From contig JAIQGD010000008.1 in the NCBI GenBank assembly GCA_020072765.1, positions 1-43,979 of the forward strand: a stretch of 43,979 nucleotides of DNA, in the 5' to 3' direction. This document shows positions 1-43,979 of this stretch, one piece after another. The notes under the pieces were generated by a model, which was not told where the DNA came from, did no database searches, and saw only the letters and a program-made list of their open reading frames with translations. Each line of letters begins with the position of its first letter. Position 1 is the stretch's first letter. Made by a program: the position numbers and the translations under genes. Origin of the DNA: Terriglobia bacterium. Its GTDB lineage: Bacteria > Acidobacteriota > Terriglobia > Acidiferrales > UBA7541.

Positions 1-75
1 GAGAGGGTCAGGGTGAGGGAGCGAGGGGCGCGGGTTGCCGGGGTTTTGGCAAGAGGGGGGTGGGGGCGCGGGTGG

Positions 76-795
76 TTACCGGGTGGCGGCGTAACCGGCG
101 GCGGCGCCGGCGCTGGCGCCCACGGCGAACCACAGCGCGTTGCGGCGCAAACGTCGCCAGAAGCTGCCGCCTTTGGCGGCGGTGAGGGCGGCGTCGCGCT
201 GGCGGGTGAGCGCGGCGATTTTTGCGGCGTCATCGGCGGCGTTTTGGCGGGCGACGGCGAGCTGCGCCTGGCAGGCGCGGCAGTCCTGGACGAAATCATA
301 GAGGGGCTTGAGATCGGCGGCGGGAATTTGCGCCGTGGGAGCGGCAGGGAGGCCGCGTGCGTTCGCGGCGGAGGCATCGGACGCAGAGGGCTGCGCGGCG
401 GGTGGGGATGGAGGCGACACGGGCGACGACGGGGGCGCGAGAGAATTTTCAGACAGGGCAGTTCCCTGCCCGGCGGCGGGTGCCGCGGGCGGGGTGGGTC
501 GGGCGAAGGTGATGGGTTGCGGGAGCAAGAGGAATTGCGGGAGGCTACGGAGAATTTGCGCGGGGGTTTGCGTGGTGCGTTTGAGTGTTTCGATTTGCGC
601 GAGCGTGTCATGGAGCGCGGCGGCGCGGGCGCGCTCGCGGGCGTCGGCGGCGTCGAGAAGTTGCTTCTGTGCGGCGAGCGTGGCCTGCAGGCGCTGCCGC
701 TCGTCGCGGGCGGCGAGCCAGGCGTGGAAGGCCAGCGCGGCCAGGAGGAGCACGGCGGCGAAGGCAGCGAGATTGAAGAGTGTGCGGCGGGGCAT
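76..795 (-). CDS. Membrane protein with coiled coil, possible phage spanin-like lysis protein
   Basis: The 239-residue product begins with a hydrophobic segment (about residues 8-27) and continues into an Arg/Ala/Gln-rich helical stretch (about 30-75) that looks like a coiled coil. A Pro/Ala/Ser-rich linker follows (about 95-150). A second helical part (about 160-205) leads to a C-terminal hydrophobic Gly/Ala segment. An N-terminal anchor with a periplasmic coiled coil is the plan of inner-membrane spanins of the Rz type, but no sequence family was recognised and the second hydrophobic end is not typical of Rz. The ATG at 793-795 has AGGA about 8 nt upstream. It lies downstream of the truncated transglycosylase on the same strand, which fits a lysis region. 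The Pro/Ala linker may be repeat-derived. Confidence 0.6.
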   Translation of the reverse strand: MPRRTLFNLAAFAAVLLLAALAFHAWLAARDERQRLQATLAAQKQLLDAADARERARAAALHDTLAQIETLKRTTQTPAQILRSLPQFLLLPQPITFARPTPPAAPAAGQGTALSENSLAPPSSPVSPPSPPAAQPSASDASAANARGLPAAPTAQIPAADLKPLYDFVQDCRACQAQLAVARQNAADDAAKIAALTRQRDAALTAAKGGSFWRRLRRNALWFAVGASAGAAAGYAATR

Positions 796-805
796 GGGAA
801 GGTCC

Positions 806-896
806 TAGTGGCTAGTAACTAGTAGCGAGTGGCTAGTGAATCGTGATTCGTGACTTGGGACCTGTGACTCGTGACTCGTGACTTGTGATTCGTGAA
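806..896. repeat. Heptad array (AGTGGCT-type then GTGAYTC-type)
   Basis: The stretch reads as successive 7-nt units, first around TAGTGGC/TAGTAAC, then around GTGATTC/GTGACTC/GTGACTT. It lies just upstream of the start of the spanin-like gene. TAG or TGA recurs every 7 nt. Confidence 0.85.
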
Positions 897-974
897 GAGT
901 TCTATAGCGCCCGGTCCCACTTTGCTGGACCGGGCGGCTCGGGCTGGCGTAGACCAAGGCGTGACTTTGCGAGT

Positions 975-1667
975 TCACAGCAAAGACGCAGAATGCTCAC
1001 CGGTTGTCATTGCGAGGAGCGAAGCGCGGGGGCTGCGCCCCGGCGCATTTGCCGGGGCGACGAGGAATCCCTCTTCGCGTGGGCGGGTTGCTGGGGCTGG
1101 CCGAAGAGGGATCCCTCGTCCGCAAGGCGGACTCGGGAGGACCGCATGGTGGAGGGGGCAGCGGGTTCGGCTTGGGAGTGCGGGGCTGGCTCCCGCTTTT
1201 ATGCGGCGAACGGTGTTTCCGCTTCTGCGCGGAGAAGCTTGCTTCGCCGCGGTGCTCGCGAAGTGGGGCAGCGGCGCGGCAAAGCGGCGCCGAGCCGCCG
1301 CACTCCATAGACTGCGCACGGAGCCAGCGGTAGCGCGCGGGCGACCCTGGCAGCCGATGTCGAGGCCGGTGGCCGGGTCGCACAGCGCGCTGAGGAATTT
1401 GCCGCGGAAGCCGTGCTCGCGAGCGACTTGTCCCATCACCTGGAGGAGTCCCCAGGAGATCGAGCGCGCGATTTCCTCGGTGGGCGGGAGCGCGAGCGGC
1501 GCGACGTAGCGCGCGCGGAAAGCGGGCTCGTAGCGAATGGCGTGCGCGTCCCAGGAGGATTCCTGCTCGACGACGGCGCAGACCAGGGCCGGGTCGAGAG
1601 AGTGGCGCGCGGCGGCCGCGCGGGCCAGCGCGAGCAGATCGGCGGGGAGTGAGGTGTTCGGTGACAT
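975..1667 (-). pseudogene. Truncated lytic transglycosylase (SLT fold), C-terminus replaced by repeats
   Basis: The first ~107 residues look like a goose-lysozyme/SLT transglycosylase: a catalytic-type Glu in 'VVEQESSWD', then 'SWGLLQVMGQVAREHGF' and 'DPATGLDIGCQ'. In intact relatives the domain continues with helices and a conserved Asn/Tyr region. Here recognisable homology stops near base 1347, and the remaining ~120 residues are low-complexity Arg/Pro/Ala sequence encoded by interspersed repeats, including a family B element at 1006-1142. The ATG at 1665-1667 is preferred to the TTG two codons upstream; no good ribosome site is visible. Such enzymes act at the peptidoglycan during phage entry or lysis. 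The protein as encoded probably lacks part of its active-site cleft. Confidence 0.75.
1006..1142. repeat. Family B palindromic element, copy 1
   Basis: Ends of the type GTCATTGCGAGGAGCGAAGC and GAAGAGGGATCCCTCGT, with an inner CCGGCGCATTTGCCGGGG hairpin. It forms the 3' part of the broken transglycosylase frame. Confidence 0.85.
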
Positions 1668-1673
1668 GTTCAA

Positions 1674-2204
1674 TGTAGAAGCGAAATGCGTATTCGCCGC
1701 AGAGACGCAGAGAACGCCGAGTTACGACAGAGGAGCGGAGCGACGAGGAATCCCTCTGGGGTGCAGGGCTGCCTCGGCTGCGGCCGAAGAGAGATCCCTC
1801 GTCCGTATGGCGGACTCGGGATGACAGCGTGGTAGGCACGACGAGCGTCTTTCTCGTCGTGGGCCTTTCGCCGCCCATGACAACCGCAGAAGAGCAGGCA
1901 GGATGGGCCTGGGTGATGCCACGGAGCCGGGCTAAAGGCCCCGGCGCTACAGTTACGTCCCGTTCCGTTTGGCGGCCGTGGTAACCGTAGACGAACACAG
2001 CCAGGAGTGGCTGTGCCACACACCGCACAACCCCACGACGAAGCAACGGCGGTTCGTGGTGCCTACGCACGCGCTTCTGTGTTGCTGCGGGCGATGCCGC
2101 CGAGGACAGCAGACCGGGGGCGTCCACGCGTCCAAAGGCACAGCGCACGCGCGGCGCTTGCCGAGGGCGCAGGGGCTTGGTACAACTACGTTTGAGGTGC
2201 AGGC
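1674..2204. other. Repeat-filled spacer without a gene
   Basis: This ~530-nt spacer holds a CGCAGAGACGCAGAG-type fragment (about 1698-1715), a family B element (1729-1827), a partial family C element (about 1913-1958, ending CCCCGGCGCTACAG) and a 20-nt hairpin, family D (1996-2015, CACAGCCA-GGAG-TGGCTGTG). No coding potential is convincing. The 3' end carries GAGGTG, the ribosome site of the permease gene at 2205. Confidence 0.75.
1729..1827. repeat. Family B palindromic element, copy 2
   Basis: Carries GGAGCGGAGCGACGAGGAAT at one end and CGAAGAGAGATCCCTCGT...CGGGATGACA at the other, the same ends as the other B copies. Confidence 0.85.
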
Positions 2205-3422
<1,218 letters not shown>

Positions 3423-3482
3423 TGCGTGGTGATTTGTGCTTCGCCGTGTCGGCTGCGAGGTGCGGGGTGGCGTGTGGGCATC

Positions 3483-3525
3483 GGAACACTTGCTTGGCCC
3501 CAATGCAGCTCTTTCATTACTCCTC
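3483..3525 (-). pseudogene. 3' remnant of the gene now at 6133-6534
   Basis: Bases 3483-3525 match 6155-6197 at 39 of 43 positions. On the minus strand they would encode a 'GVMKELHWGQASVP'-like end, the C-terminus of the protein encoded at 6133-6534. The fragment sits immediately after the ThiS-like gene. It is a duplicated tail end left by a rearrangement or by loss of a paralogue. Confidence 0.6.
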
Positions 3526-3845
3526 TAACCGCCGGCGATGGCGCCTACGACGAAAAATGGCTCAGCGCCTGATGCGACCGCATCGGGCAGCGGCGCGTCG
3601 GGTGGCTCAAGGGAGAGATCTTCCGCGCAGGCGAAGAACCGCAAGAACGACCGGCGCTGTTGCGTGACGTGGTCGCGGATCGTGCCGCGCAGCATCGGAT
3701 AGCGGGCCTCGAGGGCGTCGAGAATCGCGCGCTGCGTCAGCCGGCCTTCGGCGTCGAGTGGGACATCCAGCCGGACTTCGCTTTCAACGCGCGCCAGCGT
3801 CCGCAGGTGCGCCGGGAGCACGACGCGGATCATCGTGGTCATCAT
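3525..3845 (-). CDS. MoaD/ThiS-family ubiquitin-fold protein
   Basis: The 106-residue frame starts at the ATG at 3843-3845 (product [14 protein letters not shown]...). The pattern is that of a beta-grasp sulfur-carrier-like protein: an N-terminal strand '[13 protein letters not shown]', a predicted helix '[16 protein letters not shown]', and a late segment ending '[10 protein letters not shown]'. The terminal Gly-Gly is the hallmark of ThiS, MoaD and ubiquitin-like carriers, whose C-terminal glycine is activated by an E1-like enzyme. It starts 10 nt after the stop of the BNR-repeat gene and is surely co-transcribed with it. Acidobacterial and other genomes often pair these two genes, but no role has been settled to my knowledge. 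No E1-like or thiamine/molybdopterin gene is nearby. Confidence 0.85.
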
Positions 3846-3855
3846 GGCGTCGTAA

Positions 3856-5043
3856 TCACCGCAGTGTCTGGACCTCGACAGAAAGCACGGCCGGAAGATC
3901 GCGGACGATCGGAGCCCAACTCTCTCCGGCATCGGCCGACGCGTACACCTGCCCGCCGGTGGTGCCAAAATAGACGCCGCAGGAATCGAGAGAATCCACG
4001 GCCATCGCGTCACGGAGCACGTTGACGTAGCAGTTGCTTTGCGGCAGGCCTTTGGTGAGCGCCTCCCACTGGTTTCCTCCCGTCCGGCTGCGGTACACGC
4101 GCAGCTTTCCCTCGGGGGGAAAGTGCTCGGAGTCGCTCTTGATCGGGACGACGTAGATGGTCTCGGGTTCATGCGCGTGAACGTCAATCACGAACCCGAA
4201 ATCGGTCGGCAAGTTCCCGCTGACCTCGTGCCAGGACTCACCGGCGTCGTCGCTGCGCATGACATCCCAGTGCTTTTGCATGAAGAGCACACGCGGGCGC
4301 GACGCGTGCATCGCCATGTGGTGAACGCAGTGGCCGACTTCGGCTTCCGGATTGGGGATGTATTGGGACTTGAGCCCGCGATTGATCGGACGCCACGTCT
4401 TGCCACCGTCGTCGGTGCGGAACGCGCCCGCCGCGGAGATGGCAATGTAGATCCGCTTCGGATCGGCCGGATCCAGAAGGATTGTGTGCAGGCCCATGCC
4501 GCCCGCGCCGGGTTGCCATTGGGGTCCAGATGCGTGGCCGCGCAGTCCGGCGAGTTCGTGCCAGGACTGGCCGCCGTCGTTCGTGCGGAACAGGGCCGCA
4601 TCTTCCACGCCGGCGTAAACTGTGTTGGGATCGCTCAGCGACGGATCGAGGTGCCAGACGCGCTTGAACTCCCAGGGATGCTGCGTGCCGTCGTACCACT
4701 GATGCGTGGTGAGAGGCTTGCCGGTTTCCGCGGAGGTGTCGTACGCGAACTTGTTGCTTTCGCCCTTGGGCATTCCGTCGGGCGTGCTAGTCGGTTCGCC
4801 CGGCGGCGTCCCTGGCTGTAGCCAAGTTTTGCCGCCATCGTCGGAGCGCTGAATGATCTGGCCGAACCAGCCGCTGCATTGCGAGGCATACAGCCGATTC
4901 GGGTCCGCGGGCGATCCCTTGAGGTGATAGATCTCCCATCCCGCAAAGTGCGGGCCGCTGACGTCCCACAGCGCGCGCTTTCCATCCGATGCGAGGATAA
5001 ACGCGCCCTTGCGCGTGCCCACCAGTACGCGAACCCTGCTCAT
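3856..5043 (-). CDS. BNR/Asp-box repeat beta-propeller protein (sialidase-like fold)
   Basis: The 395-residue protein carries repeated Asp-box motifs of the S/T-x-D-x-G-x-T/S-W type: SDDGGKTW (67-74), TNDGGQSW (154-161), TDDGGKTW (210-217), SDDAGESW (264-271), a degenerate one (319-326) and SADAGESW (369-376). The spacing fits a six-bladed propeller. No signal peptide is present, so it is likely cytoplasmic, unlike secreted sialidases, and true sialidase active-site residues were not identified. The ATG at 5041-5043 has GGAAGG upstream. It forms a two-gene operon with the ThiS-like gene 10 nt downstream. The pair sits inside the phage gene cluster but resembles chromosomal genes. Confidence 0.85.
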
Positions 5044-5186
5044 GGGTCACCTTCCGTCGGAGCTTCGCGCGGTGATGAGCACGATCGGGCTGCCCGTCGT
5101 CGCCGCTCCGCTCACCACTCCATCGTACGTGGCCCTACTCTACAACAATCGTGGCGGCAAATTCCATCTTGGCCGCGCGGTCGCGG

Positions 5187-5441
5187 CTAGTCTCGACGGC
5201 GGTTGCTCAAATCGATCCAGCGGACGGGCGGGAGCGGGGAGCGTTCGATGCCCTGCCGCTCGCAGAGTCGTTCCAGGCGCTCGTAGATGTGCGGGAGGTG
5301 GTTGGTGGCCATGTCGCGGACGAAGGCGCGCATGATTTCGTCGTTGCGGATGCGGCGGTACAGCCAGCGGAGAAACAGGACGAGCTGCACCAGCGAGGTG
5401 AACGCGGCGGTGAGCCAGTAGGGGTTCAGGAGTGTGCGCAT
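5187..5441 (-). CDS. Small membrane protein of unknown function
   Basis: The 84-residue product has one clear hydrophobic helix (about residues 8-27, 'YWLTAAFTSLVQLVLFLRWLY') followed by a charged, mostly helical tail. No family was recognised. It is on the strand of the phage genes and flanked by heptad repeats. Candidates are a phage lysis accessory (antiholin or holin-like) or a virion membrane-associated protein; this is inference only. No ribosome site of note precedes the ATG at 5439-5441. Confidence 0.55.
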   Translation of the reverse strand: MRTLLNPYWLTAAFTSLVQLVLFLRWLYRRIRNDEIMRAFVRDMATNHLPHIYERLERLCERQGIERSPLPPVRWIDLSNRRRD

Positions 5442-5446
5442 GGTGG

Positions 5447-5495
5447 TGAGTAGTGATTGGTGAGTAGTGGCTAGTGGCGAGTGGCTAGTGACTAG
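5447..5495. repeat. Heptad array (GTGAGTA/AGTGGCT type)
   Basis: Seven-nt units around GTGATTG, GTGAGTA, GTGGCTA and GTGGCGA run without interruption. The array overlaps the 3' end of the broken gene at 5485-6072, giving its TAG. Confidence 0.85.
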
Positions 5496-6072
5496 AAACG
5501 GGTCTGCGCGCCGACGGCGGTGGCGGAGACGACAATCGGATCATTTGCAGCACGGTGCGAAAGACACGCAGGTCCGCATCGAGGTGATTTGGCTTGGTGT
5601 GCAAGCTCAGGTCGTAGTTGACGGAGGGGACGGAGGCGTCAAAATCCGGGTCCGGCTCGCCCGCCTGCGTGACCACAAAGATGTCGATCCAGCCATCGAA
5701 CGGTTCACCCTCGCGGCCTCGCTCCGCAGTCCGGCGACATGCAAACCGTCCGGCGCCGGGCCGCACGGCGCTCGCGCGACGCCCACACACTCCGACCTGA
5801 GGAAATCGCGCAGCCGTTTCGTATCGTCTGTCTGGTAGCTCACGAAGACGTCGATATAACGGCTGCGCTCAATGTCATCGCGGCAGCTCGTTGCGTCTGG
5901 AGTGCCCAAGAGGAAAAACTGGGCCATGATCGTGCTGGTCGTCGGGCAAAGGACATAGCAGCGTGCCCTGCGGGACAGGAACCGTGATCCCGAACTCTTC
6001 GTTCCGGTAGACGCGGGGCTTGGCCGTCGCCGCGCTCAGCATAGCGGCCGCGGTCAGCAACGAAAGGAGCAT
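5485..6072 (-). pseudogene. Secreted protein gene broken by two apparent frameshifts
   Basis: Three overlapping minus-strand frames make one plausible protein. Part 1 (from the ATG at 6070-6072) has a signal peptide 'MLLSLLTAAAMLSAATA' followed by 'RVYRNEEFGITVPVPQG'. The frame changes at a T run near 5925, where one T too many would explain the shift, and continues as 'FLLGTPDATSCRDDIERSRYIDVFVSYQ'. A second shift near 5715-5740 leads to 'FDGWIDIFVVTQAGEPDPDF' and 'VFRTVLQMIRLSS'. The rebuilt product would be about 190 residues and exported. The family is not recognised. Either the gene is decaying or there are two base-call errors. It lies directly downstream of the secreted protein gene at 6133-6534. 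Confidence 0.6.
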
Positions 6073-6132
6073 CAGGCGGATCAACACAGGGCGCCTCGGC
6101 GCCGCTCTACCGAGCAAGTTGTCCCGCCTGCC

Positions 6133-6534
6133 TCATCGCGCCGCCATCGGAATGGGAACACTCGCTTGGCCCCAGTGCAGCTCTTCCATGACTCCTCGGT
6201 GGAAGTCACCGACAAATAGCCGATGGTTGTGGAAGTCGATCTTGGCCACCGCGGTCTCCAGTTTGTCGACCTCCCTCAGAGGGGCATTCACATCCACGAG
6301 GATAATGATGGGCCAGTCGAGGCCCTTGGCGGATGCGATCGCCTCCAGGTTTGTCAGCAAGGAATTCTCGCGCGTGTTTTCCACCACTGTTTTGTCCACG
6401 CGATAGACTGCCGATCCCCTGGCCATCCGAACAGATATAACCACCGGGGTGCGATCTTCTTGTGCTTGGAGATCACGAGATAAGCTGAAGAGGCAAAGCA
6501 GCAGAAGCACGGATGAGCGGATGGGCAGGCTCAT
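6133..6534 (-). CDS. Exported small protein, weakly ExbD/TolR-like
   Basis: The 133-residue product begins with a signal peptide (about residues 1-24, ending 'SRDLQA'). The mature part has 'VVISVRMARGSAVYRVDKTVV', a helical stretch, then 'DWPIIILVDVNAPLREVDKL'. That alternation of strand, helix and 'D-x-x-x-x-x-x-V' resembles the periplasmic domain of ExbD/TolR, but the resemblance is loose and the membrane-anchor Asp is absent. The ATG at 6532-6534 lies just after the TGA of the upstream hydrolase gene (6536), so the two are translationally coupled. A degraded copy of its last 14 codons lies at 3483-3525. Confidence 0.6.
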   Translation of the reverse strand: MSLPIRSSVLLLLCLFSLSRDLQAQEDRTPVVISVRMARGSAVYRVDKTVVENTRENSLLTNLEAIASAKGLDWPIIILVDVNAPLREVDKLETAVAKIDFHNHRLFVGDFHRGVMEELHWGQASVPIPMAAR

Positions 6535-6535
6535 T

Positions 6536-7171
6536 TCACTCTCCCGTATACCTGCGAAACACATTCGGGGAATGCGGGCCGGGCTGAAACGTCATGTCGA
6601 CGCCAATGTTTTTGGCGTGAGCGGTCATCGCCGTCACGGCCCCGTTCTTGTCGACGGAAACAACTATACCCGAATGGCCGGTCGCGTCAGCGAAATTCTC
6701 TTTTCGCGCGGCGACATCGCCGGGCTGGGGTGTCTCGCCCGGCTCCAGGAATCGCCAGCCGGGCACGGGCGAGTTGGCCCACTCCGCGGCGCTCGGAGCG
6801 CCTTTCGTGCCGTCCGCCTTTATTACGACCGGCTTGGATGCTCCGGATTCCGCCACGGCTTTCTGCACGAACAGGTTGCAGGTCGGGCGACCCGGCGTGT
6901 ACGGCATGGAGGTGTCTCCAGCGTGCTGGCTGGCCGCATCGGCGATGGCTTGGCGCCTGCCTCGATTCCTAGGGCTGACCTCGTGGCTCGGCGCTCGTCC
7001 TGGCTGCGTCTGCCGGATCAGGACATGGCGGCCATCGAGCGTTACCCAGTGGGCGTTCGGGTCCTGCGGCTGCGGCGAGTGCGGATTCGAAGTGGTTTCG
7101 CTGGCGCGGGCCTGCTCCACGGAGCGGCCATACGCGGGATTGATGTAAAACCTGCCGTTAACAAAAGGCAT
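6536..7171 (-). CDS. Phage-associated Cys-His hydrolase (NlpC/P60 or CHAP-like)
   Basis: The 211-residue protein has a short N-terminal motif (MPFVNG...INPAYG...EQAR, residues 1-22) also present in the protein at 30013-30438. Then comes 'HWVTLDGRHVLIRQ' (41-54), a charged linker, and a C-terminal domain with 'TCNLFVQKAV' (Cys98), 'PGDVAA' (150-155) and 'TGHSGIVVSV' (His166). A Cys at the head of a helix followed by Gly-His in a strand is the NlpC/P60-CHAP papain-like plan, usually a peptidoglycan amidase or endopeptidase. The third catalytic residue was not identified. The ATG at 7169-7171 has GGAG about 7 nt upstream and is chosen over upstream codons for that reason and because the motif matches its paralogue from residue 1. 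It probably acts in lysis or as a virion hydrolase. Confidence 0.78.
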   Translation of the reverse strand: MPFVNGRFYINPAYGRSVEQARASETTSNPHSPQPQDPNAHWVTLDGRHVLIRQTQPGRAPSHEVSPRNRGRRQAIADAASQHAGDTSMPYTPGRPTCNLFVQKAVAESGASKPVVIKADGTKGAPSAAEWANSPVPGWRFLEPGETPQPGDVAARKENFADATGHSGIVVSVDKNGAVTAMTAHAKNIGVDMTFQPGPHSPNVFRRYTGE

Positions 7172-7301
7172 GTGGGTTCTCCGCCGCCTCGGGAAGTAGC
7201 GCGGCAAAAAAAAACGCGGGTGGTGCACGGTCCGGCGGCACTACAGAGATTTCTGCCTGACTGCAGAACTGTTTTTTGAAAACCCAACAACTACCCCTCT
7301 A

Positions 7302-7850
7302 CTATCCGAACAGCGATGCGATGGAGGAGCCGAGGCCGAACAGGCCGCCAGGGACGCTCGAACCGCTCGAGGCGCGCTGGCGGACGCTGAGGAGTTCGGC
7401 GGGGACGCCCATGGCGCGGCCCAGGAGATTGGTGTCGATGCCGTAAGTCTGGCCGAGCGCGTTGAGGCCGGCGAGGTGCTCCTTGAGTTGCTGGTTGGCG
7501 AAGGCGATCTGATTCTGCTGGGCCTGGCTGGCGTCGGTCTGGGCCTGCTCGCGGCCGAGCTGCGCGAGCAGGTCGCCGTAGCCGGCGGCGTTGTGCGTGG
7601 CGGCCAGGCGATTGGCGGCGCGCTGGCGGAGCGCGTCGAAGGCGGTGTTGGCCGCGCCCAGGCTTTGCTGCGTGATGGCCGAGCGCTGCTCGGGCGTGTA
7701 GCCCTGGCTATTCAGCAGGTCCTGGATCGTCGGCATCATCAACGAGCGATCCTGCGTGCCCTGCTGGTTGCTCTGCGCGATGAGCTGGTTTTGCTGCGCG
7801 AGTTGCTGGTCGGTGAGCTTGCGCGTGGATTGTTCAGCGGCGCGGGACAT
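7302..7850 (-). CDS. Gln/Ala-rich virion protein (phage), function unknown
   Basis: The 182-residue protein is very rich in Gln and Ala, is predicted mostly helical (residues 1-135), and ends in a Ser/Gly/Leu-rich tail 'GGLFGLGSSIASLFG'. Helical, Gln-rich proteins of this size with a glycine-rich amphipathic end occur among internal virion or ejection proteins of short-tailed phages. That assignment is inference from composition and position (between hydrolase and GNAT gene). A strong AAGGAG lies 5 nt before the ATG at 7848-7850, suggesting a structural protein made in quantity. An array-like TAG-rich spacer follows the stop. Confidence 0.65.
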   Translation of the reverse strand: MSRAAEQSTRKLTDQQLAQQNQLIAQSNQQGTQDRSLMMPTIQDLLNSQGYTPEQRSAITQQSLGAANTAFDALRQRAANRLAATHNAAGYGDLLAQLGREQAQTDASQAQQNQIAFANQQLKEHLAGLNALGQTYGIDTNLLGRAMGVPAELLSVRQRASSGSSVPGGLFGLGSSIASLFG

Positions 7851-7888
7851 GGTGTCTCCTTTGCAGCGCCCCAGCGGGGGCGGAAGAG

Positions 7889-7919
7889 AGTGGCTAGTGG
7901 CGAGTGGCTAGTGGCTAGA
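7889..7919. repeat. Heptad array (AGTGGCT type), forward
   Basis: Four to five units of AGTGGCT/AGTGGCG upstream of the Gln-rich protein gene. It pairs in inverted orientation with the array at 8040-8120. Confidence 0.85.
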
Positions 7920-8039
7920 AATTGACCTGCCCGCCGGAGTGTGAGGTGGTTGGGCGGGGGGAAAAGTAGGGAATAGGTGGCAGGTTGAGCAAAGCATGCC
8001 CGGTCCGATACAGCCGGACCGGCCGCTACAAAATCGGAG

Positions 8040-8120
8040 CACGAATCACAAGTCACGAATCACGAGTCACTGGTCACCAATCACTACTCACGAATCTCTA
8101 GCCACTCGCCACTAGCCACT
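8040..8120. repeat. Heptad array (reverse orientation)
   Basis: Units around ACGAATC, ACGAGTC, then ACTAGCC/ACTCGCC. The right end overlaps the last codons of the GNAT gene: on the minus strand AGTGGC-TAG gives its final Ser-Gly-stop. Confidence 0.85.
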
Positions 8121-8519
8121 GGTTTTCAGCCTGCGGCAGTAGGGCGTCCAGGCATCGTCGCGGACCCAGCCGAGGATTTGCAGGCGGCGTCCGAAGCGCG
8201 TGGCGATGGGCGGGGGGAGCCAGGCGTGGGCGTCGTCGAGGCCGCGGGCGAGAAGGTCGCGTTCGCCGGCTTGGTGCAAGGCGAGCAGCCGGGCGTAACG
8301 CTCGCGCGGATTCCCTGCCCCGGGATCGGCGAGCAGGTAGATCTCGCAGGTCAGGCGGGCCAGCGAAGCCATCACGGCGCGCCCGGCGTCATCTTCGACC
8401 ACCAGCTTCGAGACGAAAATCGGGTCGGCCAGATCGGGAAACGCGTAGTCGAAGCCCTGGCGCGCGTGCATCTGGCGCAGCGCGCCGAGGTCGGCTTCCG
8501 TGTATTCGCGGATGAGCAT
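8112..8519 (-). CDS. GNAT-like acyltransferase fold protein of phage type
   Basis: The 135-residue product starts 'MLIREYTEADLGALRQMHARQG', the usual first strand and helix of a GNAT N-acetyltransferase. 'ASLARLTCEIYLLADPG' matches the central beta-hairpin region, and the C-terminal part 'LQILGWVRDDAWTPYCRRL' matches the last strand where GNAT proteins read 'y.k.GF'. The acetyl-CoA loop (R/Q-x-x-G-x-G/A) is not obvious, so catalysis is uncertain. Proteins of this type are common beside tail genes in phages. Its last residues and TAG are made by the heptad array. No clear ribosome site is seen. Confidence 0.75.
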   Translation of the reverse strand: MLIREYTEADLGALRQMHARQGFDYAFPDLADPIFVSKLVVEDDAGRAVMASLARLTCEIYLLADPGAGNPRERYARLLALHQAGERDLLARGLDDAHAWLPPPIATRFGRRLQILGWVRDDAWTPYCRRLKTSG

Positions 8520-8524
8520 GGAGG

Positions 8525-8550
8525 CAGTGGCTAGTGGCGAGTGGCTAGTG
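8525..8550. repeat. Heptad array (AGTGGCT type), forward
   Basis: Units AGTGGCT, AGTGGCG, AGTGGCT just upstream of the GNAT gene start. Confidence 0.8.
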
Positions 8551-8614
8551 CGATCGGAATCCCGCGCCTCGCTCTGTGCCTCTGTGTCTCCGTGGCCAAT
8601 CCCACATCGAACCG

Positions 8615-9085
8615 TCAGAAGACGCGGTGGCGGAGCAGCGGATGGAGGCGCGCGAGGGCTTCGGCGGCGTCGAAGGTGGTGGCGCCCGGCGCGACGCCGT
8701 GCGGGGCGAGCGCGGCGTGCGCGGCGTCCGAAATCGGTTTCTGCGCCAGCGGATGCGGCAGGGCCTCGAAGGCGGAGTCGTCCTCCAGCGCCAGGTGCAC
8801 GCCTTCGTCGGCGTCGATGAGGACGAGGATTTGCCGACGGTCTCCGTCGGCGGAAGTTGTAGCGGCGGCCTTCAGGCCGGCCGATCCGGACGTGGCGGCA
8901 CTGCTTGCTGCGCTCTCTTCCGCGGCGGCATCGGGGCCTGCGCTTCCGTCGGCAGCGGGCACGGCGTGCCGTGCCCCTACGGAGTCGTCGGGCGCGTCGA
9001 GCACGATGAAATGCGAGTTGGCGAAGCGCGCGGCGTGCTGTTGCCAGGCGCCGAACGTGGTCAGGTAGTAGCGTTTGCCAGTCAT
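8615..9085 (-). CDS. Conserved-looking phage protein with in-frame repeat insertions
   Basis: The 156-residue product begins 'YYLTTFGAWQQHAARFANSH' followed by 'FIVLDAPDD' and continues, after an Ala/Ser-rich middle, as 'RRQILVLIDADEGVHLALED'. The strand and helix pieces look like one small globular domain split by a ~45-residue insert. The insert DNA contains two repeat elements: a near-palindrome of family E (8957-8976, arms GGGCACGGC/GCCGTGCCC) and a GGCCTTCAGGCC-containing element (about 8861-8884). The reading frame is kept through both. No function was recognised; it sits between the Hint-domain tail gene and the GNAT gene. The start ATG at 9083-9085 has no strong ribosome site. Confidence 0.7.
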   Translation of the reverse strand: MTGKRYYLTTFGAWQQHAARFANSHFIVLDAPDDSVGARHAVPAADGSAGPDAAAEESAASSAATSGSAGLKAAATTSADGDRRQILVLIDADEGVHLALEDDSAFEALPHPLAQKPISDAAHAALAPHGVAPGATTFDAAEALARLHPLLRHRVF

Positions 9086-9445
9086 GGAGAGCCAGTCGAC
9101 AGTCGGGAGTTGACAGTTAACAGGAAAATTGCCGCGCGGCGGCCGGTTGCGCTGGTGTTTGGCGGCAGGCTGGTCGACGCGGGTGGCTCCGCGCCGGAGG
9201 CGTCACATAATCTTCTCGTAGCGCCGCCACTCCTGGCTGTCCGCACACGATGTCGCCCCAGCGCCGCTGGACAGGCAAGAGTGCCTGTCCCACAAAACCG
9301 GTTCTTCTCTGCGAAGCCCGCGCCATTGCGTAAGGCTTCGACGCATGCGCAAATCAAACGCCTGCATCCCGCCGCTGCGGGACTCCGGCGGGCCGGCCCG
9401 TCACGAGTCACGGGTTACGAATCACTACTCACCAATTCCCACTCA
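9086..9445. other. Repeat-filled spacer
   Basis: No gene is seen. It contains a variant heptad array (about 9093-9119, units around AGTCGAC/AGTTGAC), a family D half-site (about 9230, CCACTCCTGGCTGT), a family F hairpin (9269-9290, GGACAGGCA...TGCCTGTCC) and a reverse heptad array (about 9400-9445). That last array supplies the stop of the gene at 9446-10453. Confidence 0.75.
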
Positions 9446-10453
9446 CTACGAGCTGAAGGTGTAATTGTGCGTGAGGACCGTCGCGGCGTGGCGGCCGGCG
9501 AAGAATTCGTGGGTGGGCTCGCAACTCACGGTGACTTTTCGCGCATCCTCGACGATGGCCTCGATGCGCTGCAGAGTGAGACGGCCGAAGCGGCCGACGA
9601 GGATGTCGCTCAGGCAGAGGCGCTCGGCGCGCATGGGCGAGCCGTCGGCCAGGGTGAAGATGTGGTGCGGGGTGACGTCGAGCGATTCGGCGTTGGAGAA
9701 GTGCAGGCGGATGAAGGTGTCGGCGTCGCGGACCTCCAGGCGCACGATGCGCGTCCACGTCTCGCCGCCGGCATGCGACGGGCAGCGCAAATGCTCGCCC
9801 ACTTTGCATGACCCGATCGGGACGGTGCCGCGCTCTTTCGTCAGCACCACGCTTTCGGCGCGCAGGCAGCTTCCGCTGCCGCCGCCCGAGCCGCCGCCAG
9901 TGCCGCTGGTGGTGGTGGCGGCGACAACCGCGCCCTGCGAGAGCGGGATGCGCCCCTGCAGCGCCTGGTGCTGCGCCGCGGAATTGGTCTTGGCCGCCTG
10001 CGCGTTCGACGGGCTCCCGGCTCCGCCCGCCACCCAGCCGATGGCCGACGCGGTTTCGTCCCAGTAGGGATAAAAATAGTAAGTGGTGCCGGCGGTGAGG
10101 CCCGTGACGGCCACCGAGCCGTTGGGCATGGCGGTGGTGGTGCCGTCGGCGCGGAAGATGCTCAGGCCGGTCCAACTCCAGGTGATGCTCGAGGTGGTCG
10201 AGACGTAGGTGAACGCGCCGGACCACGTCGGCGGGACCGAGCCGCGCATCAGCACGCCCGATTTGGCCGGGTCGATTTTCCCGGCGGTGAGCGCGCCGGA
10301 GACCACGCGCGCGTAGTTGGCGCCGTCGGTGATCTGGTGGTCGAGGCTCCAGCCCTGGTTGGGGCCCAGCGACGCGCCCGCCAGGCGCTTCAGCGCTTCG
10401 TACAGCTGCGGGTTCGTTTTGCGCAGCGCTTCGATTTGGGGAACGGTGAGCAT
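9446..10453 (-). CDS. Phage tail protein with C-terminal Hint (intein-like) domain
   Basis: The 335-residue protein has a virion-like N-terminal part (1-180) with a fibronectin-like stretch 'VAVTGLTAGTTYYFYPYWDE' (114-133). A Gly/Ser linker (184-195) leads directly to Cys196. From Cys196 to Asn330 the order of motifs is that of a Hint self-splicing module. 'CLRAESVVLTKERG' is block A. 'VTPHHIFTLADGS' is block B, with Thr261 and His264. 'RLCLSDILVG' follows. 'VSCEPTHEFFAG' is block F, and 'ATVLTHN' is block G, ending His329-Asn330. The residue after Asn is Tyr, not Cys/Ser/Thr, and only YTFSS follows. That matches bacterial intein-like domains rather than a canonical intein. The expected activity is cleavage at Cys196. 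A heptad array gives the TAG stop. Confidence 0.85.
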   Translation of the reverse strand: MLTVPQIEALRKTNPQLYEALKRLAGASLGPNQGWSLDHQITDGANYARVVSGALTAGKIDPAKSGVLMRGSVPPTWSGAFTYVSTTSSITWSWTGLSIFRADGTTTAMPNGSVAVTGLTAGTTYYFYPYWDETASAIGWVAGGAGSPSNAQAAKTNSAAQHQALQGRIPLSQGAVVAATTTSGTGGGSGGGSGSCLRAESVVLTKERGTVPIGSCKVGEHLRCPSHAGGETWTRIVRLEVRDADTFIRLHFSNAESLDVTPHHIFTLADGSPMRAERLCLSDILVGRFGRLTLQRIEAIVEDARKVTVSCEPTHEFFAGRHAATVLTHNYTFSS

Positions 10454-10485
10454 GGGATTTTAGCTACAGAGACACGAAGGCACAG

Positions 10486-10588
10486 AGAGTGACTTGTGAT
10501 TCGTAACCCGTGATTCGTGACTGGTGATTTGTGATGGGCCCGCCCGCTACGTGTCACTCACCCCTAGCCACTAGGCACTAGCCACTCC
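10486..10588. repeat. Paired heptad arrays (forward then reverse)
   Basis: GTGATTC/GTGACTG units run to about 10533, then ACTAGCC/ACTAGGC units from about 10550. The reverse part gives the TGA of the 796-residue protein gene (stop at 10589). The two parts could pair as a hairpin in leftward transcripts. Confidence 0.85.
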
Positions 10589-12979
10589 TCACGCGTTGCC
10601 GCCGCGGATGAGGGCGAAGGGGTCGGGCTTGGCCCAGGGGACCAGCCTGGTGAGCGAGAACCAGGAGCCGGGGGCGTTGGTGCCGAACTGGTACGACACG
10701 CGCTCGGCCAGGACGTTGGTGAACTGCTCCAGGTCGCGCGCGGCGGGCGCGGCGAGCGTCCAGGATCCGAGCGGCGTGGAGGTGGCGTCGCCGGGGGAAA
10801 ACGCAGACAGCGCCAGCGACCCCGCGCCCTGGACGTACCCGGTGAGATAGCCGAACAGGCTTCTGCCGCTCAAGCCGGTGGCCGAAAGAAACGCGGTGGC
10901 GTAGAAGGAATTGATGGCCGCGCCGTCGTCGGAATATTGTCCTGGGGTGAGCGCGTAGATTTTCCCGCTGGCGTTGTTGGTGCCGAAGAAAATCTGCGCG
11001 ACGCCGGTGGAGCGCTCGACGAGCGCGCACGAATTGGCCGCGATGGTCCACGGCGCCCATTGCCGCGAGCGTCCGGGAGCGACGAGCATGGCGGCGAGCG
11101 GATCTCCGAAGCCTTCGGTGTAGTCGAGCATGAGGATCTGGTTCGGCTGGGTGGCCGCGCCCATGGGCACGCCGACGAGGATGCGCTTGTGCTGCGTATC
11201 CACCTGCACCCAGATTCGATGGCCGTACTGCCAGTTGATGGCGTCCCAGGTGGGCTGGATTTCCTGCGAGATTTTCACCAGGTCGCCGCCGTCGAACAGA
11301 TACAGCCCCGAGCGCCCGGCGATGACCACCCATCCTTCGCCGAAGCCGACGCCGTGCACCGACGGGGTGCCCACTTTGTTGGACACTTCCTCGACGGGCC
11401 AGAGCGCCGGCTCGTTGACGCCGTCGGTGGCGGTGACGTACAGGCTGCGCTCCTTGACGAAGTAGAGATTGTTGCGCAGGGTGAACGCCGCGCGAATTCC
11501 CTGCCCGTTGTTTTCGGCGATGCTCAGGATGCCGGTGACGCCGTCGTAGGATTCCGGCTCCTCGGTACGCGAGGCGCGCACCAGCGACGGATTCTGCGCC
11601 TGGTTGGTGGGATAGACCTCGATGTTGTCGATGAGAAAGGATTCGCCGGCGGGCGCAGGCAAGCCGTCAGCGTAGACGCGCAGGATCAGGTCGGCGGGCG
11701 GCGAGGCCAGCGGCGGGAGCAGGACGCCGGAAAATTCCTGATAGCTGTCGTTGGTCTGCCCGATGGTGACGGCCAGGCCGGTGGCGAACTGTCCCTGCGT
11801 GGGGCTGAAGGCGTTGACGCGCAGGGTGCCGGCGGCGAGGTTGATGGTGCGCTTGACGCGGGCGCGCACCGAATAGCCGGTGTTGGCCACGAGCAGCGGA
11901 TTGCCGGCGGCGTCGTGAAGGGCGTTTTGCCAGATCATGCCGCGCGCCACCGTGGCGGCATTCGCGGTGATGCGATAGGCGTCGCCCCACACCGCGTCGG
12001 TGGCTTCGCGGCTGCCGCCCGCGCCGAAGGTGGCGTCGAGCTGCCAGCCGAGCGGGCGGCCATTGCCCGAGGCGTCCCAGCCGCCGTCGAAAGTGAGATT
12101 GCGCCAGTTGTCCATATTGGCGCGTTCGCCCCACCAGAACAGCCGCTCGGCATAATCGACCACGCCGAGTTGCGCGGGCAGCTCGATCTGGCTGAACAGA
12201 TCGTCCACGCTCGTGCTGGAGAGCAAGATCGTGTCGGTGAAATCGACGGTGAGCGAAGTGGTGGTGCTGTCGTTGATGGCCATGGTCGCCGGGACGTGAT
12301 AGAAGCTGGCGCCGCCCGAGGCGGTGAAGGCCAGCAGGCGCGCCACGACGTTGGCGGGGCCCGTGGGAATGTTGGTCACCGTGGCTTTCAGGTTGCCCGC
12401 CGCGGTCCAGGAGACTGCAGGCGCGGGCGCGGTCCAGTAGCCCTGGCGCGTGACGAACACGACCACCACCTGGTGCACGCCGGGCGAAATGCTGCCCGAG
12501 GTGGCCGCGTCGGCGGCGGCCGGGCCTTCGGCCGGGCCGATCTGGCTGACGCGGTCGAAATAGGAGTCGTCGAATTGCCGCGGCAGGTCCTGGCCGAATC
12601 CGGCGTCGCCGAAGGCCATGTACTCGCGTCCGAAATGCGTGGCCGAAGCCAGATACAGGCTGGGCCGGATCACGCTGCCCGCCACCAGCGCGAGCGTTCC
12701 CGGCGAAGTTTCCTTGTAGAGCGTGCCGGTGGAATCGAGCACCAGCAGGCGCTGCACGAGGTTGGTGGTGACGTAGGTCTTCAGGCCGTTGACTTGGGGA
12801 AACCCGCCCAGCGGCGCGAACTGCGAGACCAGGCCGGGGCGCGTGCGCACCCCTCCCGGGAAGAAATCAACGTCGCCCAGATTGGGCGACATCCCCGGCG
12901 GCACGTCGGAGGGATCGAGCAGCGTCACCCAGGTGCCGAAGGTGTTCAGCGGAAGCGGCGAAAAGGTTTCGAGGGACAT
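10589..12979 (-). CDS. Large phage tail protein (tail hub/stabilisation-type candidate)
   Basis: The 796-residue product has no signal peptide and is rich in beta-strand patterns, Gly and Thr. It starts 'TFGTWVTLLDPSDVPPGMSP', where the 'P-x-G-x-S/A-x-N' region ('MSPNLGDVDFFPGGVRTRPG') is typical of phage proteins that cap the portal. It contains propeller-like blocks such as 'RNNLYFVKERSLYV' and 'GFGEGWVVIAGRSGLYLFDG', and a jelly-roll-like insertion (about 330-450, 'ITANAATVARGM'). Size, position and fold pattern fit the P22 gp10/tail-nozzle class, but this is inference. It ends at a TGA shared with a heptad array. No obvious ribosome site precedes the ATG at 12977-12979. Confidence 0.75.
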   Translation of the reverse strand: MSLETFSPLPLNTFGTWVTLLDPSDVPPGMSPNLGDVDFFPGGVRTRPGLVSQFAPLGGFPQVNGLKTYVTTNLVQRLLVLDSTGTLYKETSPGTLALVAGSVIRPSLYLASATHFGREYMAFGDAGFGQDLPRQFDDSYFDRVSQIGPAEGPAAADAATSGSISPGVHQVVVVFVTRQGYWTAPAPAVSWTAAGNLKATVTNIPTGPANVVARLLAFTASGGASFYHVPATMAINDSTTTSLTVDFTDTILLSSTSVDDLFSQIELPAQLGVVDYAERLFWWGERANMDNWRNLTFDGGWDASGNGRPLGWQLDATFGAGGSREATDAVWGDAYRITANAATVARGMIWQNALHDAAGNPLLVANTGYSVRARVKRTINLAAGTLRVNAFSPTQGQFATGLAVTIGQTNDSYQEFSGVLLPPLASPPADLILRVYADGLPAPAGESFLIDNIEVYPTNQAQNPSLVRASRTEEPESYDGVTGILSIAENNGQGIRAAFTLRNNLYFVKERSLYVTATDGVNEPALWPVEEVSNKVGTPSVHGVGFGEGWVVIAGRSGLYLFDGGDLVKISQEIQPTWDAINWQYGHRIWVQVDTQHKRILVGVPMGAATQPNQILMLDYTEGFGDPLAAMLVAPGRSRQWAPWTIAANSCALVERSTGVAQIFFGTNNASGKIYALTPGQYSDDGAAINSFYATAFLSATGLSGRSLFGYLTGYVQGAGSLALSAFSPGDATSTPLGSWTLAAPAARDLEQFTNVLAERVSYQFGTNAPGSWFSLTRLVPWAKPDPFALIRGGNA

Positions 12980-12987
12980 GGGGATCC

Positions 12988-13082
12988 AGTGGCGAGTGGC
13001 TAGTGACTAGTGGCTAGAAGAGGAAGTGGACTATCGTGCGAGATGGTTTTCACTAGCCACTCGCCACTAGCCACTAGTCACT
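12988..13082. repeat. Paired heptad arrays forming an inverted repeat
   Basis: Forward AGTGGCG/AGTGGCT/AGTGACT units at 12988-13020 and reverse units at 13051-13082, separated by 30 nt. They could fold into an intercistronic hairpin between the genes at 13085-13438 and 10589-12979. Confidence 0.88.
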
Positions 13083-13084
13083 GC

Positions 13085-13438
13085 TTATTGCAGCTTCTTG
13101 AAAATTCCGTAGAACGTGATGGTGTCCGAGGTGATCGCGGCGGGATAGGCGCCCGCGGCCACCTCGGGAAAAGCTCCGGCGCTGGCTCCCTGCTGGAAGA
13201 TTTTCACCTTGCCGTTGTTCATGGCCGTGCCGGGATAGAAGACGTAGTCGTAGCCGGCCAGGCCGTCGATCCAGGAGGTGCCTTGGATCGGCGCGCTGGC
13301 CGAGGCAATGACGGGAAACTTCGAGAGGTCGAGCGTGTCGCCGCCGGAAACGTAGTTTCCCGAGGCGGCGATCGTGCCGGCCACGTGGACGCGCTGGCTG
13401 TCGTCCCACGTGTCGACGAGCGTGAACGTAAGTGCCAT
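13085..13438 (-). CDS. Small phage structural protein
   Basis: The 117-residue product is mostly beta in pattern: 'TFTLVDTWDDSQRVHVAGTI', 'GYDYVFYPGTAMNNGKVKIF', 'AAITSDTITFYGIFKKLQ'. These are features of virion decoration or head-completion proteins. AGGAGG stands 4 nt before the ATG at 13436-13438, the strongest ribosome site among the virion genes, suggesting many copies per particle. It lies between the 796-residue tail protein and, further right, the connector-like gene. No specific family was recognised. Confidence 0.75.
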   Translation of the reverse strand: MALTFTLVDTWDDSQRVHVAGTIAASGNYVSGGDTLDLSKFPVIASASAPIQGTSWIDGLAGYDYVFYPGTAMNNGKVKIFQQGASAGAFPEVAAGAYPAAITSDTITFYGIFKKLQ

Positions 13439-13454
13439 GGTTCCTCCTGAAAGG

Positions 13455-13711
13455 CGTGAGCGGTGATTAGTGATTGGTGAGTAGTGACTCGTGACTTGTG
13501 ACTCGTGATTCGTGCCGGCGATTGCAGGCGCGGGCGAACTTTAAGCCGAGGTTTTGTAGCGGCGTCCCGCAGGGGCGGGGTGGGCGCGCGGCCTGCCTTT
13601 CCCCCAGTCCCGCTGTGGCGGGACGCAGGCAGGTGAGCGAATCACGACTCACGGATCACGAATCACGTTTTGGCAGTCACTCGCCACTAGCCACTCGCCA
13701 CTAGCCACTGG
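13455..13711. repeat. Spacer with forward and reverse heptad arrays
   Basis: Forward GTGATTA/GTGACTC units (13455-13515) and reverse ACGAATC/ACTAGCC units (about 13634-13711) flank a ~115-nt core with a GTAGCGGCGTCCCGCAG-type segment. No gene is seen. The reverse array ends about 85 nt before the start of the NHL-repeat gene. Confidence 0.8.
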
Positions 13712-13796
13712 TATCATTGCGGTCTTGCGACGCAACCCCAACGCCCGCGTGTGAATCCAATGGCGTCGGAACTTCGTGTACAAAAGGGAGAACTTG

Positions 13797-15887
13797 GTGC
13801 ACCGACGGCTGGTTATTTGTGCGGCAGCAGTGACGCTATTCGTGGTGTGGGTGATCGCGCGCAACAGTCCGGCGACGGCGGCGGCGGCCGGTGAAGCTGC
13901 GCCGGCACCCAATCTGCTGGCGCCGGGCGGCGCGAGCGGCCAGCCGGTGGTAATCGCCGAAGGGGTTGCGGCGCGCGCGCTGGCGCTGGACGCGCACGGC
14001 GCGCTCTACTTGACCTCGGCGGCGGCGCCCAATCGCGTCTTCCTGCTGAGCGCGGCGCATGCGACGCCCGCTCCTGCCTACGCGCTGGCGCCCGTGGTGG
14101 GCAACGGCCAGGCCGGGTCGCTGGGCGATGGCGGCGCGGCGGTTTCCGCGCAACTCGATTTGATGGCTGATGCGCCGGCCCAACGCAGCGACATAGCCGT
14201 GGCGCTGGATGGCACGATCTTCCTCGCCGACACGCGCAACAGCACGGTGCGCAGCGTGGCGGGTGCTTCGAGCACCGAGCCGGGCATCATCCGCAGCGTC
14301 GCGGGACGCTGGGCGGCGCGGCAGAATGTCGCGCTGACCGGGCCCGCGGGCCTGGCGCTGGACCGCGCGGGAAATCTCTACATCGCGGATCTCGCGGCGG
14401 GAGCCGTGGACGTTCTGCATGCCGGGACGGGACAGCTGGAGACTCTGGCGCACATCGCTGCGCCGGCCAGCATCGCCGTCACCGCGGACGGCCGGAAACT
14501 TTTCGTGGCGTCGGCGCAGACCGGCGCGGTCGTCGCGCTTGATCCCGCCACGCGCGCCTTGCAAACACTTCCGGGCTTTTCGCCCGCGCCCAATGCCCTG
14601 CCCTGTGCGCTCGGCGCCGCAACGGCGGAAGCCGCGAACCAGCCGGTGTGTCCCGCGGGGCTGGCGGTGGACGGCCGTGGAAACTTGTTCATCGCCGACG
14701 CGCGCGCGGGCCGCATTCTGCGCGTGGACGCCAAGACGCTCGGCACCAGTATCCTTGCAGCGAGCCTAAGTGCGCCGGGCGCCATGGCGTTTGATGCAGC
14801 GGGAAATCTCTACGTCGCTGACCAGGGCACGAGCCGCATTCTGGAAATTCTTCGCGCCGGCATCGCGGCCACGAGCATCTCGCTCAGTGCGCCTGCGGCG
14901 TTTCCCGCGCCGTGCCCCCAAGTGACGTCGCCCTACACGTTCTGCAACGAGCCGCAGGGGGGCAACACTGCCACGGCGGCGTTCACGTTGACCAACAGTT
15001 CGGCCACCGGCGCCACGGCGGTGACCCTGGCGTTCAATCCCTCCACCACGCCGGGAAATTTCACCATCGCGAGCACAACCTGCACGGCGACGCTGCCGGC
15101 GAATTCCAGTTGCACGATCAACATCGAGTTCACGCCGCAGTCCGTCGGCCCGCTGTCAGCCACGCTCAACGTCACCGATTCGAATCCCGCCGACCTGGCT
15201 AGCGTGAATCTGGCTGGCACGGGCGACGATTACAGCCTGGCGCTGATCAACGGCCAGCCGTTGGAGATGACCGTGGCGGCGGGCGGCAGCGTCACGTTCT
15301 ACGCGCAAGTGAATCCCGACAGCGTGTTCGGGCTGGAAGGCGAGAAAGTGACGTTCACGTGCCCGTCGAATATCCCGGCCAATACGAGCTGCGTGATCAC
15401 GCCGTGCCCGGCCAACATCACCGCCGGAACGCCGAGCAATTTTCAAATCACGTTTGCGACCTCTTCGGCCACCACCGTCGCGCCCATGCCCGCGCCGGGC
15501 TGCTCCGGCTACGGGCCGATTCTGACGACGGCGTCGCCGGGCGCTCCGGGGCCGGGGCTGCGTGCGCCGGGTGATCCCGGGGTTGGCGCTCCGCGGTTCC
15601 CCACCGCGTATGTTTCCGCGCTGGCGTTTTTCGCGCTGGAGATTCTGGCGCTGTGGGCGCGGGCCGGGCGCGCGCGGACGCGCGTGCCGCTGGCGCTGGC
15701 CTGCGCTGGTTTCGCCGCCGTGGCCATCTTCGCGGGATGCGGAGGACACGGGGCTGCCAAGGCGACCTCGGCTACGCCCGCCGGCACCACGACCATGCAG
15801 CTGCAGGGTACCGCTCTGGACTCGCACGGCAACCCGCTCAACGCCTCCCGATCGCTGCACATTATTTTGAACGTCACGGCCAAGTGA
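13797..15887 (+). CDS. NHL-repeat membrane/secreted protein with choice-of-anchor-type domain
   Basis: The ~696-residue product has an N-terminal hydrophobic signal/anchor (about 5-30). NHL/YVTN-like repeats follow, such as 'GLALDRAGNLYIADLAAGAV', 'GLAVDGRGNLFIADARAG' and 'AMAFDAAGNLYVADQGTS', together a beta-propeller. Next come Ig-like ASH/choice-of-anchor D stretches ('LTNSSATGATAVTLAFNPS', 'CTINIEFTPQSVGPLSATLN'), and near the C-terminus two hydrophobic segments, one ending in a lipobox-like 'IFAGCGG'. The GTG at 13797 is chosen over the GTG at 13776 because AGGGAG stands 6 nt before it. Such proteins are common in Acidobacteria and are thought to be surface or periplasmic. Plus-strand and chromosomal in character, it interrupts the phage cluster. 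The stop lies inside a hairpin shared with the gene at 41116. Confidence 0.85.
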   Translation: MHRRLVICAAAVTLFVVWVIARNSPATAAAAGEAAPAPNLLAPGGASGQPVVIAEGVAARALALDAHGALYLTSAAAPNRVFLLSAAHATPAPAYALAPVVGNGQAGSLGDGGAAVSAQLDLMADAPAQRSDIAVALDGTIFLADTRNSTVRSVAGASSTEPGIIRSVAGRWAARQNVALTGPAGLALDRAGNLYIADLAAGAVDVLHAGTGQLETLAHIAAPASIAVTADGRKLFVASAQTGAVVALDPATRALQTLPGFSPAPNALPCALGAATAEAANQPVCPAGLAVDGRGNLFIADARAGRILRVDAKTLGTSILAASLSAPGAMAFDAAGNLYVADQGTSRILEILRAGIAATSISLSAPAAFPAPCPQVTSPYTFCNEPQGGNTATAAFTLTNSSATGATAVTLAFNPSTTPGNFTIASTTCTATLPANSSCTINIEFTPQSVGPLSATLNVTDSNPADLASVNLAGTGDDYSLALINGQPLEMTVAAGGSVTFYAQVNPDSVFGLEGEKVTFTCPSNIPANTSCVITPCPANITAGTPSNFQITFATSSATTVAPMPAPGCSGYGPILTTASPGAPGPGLRAPGDPGVGAPRFPTAYVSALAFFALEILALWARAGRARTRVPLALACAGFAAVAIFAGCGGHGAAKATSATPAGTTTMQLQGTALDSHGNPLNASRSLHIILNVTAK

Positions 15888-15906
15888 CGATCCGACCAGG
15901 ATCGTC
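15886..15906 (+). terminator. Hairpin overlapping a stop codon (copy 1)
   Basis: GACGATCC-GACCA-GGATCGTC forms a perfect 8-bp stem starting inside the TGA of the NHL-repeat gene. A family B-like sequence follows at once. The same 34-nt sequence abuts the stop of the gene at 41116-41328. There is no T run, so it is a 3'-end hairpin rather than a classical intrinsic terminator. Confidence 0.6.
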
Positions 15907-16075
15907 ATCCCGAGGCGGACGGTTTGTGCCCGCCGAGGGATCTCCCCTGCGGCTGCGATGATTCCCCTTCGAAGGTGTTTATGCAGCGCCGGAGCCTTCA
16001 GCCCGGCGCGATGGCATCGCGGAGGCGCGTCCTACCTGCCGCGCTAAAGACCGCGGCGCTACATTCACACCTTTA
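15903..16075. repeat. Partial family B element followed by family C element
   Basis: GTCATCCCGAGGCGGAC... to about 15968 is a shortened B copy. From about 15970 a full family C copy follows (AAGGTGTTTATGCAGCGCCG ... ACCGCGGCGCTACATTC), ending at the stop of the connector-like gene. Confidence 0.8.
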
Positions 16076-16789
16076 CAAATACACCACGCGGCGGTGATAG
16101 CCGTAGGGCTTGCGGCGGCGGCCGTGGGCTTGTTCTGGGCGGACGTAGCGCTCGATGAGTTTTTCGGTAGCCATTTGCGCGGCGCCCAGCAGGTCCTGCG
16201 CCAGGGCGCGCGCGCCGCGGGAACGCGCCGCCAGCGCCGCGGTGGCAAAGGCCAGCGGGTCGGTGGCCGAGCGGATTTGCACCGGATCGGCGCCCAGCGT
16301 CAGCGCGGGAAGAAGTTTTTCGTAGCGCAGGCGCACGGTGATGGCCTGCGTCGCGCCGATCAGATTGATTTTGTCCTCTCGCCATTCCCACAGCCGGAGG
16401 TAGCTGCTCGGCTGCAAGTTCAGCATCCCGCCGCCGCTGGTGAATTTTTCCAGGGGGACGAAGACGTCCGCGGTGTTGGCCGTGGCGCGTTCCCACAGCA
16501 TATGCGGCACCAGGCAATCGGTGGGCAGTTGCGGGCTGGAGACGTCGCTGATCTCCACCGGGGTGACGCCGCTCACGGGATCGGGAACCAGGCTGAGGTC
16601 TTGCTGCTCGGCCAGCACGCTGACGCCGTTTTCCGCCAGCTCGCGCTGCAGCCCGCGATAGGCCGAGTTGAGCAGCGGCATCAGCAGCGCGTCGGTGAAC
16701 ACCGCGCCGGCCGAGTCATTGACCAGCGCGCGCGCCAGATTCAACGCGTCCGCGGCCTGCGAATACGCCGTGGTGGGAACGACGGGCAT
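16073..16789 (-). CDS. Phage head-tail connector/adaptor-like protein
   Basis: The 238-residue product begins 'TTAYSQAADALNLARALVND' and has 'LLMPLLNSAYRGLQRELAEN', the early helix pattern with a Leu-Asn pair typical of adaptor proteins that sit under the portal. Beta-type segments follow ('QDLSLVPDPVSGVTPVEISD', 'AITVRLRYEKLLPALTLGAD'), then an Ala-rich helix and a very basic tail ('HGRRRKPYGYHRRVVYL'). Assignment as a gp4-like adaptor is inference from this layout and from its place in the cluster. GGAGG precedes the ATG at 16787-16789 by about 5 nt. Confidence 0.72.
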   Translation of the reverse strand: MPVVPTTAYSQAADALNLARALVNDSAGAVFTDALLMPLLNSAYRGLQRELAENGVSVLAEQQDLSLVPDPVSGVTPVEISDVSSPQLPTDCLVPHMLWERATANTADVFVPLEKFTSGGGMLNLQPSSYLRLWEWREDKINLIGATQAITVRLRYEKLLPALTLGADPVQIRSATDPLAFATAALAARSRGARALAQDLLGAAQMATEKLIERYVRPEQAHGRRRKPYGYHRRVVYL

Positions 16790-16807
16790 GGGAGCCTCCA
16801 GAGAAAG

Positions 16808-16972
16808 CAGTGGCTAGTGGCGAGTGACTAGTGGCTAGTGAGCGATGGTTCGTGACCCGCGACTCGTGATTTGTGACTCGGAACTCGTGACTCGTGAACA
16901 GCCCTCAGGTCGGCGGCCGTGCTGCATGGAGGCGATTTCCACTCGCCACTAGCCACTAATCACTAGTCACTG
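16808..16972. repeat. Paired heptad arrays between connector and holin-like genes
   Basis: Forward AGTGGCT/AGTGGCG/AGTGACT then GTGACCC/GTGACTC units (16808-16898) and reverse ACTCGCC/ACTAGCC units (16938-16972). The reverse array supplies the TGA of the holin-like gene (stop at 16967). Confidence 0.88.
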
Positions 16973-17185
16973 CGGGATCGGCGACTGGCGCAGATACAGC
17001 GCAACGCCGAGCACGGCGCTGATGGCGGCGCTGGCGCCGCCAATGGCCAGGGTGTGCGCGATGCCGGCTTGGAGATTGAAGTGGTTGGGGTCAATGCCGA
17101 TGGCGGCGAAGCCGGTGACGATGCCGTTGGCGCCGCCGGAGATGGCCGCCGCCGCAATGCCCTTGATCCAGATGCGCAGGTCCAT
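16967..17185 (-). CDS. Holin-like small membrane protein
   Basis: The 72-residue protein has two hydrophobic helices, 'WIKGIAAAAISGGANGIVTG' (about 6-25) and 'AIGGASAAISAVLGVALYL' (about 47-65), joined by a short loop with 'DPNHFNL'. Size, Gly/Ala-rich helices and the surrounding virion genes fit a class II-type holin, which permeabilises the inner membrane at lysis. The start is the ATG at 17183-17185 with AGGA about 8 nt upstream; longer readings run into a family B repeat and are not credible. The stop codon lies in a heptad array. Confidence 0.7.
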   Translation of the reverse strand: MDLRIWIKGIAAAAISGGANGIVTGFAAIGIDPNHFNLQAGIAHTLAIGGASAAISAVLGVALYLRQSPIPQ

Positions 17186-17245
17186 GAGGTTTGTCCTGAT
17201 GAGCAGGCGCCGCCACGCAAGAGATGCCGCCACCGCCACCACAGT

Positions 17246-17377
17246 GTCATCCCGAGCGGAGCGCGGGATCTCTCTTCGGTGGGGCCACAGCCGCCCGCAC
17301 ACGCAAAGAGAGATTCCTCGTCGCCCCGACAAAATGCGCCGGGGCGCATACACCGCGCTCCGCTCCTCGGAATGACA
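17246..17377. repeat. Family B palindromic element, copy 4
   Basis: Runs from GTCATCCCGAGCGGAGCG to CGCTCCTCGGAATGACA with an inner ACAAAATGCGCCGGGGCGCAT hairpin region. It lies just upstream of the holin-like gene. Confidence 0.9.
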
Positions 17378-17448
17378 GGCGGGTTGATGCAGGGCTCGGT
17401 GGTGCTTCTCGGCACAGCTCTGGGGCCTCTGCGGTGAGTGCGTGAAGC

Positions 17449-17550
17449 TGTGAATGTAGAACCGCGGTCTTTAGCGCGGCATGTTAAGACGCGCCTCAGT
17501 GCTGCCATCGTGCCGGGCTGAAGGCCCCCGCGCTACAGAAACACCTTCCC
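17449..17550. repeat. Family C element, copy 3
   Basis: Reads TGTAGAACCGCGGTCTTTAG ... CCGGGCTGAAGG ... GCGCTACAGAAACACCTT. It ends ~30 nt before the stop of the tailspike gene; with the B copy it fills the 17186-17578 spacer, which has no gene. Confidence 0.88.
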
Positions 17551-17578
17551 TCGGCGCACGCTCAGAGCGGGCGCGGCG

Positions 17579-20500
17579 TTACCGCACCACGCGCCAATTC
17601 AGGGTGGCGGCGGCGGGGGTGAGCGATCCGGCGGTGGGGTTGCAAACCAGAAAGTTGACGTTGCCGCTGGTCACGTAGGGCAGCACGTGCAGGCCCGCGG
17701 TGTAGCCGGTTCCGGGCGCGGCGTTGAACGACCACTCGATCGCATCGGAGGAGGTAACGCCCGTGGCGGCGGATGTCACCACGGTCGCGCAGGACGTCGC
17801 GGAAATTGCCGTCGTGCCCAGTGTGGAAGTCCCGCTGGCGATGACCTGCGGCACGTTCAGGAAGCTGCCGTTGTTGTAGCTGCACTTCACCGTGTGCGCG
17901 GTCGAGTCGCCGTAGCAGACATCGTTGCCTGTGGACGCCGAGGGCGCGGTGGTCTCAGGCAGCGTTACGCCTGGCCCAAACGCCTGCATTTTGTTCCAGT
18001 AGCCGAGTTGGTTGTATCCGGGCTTGAGATTGCCTCCCGACCAGTTCACCAGCGCGGCGGTGGAGTTGTTGTAGAAAGCTACGCCCGGGGAGCCGCTCGT
18101 GAGCGCCGAGTCGGTCCAGGTAATCAGGAGCGCTCCATTGTAGTAGGCGCGCAGCGTGGAGCCCACGACTTCCAGGCGCATCACGTCGTTGACGGCGCAG
18201 GCTGCGCCTGCCGTAGTGAGGACCGTGCGCGCCCCAGCGACGAATTTGTCCAAGCTCGCCCCGCTTCCCGTGTTGCACCAGAACTGATAATAGTTTCCCG
18301 ACGCGCTGCCTCGAACCGCAGGTCCCAATGCTAGGTTTGCCGCGCCTGTCACCGAAATCGTCGCCTGCGCGAATTGGTCGGCGTTCCATGTCTGGCCGGA
18401 GTAGTACGCGCCAGTCCACGTGTTAAGTGCGGTGCCTACAGCAGCGTTTGAACTGATCCCCACGGTGCCCTGGCTTTGCGTCCAGTTCTGTCCCAACGTG
18501 GAGGAGTTGGCGCGTGTGAAGCTGTCCTCGACCGTATCCGTTAGCGGCATGAACGAGTAGCAGGTAGCCGCAGCCAGACATGCGGGGGTGTAGGGAGGGG
18601 CCGTCGCCGTGCGCAGCGGGATGCTCACGCCGCCTAGTCTCGCCGTGGTACCCGCCACGTCCAGGTTGAACAGCGGATTGGCCGTGCCAATGCCCAACGA
18701 AGTCGGCGTGAAGCGGTGCTGCGACTGGTAGGTCAAATAAGCTGCCCTGTTGTATACGCAGCAAGACATCGTGCCGGTGTCGGTGTAGGTGGTCGTTCCG
18801 CTACCGGCCACATTTGCGTAATAGAGCGAGGTTGTCCAGTGGTTTGCAGTACCTCGGTAGACGCAATAGCCCGCGACGCTGGTGAGTGCCGAGGTCGCAG
18901 GAAGCGTCCAACTCAGCGAAGCCGCGTTGTTACCTCCGGAGATCGTCACGGCGTTCGATGCGAGCGACGGCGCTGAGAGCGTGCCAGAGCAGGTGAGCGC
19001 TGTCTCAGCGGCCACAAAGTAGTAATACGTTCCCGCCGCGAGTGTCCCGCCCGTGGTCGGAGTTCCAGTCACAGCGGTCGGAGGATAGAGCACGGGGAAG
19101 CTCACATCTATCGAGGCCGGAGTGCTGCCCGGCTTGAACGAGGCGTCGTAGCCGTAGGCGGTGCCGCTGTTGAACATGTAGCCCTGCGACGGATTGATGC
19201 CCAAGGACGCGAAGTACGACCCGCCCACAGTGAAGCGTGCGGGAGGCCCATAAGGAGCTGCGGAGCTGAATTGGGGGAACGTCTCCGGCACGTCGCTGGT
19301 GAGCGCTCCAACGTCGCTCGAATTGGCGAAGAAGTCCGTACCGTTGGTGGTCTGCACCGACGCGCCGGCGATGGGATTACCAGAGCCATCAGTCACAGAG
19401 CCCGTGCAGGCATAATCGCAGGTGGTGATGGAGGTCGATCCGAGCAGCGTCCCCGACGTCATCGTGATCGCCCGCACGAACCCGACATGGTTCATCGTGA
19501 CGCCATCGAGCAAGCCGCCGCCAGGGACGTTGAAGTTGATCGCGGCATAGTTCGTGCCCACGCTGTCGGAATCGCTCACGTGGTCGAACGTCAGATCGGT
19601 AAGCTCGTAGGCGCCGCCTCCGGTCGTGGTGGCGTACAGGAAATCCACCGAGGAGCTTTCCCGCACGATGTTGCGGAACACGAATCCTCCCGGAGGCGCG
19701 CCAGACACGCCCACACGTTGATCGTAGTGAATCGCTCCTCCGATCATGATGAGGTCCGAGAAATAGAACAGGTAATTGGCGTTGACGTTGCCTGGGCCAC
19801 TATCCCCAACGATCAGCACTTCATCCAGCGAATGACTGTTATTGCTCGTGATGGTGCCGCCCTTGTACCAGAACCACAGTTGGTTGGCGAGCTTGAGCGG
19901 GGCGTTATCAGCCATACCCGTCACGCCGACCTCCAGCGAGACGTTCTTGAACGTGGTCCAGCTCGCTCCATGTGTGCCGACAGCCTGGTTGTAGCCGTAG
20001 ATGGCGAGATTCTCGATAGTCGTGCCGTTGTTGGGGAAGTCCAACTCGAACACCGGCATTGCGTTCGGGCTGGCCCCCGGCACATTCACCAACAATGTAG
20101 CTTGCGGAGCCATCGAGAACTGCCCGTATCCCAGCAAGCTGCCCCCGCCGATCAGATGCAGCCCGCTGCACATCGGCAGGACCGCAGAGGTCGAGGGCGT
20201 TTGCGGCTGACTGAGGAGGTAGAATCCCGGTGGAAAGTAAACATCCGGGATGCTATGTCCTGTTCCCGTGCCATTCCTCATGGCGCACGCCGCGTTAATG
20301 GCATTGCTGATCGCGGCAGTGTCGTCGGTCGCTCCGTCCCCCTTGGCGCCGTACGGCGGAGCCGTGACGTCCACATACGGCCGCGGTCCTTTGATCGCCT
20401 CATTGCCGCCGATGTTGACCGACGAAGGGGCAAAAATGCCGGAGGTCAGCGTGCCATTCACCGTGGCGTTTCCGGCGACACTGAGATTGCCGCCCAGCGT

Positions 20501-20965
20501 CAGCCCGAACGCGGAGATGTTGTTGCCCGAACTGGAAGAGGAAACGTCCGGGGCGAGAATGACGTCGCGGTAGGTGAGCGTGCCGGAGATGCCCGGGCCG
20601 GAGATCTGCACGACGTAGCGGCCCGCCGGCGCATAGAAGTGGTAATTGCCGATGCCGTCGGTCTGCAGCGGGTTGGCGGCGGGGACGGTCAGCGTGGCGT
20701 CGGTATAAATCGAGGCCAGCGGCGCGCACGGCGTGCCCGTGGCGGAGGCTTGGCACACGGTCACCGTGGCGCCCGGGACGGGATGCCCGCCGGGGCCGAA
20801 GACGACGTCGTCCTTGCGTGACCCCTGGGCCTCGGCCCCGGACGCCAGCAGCGCGAGCAGCGCCGTGAGCGCCAGCATCGCGAGGGCCGCGCACTTCGCG
20901 CGCGTCCGAATTGGCGTGTGCGCGCTGGCCTGCCTGCGGTTGCCGGCAATCCAAATGATTCTCAT
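17579..20965 (-). CDS. Giant beta-helix tailspike-like protein with signal peptide
   Basis: The 1128-residue product starts with a basic region and a hydrophobic core (about 24-42) ending 'ASGAEA', a good signal peptidase I site. A carboxypeptidase-regulatory-like beta-sandwich comes next ('GPGGHPVPGATVTVC', 'DGIGNYHFYAPAGRYVVQIS', about 55-140). Then comes a pectate-lyase-3/right-handed beta-helix domain opening with 'YVDVTAPPYGAKGDGATDDT' (about 197-216). Later parts include a fibronectin-like segment (about 640-730) and a LamG-like segment (about 830-990). The start chosen is the ATG at 20963-20965 with GGAAG upstream; a GTG six codons earlier is possible. Position among virion genes suggests receptor binding or polysaccharide cleavage. 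The export signal is odd for a tail protein and leaves open a host surface protein. Confidence 0.8.
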   Translation of the reverse strand: MRIIWIAGNRRQASAHTPIRTRAKCAALAMLALTALLALLASGAEAQGSRKDDVVFGPGGHPVPGATVTVCQASATGTPCAPLASIYTDATLTVPAANPLQTDGIGNYHFYAPAGRYVVQISGPGISGTLTYRDVILAPDVSSSSSGNNISAFGLTLGGNLSVAGNATVNGTLTSGIFAPSSVNIGGNEAIKGPRPYVDVTAPPYGAKGDGATDDTAAISNAINAACAMRNGTGTGHSIPDVYFPPGFYLLSQPQTPSTSAVLPMCSGLHLIGGGSLLGYGQFSMAPQATLLVNVPGASPNAMPVFELDFPNNGTTIENLAIYGYNQAVGTHGASWTTFKNVSLEVGVTGMADNAPLKLANQLWFWYKGGTITSNNSHSLDEVLIVGDSGPGNVNANYLFYFSDLIMIGGAIHYDQRVGVSGAPPGGFVFRNIVRESSSVDFLYATTTGGGAYELTDLTFDHVSDSDSVGTNYAAINFNVPGGGLLDGVTMNHVGFVRAITMTSGTLLGSTSITTCDYACTGSVTDGSGNPIAGASVQTTNGTDFFANSSDVGALTSDVPETFPQFSSAAPYGPPARFTVGGSYFASLGINPSQGYMFNSGTAYGYDASFKPGSTPASIDVSFPVLYPPTAVTGTPTTGGTLAAGTYYYFVAAETALTCSGTLSAPSLASNAVTISGGNNAASLSWTLPATSALTSVAGYCVYRGTANHWTTSLYYANVAGSGTTTYTDTGTMSCCVYNRAAYLTYQSQHRFTPTSLGIGTANPLFNLDVAGTTARLGGVSIPLRTATAPPYTPACLAAATCYSFMPLTDTVEDSFTRANSSTLGQNWTQSQGTVGISSNAAVGTALNTWTGAYYSGQTWNADQFAQATISVTGAANLALGPAVRGSASGNYYQFWCNTGSGASLDKFVAGARTVLTTAGAACAVNDVMRLEVVGSTLRAYYNGALLITWTDSALTSGSPGVAFYNNSTAALVNWSGGNLKPGYNQLGYWNKMQAFGPGVTLPETTAPSASTGNDVCYGDSTAHTVKCSYNNGSFLNVPQVIASGTSTLGTTAISATSCATVVTSAATGVTSSDAIEWSFNAAPGTGYTAGLHVLPYVTSGNVNFLVCNPTAGSLTPAAATLNWRVVR

Positions 20966-21016
20966 GATCTTCCATTCTCCCACGGCGCCTCGGCGCCGCT
21001 ATTCGGAATCGCCCGC

Positions 21017-21112
21017 GTCATCCCAAGCGGAACGAGGGATCTCTGTTCGGCGTGGCACAGCCACGCGCGGACGCCAAAAGGGGTTCCTCGTCGCTCCGCT
21101 CCTCGGAATGAC
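21017..21112. repeat. Family B palindromic element, copy 5
   Basis: From GTCATCCCAAGCGGAACGAG to CGCTCCTCGGAATGACG, upstream of the tailspike-like gene. A reverse heptad array follows at about 21150-21181 and provides the TGA of the zinc-ribbon gene. Confidence 0.88.
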
Positions 21113-21176
21113 GGCCCGTCTGGAGGCGGGTGCGGCGTGACGTCGAGAACCCTCACCATTCGCCACTAGCCACGAA

Positions 21177-21869
21177 TCACTTCTTCGCGCTCAAGCCATG
21201 CTGCGCGGCCTTCTCGGCATCCAGAATCGCGCCGCAATGCTTGCAGACGGCGACGCCGGTCTTCACCTTCTCGCCGCACGCGGGACACTCGCTCAGACGC
21301 ATGGGGACGTAGGCCCACTCGCGCTCGACTCCCAGGGCGATGGCCGCGCGGCGATGCAGGTCGGAAATTTCGCGGAACGAATGCCCGCGCGCCCACAGCG
21401 TGTCGCCCTCGCCGATCAGACGATGATAATACGCATCGCGCCGCGCCGCTGCTGCGGAGAGTTCCTCGGCCGTGGGCCGAGGTCCGGCGCAGACGAAGAT
21501 GCCGTGGTCGTGCAGGTCCTGCAGGAGATCCTCGGCGATCTCGCGCGCGGAAATGGTGAAGGGGAAGCGGCGGTTGTCGCCCAGGTCAATGGCGTCGCCG
21601 CGCGAAGTGATCAGCAGCAGCGCGTAGGCCGGGCCGGAGCCGCCAGGCTCGCCGCCTGGGCTCCCGGCCTTGGGGCACGCAGGAATGTGGTAGAAGCCGT
21701 GCGTGCGGGACACGTACCAATCCTGCTCGGAAATCGAGGCGATCGCCACGGTCGCGGCCGTGTCGCCTTTCGGGCGCGTCTCCACCACAATGTCGCGGCG
21801 GCTCGCGCTCGCCGGCGCGGGCCCCGCGTGCGGGGTCTTCGTCGTTGTTGCTGTCAGTTCCGTGTGCAA
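21177..21869 (-). CDS. Phage-cluster protein with C-terminal zinc ribbon
   Basis: The ~230-residue protein has an unrecognised N-terminal region, a central globular part ('EQDWYVSRTHGFYHIPACPK', 'RREFTIS'-like segment 'RRFPFTISAREIAEDLLQDL'), a helical stretch, and a C-terminal zinc ribbon: 'CPACGEKV' and 'CKHCGAILD', two CxxC pairs 10 residues apart. The proposed start is a TTG at 21867-21869 with AAGGAAAC 8 nt upstream; further upstream the frame runs through a family B repeat. A fragment 'PKAGSPGGEPGGSG' may be repeat-derived. It probably belongs to the virion or to DNA/RNA handling, but no function can be named. Confidence 0.68.
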   Translation of the reverse strand: MHTELTATTTKTPHAGPAPASASRRDIVVETRPKGDTAATVAIASISEQDWYVSRTHGFYHIPACPKAGSPGGEPGGSGPAYALLLITSRGDAIDLGDNRRFPFTISAREIAEDLLQDLHDHGIFVCAGPRPTAEELSAAAARRDAYYHRLIGEGDTLWARGHSFREISDLHRRAAIALGVEREWAYVPMRLSECPACGEKVKTGVAVCKHCGAILDAEKAAQHGLSAKK

Positions 21870-22251
21870 GGAAGTTTCCTTTCGAACGTGATTAGTGATT
21901 GGCCTGCCCGCCGGAGCGCACCGCGCGTAGGCGGGTGATTGATCGAACGGTGGTGTAGCGGCCGCCTTCAGGCGGACGCTCTCTCGGGCGCTCGATCCGG
22001 GTGTCATTCCGGGGAGCGGAGCGCGGTGTATGCGCCCCGGCGCATTTTGTCGGGGCGACGAGGAATCCCTCTTCGTGTGCGCGCGCCGCCGGGGGCCAAA
22101 CCCAAGAGAGATCCCTCGCTCCGCTCGGGATGACAGCGCGCCTGTTTGGTTCACTACGCGTGCAGCTCACGGCTCGCGATGACCCCGCGGCAGCGGCCGC
22201 GCCGCCCGCGCGCCGCAAAGAACCTAACCCCTACTCCCTAAACCCTCGCCC
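21870..22251. other. Repeat-filled spacer with family B copy 6
   Basis: Holds a short forward heptad run (about 21886-21902), a GTAGCGGCCGCCTTCAGGCG element (about 21954-21973) like the one inside the gene at 8615-9085, the family B element at 22003-22135, and a variant reverse heptad array (about 22224-22260; units CTAACCC, CTACTCC, CTAAACC, CTCGCCC). The array gives the TAG of the next gene. No gene is seen. Confidence 0.78.
22003..22135. repeat. Family B palindromic element, copy 6
   Basis: Inverted relative to copy 4 and almost the same length, from GTCATTCCGGGGAGCGGAGC to CGCTCGGGATGACAG, with the inner CCCCGGCGCATTTTGTCGGG hairpin. Confidence 0.9.
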
Positions 22252-22803
22252 CTAATCACTGAGCACCTCATCGGCGGCGCGGTCCCACTCGCGGGCGCGG
22301 CGTTCCTCGCGGGCGGCCAGCGCGGCGCGAGCGTCCTGGCGCGGCTGGCGGCGCGCCCATTCGACGGCACGGACGATTGTGTCGCACGCCGCGGGCGTCA
22401 GCGGAAGGAATTCCCCGCCCGGGCCCTCGAGCGTGAAGCAGTGCTCGTATTCGCCGCGCGAAGGGTAGGGCCCCAGCGCAGGGATGCGGATGCCGTCGGC
22501 GGTCTCGACGGCCTGCTCGTACCACTGGCGCGGCGAGCCGTAGGATTCCGGCGGCATCCAGCGTTCCAGGTGCCAGCGGTCCAGCGGCAGATATTTCGGC
22601 ACGCGGCGTAACTCGATCGTCTCGCGCGTGACGTTGCCGTGCTCGTCGCGGTCGCTCCAGCGTCCGCCGATCCACGCCAGGCGCGACCCGCCCCACACCA
22701 CGCGGAAGTTCGGCTCGCCGAAGCGGTTCCATCCGCCCGCGCGCGCGACGCGCTGCTGGACCGCGTCGGGCGCCTCGTGCGTTTCACGCAACACGCGGAT
22801 CAT
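22252..22803 (-). CDS. Conserved phage protein of unknown function
   Basis: The 183-residue product contains 'FGEPNFRVVWGGSRLAWIGG', 'ELRRVPKYLPLDRWHLERWM', 'SYGSPRQWYEQAVE', 'GPYPSRGEYEHCFTLEGPGG' and 'EFLPLTPAACDTIVRAVEWA', then an Arg/Ala-rich helix. This pattern of Trp-rich motifs is familiar from conserved proteins found upstream of tail genes in environmental phages, but no biochemical role is known to me. The last residues 'LSD' and the TAG lie in a heptad-type array. Its start at 22801-22803 is 63 nt from the divergent Hcp gene. Confidence 0.72.
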   Translation of the reverse strand: MIRVLRETHEAPDAVQQRVARAGGWNRFGEPNFRVVWGGSRLAWIGGRWSDRDEHGNVTRETIELRRVPKYLPLDRWHLERWMPPESYGSPRQWYEQAVETADGIRIPALGPYPSRGEYEHCFTLEGPGGEFLPLTPAACDTIVRAVEWARRQPRQDARAALAAREERRAREWDRAADEVLSD

Positions 22804-22866
22804 AAGTGCGGGGCGCCGCGGCGAATTCGTAGGAAAATGGCGTAGGTTCGCTCAAGGAGGAGTTTC

Positions 22867-23583
22867 ATGACAACGATCGCAACGGCACGTCTGCGTGTGT
22901 TCGGATTGGCAACGGCCTTGGTGTTTGTTCTCGGCATGGGCACGGCTCAGGCGCAAACGGCGGGCTTTATTCGCGTGGTGACGGCGCAGGGAGCGCTCGA
23001 CGGCGCGTCGAAAGATCCCGCGTACCTGAAGTGGATTCCCGTGGCTTCCGTGGTGGCCGCCGATCTGAACGGCGATGCCGCGGCCGACCGCGAATCTTCC
23101 GCGCCTTCGGTTTCTGAAATCACTGTGGCGCGTGAGCACGGCTCCGGCATGGCCACTGGCAGAACGGAGAACATCGGCTCGCAAAGTTCAGGGGCCGGCG
23201 CGGGAAAGGCGTCCACCGGGGCCACGACGCTTCGCGAAAGTCCCACGCTGTCTTCCACCGGCAAGACGACGGTTCGCGAAAGCCCCACGATGGCGTCCAG
23301 CGGGCCGCGTGAAGTAGGGTCCGGTATGGCGACTGGGAAGCGCATGCACAAGCCGCTCACGATCATGAAGCAAGTCGACGTAAGTTCGCCCAACTTGCGA
23401 CAACTGCTGGTCACTGGAACGGCGATTCCCGAGGTGGACGTCGCGGTTGCGCAGGGCGGGGCCGGCATGCGGCGCTACGTGCTGCAGAACGTGATGGTCA
23501 CCTCGATTCAGAGCGTGTCGTCCGGGGGCGACCGGCCGATGGAATCGATATCGTTCACTTACCAGAAAATCGAGATGAAATAG
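22867..23583 (+). CDS. Secreted Hcp-family (type VI tube protein-like) protein
   Basis: The 238-residue protein has a signal peptide (about 1-30, 'ATALVFVLGMGTAQAQ'). Two halves of an Hcp1-type fold follow: 'AYLKWIPVASVVAADLNGDA' at 55-75 and 'KPLTIMKQVDVSSPNLRQLL', 'YVLQNVMVTSIQSVSSGGDR', 'ESISFTYQKIEM' at the end. Between them is a ~90-residue insert with near-repeats 'ATTLRESPTLSSTG' and 'KTTVRESPTMASSG' and two 'GSGMATG' blocks. Canonical Hcp is cytoplasmic and about 160 residues, so the export signal and insert are unusual. AGGAGG stands 6 nt before the ATG. An intrinsic terminator follows. No other type VI gene is in view. Confidence 0.82.
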   Translation: MTTIATARLRVFGLATALVFVLGMGTAQAQTAGFIRVVTAQGALDGASKDPAYLKWIPVASVVAADLNGDAAADRESSAPSVSEITVAREHGSGMATGRTENIGSQSSGAGAGKASTGATTLRESPTLSSTGKTTVRESPTMASSGPREVGSGMATGKRMHKPLTIMKQVDVSSPNLRQLLVTGTAIPEVDVAVAQGGAGMRRYVLQNVMVTSIQSVSSGGDRPMESISFTYQKIEMK

Positions 23584-23622
23584 CCCGCGTTACCTGCACG
23601 CATCGAACCGGGTGGAACTATC

Positions 23623-23665
23623 GGGGCGGCCTCTCCTGTTGCCAGGGGGCCGCCCCTTTTGTTTT
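23623..23665 (+). terminator. Intrinsic terminator of the Hcp-like gene
   Basis: GGGGCGGCC (23623-23631) pairs perfectly with GGCCGCCCC (23648-23656), followed by TTTTGTTTT. It lies 40 nt after the stop of the Hcp-like gene. Confidence 0.9.
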
Positions 23666-23833
23666 GGCAAAGGGTCGCAGGGGCACGCCTTCCGCCGGAC
23701 CGCATCGAGGAGCCCGCAGGCATCGCGTCGATGAGCGGCCAGCTCGTAGCCGTGCCCCCGCGTTCGTGGTGGTGGTGTGAAGGGATACTGAAAACGCACA
23801 CAAAAGCGGTGTCATCTCCGGTATCGGGAGCGC

Positions 23834-23935
23834 GAAGGTGTGGATGTAGAGCCGCGGCCTTTAGCGCGGCAGGTACGACGCGCCTCGGCGACGCCACCGT
23901 GCCGGGCTGAAGGCCCCGGCGCTACAGAAACACCT
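23834..23935. repeat. Family C element, copy 4
   Basis: AAGGTGTGGATGTAGAGCCG ... ACCGTGCCGGGCTGAAGG ... CGGCGCTACAGAAACACCT. The rest of the 23666-24007 spacer shows no gene. Confidence 0.88.
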
Positions 23936-24007
23936 GGGAAGGAATCTGAGGAAGATCCTTCGGCGGGCGGAGGGCGCCCACCGAAGGATCATGAGCCTAA
24001 CGGGATG

Positions 24008-25282
24008 TTAGTACCCCGTCGGGATGGCCAGGTTGTCGATGTAAGCGCCGGCGCGCGGCGCTTCATTCCACACCTGGAAGCCGGTGACGAAATAGAAGAT
24101 GTACGCCGCAGCGAGTCCTCCGCTGGCGCCGTAGATGGGGAACACGGTTTGCCCGCCGACATCGTAGAAGTCGATGTCCTGCATGACGGCGCGTCCCCAG
24201 TGCGACAGGTCGAGGAAATCCACGCGCGACTGATTGGCGTTGATGCTCGACATGATGGGCACGCCGGCCATGGACTTTTCGCCGGTGAACAGCAGGTCGA
24301 GGTCGCTGGCGCGCCCGCCCGCTCCCTCCTTGATGATCTGCGAGATGGTGACGCCGAGCTGCTCCCACTGGTGCTCCTGTTCGAGCGAGGTGTAGGCAAT
24401 CAGCTTGCTCACCTGGTTGCTGCCCAGCGCTTTGCGCACCTTGTTGATGGCCAGGCGCACCACGCCCGGCGTGAGCGCGGAGTTGCTGCCGTTGACGCGC
24501 GGCGTGGCCAGTTCCACCGGATAGGTCGCGCGGTTCAGGTTGAGCCACGTGCCGGTGGTGGCGTTGGACTGGTGGTAGAGGATGCCGAACAGCGACACGG
24601 GCGACGCGCCGGTGAGCCCGTCATGCACGATCACGTCGTTCACCGTGGTGCCCGCCGGCAACGTATCCACCTGAATCAGCGAATTGAACGGATCGACGAG
24701 CATGATGCTGGCCGAGCCGCGATTGGTCGTCAGCGTCGGGTCGTACACCTGCACAGTCTGGTTGTGGTAGAAGAGCTGCGCGCCGGGCGGCTTCGCCAGG
24801 GTGTACTGCGCGGCGACGCCGCCGGGCAGGCCCGTGGTGGTGATGGCGCTGATCGTGCCGAGCACGCCGTTGCCGTTGGTCTGCATCACCTTGTCGAGAA
24901 ACGCGCGGAACTGCGCCATGGCGTTCTTCACTTCGCGCTTGGCGGCGTTCTCGACGGCCTTATCGGGAGCGTTGCTGGCGTACTCGACCAGCTTGGAGAT
25001 TTCCACGGCGTGCCGGAAAAATACCGGCGTCACCTGGGCCACGTCGTAGATGGTGCCCGAACCGCGGCCCAGGTCGCCGCCGTCCATGTTGGCGAGACCC
25101 GCCTTGCCTCCCGGACGGATTTGCAGCGGGAGCCGCATGTTGCGGGCGCTGACGCGTTCCACGTCGCCGCGCTGCTGGATCATGGTCAGCAGGATGTCGT
25201 CCCGCTCGTACAGCAGCGGAAGTTTGTCGCGGACCTTTTCCAGTTGCAGCGCAACCGATTGCGCATTCTGCATCTGTGCCAT
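24008..25282 (-). CDS. Phage major capsid protein
   Basis: The 424-residue protein starts at the ATG at 25280-25282; GGGGG about 11 nt upstream may serve as ribosome site. Features of the HK97-fold capsid proteins used by P22-like and related phages are present. The N-terminal helix region is 'VALQLEKVRDKLPLLYERDD'. There is a long central part with 'RREVKNAMAQF'-type helix ('AAKREVKNAMAQFRAFLDKV'), an Asn/Thr-rich insertion region, and a C-terminal domain with 'KVRKALGSNQVSKLIAYTSL', 'QWEQLGVTISQIIKEG', 'LLFTGEKSMAGVPIMSS' and 'GFQVWNEAPRAGAYIDNLAI'. It follows the scaffold-like gene, the usual order. No repeat insertion interrupts it, unlike its neighbours. Confidence 0.88.
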   Translation of the reverse strand: MAQMQNAQSVALQLEKVRDKLPLLYERDDILLTMIQQRGDVERVSARNMRLPLQIRPGGKAGLANMDGGDLGRGSGTIYDVAQVTPVFFRHAVEISKLVEYASNAPDKAVENAAKREVKNAMAQFRAFLDKVMQTNGNGVLGTISAITTTGLPGGVAAQYTLAKPPGAQLFYHNQTVQVYDPTLTTNRGSASIMLVDPFNSLIQVDTLPAGTTVNDVIVHDGLTGASPVSLFGILYHQSNATTGTWLNLNRATYPVELATPRVNGSNSALTPGVVRLAINKVRKALGSNQVSKLIAYTSLEQEHQWEQLGVTISQIIKEGAGGRASDLDLLFTGEKSMAGVPIMSSINANQSRVDFLDLSHWGRAVMQDIDFYDVGGQTVFPIYGASGGLAAAYIFYFVTGFQVWNEAPRAGAYIDNLAIPTGY

Positions 25283-25455
25283 TGGATGTGTTTCCCCCTT
25301 GGATTGGAGTTCGTGTGGCACAGCCACTCCTGGCTGTGCTCTTCTACGGTGTGAAGGCGCGGCAAAATCCCTCCGCGCGATTCCTCTTCATGCGGGATGC
25401 ACACCCAAGAGTGCGTGTGCCACGGAGATGTCCTCTACGGACGGGTGAACAGGGA
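25283..25455. other. Spacer with family D and family F-like hairpins
   Basis: CACAGCCA-CTCC-TGGCTGTG (25319-25338) is a perfect 8-bp hairpin upstream of the capsid gene, the inverse of the copy at 1996-2015. A weaker ACACCCAAGAGTGCGTGTGCC follows at about 25401-25421. Confidence 0.75.
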
Positions 25456-26757
25456 TTACAAATTCAAAATATCGGCGTCGGAGAGGCGCGCGTAATCCAG
25501 GTCGCGCGGGGCGATCGAGCGGCGGCCGTCGTTCGCAGCTCCGCCGGACCCGGCAATATCGACGCGGCGCTCGGCGGCGCGCTGGCGGGCGCGGCGATCG
25601 TGGCTCGCGGCGACGATCGTCGAGGTCCACTCGCCCAGGACGCGCTTGGCCACGCCCGGCAGCGCCTGCTTGGCGCGGCCCGTGAGCAGCGACACGACGG
25701 CGCGCTGATGCGCGGCGTCGAGAGCGCCGGAACGGAACGCCTCGCGCATCTGCTGCGCGAGCTGGCGATTGGATTGCAGCGACGCGTCGAGTTCGCGGTA
25801 GATTTCGCGCACCACGCGCTGGTGCGCGCTGGTGGAAATTCCCTCGGGCAGCAGGCGCTCGACTTGCGTCTCGATGGCCTCGAGCACGCCCTGCACCGCC
25901 GCGGCGTTCGCCGCATGGAAGAACTCCGCCTGCGCAGGGGTGACGCCGCTCACATTCCTCGCGGTGTCATCCCGAGCGTCGCGAGGGATCTCTCTTTCCT
26001 GCGCGGGCTCGGTATCGTGTGCAGCCGAAGAGGGATTTCTCGTCGCTCCGCTCCTCGGAATGACATCTGGCGGGTTGGCGGTCCGCGATTGCGGGTCCGA
26101 AGCGGGCACGGTCCCGCGTGGTCCGCGGGATGCCCCAACGGCGTCAGCCGCGTTCGCCGCGCCGGAGGCTGCAGCAGCGCCGTCGTTGCCTGCCTCCGTG
26201 CTTCCCTGCCTCGCTGCGTTGTTTCCTCTGTGTCTCTGCGCCTCGGTGGCCAACCCATTCATGGCCTGCGCGAGCGATGCGAACGCCTCGGGATCGAGGC
26301 CGGCGACGGCGCGCGCCAGTTCCGCGTGGTCCTCAGGGCGGCGCGAGAAGAACAGCGCGTCCATGCGGTCGAGGTCGGCGAGCAGCGCAGTGGCGGCGCG
26401 CGCCTCGTCCGGCGTGGCGAACGTCTCGCGGTATGCCTCCGCCTCGTCCCACGCGCGGCGCAACTCCGGGTGCGCCTCGAACGCCGCGCGCAGTTGCTCC
26501 GGCTCGGCGGGCACATCACGCGATTCCTCGCCGCTCGTAGGCGCCACTTCATCGCCTTGCTGTAGGGGCACGGCACTGCCGTGCCCGGAATCCGCCTCGG
26601 CGGTCACGTCGGGCGCGGTTCCGCGTGCCTTGCGGGATGCCCCCATGGGCGAAGTTCGCGGAGCGGCACTGGCGAGGCCGAGAATTTCGTCGTCGGTCGC
26701 GTGCCGGCTAGGCGGCGCGGGCGCAGTTTCCGGGGTCGTTTGCAGCGTAGTGGCCAT
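25456..26757 (-). CDS. Scaffold-like phage head protein carrying several in-frame repeats
   Basis: The 433-residue product is highly charged, Ala-rich and largely helical, as scaffolding proteins are. 'TDDEILGLASA' opens it, 'QLRAAFEAHPELRRAWDEAE' and 'EDHAELARAVAGLDPEAFAS' are helical, 'AEFFHAANAAAVQGVLEAIE' and 'RVVREIYRELDASLQSNRQL' form the core, and 'RDLDYARLSDADILNL' ends it. Its position between portal and capsid genes supports the call. At least five stretches come from repeats without breaking the frame: about 26620-26645 and 26109-26135 (GCGGGATGCCCC type, 'GASRKARG' and 'GASRGPRG'), 26566-26586 (family E), about 26222-26252 ('ATEAQRHRG') and 25966-26065 (family B, 'VIPRSGATRNPSS...'). 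GAGG precedes the ATG at 26755-26757. Confidence 0.78.
   Translation of the reverse strand: MATTLQTTPETAPAPPSRHATDDEILGLASAAPRTSPMGASRKARGTAPDVTAEADSGHGSAVPLQQGDEVAPTSGEESRDVPAEPEQLRAAFEAHPELRRAWDEAEAYRETFATPDEARAATALLADLDRMDALFFSRRPEDHAELARAVAGLDPEAFASLAQAMNGLATEAQRHRGNNAARQGSTEAGNDGAAAASGAANAADAVGASRGPRGTVPASDPQSRTANPPDVIPRSGATRNPSSAAHDTEPAQEREIPRDARDDTARNVSGVTPAQAEFFHAANAAAVQGVLEAIETQVERLLPEGISTSAHQRVVREIYRELDASLQSNRQLAQQMREAFRSGALDAAHQRAVVSLLTGRAKQALPGVAKRVLGEWTSTIVAASHDRRARQRAAERRVDIAGSGGAANDGRRSIAPRDLDYARLSDADILNL
25966..26065. repeat. Family B element inside a coding region (copy 7)
   Basis: GTCATCCCGAGCGTCGCGAG ... CTCCTCGGAATGACA lies wholly within the scaffold-like gene and adds about 33 codons in frame. 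Confidence 0.92.
26562..26586. repeat. Family E palindrome inside a coding region
   Basis: GGGCACGGCA-C-TGCCGTGCCC with GTAG before it. The 25-nt stretch is identical to 31672-31696 in the terminase gene. It encodes 'GHGSAVP' here. Confidence 0.92.
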
Positions 26758-26765
26758 GGAGAATC

Positions 26766-26985
26766 CTCGTGAGTGGTCAGTAGTGATTAGTGATTAGTGA
26801 TCGGTGAGCAGTGATTAGTGGCGAGCCTGCCCGTGGAAGCGCGAAGCGCCGAGGAGCGTGACTCGTGAATTGTGATTCGTAACTCGTGCCGAGGTTTTGT
26901 GGCGGCCGGTCCCGCGAAGCGGCACCTGGCATGCTCTTGCTAGGCTTTTCCCTATTCCCTATCCCCTACGACCTACGCCCTCTTC
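26766..26985. repeat. Heptad arrays between portal and scaffold genes
   Basis: Forward GTGAGTG/GTGATTA units (26769-26823) and GTGACTC/GTGATTC units (about 26858-26890). Variant reverse units CCCTATT/CCCTATC/CCCTACG (26949-26985) supply the TAG of the portal gene (stop at 26973). Confidence 0.82.
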
Positions 26986-29492
26986 CCCGCTGGCGACGCG
27001 CTTCCCTGCTGCGCCTGAACCTGCTGCTTGCGCAAATAATCGCGGTGGAACATCGCGTGGGCGCGGACGTTGGCGTAGCCCGCCGGGGCTTCGATCTTGG
27101 CCACCTGGCCGGCATCGGAGGAAAACCAGCGCATGCACGTCTCCAGTTCGACGGCGTGATTGTCCGCGAATTCATCGGGCACGATGCTGGGCAGCATCAG
27201 TTCGATACCGGTGGCATCGTGCCGCTGCGCGATCGGCGCTTCGGCGACCAGTTGCGCGATTTCGCGGTACTGCTTGGTGCGCGATTCCTCGTCGGGGACG
27301 ACGAACTCCTCCAACCCGATCAGCCGCTTCAGCAGTGCCATGTTGTCTGGATGCGCCAGCACGGCCTGAATCTGCGGGTCGGGGCTGCCCAGCAATTGCA
27401 GCAACACGCCGCGCTGCTGCGACCACAGCGTCGGGTACTGCTCGTCGGTCTCGGGATAGCTGAAGAGATTGCCCTTCAAATCCGCCAGGCGAATCCATTT
27501 CGATTCGAACGCGGAGCCCGCCCCCAGCAGCGTCACTTCGACGTCGTGAGGGCGGTTTCGGCGGAAGCAATCGACGGCCAGCAGCATGAGGTCCGCGTGG
27601 AAGAATTTCATGCGCCGCCAGACCAGCCCGATGCGGCCCATGGCCTGGTCGCGCGCCATGGAGTAGCCCGCGGCCGTGTCCGTGTTGGTCATCGAGCCGC
27701 CGAACAGCGCCGGAAACGCGCCGGTGAGGAATTGCGCCACCGGGCCCATAAGGTTCGCGGCGTGTTGCGCGAGGTCGGGCGGGACTTCCGCCGCGGCCGG
27801 CTGAAAAAATCCCGCCGCGAGCGATTGTCCCGGCTTGGCCCGCGCGGGATAGTGCGCGCCGGGCTCGGCGGTCTGATTCTGCAGCGAATCGAAGTCGAGG
27901 ACTTCGCTATCGGCGTAAATCGGCGGGATGCCGTACTCGTAGGTCTCGATCTGTAAGTTCGAAAGCGTATTAAAACGCTCCTGCACGCTGATCAGGACGT
28001 CGCCCAGCCCCGGCCGCCCGCTCGATCCGTCGCCGGGCAGCGCGTGCAGGACGCGCCAGTGGTCATCCATGTTTTCGTTGCGCGCTTCGCAGTAGGCGTC
28101 GCCGGCCAGCGCGACGTAGGCGCCGTCGGGAAACAGTTGCAGCAGCTCGTCGCGCAGCGTTTTATCCTCCAGCGCGAAAAACGCCCAGGGGCGCAGCCAC
28201 GTCCTCTGGAAGGTGATGAGGTTGCTGTTGAAGTCGCCGCCCTCGGTCAGCGGGCCGCCCTGCGATTGCGCCAGCCGCGCCAGGCGCTCGTACTGCTGGC
28301 CGCTGGTGGCCACCGGCGCGCCGATCTTTTCGGCGGCGTGCGGATAGGCCGCGCGCAGCCGCGCCTGGTGCACCTCCATGTTCCATTGCAGGTAGGGATA
28401 CTCGTGCATCTCGCCGGCCCACGGCGGAGTCTTCAGCTCCAGCCCGCCGACGATGGTGATCACTTCCTGGCCGTTGGGCACGCGCAGCCGCGTTTCCGCC
28501 GCGGGAACCGTCACCGTCTCGGCCGCCACGAAGTCTTCTTCCGTCAGCAGCGCGCCGCAGTTGGAGCAGGGGTGAGGCGTGAAGGATGAGGTGTGAGGGG
28601 TGTGGGATGAAGGCTGAGCGTCGTCGGCCGAGGCGTTTTGGTTTTCTCTTCCCCCTCGCCCCTGCTCTTCCGCCCCGCACTCCGGACACACATACGCGTC
28701 GCTTCCAATCCGCACCTCCCGCGCGGCGATTTCGCTTTCGGGATGGAATCCGAAGCGCTGGCCGTCCACCACGAAGCGCACGTACGCGCCCACTTTGCCG
28801 CCGGTCCACAGATTGAACGCCTCGTCCACAATCAAGTTTCCGATGCGGTTGTTGCGCTCGACCAGCGAGGCTACTTCCGTGGCGGCCTTGGCCGCGGCGA
28901 CGTCCTCTTCGGCCTGCGCCGAAGAGGGAAAGAAGCGCACGTGCGGCACATCCTGCGAAAGCACGGAGATCAGCGAAAGCCCGAACGCCTGATAGATGTT
29001 GGTGACGAATTCATAGCGCGGCAGGTCCTCGAGCGACGCGTTGTCGGCGATCTTCTGCTCGAAGGGCAGGTGCCAGTTCTGGTCGCGCTCGTTCCACCAG
29101 AGATATTGCAGGCCGCGCCAGAACTGGTGCGCCTGCTTGATGCGGCGAATCTCCTGCCGGCGCGAAGCCTCCGACTCGGTGGAGAACTGCTGCACCAGCC
29201 GCCGCAGCGCCTCCTGCAGCCGCTCGGGCAACTGCTCGTTGTTCACCCCGTAGGCGCCGGCGTCCGCGCTCGCGGTTTCTGACGCCGGCGTCTGGCTGGA
29301 CTTCTCGCCTGCGTTGTCATCCCGAGCGGAGCGAGGGATCTCTCTTCGCTGTGCGGCCACGCGATCGTGTGCCGCCGAAGAGGGACTCCTCGTCGTGCCG
29401 CTCCTCGGAATGACACCGTGCGCGGGTTGCGCCGGCCCTTCGACGGGCACAATCGCGCCGTCGGCCTTGGGAAACTTCGTCTGAGTAGGCAT
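26973..29492 (-). CDS. Phage portal protein with inserted zinc ribbon
   Basis: The 839-residue product fits large P22-type portals: helical 'HQFWRGLQYLWWNERDQNWH' (122-141), 'YEFVTNIYQAFGLSLISVLS' (160-179), 'PHVRFFPSSAQAEEDV' (183-198), 'EAFNLWTGGKVGAYVRFVVD' (224-243), 'TNTDTAAGYSMARDQAMGRI' and a helical C-terminus. The portal is the dodecameric DNA gate of the capsid. Two CxxC pairs, CPEC (269-272) and CSNC (309-312), make a zinc ribbon whose loop contains a 7-nt-period array (about 28569-28619). Near the N-terminus residues 26-60 are encoded by a family B element (29316-29415). Both insertions keep the frame. It is followed by the scaffold and capsid genes. Confidence 0.88.
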   Translation of the reverse strand: MPTQTKFPKADGAIVPVEGPAQPAHGVIPRSGTTRSPSSAAHDRVAAQRREIPRSARDDNAGEKSSQTPASETASADAGAYGVNNEQLPERLQEALRRLVQQFSTESEASRRQEIRRIKQAHQFWRGLQYLWWNERDQNWHLPFEQKIADNASLEDLPRYEFVTNIYQAFGLSLISVLSQDVPHVRFFPSSAQAEEDVAAAKAATEVASLVERNNRIGNLIVDEAFNLWTGGKVGAYVRFVVDGQRFGFHPESEIAAREVRIGSDAYVCPECGAEEQGRGGRENQNASADDAQPSSHTPHTSSFTPHPCSNCGALLTEEDFVAAETVTVPAAETRLRVPNGQEVITIVGGLELKTPPWAGEMHEYPYLQWNMEVHQARLRAAYPHAAEKIGAPVATSGQQYERLARLAQSQGGPLTEGGDFNSNLITFQRTWLRPWAFFALEDKTLRDELLQLFPDGAYVALAGDAYCEARNENMDDHWRVLHALPGDGSSGRPGLGDVLISVQERFNTLSNLQIETYEYGIPPIYADSEVLDFDSLQNQTAEPGAHYPARAKPGQSLAAGFFQPAAAEVPPDLAQHAANLMGPVAQFLTGAFPALFGGSMTNTDTAAGYSMARDQAMGRIGLVWRRMKFFHADLMLLAVDCFRRNRPHDVEVTLLGAGSAFESKWIRLADLKGNLFSYPETDEQYPTLWSQQRGVLLQLLGSPDPQIQAVLAHPDNMALLKRLIGLEEFVVPDEESRTKQYREIAQLVAEAPIAQRHDATGIELMLPSIVPDEFADNHAVELETCMRWFSSDAGQVAKIEAPAGYANVRAHAMFHRDYLRKQQVQAQQGSASPAGKRA
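28569..28619. repeat. Heptad array inside the portal gene
   Basis: Units TGAGGCG, TGAAGGA, TGAGGTG, TGAGGGG, TGTGGGA, TGAAGGC in 7-nt register. On the coding strand it reads as 'SSHTPHTSSFTPHP' between the two zinc-binding CxxC pairs. Confidence 0.75.
29316..29415. repeat. Family B element inside the portal gene (copy 8)
   Basis: Complete element with both ends (GTCATCCCGAGCGGAGCGAG / CCGCTCCTCGGAATGACA) in the N-terminal coding region, translated as 'VIPRSGTTRSPSSAAHD...REIPRSARDDN'. Confidence 0.93.
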
Positions 29493-29555
29493 TCGTTTCT
29501 CGCTTCGGGGATTTGGCGTGATTCGCTGCGGCCGTTCTGATATTTTGGCCTCACG

Positions 29556-29774
29556 ATGGGACGCCGGAGGGACGAACCGATACGCGCCACGACGCGTCAG
29601 CGCGTCAGCATTGTCCTGTTTGGGCTAATGCTTATGCTGCCCGGATTGCTGGCGTTGGTTCAGGGAAAACTGGAATATCAAGACCACCGGGGCCTGGTTG
29701 TCTTCGCCCCTTTCGGCTTGCTGGTCGGAGTCGTGCTGATTGTTCTCGCCATCCGCGTCGGACGAGCACGCTGA
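29556..29774 (+). CDS. Small two-helix membrane protein
   Basis: The 72-residue frame has a basic N-terminus (MGRRRDEPIRATTRQR), a hydrophobic helix 'VSIVLFGLMLMLPGLLALV' (about 17-36), a charged loop 'QGKLEYQDHRG', and a second helix 'FAPFGLLVGVVLIVLAIRV' (about 51-69), obeying the positive-inside rule. It is divergent from the portal gene (63 nt apart). No ribosome site is obvious and no family recognised. Base composition and the clear two-helix hairpin suggest a real gene of chromosomal type. Confidence 0.55.
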   Translation: MGRRRDEPIRATTRQRVSIVLFGLMLMLPGLLALVQGKLEYQDHRGLVVFAPFGLLVGVVLIVLAIRVGRAR

Positions 29775-29810
29775 CTCATCCGTGGCGCAATGCAAAGCGG
29801 CTACCGCGCA

Positions 29811-29902
29811 TGGCGCCGGGGCCTTTAGCCCGCCAGGTGTTGAGCACGAGGAAGGCCGAGACGTGCCGCGCTGAAGTCCGCGGCGCTACACAAACATCTT
29901 CG
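29811..29902. repeat. Divergent family C element, copy 5
   Basis: GGCGCCGGGGCCTTTAGCCC ... CCGCGCTGAAGTCCGCGG ... CGCTACACAAACATCTT. The middle differs from other C copies, so it is an older or chimeric copy. A variant heptad run (CCCTATC/CCCCTAC, 29988-30020) then leads into the stop of the next gene. Confidence 0.75.
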
Positions 29903-30012
29903 CGCGGCGCGCCAGGCACTCGTCACGAGCCACTTCTTAGCAACGCGGGGCGAAGGGATTGGCGTGCGGCGCGCCGCCGCAACCTACACCCTATCCCCCT
30001 ACCCCCTGCGAC

Positions 30013-30438
30013 CTATCTTTTCCCCAGCTCGTTGTGCAGAAAATTCACCAGGTCGTGATGATCGGAGAAGACGTGCGTCTCGGCGTGCGACGGCAGGCCC
30101 GGGCGCGCTGCGGAGTGCGATGCGGCTCCGGCGCCCCCGCCGTGCGCCTCCGCGGCCGGAAAGCGGTGGACACGCGCCACAAATCCGCGCGCCGCGCGCC
30201 CGGAATGCGACGGCACCATCTCGGCCGCCTCGATTTCGACGCGATGCACCGGACCGTGTCCGGCGCCCACGGGATCGCTCGCGTGAGGGCTGGCAAACCC
30301 GTCGGCCTGGTCGTGCGGCGCGCCGTGCGATCCGTGCTCGGCTTCCAGAGCGTGCAACGCCGCTTCCGCTTCCCGCGCGGCTTCCAGCGCCTCGCCCATC
30401 ACCGGATTGATGTGATAACTCCCGCGAATGAATGGCAT
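30013..30438 (-). CDS. Phage protein with 'MPF..G...INP' N-terminal motif
   Basis: The 141-residue protein begins MPFIRG...INPVMG...EAAR. That matches the first 22 residues of the hydrolase at 6536-7171 at 11 positions (M1, P2, F3, G6, I10, N11, P12, G15, E19, A21, R22). A His/Ala-rich linker follows, then 'PVHRVEIEAAEMVPSHSGRA' and 'RGFVARVHRFPAAEA', then a helical tail 'DHHDLVNFLHNELGKR'. GGAGG stands 6 nt before the ATG at 30436-30438. It sits between the coiled-coil protein gene and the portal gene. The function is unknown. A virion-incorporation tag or shared docking segment is one reading of the motif. Confidence 0.72.
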   Translation of the reverse strand: MPFIRGSYHINPVMGEALEAAREAEAALHALEAEHGSHGAPHDQADGFASPHASDPVGAGHGPVHRVEIEAAEMVPSHSGRAARGFVARVHRFPAAEAHGGGAGAASHSAARPGLPSHAETHVFSDHHDLVNFLHNELGKR

Positions 30439-30451
30439 GGTTTCCTCCAGA

Positions 30452-30534
30452 AGAGAGTGGCTGGTGACGACTGGCGGGAAAAAGCGTAGCCGGGGTTTTC
30501 ACTAGCCACAAGCCGCTAATCACTAGCCACTGTT
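30452..30534. repeat. Paired heptad arrays
   Basis: Forward AGTGGCT/GGTGACG units (30455-30475) and reverse ACTAGCC/ACAAGCC/ACTAATC units (30500-30533). The reverse part encodes the end 'VASD-stop' of the next gene. Confidence 0.82.
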
Positions 30535-31025
30535 TTTCGCGCTGATTCGAATTCCAACATGCGAGTGATCTGTTGCCACGACCGCCGCCGCATCGGCGTG
30601 ATGGCGTCCGGGCGCGGTTTCCGCCGTGCCCCTTCGCCCGTCGCACCGTGAGGGGCTTGCGCGCCGGAGGCGTCGACTTCGATGTCCTCCGCCGCCAGCC
30701 CGCCCTCATTCCGTAGGGGCACAGCGCCGCTGTGCCCGGCCTGTGCGGTGGCGCGACCGTCGGGCGCAGCGCCGACGTTCATGACGTTCGTAGGGGCGCT
30801 GCTTGCTGCGCCCCGGCTCGGGGCAACATCCGGCAAGTCCACCGGAATCGGCGGAATGCCGGCAATGCCGAGAATGGAATTGAGCAGCGCGCGATTCTCG
30901 CCGCGCAGCCGCGCAATCTCCGCGCCCTGCCGGACAATTTCAGCGCCCTGCCGCGCGACTTCCGCTTCCAGCCGGCGCGTGTACCGCGTCGCCGTCATGC
31001 GCAGCCACATCTCACGAATGGTCAT
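30516..31025 (-). CDS. Coiled-coil phage protein with in-frame family E repeats
   Basis: The 169-residue product begins with a helix containing the heptad-like repeat 'AEVARQGAEIVRQGAEIARL' (about 20-39) and 'ENRALLNSILGIAG', a short coiled coil. A low-complexity middle follows. Its DNA holds two family E-type hairpins: 30717-30737 (GGGCACAGC-GCC-GCTGTGCCC) and 30793-30814 (GGGGCGC...GCGCCCC). The basic C-terminus 'RRRSWQQITRMLEFESARK' could bind nucleic acid or another head protein. GAAGGGA precedes the ATG at 31023-31025. The last residues (VASD) and TAG come from the heptad array. It lies directly after the large terminase; the function is unknown. Confidence 0.7.
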   Translation of the reverse strand: MTIREMWLRMTATRYTRRLEAEVARQGAEIVRQGAEIARLRGENRALLNSILGIAGIPPIPVDLPDVAPSRGAASSAPTNVMNVGAAPDGRATAQAGHSGAVPLRNEGGLAAEDIEVDASGAQAPHGATGEGARRKPRPDAITPMRRRSWQQITRMLEFESARKTVASD

Positions 31026-31134
31026 AGTTCCCTTCCGTTTCGCCGCCCAGACACAGAGTCACGGAGAAAGACAGCCATGCTTACCCGGTGCCCCCCGCAG
31101 TTCCCTGTGCCTCCGCGCCTCTGTGGCCGATGCC

Positions 31135-32829
31135 CTACCGCCTGCGGCGGAGGAACGACACGGGATGCGCGCCGCGCGTTTCCTCGACCATCGCCTTGCG
31201 CGCCTGGATGGCGCGAATCGTAGGATCGTCGGACAGTACGCGCGCGGCCAGCCGCTCGGCGAGCGGCCGGTGGTCCGGGGCGTCGCGGCGGACGCCGTAG
31301 CGCGATTTCAACCCGTAGCGCGCGGCGTCGGCGGCGTCGTCACCGTCCATCTTCTCGACGTCCTCGACGCGCGCCGCATCGCGCACCAGGTTGGGCAGCG
31401 TGCGGATCAGCTCGGCGCAATTCTCGGTGAGGAGCCATTCGCCGCCGTCGAGCATTTGATACATCAGCATCCAGCCGCCGATGCGGTCATCGTCGGCGGG
31501 CACCGGACGCGGTAGGCCCGCCGCGGCGAAGACGTCGCCCATCTGCTCGGCGATCGATGCTTCGTCGGTGCGGCGCGCAAACGCGTCGGGCGAAAGATAA
31601 ATCGCGTCGATGCGCTCGCGCGCGCCGCTTGCATTCTCTGCGTTGTCATCCATCGCGCCGGAGTGTGTTCCGTAGGGGCACGGCACTGCCGTGCCCGCGG
31701 CTCTGTCGCCGGTCGCGCTCCGATCCGCCTCGGAGTGACGTGCGCTGTGTACGCTGCGCCGGACAATCTCCCGCGCCAACTCGCGCGGCGGCGTGCGGTG
31801 CGTCACGTATTCGCGATACGTGACGACGGGGTTCGTGGCACAGGCACTCTTGCCTGTGCGCTCTTCGCCCTTGTCCGGGTCACTGATCGCCGCATCGGAC
31901 TGGGTCGCGCAGCCAGGAGTGGCTGCGCCACGCGGCACGGCCGCGTGCCAGTAGACCGCCGCGGGATGCTCGAAGCCCCAGTCCATCGAAATCCAGCGCG
32001 GCCACCACGGCTTCCAGTCGATTTCTTCGGCGCGCGCGACGTGCCGCGTGAAATCAAAGCGGTCGAAATACTGCCCGGCGAAGACTTCCCAGTCGCCGTC
32101 CAGAAACGCGCGCTTCAGATGCGACGGCAGCGCGCGCAGCGTCTTCAGATATTGCTCATCGGCGGCGTAAATCGGATTGTCGGAAACGCGCGCGGGAATG
32201 AAATCGTAGTCGGCGGGGTCGTACGCCGCGGGATCTTCCATGCCGGGCGCGGGCCGCTTGTCGATCCACAGCGACTTCACCCAGGCGTGGCCGATGTTGC
32301 CGGGATTGGTGGCGCCGGCCATCGAGGGAAACGCCCCGGGCACGGGACACCGGTTGCGGCTGGTAAGGAATTGCCACTGGCGCAGGGTAAACAGCGTCAG
32401 CTCATCAATGCCGATGAACAGCAACTCGGCGCCCTGGTACTGATAGACGTCGCTCTCCGACAGGCAGTAGCCGAAGCGCGTCGTCGAGCCGTTCCACCAC
32501 GTCACCAGGTGCTTGGACTCGTGGAAGCTCTGGTACAGCTCGCGCGGAATGTCGCGGCGAAAATAGAGCAGCAGCGATTGCTCGAGTTCGGGAAACGTGC
32601 GGCGCAGCAGCAGCGTGTTCGCGCCGGCGTGCTCGTGCGCCTGCAGGACCGCCTCCATCAGCAGCGCCTTGGATTTGCCCGGGCCCGCCGCCCCGCCGAA
32701 CAGGCGATACTTCGCCGGCGAGGCGTGAAATTGCTGCTGCTTGGCGAACGGCTGGTAGCCCAGCTCGATGCGCCGCGCGCGCGTCTCGTCCTCCGCCCAG
32801 CGCTCGAAGCCCGATCTGATCGTCACCAT
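31135..32829 (-). CDS. terL: Phage terminase large subunit with repeat-derived insertions
   Basis: The 564-residue protein has an N-terminal packaging ATPase: adenine-binding 'YQPFAKQQQFHAS' (25-37), Walker A 'GGAAGPGKSK' (45-54), Walker B 'ELLFIGIDE' (135-143) and coupling motif 'GATNPGN' (172-178). The C-terminal RNase H-like nuclease starts at 'ISMDWGFEHPAA' (Asp283) and ends with 'DGDDAADAARY' (Asp497/498). It cuts and pumps concatemeric DNA into the head through the portal. Two segments of the nuclease domain (residues 298-334 and 361-404) are encoded by palindromic repeats and lie between core beta-strands ('AVYWHA' to 'VVTYREYVTH', and 'VRRS' to 'RIDAIYLSPD'). All ATPase motifs are intact. 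The repeats fall in what should be surface loops, so activity may be retained. Confidence 0.92.
   Translation of the reverse strand: MVTIRSGFERWAEDETRARRIELGYQPFAKQQQFHASPAKYRLFGGAAGPGKSKALLMEAVLQAHEHAGANTLLLRRTFPELEQSLLLYFRRDIPRELYQSFHESKHLVTWWNGSTTRFGYCLSESDVYQYQGAELLFIGIDELTLFTLRQWQFLTSRNRCPVPGAFPSMAGATNPGNIGHAWVKSLWIDKRPAPGMEDPAAYDPADYDFIPARVSDNPIYAADEQYLKTLRALPSHLKRAFLDGDWEVFAGQYFDRFDFTRHVARAEEIDWKPWWPRWISMDWGFEHPAAVYWHAAVPRGAATPGCATQSDAAISDPDKGEERTGKSACATNPVVTYREYVTHRTPPRELAREIVRRSVHSARHSEADRSATGDRAAGTAVPCPYGTHSGAMDDNAENASGARERIDAIYLSPDAFARRTDEASIAEQMGDVFAAAGLPRPVPADDDRIGGWMLMYQMLDGGEWLLTENCAELIRTLPNLVRDAARVEDVEKMDGDDAADAARYGLKSRYGVRRDAPDHRPLAERLAARVLSDDPTIRAIQARKAMVEETRGAHPVSFLRRRR
31618..31749. 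repeat. Repeat-derived insert 2 in terL (family E palindrome)
   Basis: Contains GGGCACGGCA-C-TGCCGTGCCC at 31676-31696. With the preceding GTAG it is identical over 25 nt to 26562-26586. It adds about 44 codons in frame. Confidence 0.85.
31828..31938. repeat. Repeat-derived insert 1 in terL (families F and D)
   Basis: Contains a family F near-palindrome (31838-31859, GCACAGGCA...TGCCTGTGC) and a family D hairpin (31908-31927, CGCAGCCA-GGAG-TGGCTGCG). It adds about 37 codons in frame. Confidence 0.85.
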
Positions 32830-32900
32830 GGGAGTGTGGATAATGCGCGGCGTTGTTGCTGTCGGTCCGCGCCTGCCGAACCGGGCGCCTTCGGTGTACT

Positions 32901-33015
32901 AGTGGCTAGTGATTAGTGGCGAGTGGCTAGAGTAACCACTAGCCGTACCGGTTCGCTCTGGGCCCCGGCAGGGCCCGGGGTTACTCTAGCCACTAGTCAC
33001 TCGCCACTAGCCACT
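32901..33015. repeat. Long inverted repeat made of heptad arrays at the terL/host boundary
   Basis: The 37-nt arm 32901-32937 and the arm 32979-33015 are inverted copies matching at 32 of 37 positions. Both are built from AGTGGCT-type units and both end at the inner GAGTAACC. The 41-nt loop holds a GGGCCCCGGCAGGGCCCGGG hairpin. It lies between the divergent terL and transglutaminase-like genes. Confidence 0.9.
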
Positions 33016-33043
33016 TCCCCAAGGCACATGCGATCATAATTAT

Positions 33044-33718
33044 ATGAGCGATCTCGATCAGTATTTGCGGCCCGCGGAGTTCATTGACAGCGACGACCCG
33101 GACGTCCGCGCCTTCGCCGAGCGGAAATCCGCCGGCGCGCCCGACGCGATTGCGCGCGCCATCCAGCTGTATCGTGCGGTGCGCGACGAAATTCTCTACG
33201 ATCCCTACTACGTCGGCGAGGCGCGCCGCTTCTTCCGCGCCAGCGATTGCCTGCGCGCCGGACGCGGCTTCTGCATCCCCAAGGCGGCGCTGCTGGCGGC
33301 CGTGGCGCGCGTCGTGGACATTCCCTCGCGCGTCGGCTACGCCGACGTCTGCAACCACCTCTCGACCAAAAAACTGCGCGAGCTGATCGGCACCGACCTC
33401 ATCATCTGGCACGGCTACACCGAGCTGTATCTCGAGGGACGCTGGGTGAAAGCCACGCCCGCGTTTAATCTGCGGCTGTGCGAGCGGTTCGGCGTGGTGC
33501 CCCTGGAATTCGACGGGCGGCACGATTCGCTGTTCCATCCCTACGACCGCTCCGGCCGCCGGCACATGGAGTACGTCAATCAGCGCGGGACGTTCGCCGA
33601 CGTGCCCTACGACATCCTCGTTGCCGACTTCAAACGCGTCTACCCGCGCTGGATCGCGCTGCTCACCGACGCGCCCGAAGCCGCCCCCGACTTTCACGCC
33701 GAAGCCGCCGCCGAATAG
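33044..33718 (+). CDS. Transglutaminase-like (papain-fold) domain protein
   Basis: The 224-residue protein carries the transglutaminase-core order: 'LRAGRGFCIPKAALLAAVAR' with Cys77, 'IPSRVGYADVCNHL', 'IIWHGYTELYLEGRWVKATP' with His123, then 'FGVVPLEFDGRHDSLFHPYD' and 'RHMEYVNQRGTFADVP'. The third residue, usually Asp in a DPT/DAT context, is in 'KATPAFN', a variant that appears typical of this subfamily. No signal peptide is present, so it is cytoplasmic. Such proteins are thought to be proteases or amidases, with no known substrate. A TATATG-rich region directly abuts the ATG, leaving no room for a ribosome site; translation may be leaderless. It is a chromosomal-type gene on the opposite strand to the phage genes. 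Confidence 0.85.
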   Translation: MSDLDQYLRPAEFIDSDDPDVRAFAERKSAGAPDAIARAIQLYRAVRDEILYDPYYVGEARRFFRASDCLRAGRGFCIPKAALLAAVARVVDIPSRVGYADVCNHLSTKKLRELIGTDLIIWHGYTELYLEGRWVKATPAFNLRLCERFGVVPLEFDGRHDSLFHPYDRSGRRHMEYVNQRGTFADVPYDILVADFKRVYPRWIALLTDAPEAAPDFHAEAAAE

Positions 33719-33731
33719 CCAGCGAAGAAGT

Positions 33732-33827
33732 AAATGTAGCGCCGGGCCCTTCAGCCCGGCACGGTGGCAGCACCAAGGCGCGTCCTGCCTGCCGCGCTAA
33801 AGACCGCGGCGCTACATACAAACCTTG
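33732..33827. repeat. Family C element, copy 6
   Basis: AATGTAGCGCCGGGCCCTTC ... GCGCTAAAGACCGCGG ... GCTACATACAAACCTT, just after the transglutaminase-like gene. Confidence 0.9.
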
Positions 33828-33863
33828 CACCGCAGGGCGCGGTGATAGACATCGCCGATGGCG

Positions 33864-34028
33864 TCACGCCAGGGTGCGAATCTTCTGCCCCACGTAAAAC
33901 GCCACCGCGCCTCCCAGAAACGCCGCGCCGATCGCGGCATGATGCACGCTGGCAATTGCGCCCAGCGTGAAGGCGGCAATCCCGCCGAGCTGCACCAGAT
34001 AGCCGAGTGTCTGTTTGTTGACAGCCAT
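33864..34028 (-). CDS. 54-residue two-helix membrane protein
   Basis: From the ATG at 34026-34028 the product is MAVNKQTLGYLVQLGG... with two hydrophobic segments (about 8-26 'LGYLVQLGGIAAFTLGAIA' and 31-46 'AAIGAAFLGGAVAFYVGQ') and a basic end 'KIRTLA'. AAGGAG lies 5 nt upstream of the ATG, the reason for choosing this start over a longer frame. No family was recognised. It could be a holin-type phage protein, since it sits between phage genes on the same strand, or a chromosomal membrane peptide. Confidence 0.68.
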   Translation of the reverse strand: MAVNKQTLGYLVQLGGIAAFTLGAIASVHHAAIGAAFLGGAVAFYVGQKIRTLA

Positions 34029-34172
34029 GCTCACTCCTTGGGGAAGCAGAAAATGGAAAACGGAAAAGCGGCGTGCGGGCCGCGCCGTGCATGGGCCAGC
34101 GCACGTCAAGGCCTTGCCGCAGAGGCGCAGAGGGCGCAGAGAACAGCGCAGAGTGAACCGGGAGGGTGGTGT

Positions 34173-34208
34173 TTACTCTAGCCACTCGCCACTAGCCACT
34201 CGCCACTT
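34173..34208. repeat. Heptad array (reverse)
   Basis: ACTCTAGCCACTCGCCACTA-type units. On the minus strand it encodes the end 'VASG-stop' of the next gene. A CGCAGAGGCGCAGAGGGCGC stretch precedes it at about 34118. Confidence 0.88.
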
Positions 34209-34659
34209 CCCCGGTTCCTTCTCCCGCAGGGGGCCGCTCCGGTCGCGGGACGACGTGGACCAGCTGCACCGTGACCGGTGTGTCGCTCGCGCCGGAGCGT
34301 TCCGTGGGACGGGAGGACTCCAGATGCCGCGTGCATTCCTTCAAAATATCGAACAACAATTTCTCGATGCCGTCTTCGCCCTTCTTGTTCTTCAGCTTCT
34401 CCACTTCCCGAGCGTAGGTTTCCGCCACGGTGCGCTCGTCGAGGCCCTCACGGCGCAACGCATCGCCGATGCGCACACGCTTCCGGCGTCGCCGGGGCCG
34501 CAGCGAAGTTTTCCCCGCGCCGGTCGCGGCGCGCGCCGCGTCCTTGGTAACCGGGGCCGCAGCGGGGGCGCTTTCCTCGGCAGGCGCGCGCGTCTTCGCG
34601 GGCGCACGTAACCGCTTGCGCTTCGCGCGCGGCTTCTTGGTTGTGTTTTCAGTGGACAT
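34192..34659 (-). CDS. Basic phage protein, possible terminase small subunit
   Basis: The 155-residue product has a Lys/Arg/Ala/Pro-rich N-terminus (1-60). A helical core follows ('RIGDALRREGLDERTVAETY', 'EKLKNKKGEDGIEKLLFDIL', 'KECTRHLE'), then a tail 'DTPVTVQLVHVVPRPERPP'. A small helical DNA-binding-like core with a 'L-x-x-x-G-L-D-x' turn, placed upstream of terL in transcription order, fits a small terminase or related packaging factor. The transglutaminase-like gene separates the two, so this is inference. The last four residues and TAG derive from the heptad array. No strong ribosome site precedes the ATG at 34657-34659. Confidence 0.62.
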   Translation of the reverse strand: MSTENTTKKPRAKRKRLRAPAKTRAPAEESAPAAAPVTKDAARAATGAGKTSLRPRRRRKRVRIGDALRREGLDERTVAETYAREVEKLKNKKGEDGIEKLLFDILKECTRHLESSRPTERSGASDTPVTVQLVHVVPRPERPPAGEGTGEVASG

Positions 34660-34692
34660 GGCGCGGCGCGCGCGTGGCGCGGTGGCAGGGGC

Positions 34693-35061
34693 TTATCCGA
34701 GGATCTGCACGACAACGCCCGAGCCGCCGGTGATGGACGACACCTTGGCGCGCACGAAATTAGCGCGCACGCCAGTGACCGTGCGCGATTCGCCGGTCGT
34801 GGCCGCGCTGGTGTCGATCGTGGCGTACTGCGCGTCCACGTCGTTCAGCGCCGTCTGCAGCACGATGCTCACCGCGGAAGGCGCGGAGCCAAACAGCGTC
34901 TGCCAGCGGATCGTGCGGCCGTTTTCGGGAAAGCCCGCGTAACTGGGCAGCGCGAACTGCTGGCTGGCCTGCCCCGCAGCGGGCGCTTCGCTGTTGAAGG
35001 CCAGGGCCACGTCGCCCGGAAAAATCGAGTACGGCGGTACCTGCGTGTTGTAGTTCGGCAT
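34693..35061 (-). CDS. Small phage structural protein (decoration-like)
   Basis: The 122-residue product, 'NYNTQVPPYSIFPGDVALAF' ... 'RTIRWQTLFGSAPSAVSIVL' ... 'NFVRAKVSSITGGSGVVVQI', is beta-rich with Gly and Ser, ending in a strand 'SGVVVQILG'. This is the pattern of small head or tail decoration proteins in which each subunit repeats 'FVRAKVSSITGG', a phrase also seen in phage proteins reporting residual variation of a fitted quantity. It is the rightmost phage-type gene. GGAGA precedes the ATG at 35059-35061. Confidence 0.65.
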   Translation of the reverse strand: MPNYNTQVPPYSIFPGDVALAFNSEAPAAGQASQQFALPSYAGFPENGRTIRWQTLFGSAPSAVSIVLQTALNDVDAQYATIDTSAATTGESRTVTGVRANFVRAKVSSITGGSGVVVQILG

Positions 35062-35519
35062 GAGTCTCTCCGGCGGGGATTAGTGATTGGTGATTCGTGA
35101 TCGGTGATTGGTGAGGAGTGGCTAGTGACGGACCTGCCCGCCGCGGGGCGCAAGGGCTCTCCGGGACACAGACGGGGTACGAACGATGGCGCTTTTCGGC
35201 GTTGCGACGTGGCGGGAGAGCGGGCTGCCTTCTCGCACTCTTCGAGGATAACGAGAATACTTATACACTAAGTCGCCATTCTTTGCAAGTGCTTGTTGGT
35301 GTAAACAATTGTCGCCCAAGGCGCCGATCCGCGCTGTTGGCGTCTCGCGGGCTTTTGGGGAACGACCAGGATCGGCGCCCCGAGCGCGACCAAGGCCAGC
35401 GAGGAACCTGCTGTCGCGTTTGCTGTCTGCGTGGTTTGGGTTCCGCACGTTGTTGCCGGACAACGTTTTGCCCCAGGCGCACTGCGGTGCCCGCGCGCCA
35501 GTTCAGCTATACTGGCGCG
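35062..35519. other. Spacer between virion island and lgt
   Basis: The left part is a forward heptad array (about 35079-35128: GTGATTG, GTGATTC, GTGATCG, AGTGGCT). The right ~390 nt are non-repetitive. No convincing gene is seen in any frame. TATACT at 35508-35513 lies 6 nt before the lgt ATG and could be a -10 box of a leaderless transcript; no good -35 box is visible. Confidence 0.6.
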
Positions 35520-36338
35520 ATGCTGCCCTTTCTGCATCTGGGTCCGCTGACCATCCCGACCTACGGCCTGATGGTGGCCCTGGGGATGGTGGCGGGGTAT
35601 TACATGCTGGCCGCCGACCTGGCGCGGCGCGGCATCGCCGCGAAGGAGTCCGGCGTGGCCGAGATGTTCGTGGCCATTCCGTGCCTGGCAGGAATTATCG
35701 GCGCGAAGATTTACAGCGTGCTGGAATCGCCCCGCGAGTTGTTTGCCGACCCGCTGGGCCAGATTTTCAGCCGCTACGGGCTTACATGGACGGGCGGGCT
35801 GATCGCCGGCGTGGCGACGTTCCTCTGGCTGGCGCGGCGCAAGAAGATCCCGCTGCTCGACATGCTCGACGCGGGCTCGCCGGGCCTGGCGCTGGGCTAC
35901 GCCTTCGGGCGCATGGGCTGCCTGCTCTCCGGCGACGGCGATTACGGCGTTCCGACTTCCCTGCCCTGGGGCATGAGTTTTCCCAACGGGCTGGTGCCCA
36001 CCACCGAGCGCGTCCATCCCACGCCCATTTACGAGATCCTCGGCGCGTGCGCCATCGCCTGGCTGCTGTGGCGGCGCGGCGCGCGGCAAGTGGCGCAATC
36101 GAAGGCTCGGAGCGAACTGCGTTCCGCGTCTCCCGAGCGCGGCGCGTGGCTGGCGCCGACGCTGGCGCGCGGCAGCGTCTTCGCGGCCTACCTGGTGCTG
36201 ACCGGCGTGGCGCGCTTTCTGGTCGAGTTCATCCGCATCAATCCCCGTGTGCTCTTCGGCCTGACCAACGCGCAGATCGCCAGCGCTGCGTCCATCGTGG
36301 GCGGCGCCGCCCTGTGGCTGGTCCGCTGGCGGGATTAG
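35520..36338 (+). CDS. lgt: Prolipoprotein diacylglyceryl transferase
   Basis: The 272-residue integral membrane protein transfers diacylglycerol from phosphatidylglycerol to the lipobox Cys of prolipoproteins in the inner membrane. Seen here are the N-terminal 'LGPLTIPTYGLMVALGMVAG', 'YGLTWTGGLIAGV' (first Arg/His region), the signature 'GYAFGRMGCLLSGDGDYG' (family: GRxGNFxNGExxG), 'ERVHPTPIYEI' (family: HPTQLYE) and a late 'ARFLVEFIRIN' helix. The length is usual for the family. The ATG at 35520 has no ribosome site but has a TATACT box immediately upstream. It is the first clear housekeeping gene right of the phage cluster. Confidence 0.95.
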   Translation: MLPFLHLGPLTIPTYGLMVALGMVAGYYMLAADLARRGIAAKESGVAEMFVAIPCLAGIIGAKIYSVLESPRELFADPLGQIFSRYGLTWTGGLIAGVATFLWLARRKKIPLLDMLDAGSPGLALGYAFGRMGCLLSGDGDYGVPTSLPWGMSFPNGLVPTTERVHPTPIYEILGACAIAWLLWRRGARQVAQSKARSELRSASPERGAWLAPTLARGSVFAAYLVLTGVARFLVEFIRINPRVLFGLTNAQIASAASIVGGAALWLVRWRD

Positions 36339-36342
36339 CAAG

Positions 36343-36646
36343 CAGTGGCTAGTGGCTAGTGACTAGTGGCTAGAGTTGCCCGCCCGCCGGAGTCCCCCTG
36401 TGGCGGGGCGGAGGCGCGGCCTGCCCCATTCTCCGCACGCAATTCAACCCGCCTGTAATTCCGAGGAGCGGAGCGACGAGGAATCCCTCTTCGCGTGCGC
36501 ATCGCCGGGAGGCAAACCAAAGAGAGATCCCTCGCTCCGCTCGGGATGACAGCGTGCTGGAGGAGGTGGAGACAACCGCTCGGGATGTCGGCGCGCTACG
36601 GCGGGCGGGCCGCTCTAGCCACTAGTCACTCGCCACTCGCTACTGC
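36343..36646. repeat. Heptad array, family B element, inverted heptad array
   Basis: Forward AGTGGCT/AGTGACT units at 36343-36375, a family B element at 36455-36551 (GTAATTCCGAGGAGCGGAGC to CTCGGGATGACAG), and reverse ACTAGTC/ACTCGCC units at 36615-36646. The last array supplies the end 'VASGE-stop' of the next gene. No gene lies in the spacer. Confidence 0.85.
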
Positions 36647-37219
36647 CTTCGGCATACGAATGCCCAGCACCCCCGCGGAGAGCACTGCGATCGAACGCGA
36701 CGGATCGACCGCCACGGGCAAGGCGCGGATCGAGAAGGCTCGCATCGCGGGAGCGTCTTCTTCGCGGCTGTCGTCGCCCGCGCGGCCTGCGATCTCCGGC
36801 GTGTCATCCCCCGGCGCGTCATCGTCGGGGGCGCAGAAAAGCTCCTGGATGTCGGAGGGGATCGATTCGACCGGGCCATCTTCGTCCGACGACACTTGCG
36901 CCACGATCACCAGCCAGCGCGCCTCGATGCCGACGCACACGCCCGCGCCGCTCCAGTTGGTCACGCTGGCCAGCGCGTAGACGCAGTCGGCCGATTCGGT
37001 GATGTCCACGGGGAGATCGAGCAGGAGTTCGTGTTCGGCGGTCAGCCAGTCGTCGAGTTCACTGCCTGGGACCGCGCCGCGCTCCAGGTGTTTCTCATGG
37101 GCGCGCCGGGCCACGCGGTCGTAGGCCTCCAGCAGGCAGTCGGTCACATCGCGCAACCCAACGCATTCGCGATGCCGCGCCCTGTGGGCCGGGGCCGGCG
37201 ATCTCGTGCGGCGGCTCAT
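36626..37219 (-). CDS. DUF2934-type protein with alpha-crystallin-like region (tentative)
   Basis: The 197-residue product has a basic start. Then comes 'VTDCLLEAYDRVARRAHEKH' and 'LERGAVPGSELDDWLTAEHE', matching the DUF2934 pattern (A-x-x-L-x-x-x-x-G-x-x-x-G-x-x-x-x-D-W-x-x-A-E). A strand-rich region follows ('LLLDLPVDITESADCVYALA', 'GVCVGIEARWLVIVAQVS'), which resembles an Hsp20-type beta-sandwich, then an acidic linker and 'FSIRALPVAVDPSRSIAVLS'. DUF2934/Hsp20-like combinations are seen in Acidobacteria. The ATG at 37217-37219 lies 5 nt after the stop of the receiver-like gene, so the two form an operon. Its last five residues are encoded by a heptad array. Confidence 0.72.
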   Translation of the reverse strand: MSRRTRSPAPAHRARHRECVGLRDVTDCLLEAYDRVARRAHEKHLERGAVPGSELDDWLTAEHELLLDLPVDITESADCVYALASVTNWSGAGVCVGIEARWLVIVAQVSSDEDGPVESIPSDIQELFCAPDDDAPGDDTPEIAGRAGDDSREEDAPAMRAFSIRALPVAVDPSRSIAVLSAGVLGIRMPKAVASGE

Positions 37220-37224
37220 GCGAC

Positions 37225-37722
37225 TCAGGCCCCCAGCGGCTTGCGCGGCCGGTGGCCGTTGGCTGGAGCGCGCCGTGAAGCGTGCCCCCCCGCCGAGAGG
37301 GTGAAGGCGCGCGGCGCCGCCGCACTCACCTCCCGGCGGCGTTCCTGTTCGCGGTCCCGCGCGCCGAGAAGGCTTTCCATCTCCTGCAACAGCGCCCGTG
37401 GGGTGAGGCCCCGCGTCCCCAGCACGCGCGTGCCTCGCTCGATCACCGGAAGCCACAACGAACTCTCCGACAGCGCCACGCCCACAAACAGCGTGGCCCC
37501 GTGCCGCGCCACCCCCGCCGCCAGTTCGTAGCCCAGCCCGTCGGACAGTGTCTCTAACGCCAGCACGACATCGAAGGCAAATCTGTCCAGCTGCTCCCGC
37601 GCTTGCTGGAGGTTCGCGACCACGCGCGCTCCCCAGGCTTGGGTGGCCAGACGGGTGAGCAGAGCGCCAGTGTTCTCGCTGGGCGTTCCGGCAACCAAAA
37701 TCCGAATTGTGATGGCAGGCAT
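37225..37722 (-). CDS. Degenerate response-regulator receiver protein
   Basis: The 165-residue protein starts at the ATG at 37720-37722, preceded by AGGGGGA; longer frames are not supported. Residues 5-120 follow a CheY fold: 'ITIRILVAGTPSENTGALLT', 'GARVVANLQQAREQLDRFAF', 'DVVLALETLSDGLGYELA', 'GATLFVGVALSESS', 'TRGLTPRALLQEMESLL'. The acidic pair after strand 1 is replaced (AGTP), and the phosphorylatable Asp position reads Ala/Leu in 'VVLALETLSDG'. It should therefore not be phosphorylated and is a pseudo-receiver. A basic tail (about 125-165) is disordered. It is co-transcribed with the DUF2934-type gene and divergent from the histidine kinase at 38379. Confidence 0.72.
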   Translation of the reverse strand: MPAITIRILVAGTPSENTGALLTRLATQAWGARVVANLQQAREQLDRFAFDVVLALETLSDGLGYELAAGVARHGATLFVGVALSESSLWLPVIERGTRVLGTRGLTPRALLQEMESLLGARDREQERRREVSAAAPRAFTLSAGGHASRRAPANGHRPRKPLGA

Positions 37723-38378
37723 ATTCCCCCTGTGAGGGGAACCCACAACCCGCGTGGACGGCGAGGAGTCGTCTGCGGCCAATAGAATCCGGCCAGGGTT
37801 GCCAGCTCTCCGCGCCGGAGGCGCGCGACAGGGCGTTGTCGTCCCGCGCTTCCGGCGAAGCGAGCGCATCGCTCCGCGTTCCCCAGATTCTTTATCGGGA
37901 AACGCGGAGGCCAACCTTAACGACACTTTCCCTTTCAGCTTGGCCGGTAGATTAGAACCGCGCGGGGCGGCGATTCAATTCGGAACAGTGCGGCATTTGA
38001 TTGCGGAACTTGCGTATCGGCGCTACTCGTAAATGTGCCAATATGATACAGGAAGGCCTTGACATATATGGCACTACGTAATAACTTCACGGCACTCTCA
38101 GCGCATCCGGCGGCGGCTCCGAGAATGGCCGTGCCGGGCGGTCGCGCCGCGGGTGCGGCGGACAATGTGCGCGCTCGCCTGAGGCATCGCCGATGCCTTT
38201 CGCCTGGCCCCGCGAGGTTTGGATGTAGCGCCGCGGTCTTTAGCGCGGCAGGCGGGACGCGCAGCGGCGATGCCACTGTGCCGGACTAAAGGCCCCGGCG
38301 CTACATTTACGTCGCGGCGCATGCCGCGGCTCGGGTGAACAATCCGAATCCCGTTTCAGGGGGTACCCAGACGCCCTT
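37723..38378. other. Divergent intergenic region with family C copy 7
   Basis: About 650 nt between the pseudo-receiver gene and the histidine kinase gene. It holds a family C element at 38213-38312 (GGATGTAGCGCCGCGGTCTT ... GGCGCTACATTTACG). A less GC-rich stretch (about 37960-38090) contains TTGACA at 38059-38064 with a weak -10 (TAACTT) 17 nt further. That is a possible but weak promoter for rightward transcription. No gene is seen. Confidence 0.6.
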
Positions 38379-39962
38379 ATGAGTGCGGGTCCTAAAACAT
38401 ACGGGGCGAGTCTTGCCCGGCTTCGCGCCGGATCGCCGCCCGTCCACTTCCGTCCTCTCAGACGCTCGCATCCCAGCGCGCCCTCGCCGCAAACCGTGCT
38501 CCCGTCCGAACTCACTTCGGAGCACAGTCTGGACTGGCTGCTTTTGACGCTGCGCGAGTTTGCGCTGATCTTGAATGCAAACGGCACCGTCCAGTCCTGC
38601 TGGACTTCCAATCACGGGTTCCGCCGCCACGCCGAGTCCGTCCTGCTGGGGCGCCGGCTGGAGGACATTCTGGATCCGGGCCCCATGGGCCAATTGTCGA
38701 AAATGTTTCAGCGCGCCCTCGAGACGGGCCAGAACCAGGACGTCCCCTATTCGATTCGCGTGGCCGGCGAGCTGCGCTCATTTCTGGTGCGCGTAGTGCC
38801 GGTCTCGGAGGCCGCCGGGGGCCCGCCGACTATCTGCCTGACCGCGCGCGACCGCACCGAGCGCATCCGGCATCTGGAACTGCTGGAAAAAAGCGAGGCG
38901 CTGCTGGAGCACGCCGAGCAGATCGCCAGCCTGGGCAGTTGGGAATTCAATCTCCTCACCAAGGACGTCGCCCTGTCGCCGCAGTTACGCCAAATGTATG
39001 GCCTCGATCCGGACGCCGCGTGGGGCGAACAAGACTACTGGGGGCGCATGCATCCGCAGGATCGCGCGCGGGCGCGGGAGATCATGGAGCGCGCGCTGGC
39101 CGACTGCCAGCCGTTCGAGTACACCTCGCGCAGTCTGGCCTCCGGCCTCCGCGTGCGCACACATTTTCTCCGCGGCCTTCCGCTGCTGGTGGCCGGCGGG
39201 AAGGTCGTGCGCATCATCGGCATCGTACAGGACATCACCGAGCGGGCGCAGGCCGAGGAAGAGTTGCGACGACTTTCGCAGCAATTGCTGCGCGCGCGCG
39301 ATGATGGCCACCGGCACACGGCGCGGGTACTGCACGAGTCGGCGGGGCAAAGCCTGGCGGCGCTGAAAATGACGCTGGCGCGCTTGCGCGAGGCGCTGCC
39401 CAGCCAGGACCGGGACGCCCACGATCTGCTGCAATCGGCGGCGGCGCTGGCCGACACCGCCATCGGCGAAGTGCGCACCGTCTCCTACCTGATGCATCCG
39501 CCCCTGCTGGACGAGGCCGGGCTGGGCCCCGCCTTGCGATGGTACGCCCAGGGATTCAGCCAGCGCAGCGGGATTGCCGTCGCTGTCGACGCGCCCGACG
39601 ATTTCGGCCGCTGCTCCCAGGAAACGGAAACCGCCGTCTTCCGCATCGTGCAGGAGGCGCTCACCAACGTGCATCGCCATTCCCGCAGCCGCACGGCCAC
39701 CATTCGCCTGGCCCGGCAACCGGGCCGCCTGGTGGCCGAAGTGGAGGATCAGGGCTGCGGCTTCCATTCGACGGTGCGGAACGGGTCTCAGCCGAAGCCC
39801 TACGGCGTGGGCATTGCCGGCATGCGCGAGCGCGTCAAGCTGCTGAACGGTCGTTTGGAAATCCGCAGCGACCCCGGCCACGGCGCCACCGTGCGCGTGG
39901 TCCTGCCGGATGCCCCGCGGTTGGGGCCCACCAGAATCTCCGATCCAGATTGGAGTGTATGA
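38379..39962 (+). CDS. PAS-domain sensor histidine kinase (NarL-partner type)
   Basis: The 527-residue soluble kinase has two PAS domains. The first is about 52-160 ('LREFALILNANGTVQSCWTS'). The second is about 175-290 ('LGSWEFNLLTKDVALSPQLR', ending 'GIVQDITERAQAEEEL'). A HisKA_3 dimerisation domain follows, with His319 in 'RHTARVLHESAGQSLAALKM', where the family usually reads R-x-x-A-R-E-L-H-D. Then comes a HATPase_c domain: N box 'FRIVQEALTNVHRHS' around Asn430, 'DQGCGF' (457-462) and 'GIAGMRERV' (479-487). There is no membrane segment, so the signal is cytoplasmic. The last codon overlaps the response-regulator start (ATGA), so the pair is coupled. Confidence 0.93.
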   Translation: MSAGPKTYGASLARLRAGSPPVHFRPLRRSHPSAPSPQTVLPSELTSEHSLDWLLLTLREFALILNANGTVQSCWTSNHGFRRHAESVLLGRRLEDILDPGPMGQLSKMFQRALETGQNQDVPYSIRVAGELRSFLVRVVPVSEAAGGPPTICLTARDRTERIRHLELLEKSEALLEHAEQIASLGSWEFNLLTKDVALSPQLRQMYGLDPDAAWGEQDYWGRMHPQDRARAREIMERALADCQPFEYTSRSLASGLRVRTHFLRGLPLLVAGGKVVRIIGIVQDITERAQAEEELRRLSQQLLRARDDGHRHTARVLHESAGQSLAALKMTLARLREALPSQDRDAHDLLQSAAALADTAIGEVRTVSYLMHPPLLDEAGLGPALRWYAQGFSQRSGIAVAVDAPDDFGRCSQETETAVFRIVQEALTNVHRHSRSRTATIRLARQPGRLVAEVEDQGCGFHSTVRNGSQPKPYGVGIAGMRERVKLLNGRLEIRSDPGHGATVRVVLPDAPRLGPTRISDPDWSV

Positions 39963-40888
39963 TGCGAATCTCGGGAAAATGGAAACGAAAAAGTGAGCGC
40001 GAGGAACCGGCGCCGCACAAACGCGCGTCCCACCACTCCCCGCAATGCGCCGCCGAGCCGGCCGCGTCGCCCGGACCAGCCTCGGCCCCCGCGCCAACTC
40101 CGGCGCCCGCAGCCGCCCATACCAGGGACGAAAAACTCTCGCCGCCGCCGGGCCCGCCCCCGGCCTCCGGCGATCCGCCATCCGAGGAGCGCGCGCGGCG
40201 CAGCTCGTCGCGGCACGCCCAGGAAGCTCCGCCGGCGCGGCGCAGCTGTTATCAAATTCTTTTGGTGGACGATCACGCCGTGGTGCGCCACGGGCTGCGC
40301 ACCCTGCTGGCCTCCCAACCGGATATCGAAGTGTGCGGAGAAGCGGCGACAGGGCCCCAGGCGCTGGAGTTGGTTCGGCGGGAGAGGCCCGACCTGATGA
40401 TCCTGGATCTGACGCTTCCGGGAATGGACGGCCTGGAGGTGATGGAACTGGTGCGCCAGCAATCCCCGACGACCGAAATTCTGGTGCTGACCATGCACTT
40501 CTCCGACGAACTGGCACGCGCGGTGCTGCGCGCCGGCGCGCGCGCCTACGTCCTGAAATCGGACGCGGACATGGACTTGCTGGCCGCCGTGGACCACGTG
40601 CGCCATCACCAGCCGTTCTTTACCAGCCAGCTGGCCCACGCCATGGCACAGAACTTCCTGCAATCCCCCACGCAAAGCGGACCTAATGGCATCTCCCTGA
40701 CGCCACGCGAAGTCGAAGTCGTCACCCTGCTGGCCGAGGGGAAAAGCAACAAGGAAGCCGCCTCCTCGCTGGGCGTTTCCTCGCGCACGGTGGAGAGTCA
40801 TCGCAATCACATCATGCGCAAGATGGAGTTCGTCAGCTTCTCCGACCTGGTGCGCTTCGCCGTCCGCGAGAATCTGGTCGCGCCGTAG
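39959..40888 (+). CDS. NarL/LuxR-family response regulator with long disordered N-terminus
   Basis: The 309-residue product starts at the ATG overlapping the kinase stop. Residues 1-95 are Pro/Ala/Arg-rich and look disordered, which is unusual for this family. The receiver domain (about 98-215) has Asp104-Asp105, the phosphoacceptor Asp150 in 'DLMILDLTLPGMDG', Thr178 and Lys200 ('AYVLKSDAD'). The C-terminal LuxR helix-turn-helix (about 246-305) reads 'LTPREVEVVTLLAEGKSNKE' and 'LGVSSRTVESHRNHIMRKME'. It is very probably phosphorylated by the upstream kinase and binds DNA. The target genes are unknown. The stop is followed at once by a heptad array. Confidence 0.93.
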   Translation: MMRISGKWKRKSEREEPAPHKRASHHSPQCAAEPAASPGPASAPAPTPAPAAAHTRDEKLSPPPGPPPASGDPPSEERARRSSSRHAQEAPPARRSCYQILLVDDHAVVRHGLRTLLASQPDIEVCGEAATGPQALELVRRERPDLMILDLTLPGMDGLEVMELVRQQSPTTEILVLTMHFSDELARAVLRAGARAYVLKSDADMDLLAAVDHVRHHQPFFTSQLAHAMAQNFLQSPTQSGPNGISLTPREVEVVTLLAEGKSNKEAASSLGVSSRTVESHRNHIMRKMEFVSFSDLVRFAVRENLVAP

Positions 40889-40893
40889 GTAGG

Positions 40894-41117
40894 AAGTGGC
40901 TAGTGGTTAGTGACTAGTGGCTAGAGGGGAGCGGAAGCGCCCGCGTTCCCGGCGAGAAAACGCGCGGAATGCACAAATCAAGAGGGTGTGAGTGTAGCGC
41001 CGCGGTCTTTAACGCGGCAGGCAGGACGCGCCTCCGGCTTATGATGCTCGGCACGCGGTACGGAGGGATCCCTCGGTCGCGTTGCTCCCTCGGGATGACG
41101 ATCCTGGTCGGATCGTC
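40894..41117. repeat. Heptad array, partial C and B elements and stop-codon hairpin
   Basis: Forward AGTGGCT/AGTGACT units (40896-40925), a family C half (about 40985-41040), a shortened family B copy (41063-41100), and the hairpin 41097-41117 (GACGATCC-TGGTC-GGATCGTC) that overlaps the stop of the gene at 41116-41328. No gene is seen. Confidence 0.8.
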
Positions 41118-41328
41118 ACTTCTTAGCGATTTTGCGGCGCCCGCGGCGGCGCATGGGACGGCCGGCGGGGGCCTCGCCGATCAGTTCTGCGCTCCAGATC
41201 GAGGTAATGAACTTCTTCACGCCGTGATCGTCGAAGTCAATGGTGGTGCGCTCGACGTTCGACTCGGTAACGCGGCCGATGCCGTACTGATCGTGGCGGA
41301 TGGTCTGGCCTTCGGACAGGATGTTCAC
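41116..41328 (-). CDS. Small CarD/tudor-like protein (DUF3553-type)
   Basis: The 70-residue product starts at a GTG (41326-41328) with AAGGAGG 4 nt upstream, an excellent ribosome site that decides the start. 'EGQTIRHDQYGIGRVTESNV' followed by 'RTTIDFDDHGVKKFITSIWS' and 'AELIGE' is the five-stranded tudor-like plan shared by the CarD N-terminal domain and the C-terminal module of PcrA/UvrD helicases, which bind RNA polymerase beta. A very basic tail (RRRGRRKIAKK) suggests contact with nucleic acid. The stop is inside a hairpin that also occurs at the end of the NHL-repeat gene. It is downstream of the cold-shock gene on the same strand. Confidence 0.75.
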   Translation of the reverse strand: MNILSEGQTIRHDQYGIGRVTESNVERTTIDFDDHGVKKFITSIWSAELIGEAPAGRPMRRRGRRKIAKK

Positions 41329-41460
41329 GTAGCCTCCTTCGGCTGAAGACAACAGTGCGGATGTTTCGGAGTCACGCGTGCAGAGATCAAGGCCGGCCGC
41401 TGGAAGCGTCCGGTTGCTCCCCGTCAACTCCAGGCCTGCAACGGGAATTTCGTGCGCCGT

Positions 41461-41496
41461 CCCGAAGGGCGGGAACCTTGCGGCTCGCCCTTCGGG
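41461..41496 (-). terminator. Strong hairpin after the cold-shock gene
   Basis: CCCGAAGGGCG (41461-41471) pairs perfectly with CGCCCTTCGGG (41486-41496). It lies 43 nt beyond the cold-shock stop in the direction of transcription. There is no T run, so it may be a rho-dependent pause or processing hairpin. Confidence 0.55.
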
Positions 41497-41538
41497 CTCG
41501 GCGTCAGAGCCTAAACTGGCAGCGGTCTTCGGACGGGA

Positions 41539-41745
41539 TTAAAGTGCTGTAACCCGCTCGGCTTGCAGACCCTTGGGGCCCTGCTTGACTTCAAATTCCA
41601 CCGCTTGTCCTTCGTTGAGGCTCTTGTATCCCTCCGCCTCAATGGCGGAGAAATGGACGAAAACGTCCTCGCCGGACTGACGCTGGATAAACCCATAGCC
41701 TTTGGAGGCGTTGAACCACTTGACGGTACCTTGTTCTCTGGCCAC
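41539..41745 (-). CDS. cspA: Cold-shock domain protein (CspA family)
   Basis: The 68-residue protein is one complete cold-shock domain. It includes '[20 protein letters not shown]', with RNP1 'KGYGFI' (15-20), and RNP2 'VFVHF' (28-32). '[20 protein letters not shown]' closes the barrel. It binds single-stranded RNA and DNA and acts as an RNA chaperone. The length is that of E. coli CspA-type proteins. The gene has a near-consensus promoter about 160 nt upstream, giving a long 5' leader of the kind through which cold-shock mRNAs are controlled. Exact paralogue naming within the family is not possible from the window. Confidence 0.95.
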
Positions 41746-41906
41746 TGCTGTTACTCCTAATCGATTGAGAAGGCGAGGGTTACTCGCCCCGTACTATCTG
41801 CGCTCTTTGCTTCGCTTGCTGCGCCAAAAAAAATGGCCACCGGTCAGTTACCCAGCAGCCTCGTTGAACGCATCAAAATCGACATAAGAGCAACAAACGC
41901 AATCTC

Positions 41907-41935
41907 ATACTATCACACCTGCCCGCATTTTGCAA
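41907..41935 (-). promoter_or_regulatory. Sigma70-type promoter of the cold-shock gene
   Basis: On the minus strand TTGCAA (41930-41935) and TAGTAT (41907-41912) are separated by exactly 17 nt. Transcription would start near 41900, giving a leader of about 155 nt before the ATG at 41743-41745. The stretch is more AT-rich than its surroundings. Confidence 0.75.
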
Positions 41936-41970
41936 TACCCGTCACCCTATTTTTGCGCCATCGCCTGGGG

Positions 41971-42056
41971 AGGCCCGGGGCCTTAAGACCGGCACGTCGG
42001 CATTCGCCACGGCGCGTCTTGCCTGTCGCGCTAGAGACCGCGGCGCTACATTCAAG
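41971..42056. repeat. Family C element, copy 9
   Basis: GGCCCGGGGCCTTAAGACCG ... CGCGCTAGAGACCGCGG ... GCGCTACATTCAAG. It separates the cold-shock promoter from the leader of the PilZ gene. Confidence 0.82.
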
Positions 42057-42196
42057 CCAAGATCTACACCTTCGCAGACGTTCCGTTTCGGGGCACCATT
42101 GGTACTATCCCTCTAAAACCATCGGGCTAGAGCGCCGGCCGGCTTCCGCCGGTAGCCTATTACTGGTAGCTAACGGTACGCTTAGGAGAGTCCGCG

Positions 42197-43252
42197 ATGG
42201 GGGATACTGCGAAATCGTTGGAAGCTGGCAGGACGGGACGCCGGTCCAAGCTGCTGACCCTGCCCAGTGCGGCCCAGCGGCACGGGTCCGCTTCCGGCGG
42301 GGAGTCCCCGGAGGGCGAGAGCAGCGCGTCGTCGGTGCTGCGCGAATCGCGCCCCACCCGCCACAGGTCTGCCGACCTGGCCACCGAGCGCCGCGTCAGC
42401 GAGCGCGTGTGGGTTTCGGCGCGCGTGCGCGTGCGCGCCATGCGGGACGCCGAGGGCGGCCCGGACGAATTCGGCACCACCCTGAACGTCTCCCGCACCG
42501 GCTTCCTGTTCAAGAGCCAGCCGGACACGTTTACCCTGGGGATGCCCGTGCGCGTGACCTTTCCCTATGTTCCCGGCTCTGCCCAGCCGCAGGCCGAGCG
42601 ATCCGGCTGCGTGGTGCGCGTCAGCAATCTTCCCGACGGCAGCTGCACGGTGGCGGTGGCCTTGGCGTCGCTGGGCCAAGGACGGACGCGGACGCCCGCA
42701 GCGAAACACGTCCCTTCGGCGACCGATCCGCACGCGCCCGCCCCGGAGAAACCGGTCATCCTGGCCGTGGACGCCGATGCAGTCGTCCGGGCGTCCGTGA
42801 AGAAGCATTTGGGTGAGCTGGGCTACAAAGTGATCGCAACCGGCAGTTGCGCCGAGGCGGCCGAGCTGCTGCGCGGCCTCACCCCGGCGGTCCTGCTGGT
42901 GGATCCCGGGGTTCCGGCCGAGGAAGAAGACCGGCCCGGCCTGCATCTGTGCCGGCAAATCCAGTGCGATCCGCGCCTGCGCAGCGTTCCGCTCATGCTG
43001 CTGCTGTCGGAGAGCTGCGAGGGAGATTGCAGCGATGGGCGTACGACGGGCGCCGTCGTGCGCTTGTCGAAACCCTGCGGGGTCGACCGCCTCGGTTACG
43101 TCGTGCGACTAGTCGCTCCCCTGCCGCACGACCGGCAACACGACCCGTTGCTGGCCGCCGCGCACCCAGAACCCCACGCGCGTGACGCGTCCGCCAGTGC
43201 CGCCCCGTCGTCCGGAACCGCCCGCCCCTCCCGCCGCTACTGGCTGTTCTGA
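42197..43252 (+). CDS. PilZ domain plus receiver domain protein
   Basis: The 351-residue protein has a disordered start, then a PilZ domain (about 62-160) with both c-di-GMP motifs: R-x-x-x-R as 'RVSER' (Arg66, Arg70) and N-x-S-x-x-G as 'NVSRTG' (97-102). A linker leads to a receiver domain (about 186-305). It contains 'VILAVDADAVVRAS' (acidic pair reduced to Asp192 and neighbours), the phosphoacceptor candidate Asp236 in 'VLLVDPGVP' and Lys292 in 'VRLSKPCG'. The Pro/Ser tail is disordered. AGGAG stands 8 nt before the ATG. It probably couples c-di-GMP to a phosphorelay; no output domain is present. A GC-rich leader (about 42085-42185) with inverted stretches precedes it. Confidence 0.88.
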   Translation: MGDTAKSLEAGRTGRRSKLLTLPSAAQRHGSASGGESPEGESSASSVLRESRPTRHRSADLATERRVSERVWVSARVRVRAMRDAEGGPDEFGTTLNVSRTGFLFKSQPDTFTLGMPVRVTFPYVPGSAQPQAERSGCVVRVSNLPDGSCTVAVALASLGQGRTRTPAAKHVPSATDPHAPAPEKPVILAVDADAVVRASVKKHLGELGYKVIATGSCAEAAELLRGLTPAVLLVDPGVPAEEEDRPGLHLCRQIQCDPRLRSVPLMLLLSESCEGDCSDGRTTGAVVRLSKPCGVDRLGYVVRLVAPLPHDRQHDPLLAAAHPEPHARDASASAAPSSGTARPSRRYWLF

Positions 43253-43332
43253 GCCGCCTGCTGCACGCGCCGGCACGCTGCGGCTGTGGAGTGCGGCGGC
43301 GCGCCACGGGTCATCCGCCACATCCACCACGG

Positions 43333-43431
43333 TGTCATCCCGAGCGGAGCGCGGGATCTCTCTTCGGCGCGAGCACAGCCACGCGCGCACGCGAAGAGGG
43401 ATTCGTCGTCGCTCCGCTCCTCGGAATGACA
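43333..43431. repeat. Family B palindromic element, copy 11
   Basis: From GTCATCCCGAGCGGAGCGCG to CGCTCCTCGGAATGACAG with a GCACAGCCACGCGCGCACG core. Confidence 0.92.
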
Positions 43432-43530
43432 GCCGCGTGAGCGAAGGCGCCAGAACAGTCGCACTCCAAAGACGGGGAGCGGAAGCGCCTGCCTTCCCGG
43501 TCAGAAGACGACCGGGACGCACACAGCAAA

Positions 43531-43632
43531 CAGGTTTAAATGTAGCCCCGCGGTCTTTAGCGCGGCAGGTAGGACGCGCCTCGGTGCTGCCACCGTGCCG
43601 GGCTAAAGCCCCCGGCGCTACATAAACACGTT
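43531..43632. repeat. Family C element, copy 10
   Basis: AGGTTTAAATGTAGCCCCGC ... ACCGTGCCGGGCTAAAGC ... CGGCGCTACATAAACAC. Confidence 0.9.
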
Positions 43633-43759
43633 CCCGCAGCGTGTGCCGCGCCACGGCGGGCCAGCCAATCACTCGCCACTCGTCACTGGTGTTAACCCTG
43701 TGGACGCACGCGGCGCGGACACTACTCCTGGCAGCGGCTTGTGCACGTAAAATGAGGGC

Positions 43760-43979
43760 ATGAACTGTCCCAAATGCCGCGCCGAAGCCGCGGATACCGC
43801 GCGCTTCTGCCCGCGCTGCCACGCCACGCTGCGCTACCTCTGCCCGGCCTGCGCGCACGAGCAGCGCCAGGGCGGCACGTGCGAAAAATGCGGCGTCGAC
43901 TTCCTGAAATACCTTTCGGTCATGGTCTCCTCGAAAAAGGTCGAAGCCGACCGCGATCGCGACCGCAGCCGGCAGAACA
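43760..43979 (+). CDS. Zinc-ribbon protein, N-terminal part (cut by window end)
   Basis: The frame opens at the ATG at 43760 and stays open to the window end, giving at least 73 residues. It has three CxxC pairs plus one CxxxC-like spacing: 'NCPKCRAE', 'FCPRCHATLR', 'LCPACAHE' and 'TCEKCGVDFL'. These make two double zinc ribbons at the extreme N-terminus. A Lys/Asp/Arg-rich helix follows ('SSKKVEADRDRDRSR'). In many bacteria this arrangement heads a membrane or signalling protein, but the rest is missing. GAGGGC just upstream is a weak ribosome site. Confidence 0.75.
   Translation, partial: MNCPKCRAEAADTARFCPRCHATLRYLCPACAHEQRQGGTCEKCGVDFLKYLSVMVSSKKVEADRDRDRSRQN

Follow-up and report, generated by a model that had tools for sequence, protein, structure and literature searches.

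Five genes of a soil Acidobacteriota genome carry nine in-frame copies of palindromic repeats

We find nine palindromic repeat copies lying in frame inside five genes with homologues in a soil Acidobacteriota genome, all within a window of 43,979 nt (the whole stretch of DNA analysed). The copies comprise two 99-nt B elements, five GTAG-type E hairpins and, in the large terminase gene terL, two D/F hairpins (Table 1). A sequence-only reading of this DNA had proposed that complete repeat elements sit in frame within coding regions; we located every element it named, with slight corrections to the coordinates, and its view that the genome is unrelated to Rickettsia held, the host being a member of the Acidobacteriota. 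As a whole, its interpretation is partly supported. We put at roughly 80% the probability that the copies are tolerated, near-neutral insertions of chromosomal palindromes, filtered by selection on the proteins.

Table 1. Genes, hypervariable linkers and repeat copies in the window.
Feature	Coordinates	Strand	Evidence
Gene with one E hairpin	8615..9085	-	homologues in 2 loci
E hairpin in gene 8615, reversed relative to gene, DSVGARHAVPA	8958..8980	-	
Major capsid-like gene	24008..25327	-	NF033394 E 2e-8 (below its cut-off); phrog_14242 9e-4
Scaffold-like gene, 433 aa, B and E inserts	25456..26757	-	homologues in 55 loci; lies between the portal-like and capsid genes
99-nt B element in scaffold-like C linker, VIPRSGATRN...REIPRDARDD	25966..26064	-	
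E hairpin in scaffold-like N linker, peptide GHGSAVPL, frame differs from that in TerL	26562..26585	+	
Portal-like gene, 839 aa, B insert in N-terminal linker	26973..29492	-	homologues in 103 loci; gene order
Portal-like zinc-ribbon linker, hypervariable; B-like inserts in relatives L031, L064, L116, L146	28560..28673	-	
Portal-like N-terminal hypervariable linker, 60 aa (8-60 aa in homologues)	29253..29432	-	alignments
99-nt B element read in frame in portal-like gene, VIPRSGTTRS...REIPRSARDD	29316..29414	-	
Conserved gene with two E hairpins	30516..31025	-	homologues in 73 loci
E hairpin in gene 30516	30713..30741	+	
E hairpin of the GTAGGGGCGCTGCTTGCTGCGCC subtype, gene 30516	30790..30817	+	
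terL, large terminase, 564 aa, with D, F and E inserts	31135..32829	-	phrog_979 E 5e-40, phrog_2 1e-31; Foldseek best D6E large terminase 5oe8, E 1e-19
TerL hypervariable loop 2, 46 aa (3-54 aa in homologues)	31615..31752	-	alignments
E GTAG-tagged hairpin in TerL loop 2, peptide GTAVPCPY	31672..31695	+	
TerL hypervariable loop 1, 39 aa (6-74 aa in homologues)	31828..31944	-	alignments
D copy of D/F hairpin in TerL loop 1	31837..31859	+	
F copy of D/F hairpin in TerL loop 1	31907..31929	-	
lgt, host gene flanking module, position common to several relatives	35118..36338	+	PF01790 E 1e-43; synteny

All three families are dispersed through the genome. A genome-wide search for the repeats, of the kind the sequence-only reading had itself proposed, returned 59 E, 30 D/F and 33 B matches; reversed control patterns gave no match for B and D/F in the same genomes, and for E a single match in 61 genomes and none in the window's own. 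Family E consists of GTAGGGGCACGGCACTGCCGTGCC and variants, palindromes of 20-40 nt with the unpaired GTAG end of GTAG-type REPs. D and F, previously described as two families, both have their copy in terL but proved to be variants of one family, GGCRCAGSCACTCYTGSCTGYGC; these palindromes lack GTAG and are therefore named here REP-like hairpins only. The two variable stem positions of D/F pair in all 30 own-genome copies (with A-T/G-C and C-G/G-C swaps), and the family has no copies in 17 of the 19 other same-genus genomes searched and one to three in the remaining two (G001 and G018). The two genic B elements share 86% identity and are both 99 nt long (96-98 nt in seven other aligned copies), with terminal inverted repeats such as MITEs carry (GTCATYCC...GGAATGAC; in longer form GTCATYCCGAG...CTCGGAATGAC); no target-site duplication was seen around nine full-length B copies. 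Linkage of the repeats to a RAYT transposase was not found in the window's own genome (~97% complete), where neither of two Y1_Tnp genes (C65, C49) has E or A repeats within ~1.5 kb. Spacers throughout the contig are dense in A, B and heptamer repeats.

Predicted hairpins of E, D/F and the portal-like B fall 4-6 standard deviations below those of shuffled sequences (z = -6.0 for the portal-like B and -4.0 for E), and that of the scaffold-like B is less strong (z = -2.2). The elements might accordingly serve as DNA or RNA hairpins along a late operon, in attenuation, mRNA stability or cleavage, or chromosome structure, with the coding copies as by-products. Strong folding in four of five cases (z of -4 to -6), covarying D/F stems and the repeat-dense spacers are in keeping with such a role, but we regard it as unlikely, given that some modules of this type carry almost no repeats, that repeat density around flanking host genes of the contig is as high as in the module, and that element positions are not conserved between relatives.

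We aligned 51 TerL, 35 portal-like and 35 scaffold-like sequences and found that the inserts in these three genes map to hypervariable linkers between conserved anchors. Comparison with homologues bore out the proposed insertions: relatives without the repeats have short or unrelated residues at the insert sites, and others carry different repeats in these linkers. When a repeat was counted only if present at three or more other places, dispersed repeats occurred, over the homologues, in 24 of 198 linkers versus 9 of 990 core segments (odds ratio ~15, Fisher P = 6e-13), and the inserts of the three genes were all in linkers (6/6; P about 1e-5). In the AlphaFold model of TerL, loop 1 (pLDDT <50 at residues 309-316 and 321-330) lies between strands 290-297 and 335-343, and loop 2, with pLDDT <50 for residues 373-401, lies between helices 348-368 and strand 409-412, placing both inserts in predicted loops of the nuclease domain. 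For TerL this agrees with the suggestion that the repeats encode extra loops between core elements, among the strands and helices of that domain; the portal-like insert is instead, as far as testable, in an N-terminal linker, the AlphaFold model of this protein being unusable (mean pLDDT 43; a phage-database search with it gave no match). The gene labels are likewise qualified: the portal assignment follows from gene order and one homologue's weak profile match to phrog_156 portal (6.7e-5), and position between the portal-like and capsid genes suggests a scaffold function.

The inserted peptides could themselves be useful, as ready-made linker modules selected to lengthen or diversify loops of packaging-motor and assembly proteins. 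The same linkers took repeats in about a dozen other loci, as this would lead one to expect, and B is read in the same frame in the portal-like and scaffold-like genes, although the shared frame is weak evidence because B has four open frames. Against it, one site takes different families, frames and orientations (in G018, D lies in the same TerL loop in opposite orientation), E occurs in either orientation and in all three phases (0, 1 and 2), the codon-position G+C pattern seen in the cores is missing from the inserts, and close relatives have no such inserts. We therefore consider a selected role of the peptides quite unlikely. Linkers also vary in related modules that have hardly any repeats, so linker growth does not come from repeats alone.

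The protein cores are under purifying selection, with pN/pS of 0.16-0.46 overall (TerL, 0.21-0.31; portal-like, 0.16-0.22; scaffold-like, 0.38-0.46), and the motor and nuclease residues of TerL are invariant, indicating, as had been supposed, that these are not pseudogenes. The further argument that intact frames point to selection was overstated, since most reading frames through the repeats contain no stop (6/6 frames for D/F, 5/6 for E and 4/6 for B) and selection is demonstrated for the cores only. That the module is decaying, with frames open by chance in G+C-rich sequence, is very unlikely: open frames are to be expected at a G+C content of 66% and with repeats poor in stops, G002 has no terL beside its other module genes and other relatives show no terL at all, but pN/pS is well below 1, ATPase and nuclease residues are conserved, and the terL, portal-like and capsid genes are full-length. 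A further D/F copy (25317-25339) overlaps the start of the major capsid-like gene. Among host D/F copies, a codon-composition test that was only partly sensitive on positive controls flagged 3 of 27, one of them (L218) just 5' of an apparent glucokinase start and the other two unconvincing.

In the tolerated-insertion reading that we favor, the E and D/F hairpins and the 99-nt B elements would multiply in the chromosome, presumably through an enzyme-driven transposition step, and insert into the phage-like module. An insertion would be kept only if it preserved the frame, brought no stop and landed in a disordered hypervariable linker. The inserts would then become extra, nearly neutral residues of proteins that are probably made with them, and purifying selection on the TerL, portal-like and scaffold-like cores would remove other insertions.

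Gene transfer agents of Alphaproteobacteria are vertically inherited, phage-like structural clusters kept in the chromosome. The GTA-like module described here is similarly chromosomal and vertically inherited, and it often lies next to lgt. Identities of TerL and Lgt correlate across 17 genomes (r = 0.78; 0 of 5000 permutations), superseding an earlier comparison of ten loci, one of them incomplete (r = 0.33). The distance between lgt and terL is below 5 kb in the window and in six further genomes (G001, G003, G009, G017, G018 and G026), and 43-900 kb in G004, G033 and G023. The sequence-only description of these as virion genes stands insofar as they are structural and packaging genes, but they do not belong to an obviously active phage. 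It is possible, if doubtful, that a GTA-like module kept by descent in Acidiferrales is a preferred landing ground, in which palindromes repeatedly make new linkers in packaging motor, portal and scaffold and host repeats steadily remodel particle proteins. The idea that the module itself attracts repeats is weakened by the equally dense host flanks of the same contig.

Intragenic REPs and Rickettsia palindromic elements (RPEs) are already published; what is new here is the gene class and the recurrence. Some GTAG/CGTC REPs lie inside ORFs and encode extra residues, loops and linkers have been proposed as tolerant sites, and two Xanthomonas species carry REPs at approximately the same position in recB (Di Nocera et al., 2013, PMC3733652). 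Family E resembles these REPs as short, GTAG-tagged, dispersed palindromes, some inside ORFs. Whereas that work names genic copies in genes for repair, replication and other cellular functions, those described here lie in a phage-like module, in its genes for packaging and assembly, and the non-GTAG families B and D/F also insert in genes. RPEs are ~100-nt palindromes that occupy spacers and also lie in frame within conserved proteins; in one case that was tested, guanylate kinase, the protein kept its activity (reviewed in PMC2229807). We liken family B, with its 99 nt and inverted termini, to RPEs (about 100-150 nt, with long self-complementary structure) in size, structure and placement, and claim no RPE membership. 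The parallel with Rickettsia drawn from the sequence extends to dispersed in-frame repeats, but here several unrelated families are involved in an Acidobacteriota host, and E, used in three phases and two orientations, is unlike a dedicated coding palindrome. B also recalls small MITE-like inverted-repeat elements whose open frames are fused to genes, such as Neisseria Correia (107 bp) and ERIC/RU-1 (PMC2229807), although for B we saw no target duplication and found no related transposase. Searches of the open-access literature gave no earlier account of terminase or portal genes with palindromic repeats, which is not proof that none exists.

These results indicate that in-frame insertion of repeats extends beyond Rickettsia and beyond cellular enzymes, and that terminase, portal-like and scaffold-like proteins tolerate insertion repeatedly, from unrelated repeat families. 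The inserts mark tolerant loops on packaging proteins and, with D/F nearly private to this genome, record that the module has resided in one particular lineage of hosts. They also offer a natural test of how non-coding repeats turn into protein, and the vertically inherited phage-like module of these Acidobacteriota merits study as a possible gene transfer agent.

Palindromic repeats had been read from the sequence as lying in frame inside terminase, portal, scaffold and other virion genes, and every repeat named within a coding region was located. The host genome is 3.78 Mb, of which the window is one contig (C21; 43,979 bp, 66% G+C), and its relatives are Acidobacteriota MAGs, several carrying the name Candidatus Acidiferrales. 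The two genic copies of family B are 86% identical to each other. The D and F hairpins form a single family whose differences are paired base swaps, with pairing kept at its two variable stem positions in 30/30 genome copies (A-T or G-C; C-G or G-C). As RNA, 4 of 5 tested inserts folded 4-6 sd better than shuffles, and the scaffold B copy scored 2.2 sd. Reversed control patterns gave 0 hits for B and for D/F, and 1 hit in 61 genomes for E.

Repeats, linkers and neighboring features. Positions refer to the window unless a locus (L) is named.
Feature	Position	Location	Detail
B	29316-29414	portal-like gene	99 nt, inverted termini
B	25966-26064	scaffold-like gene	99 nt, inverted termini
E, GTAG-tagged hairpin		terL, scaffold-like gene, gene 30516 (x2), gene 8615	
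Partial B	22056-22134	start of ORF 21177-22154	in frame
Loop 1		TerL	6-74 aa across alignment
Loop 2		TerL	3-54 aa across alignment
N-linker		portal-like protein	8-60 aa across alignment
N-linker		scaffold-like protein	38-100 aa across alignment
C-linker		scaffold-like protein	3-118 aa across alignment
Zinc-ribbon	28560-28673	portal-like protein	CPECG...CSNCG
Module	about 8000-35100		
lgt	35118-36338	module flank	host gene
Hcp-like gene (type VI secretion)	22867-23583	adjoins capsid gene	opposite strand; PF05638, 9e-19
PilZ/response-regulator gene in relatives	L030 13.6k, L099 8.4k, L100 9.3k, L104 8.3k; L118 14.6k (minus strand)	between portal-like and scaffold-like genes	opposite strand; kin of window 42197-43252

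Counting those of the window, 51 TerL, 35 portal-like and 35 scaffold-like sequences were aligned, and every insert of these three genes lay within a linker of widely varying length flanked by conserved anchors. Linkers make up 15% of the three genes (repeats left out) and hold all six inserts (P about 1e-5). The proposal that the inserts encode extra loops between core secondary structures held for TerL, in a predicted model (mean pLDDT 80.5) that puts one loop between strands 290-297 and 335-343 and the other between helices 348-368 and strand 409-412; pLDDT falls below 50 over most of residues 309-330 and over 373-401, stretches that in this model coincide exactly with loops 1 and 2. The portal-like and scaffold-like inserts are placed in linkers by alignment.

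The TerL assignment is secure (phrog_979 profile match, 5e-40; the D6E large terminase as a fold match). The portal-like gene, with homologues in 103 loci, is likely but not proven to be a portal, given its position after terL and a single weak portal profile hit, from one relative. The scaffold label comes from position only, and profile matches of the capsid-like gene are weak. The portal-like protein also contains a zinc-ribbon, whose linker carries repeats in several relatives. These genes are not pseudogenes with frames open by chance: pN/pS against the eight nearest homologues is low (TerL 0.21-0.31; portal-like 0.16-0.22; scaffold-like 0.38-0.46), and the TerL alignments show no variation at ATPase and nuclease residues.

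The sequence-only reading took intact frames as a sign of selection on the proteins. For the cores pN/pS bears this out, but the argument does not extend to the inserts, which are stop-poor in most frames (stop-free frames: D and F 6/6, E five, B four), with E read in all three phases and both orientations. The inserts do not show the contrast in G+C between codon positions that marks the cores (0.67/0.47/0.86 in the TerL core; 0.64/0.70/0.67 for B in the portal-like gene), so selection appears to work on the protein around them, which seems to tolerate the added residues. The two genic copies of B share one frame and measure 99 nt, against 96-98 nt in seven other aligned copies; this is suggestive of selection for frame, although the two copies may share descent.

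Insertion into linkers recurs in relatives. A TerL linker of one relative (genome G001, locus L011) carries VGAGLKPAPT-type GTAG repeats, B-like peptides (SAQDD, CAQHD, IPRSARDD, VIPSEARNLSS) occur in TerL, portal-like zinc-ribbon or scaffold-like linkers at L029, L031, L116, L137 and L146, and linkers of L021 and L133 contain heptamer-like repeats. In G018 a D hairpin occupies the same TerL loop as in the window, in opposite orientation. Across all homologues, segments matching at least three dispersed places account for 24/198 linkers and 9/990 core segments of the same length (odds ratio 15, P 6e-13). Several closely related modules are almost repeat-free, indicating that the inserts are lineage-specific additions.

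The window contig is 1.2% of the genome, yet it holds 13/32 A copies, 17/24 heptamer-array hits, 5/59 E copies and about 7/12 full-length B copies; for A (GTAGCGCCG...) pairs, (AGTGRYN)n heptamer arrays, B and E, the over-representation there ranges from 7- to 60-fold. This excess extends around the host genes lgt and histidine kinase at the same density as in the module; it therefore belongs to the region, a hot spot, rather than to the phage-like genes. These stand out by having linkers that tolerate insertions. The partial B probably sits upstream of the true start of its ORF, since the best homologue aligns only further downstream.

Host genes flank the module: a MacB-like gene at one end and, at the other, lgt together with genes for a histidine kinase and a response regulator. 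The terL gene lies at most 5 kb from lgt in the window and six other genomes (G001, G003, G009, G017, G018, G026), but not in G004, G033 or G023. TerL and Lgt identities correlate across 17 genomes (r 0.78; 0/5000 permutations), and the module genes that were scanned included no recognisable integrase or replication gene. Together these argue that the module, inherited with the host, is an old chromosomal resident, perhaps a gene transfer agent of the Acidiferrales. In at least one relative, G002, portal-like, scaffold-like and capsid genes lie near lgt (L252) and terL was not found there, an apparent loss. Three contigs called viral in IMG/VR (L030, L037, L051) have terL near lgt, which stands beside the module, and two also hold a histidine kinase; they are probably chromosomal fragments.

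On the favored reading, chromosomal palindromes would have been transposed or copied into module genes, and an insertion would persist only if it fits the frame, brings no stop and falls in a disordered linker. The two Y1 transposase genes of this genome adjoin palindromes of other families; at contig C65 (L198, 1170 and 1308), two copies of a different palindrome (GTTAGCCCAACCC..GGGTTGGGC) lie alongside one, likely its cognate REP. Family E fits the GTAG-REP definition in sequence; family B has RPE-like or MITE-like anatomy, and we claim no membership for it. Intragenic REPs, with tolerance by flexible loops proposed (PMC3733652), and Rickettsia RPEs, in one case with enzyme activity retained (PMC2229807), have been described and work in the same way. 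The present case differs in gene class and host, and in that several families and frames converge on the same linkers.
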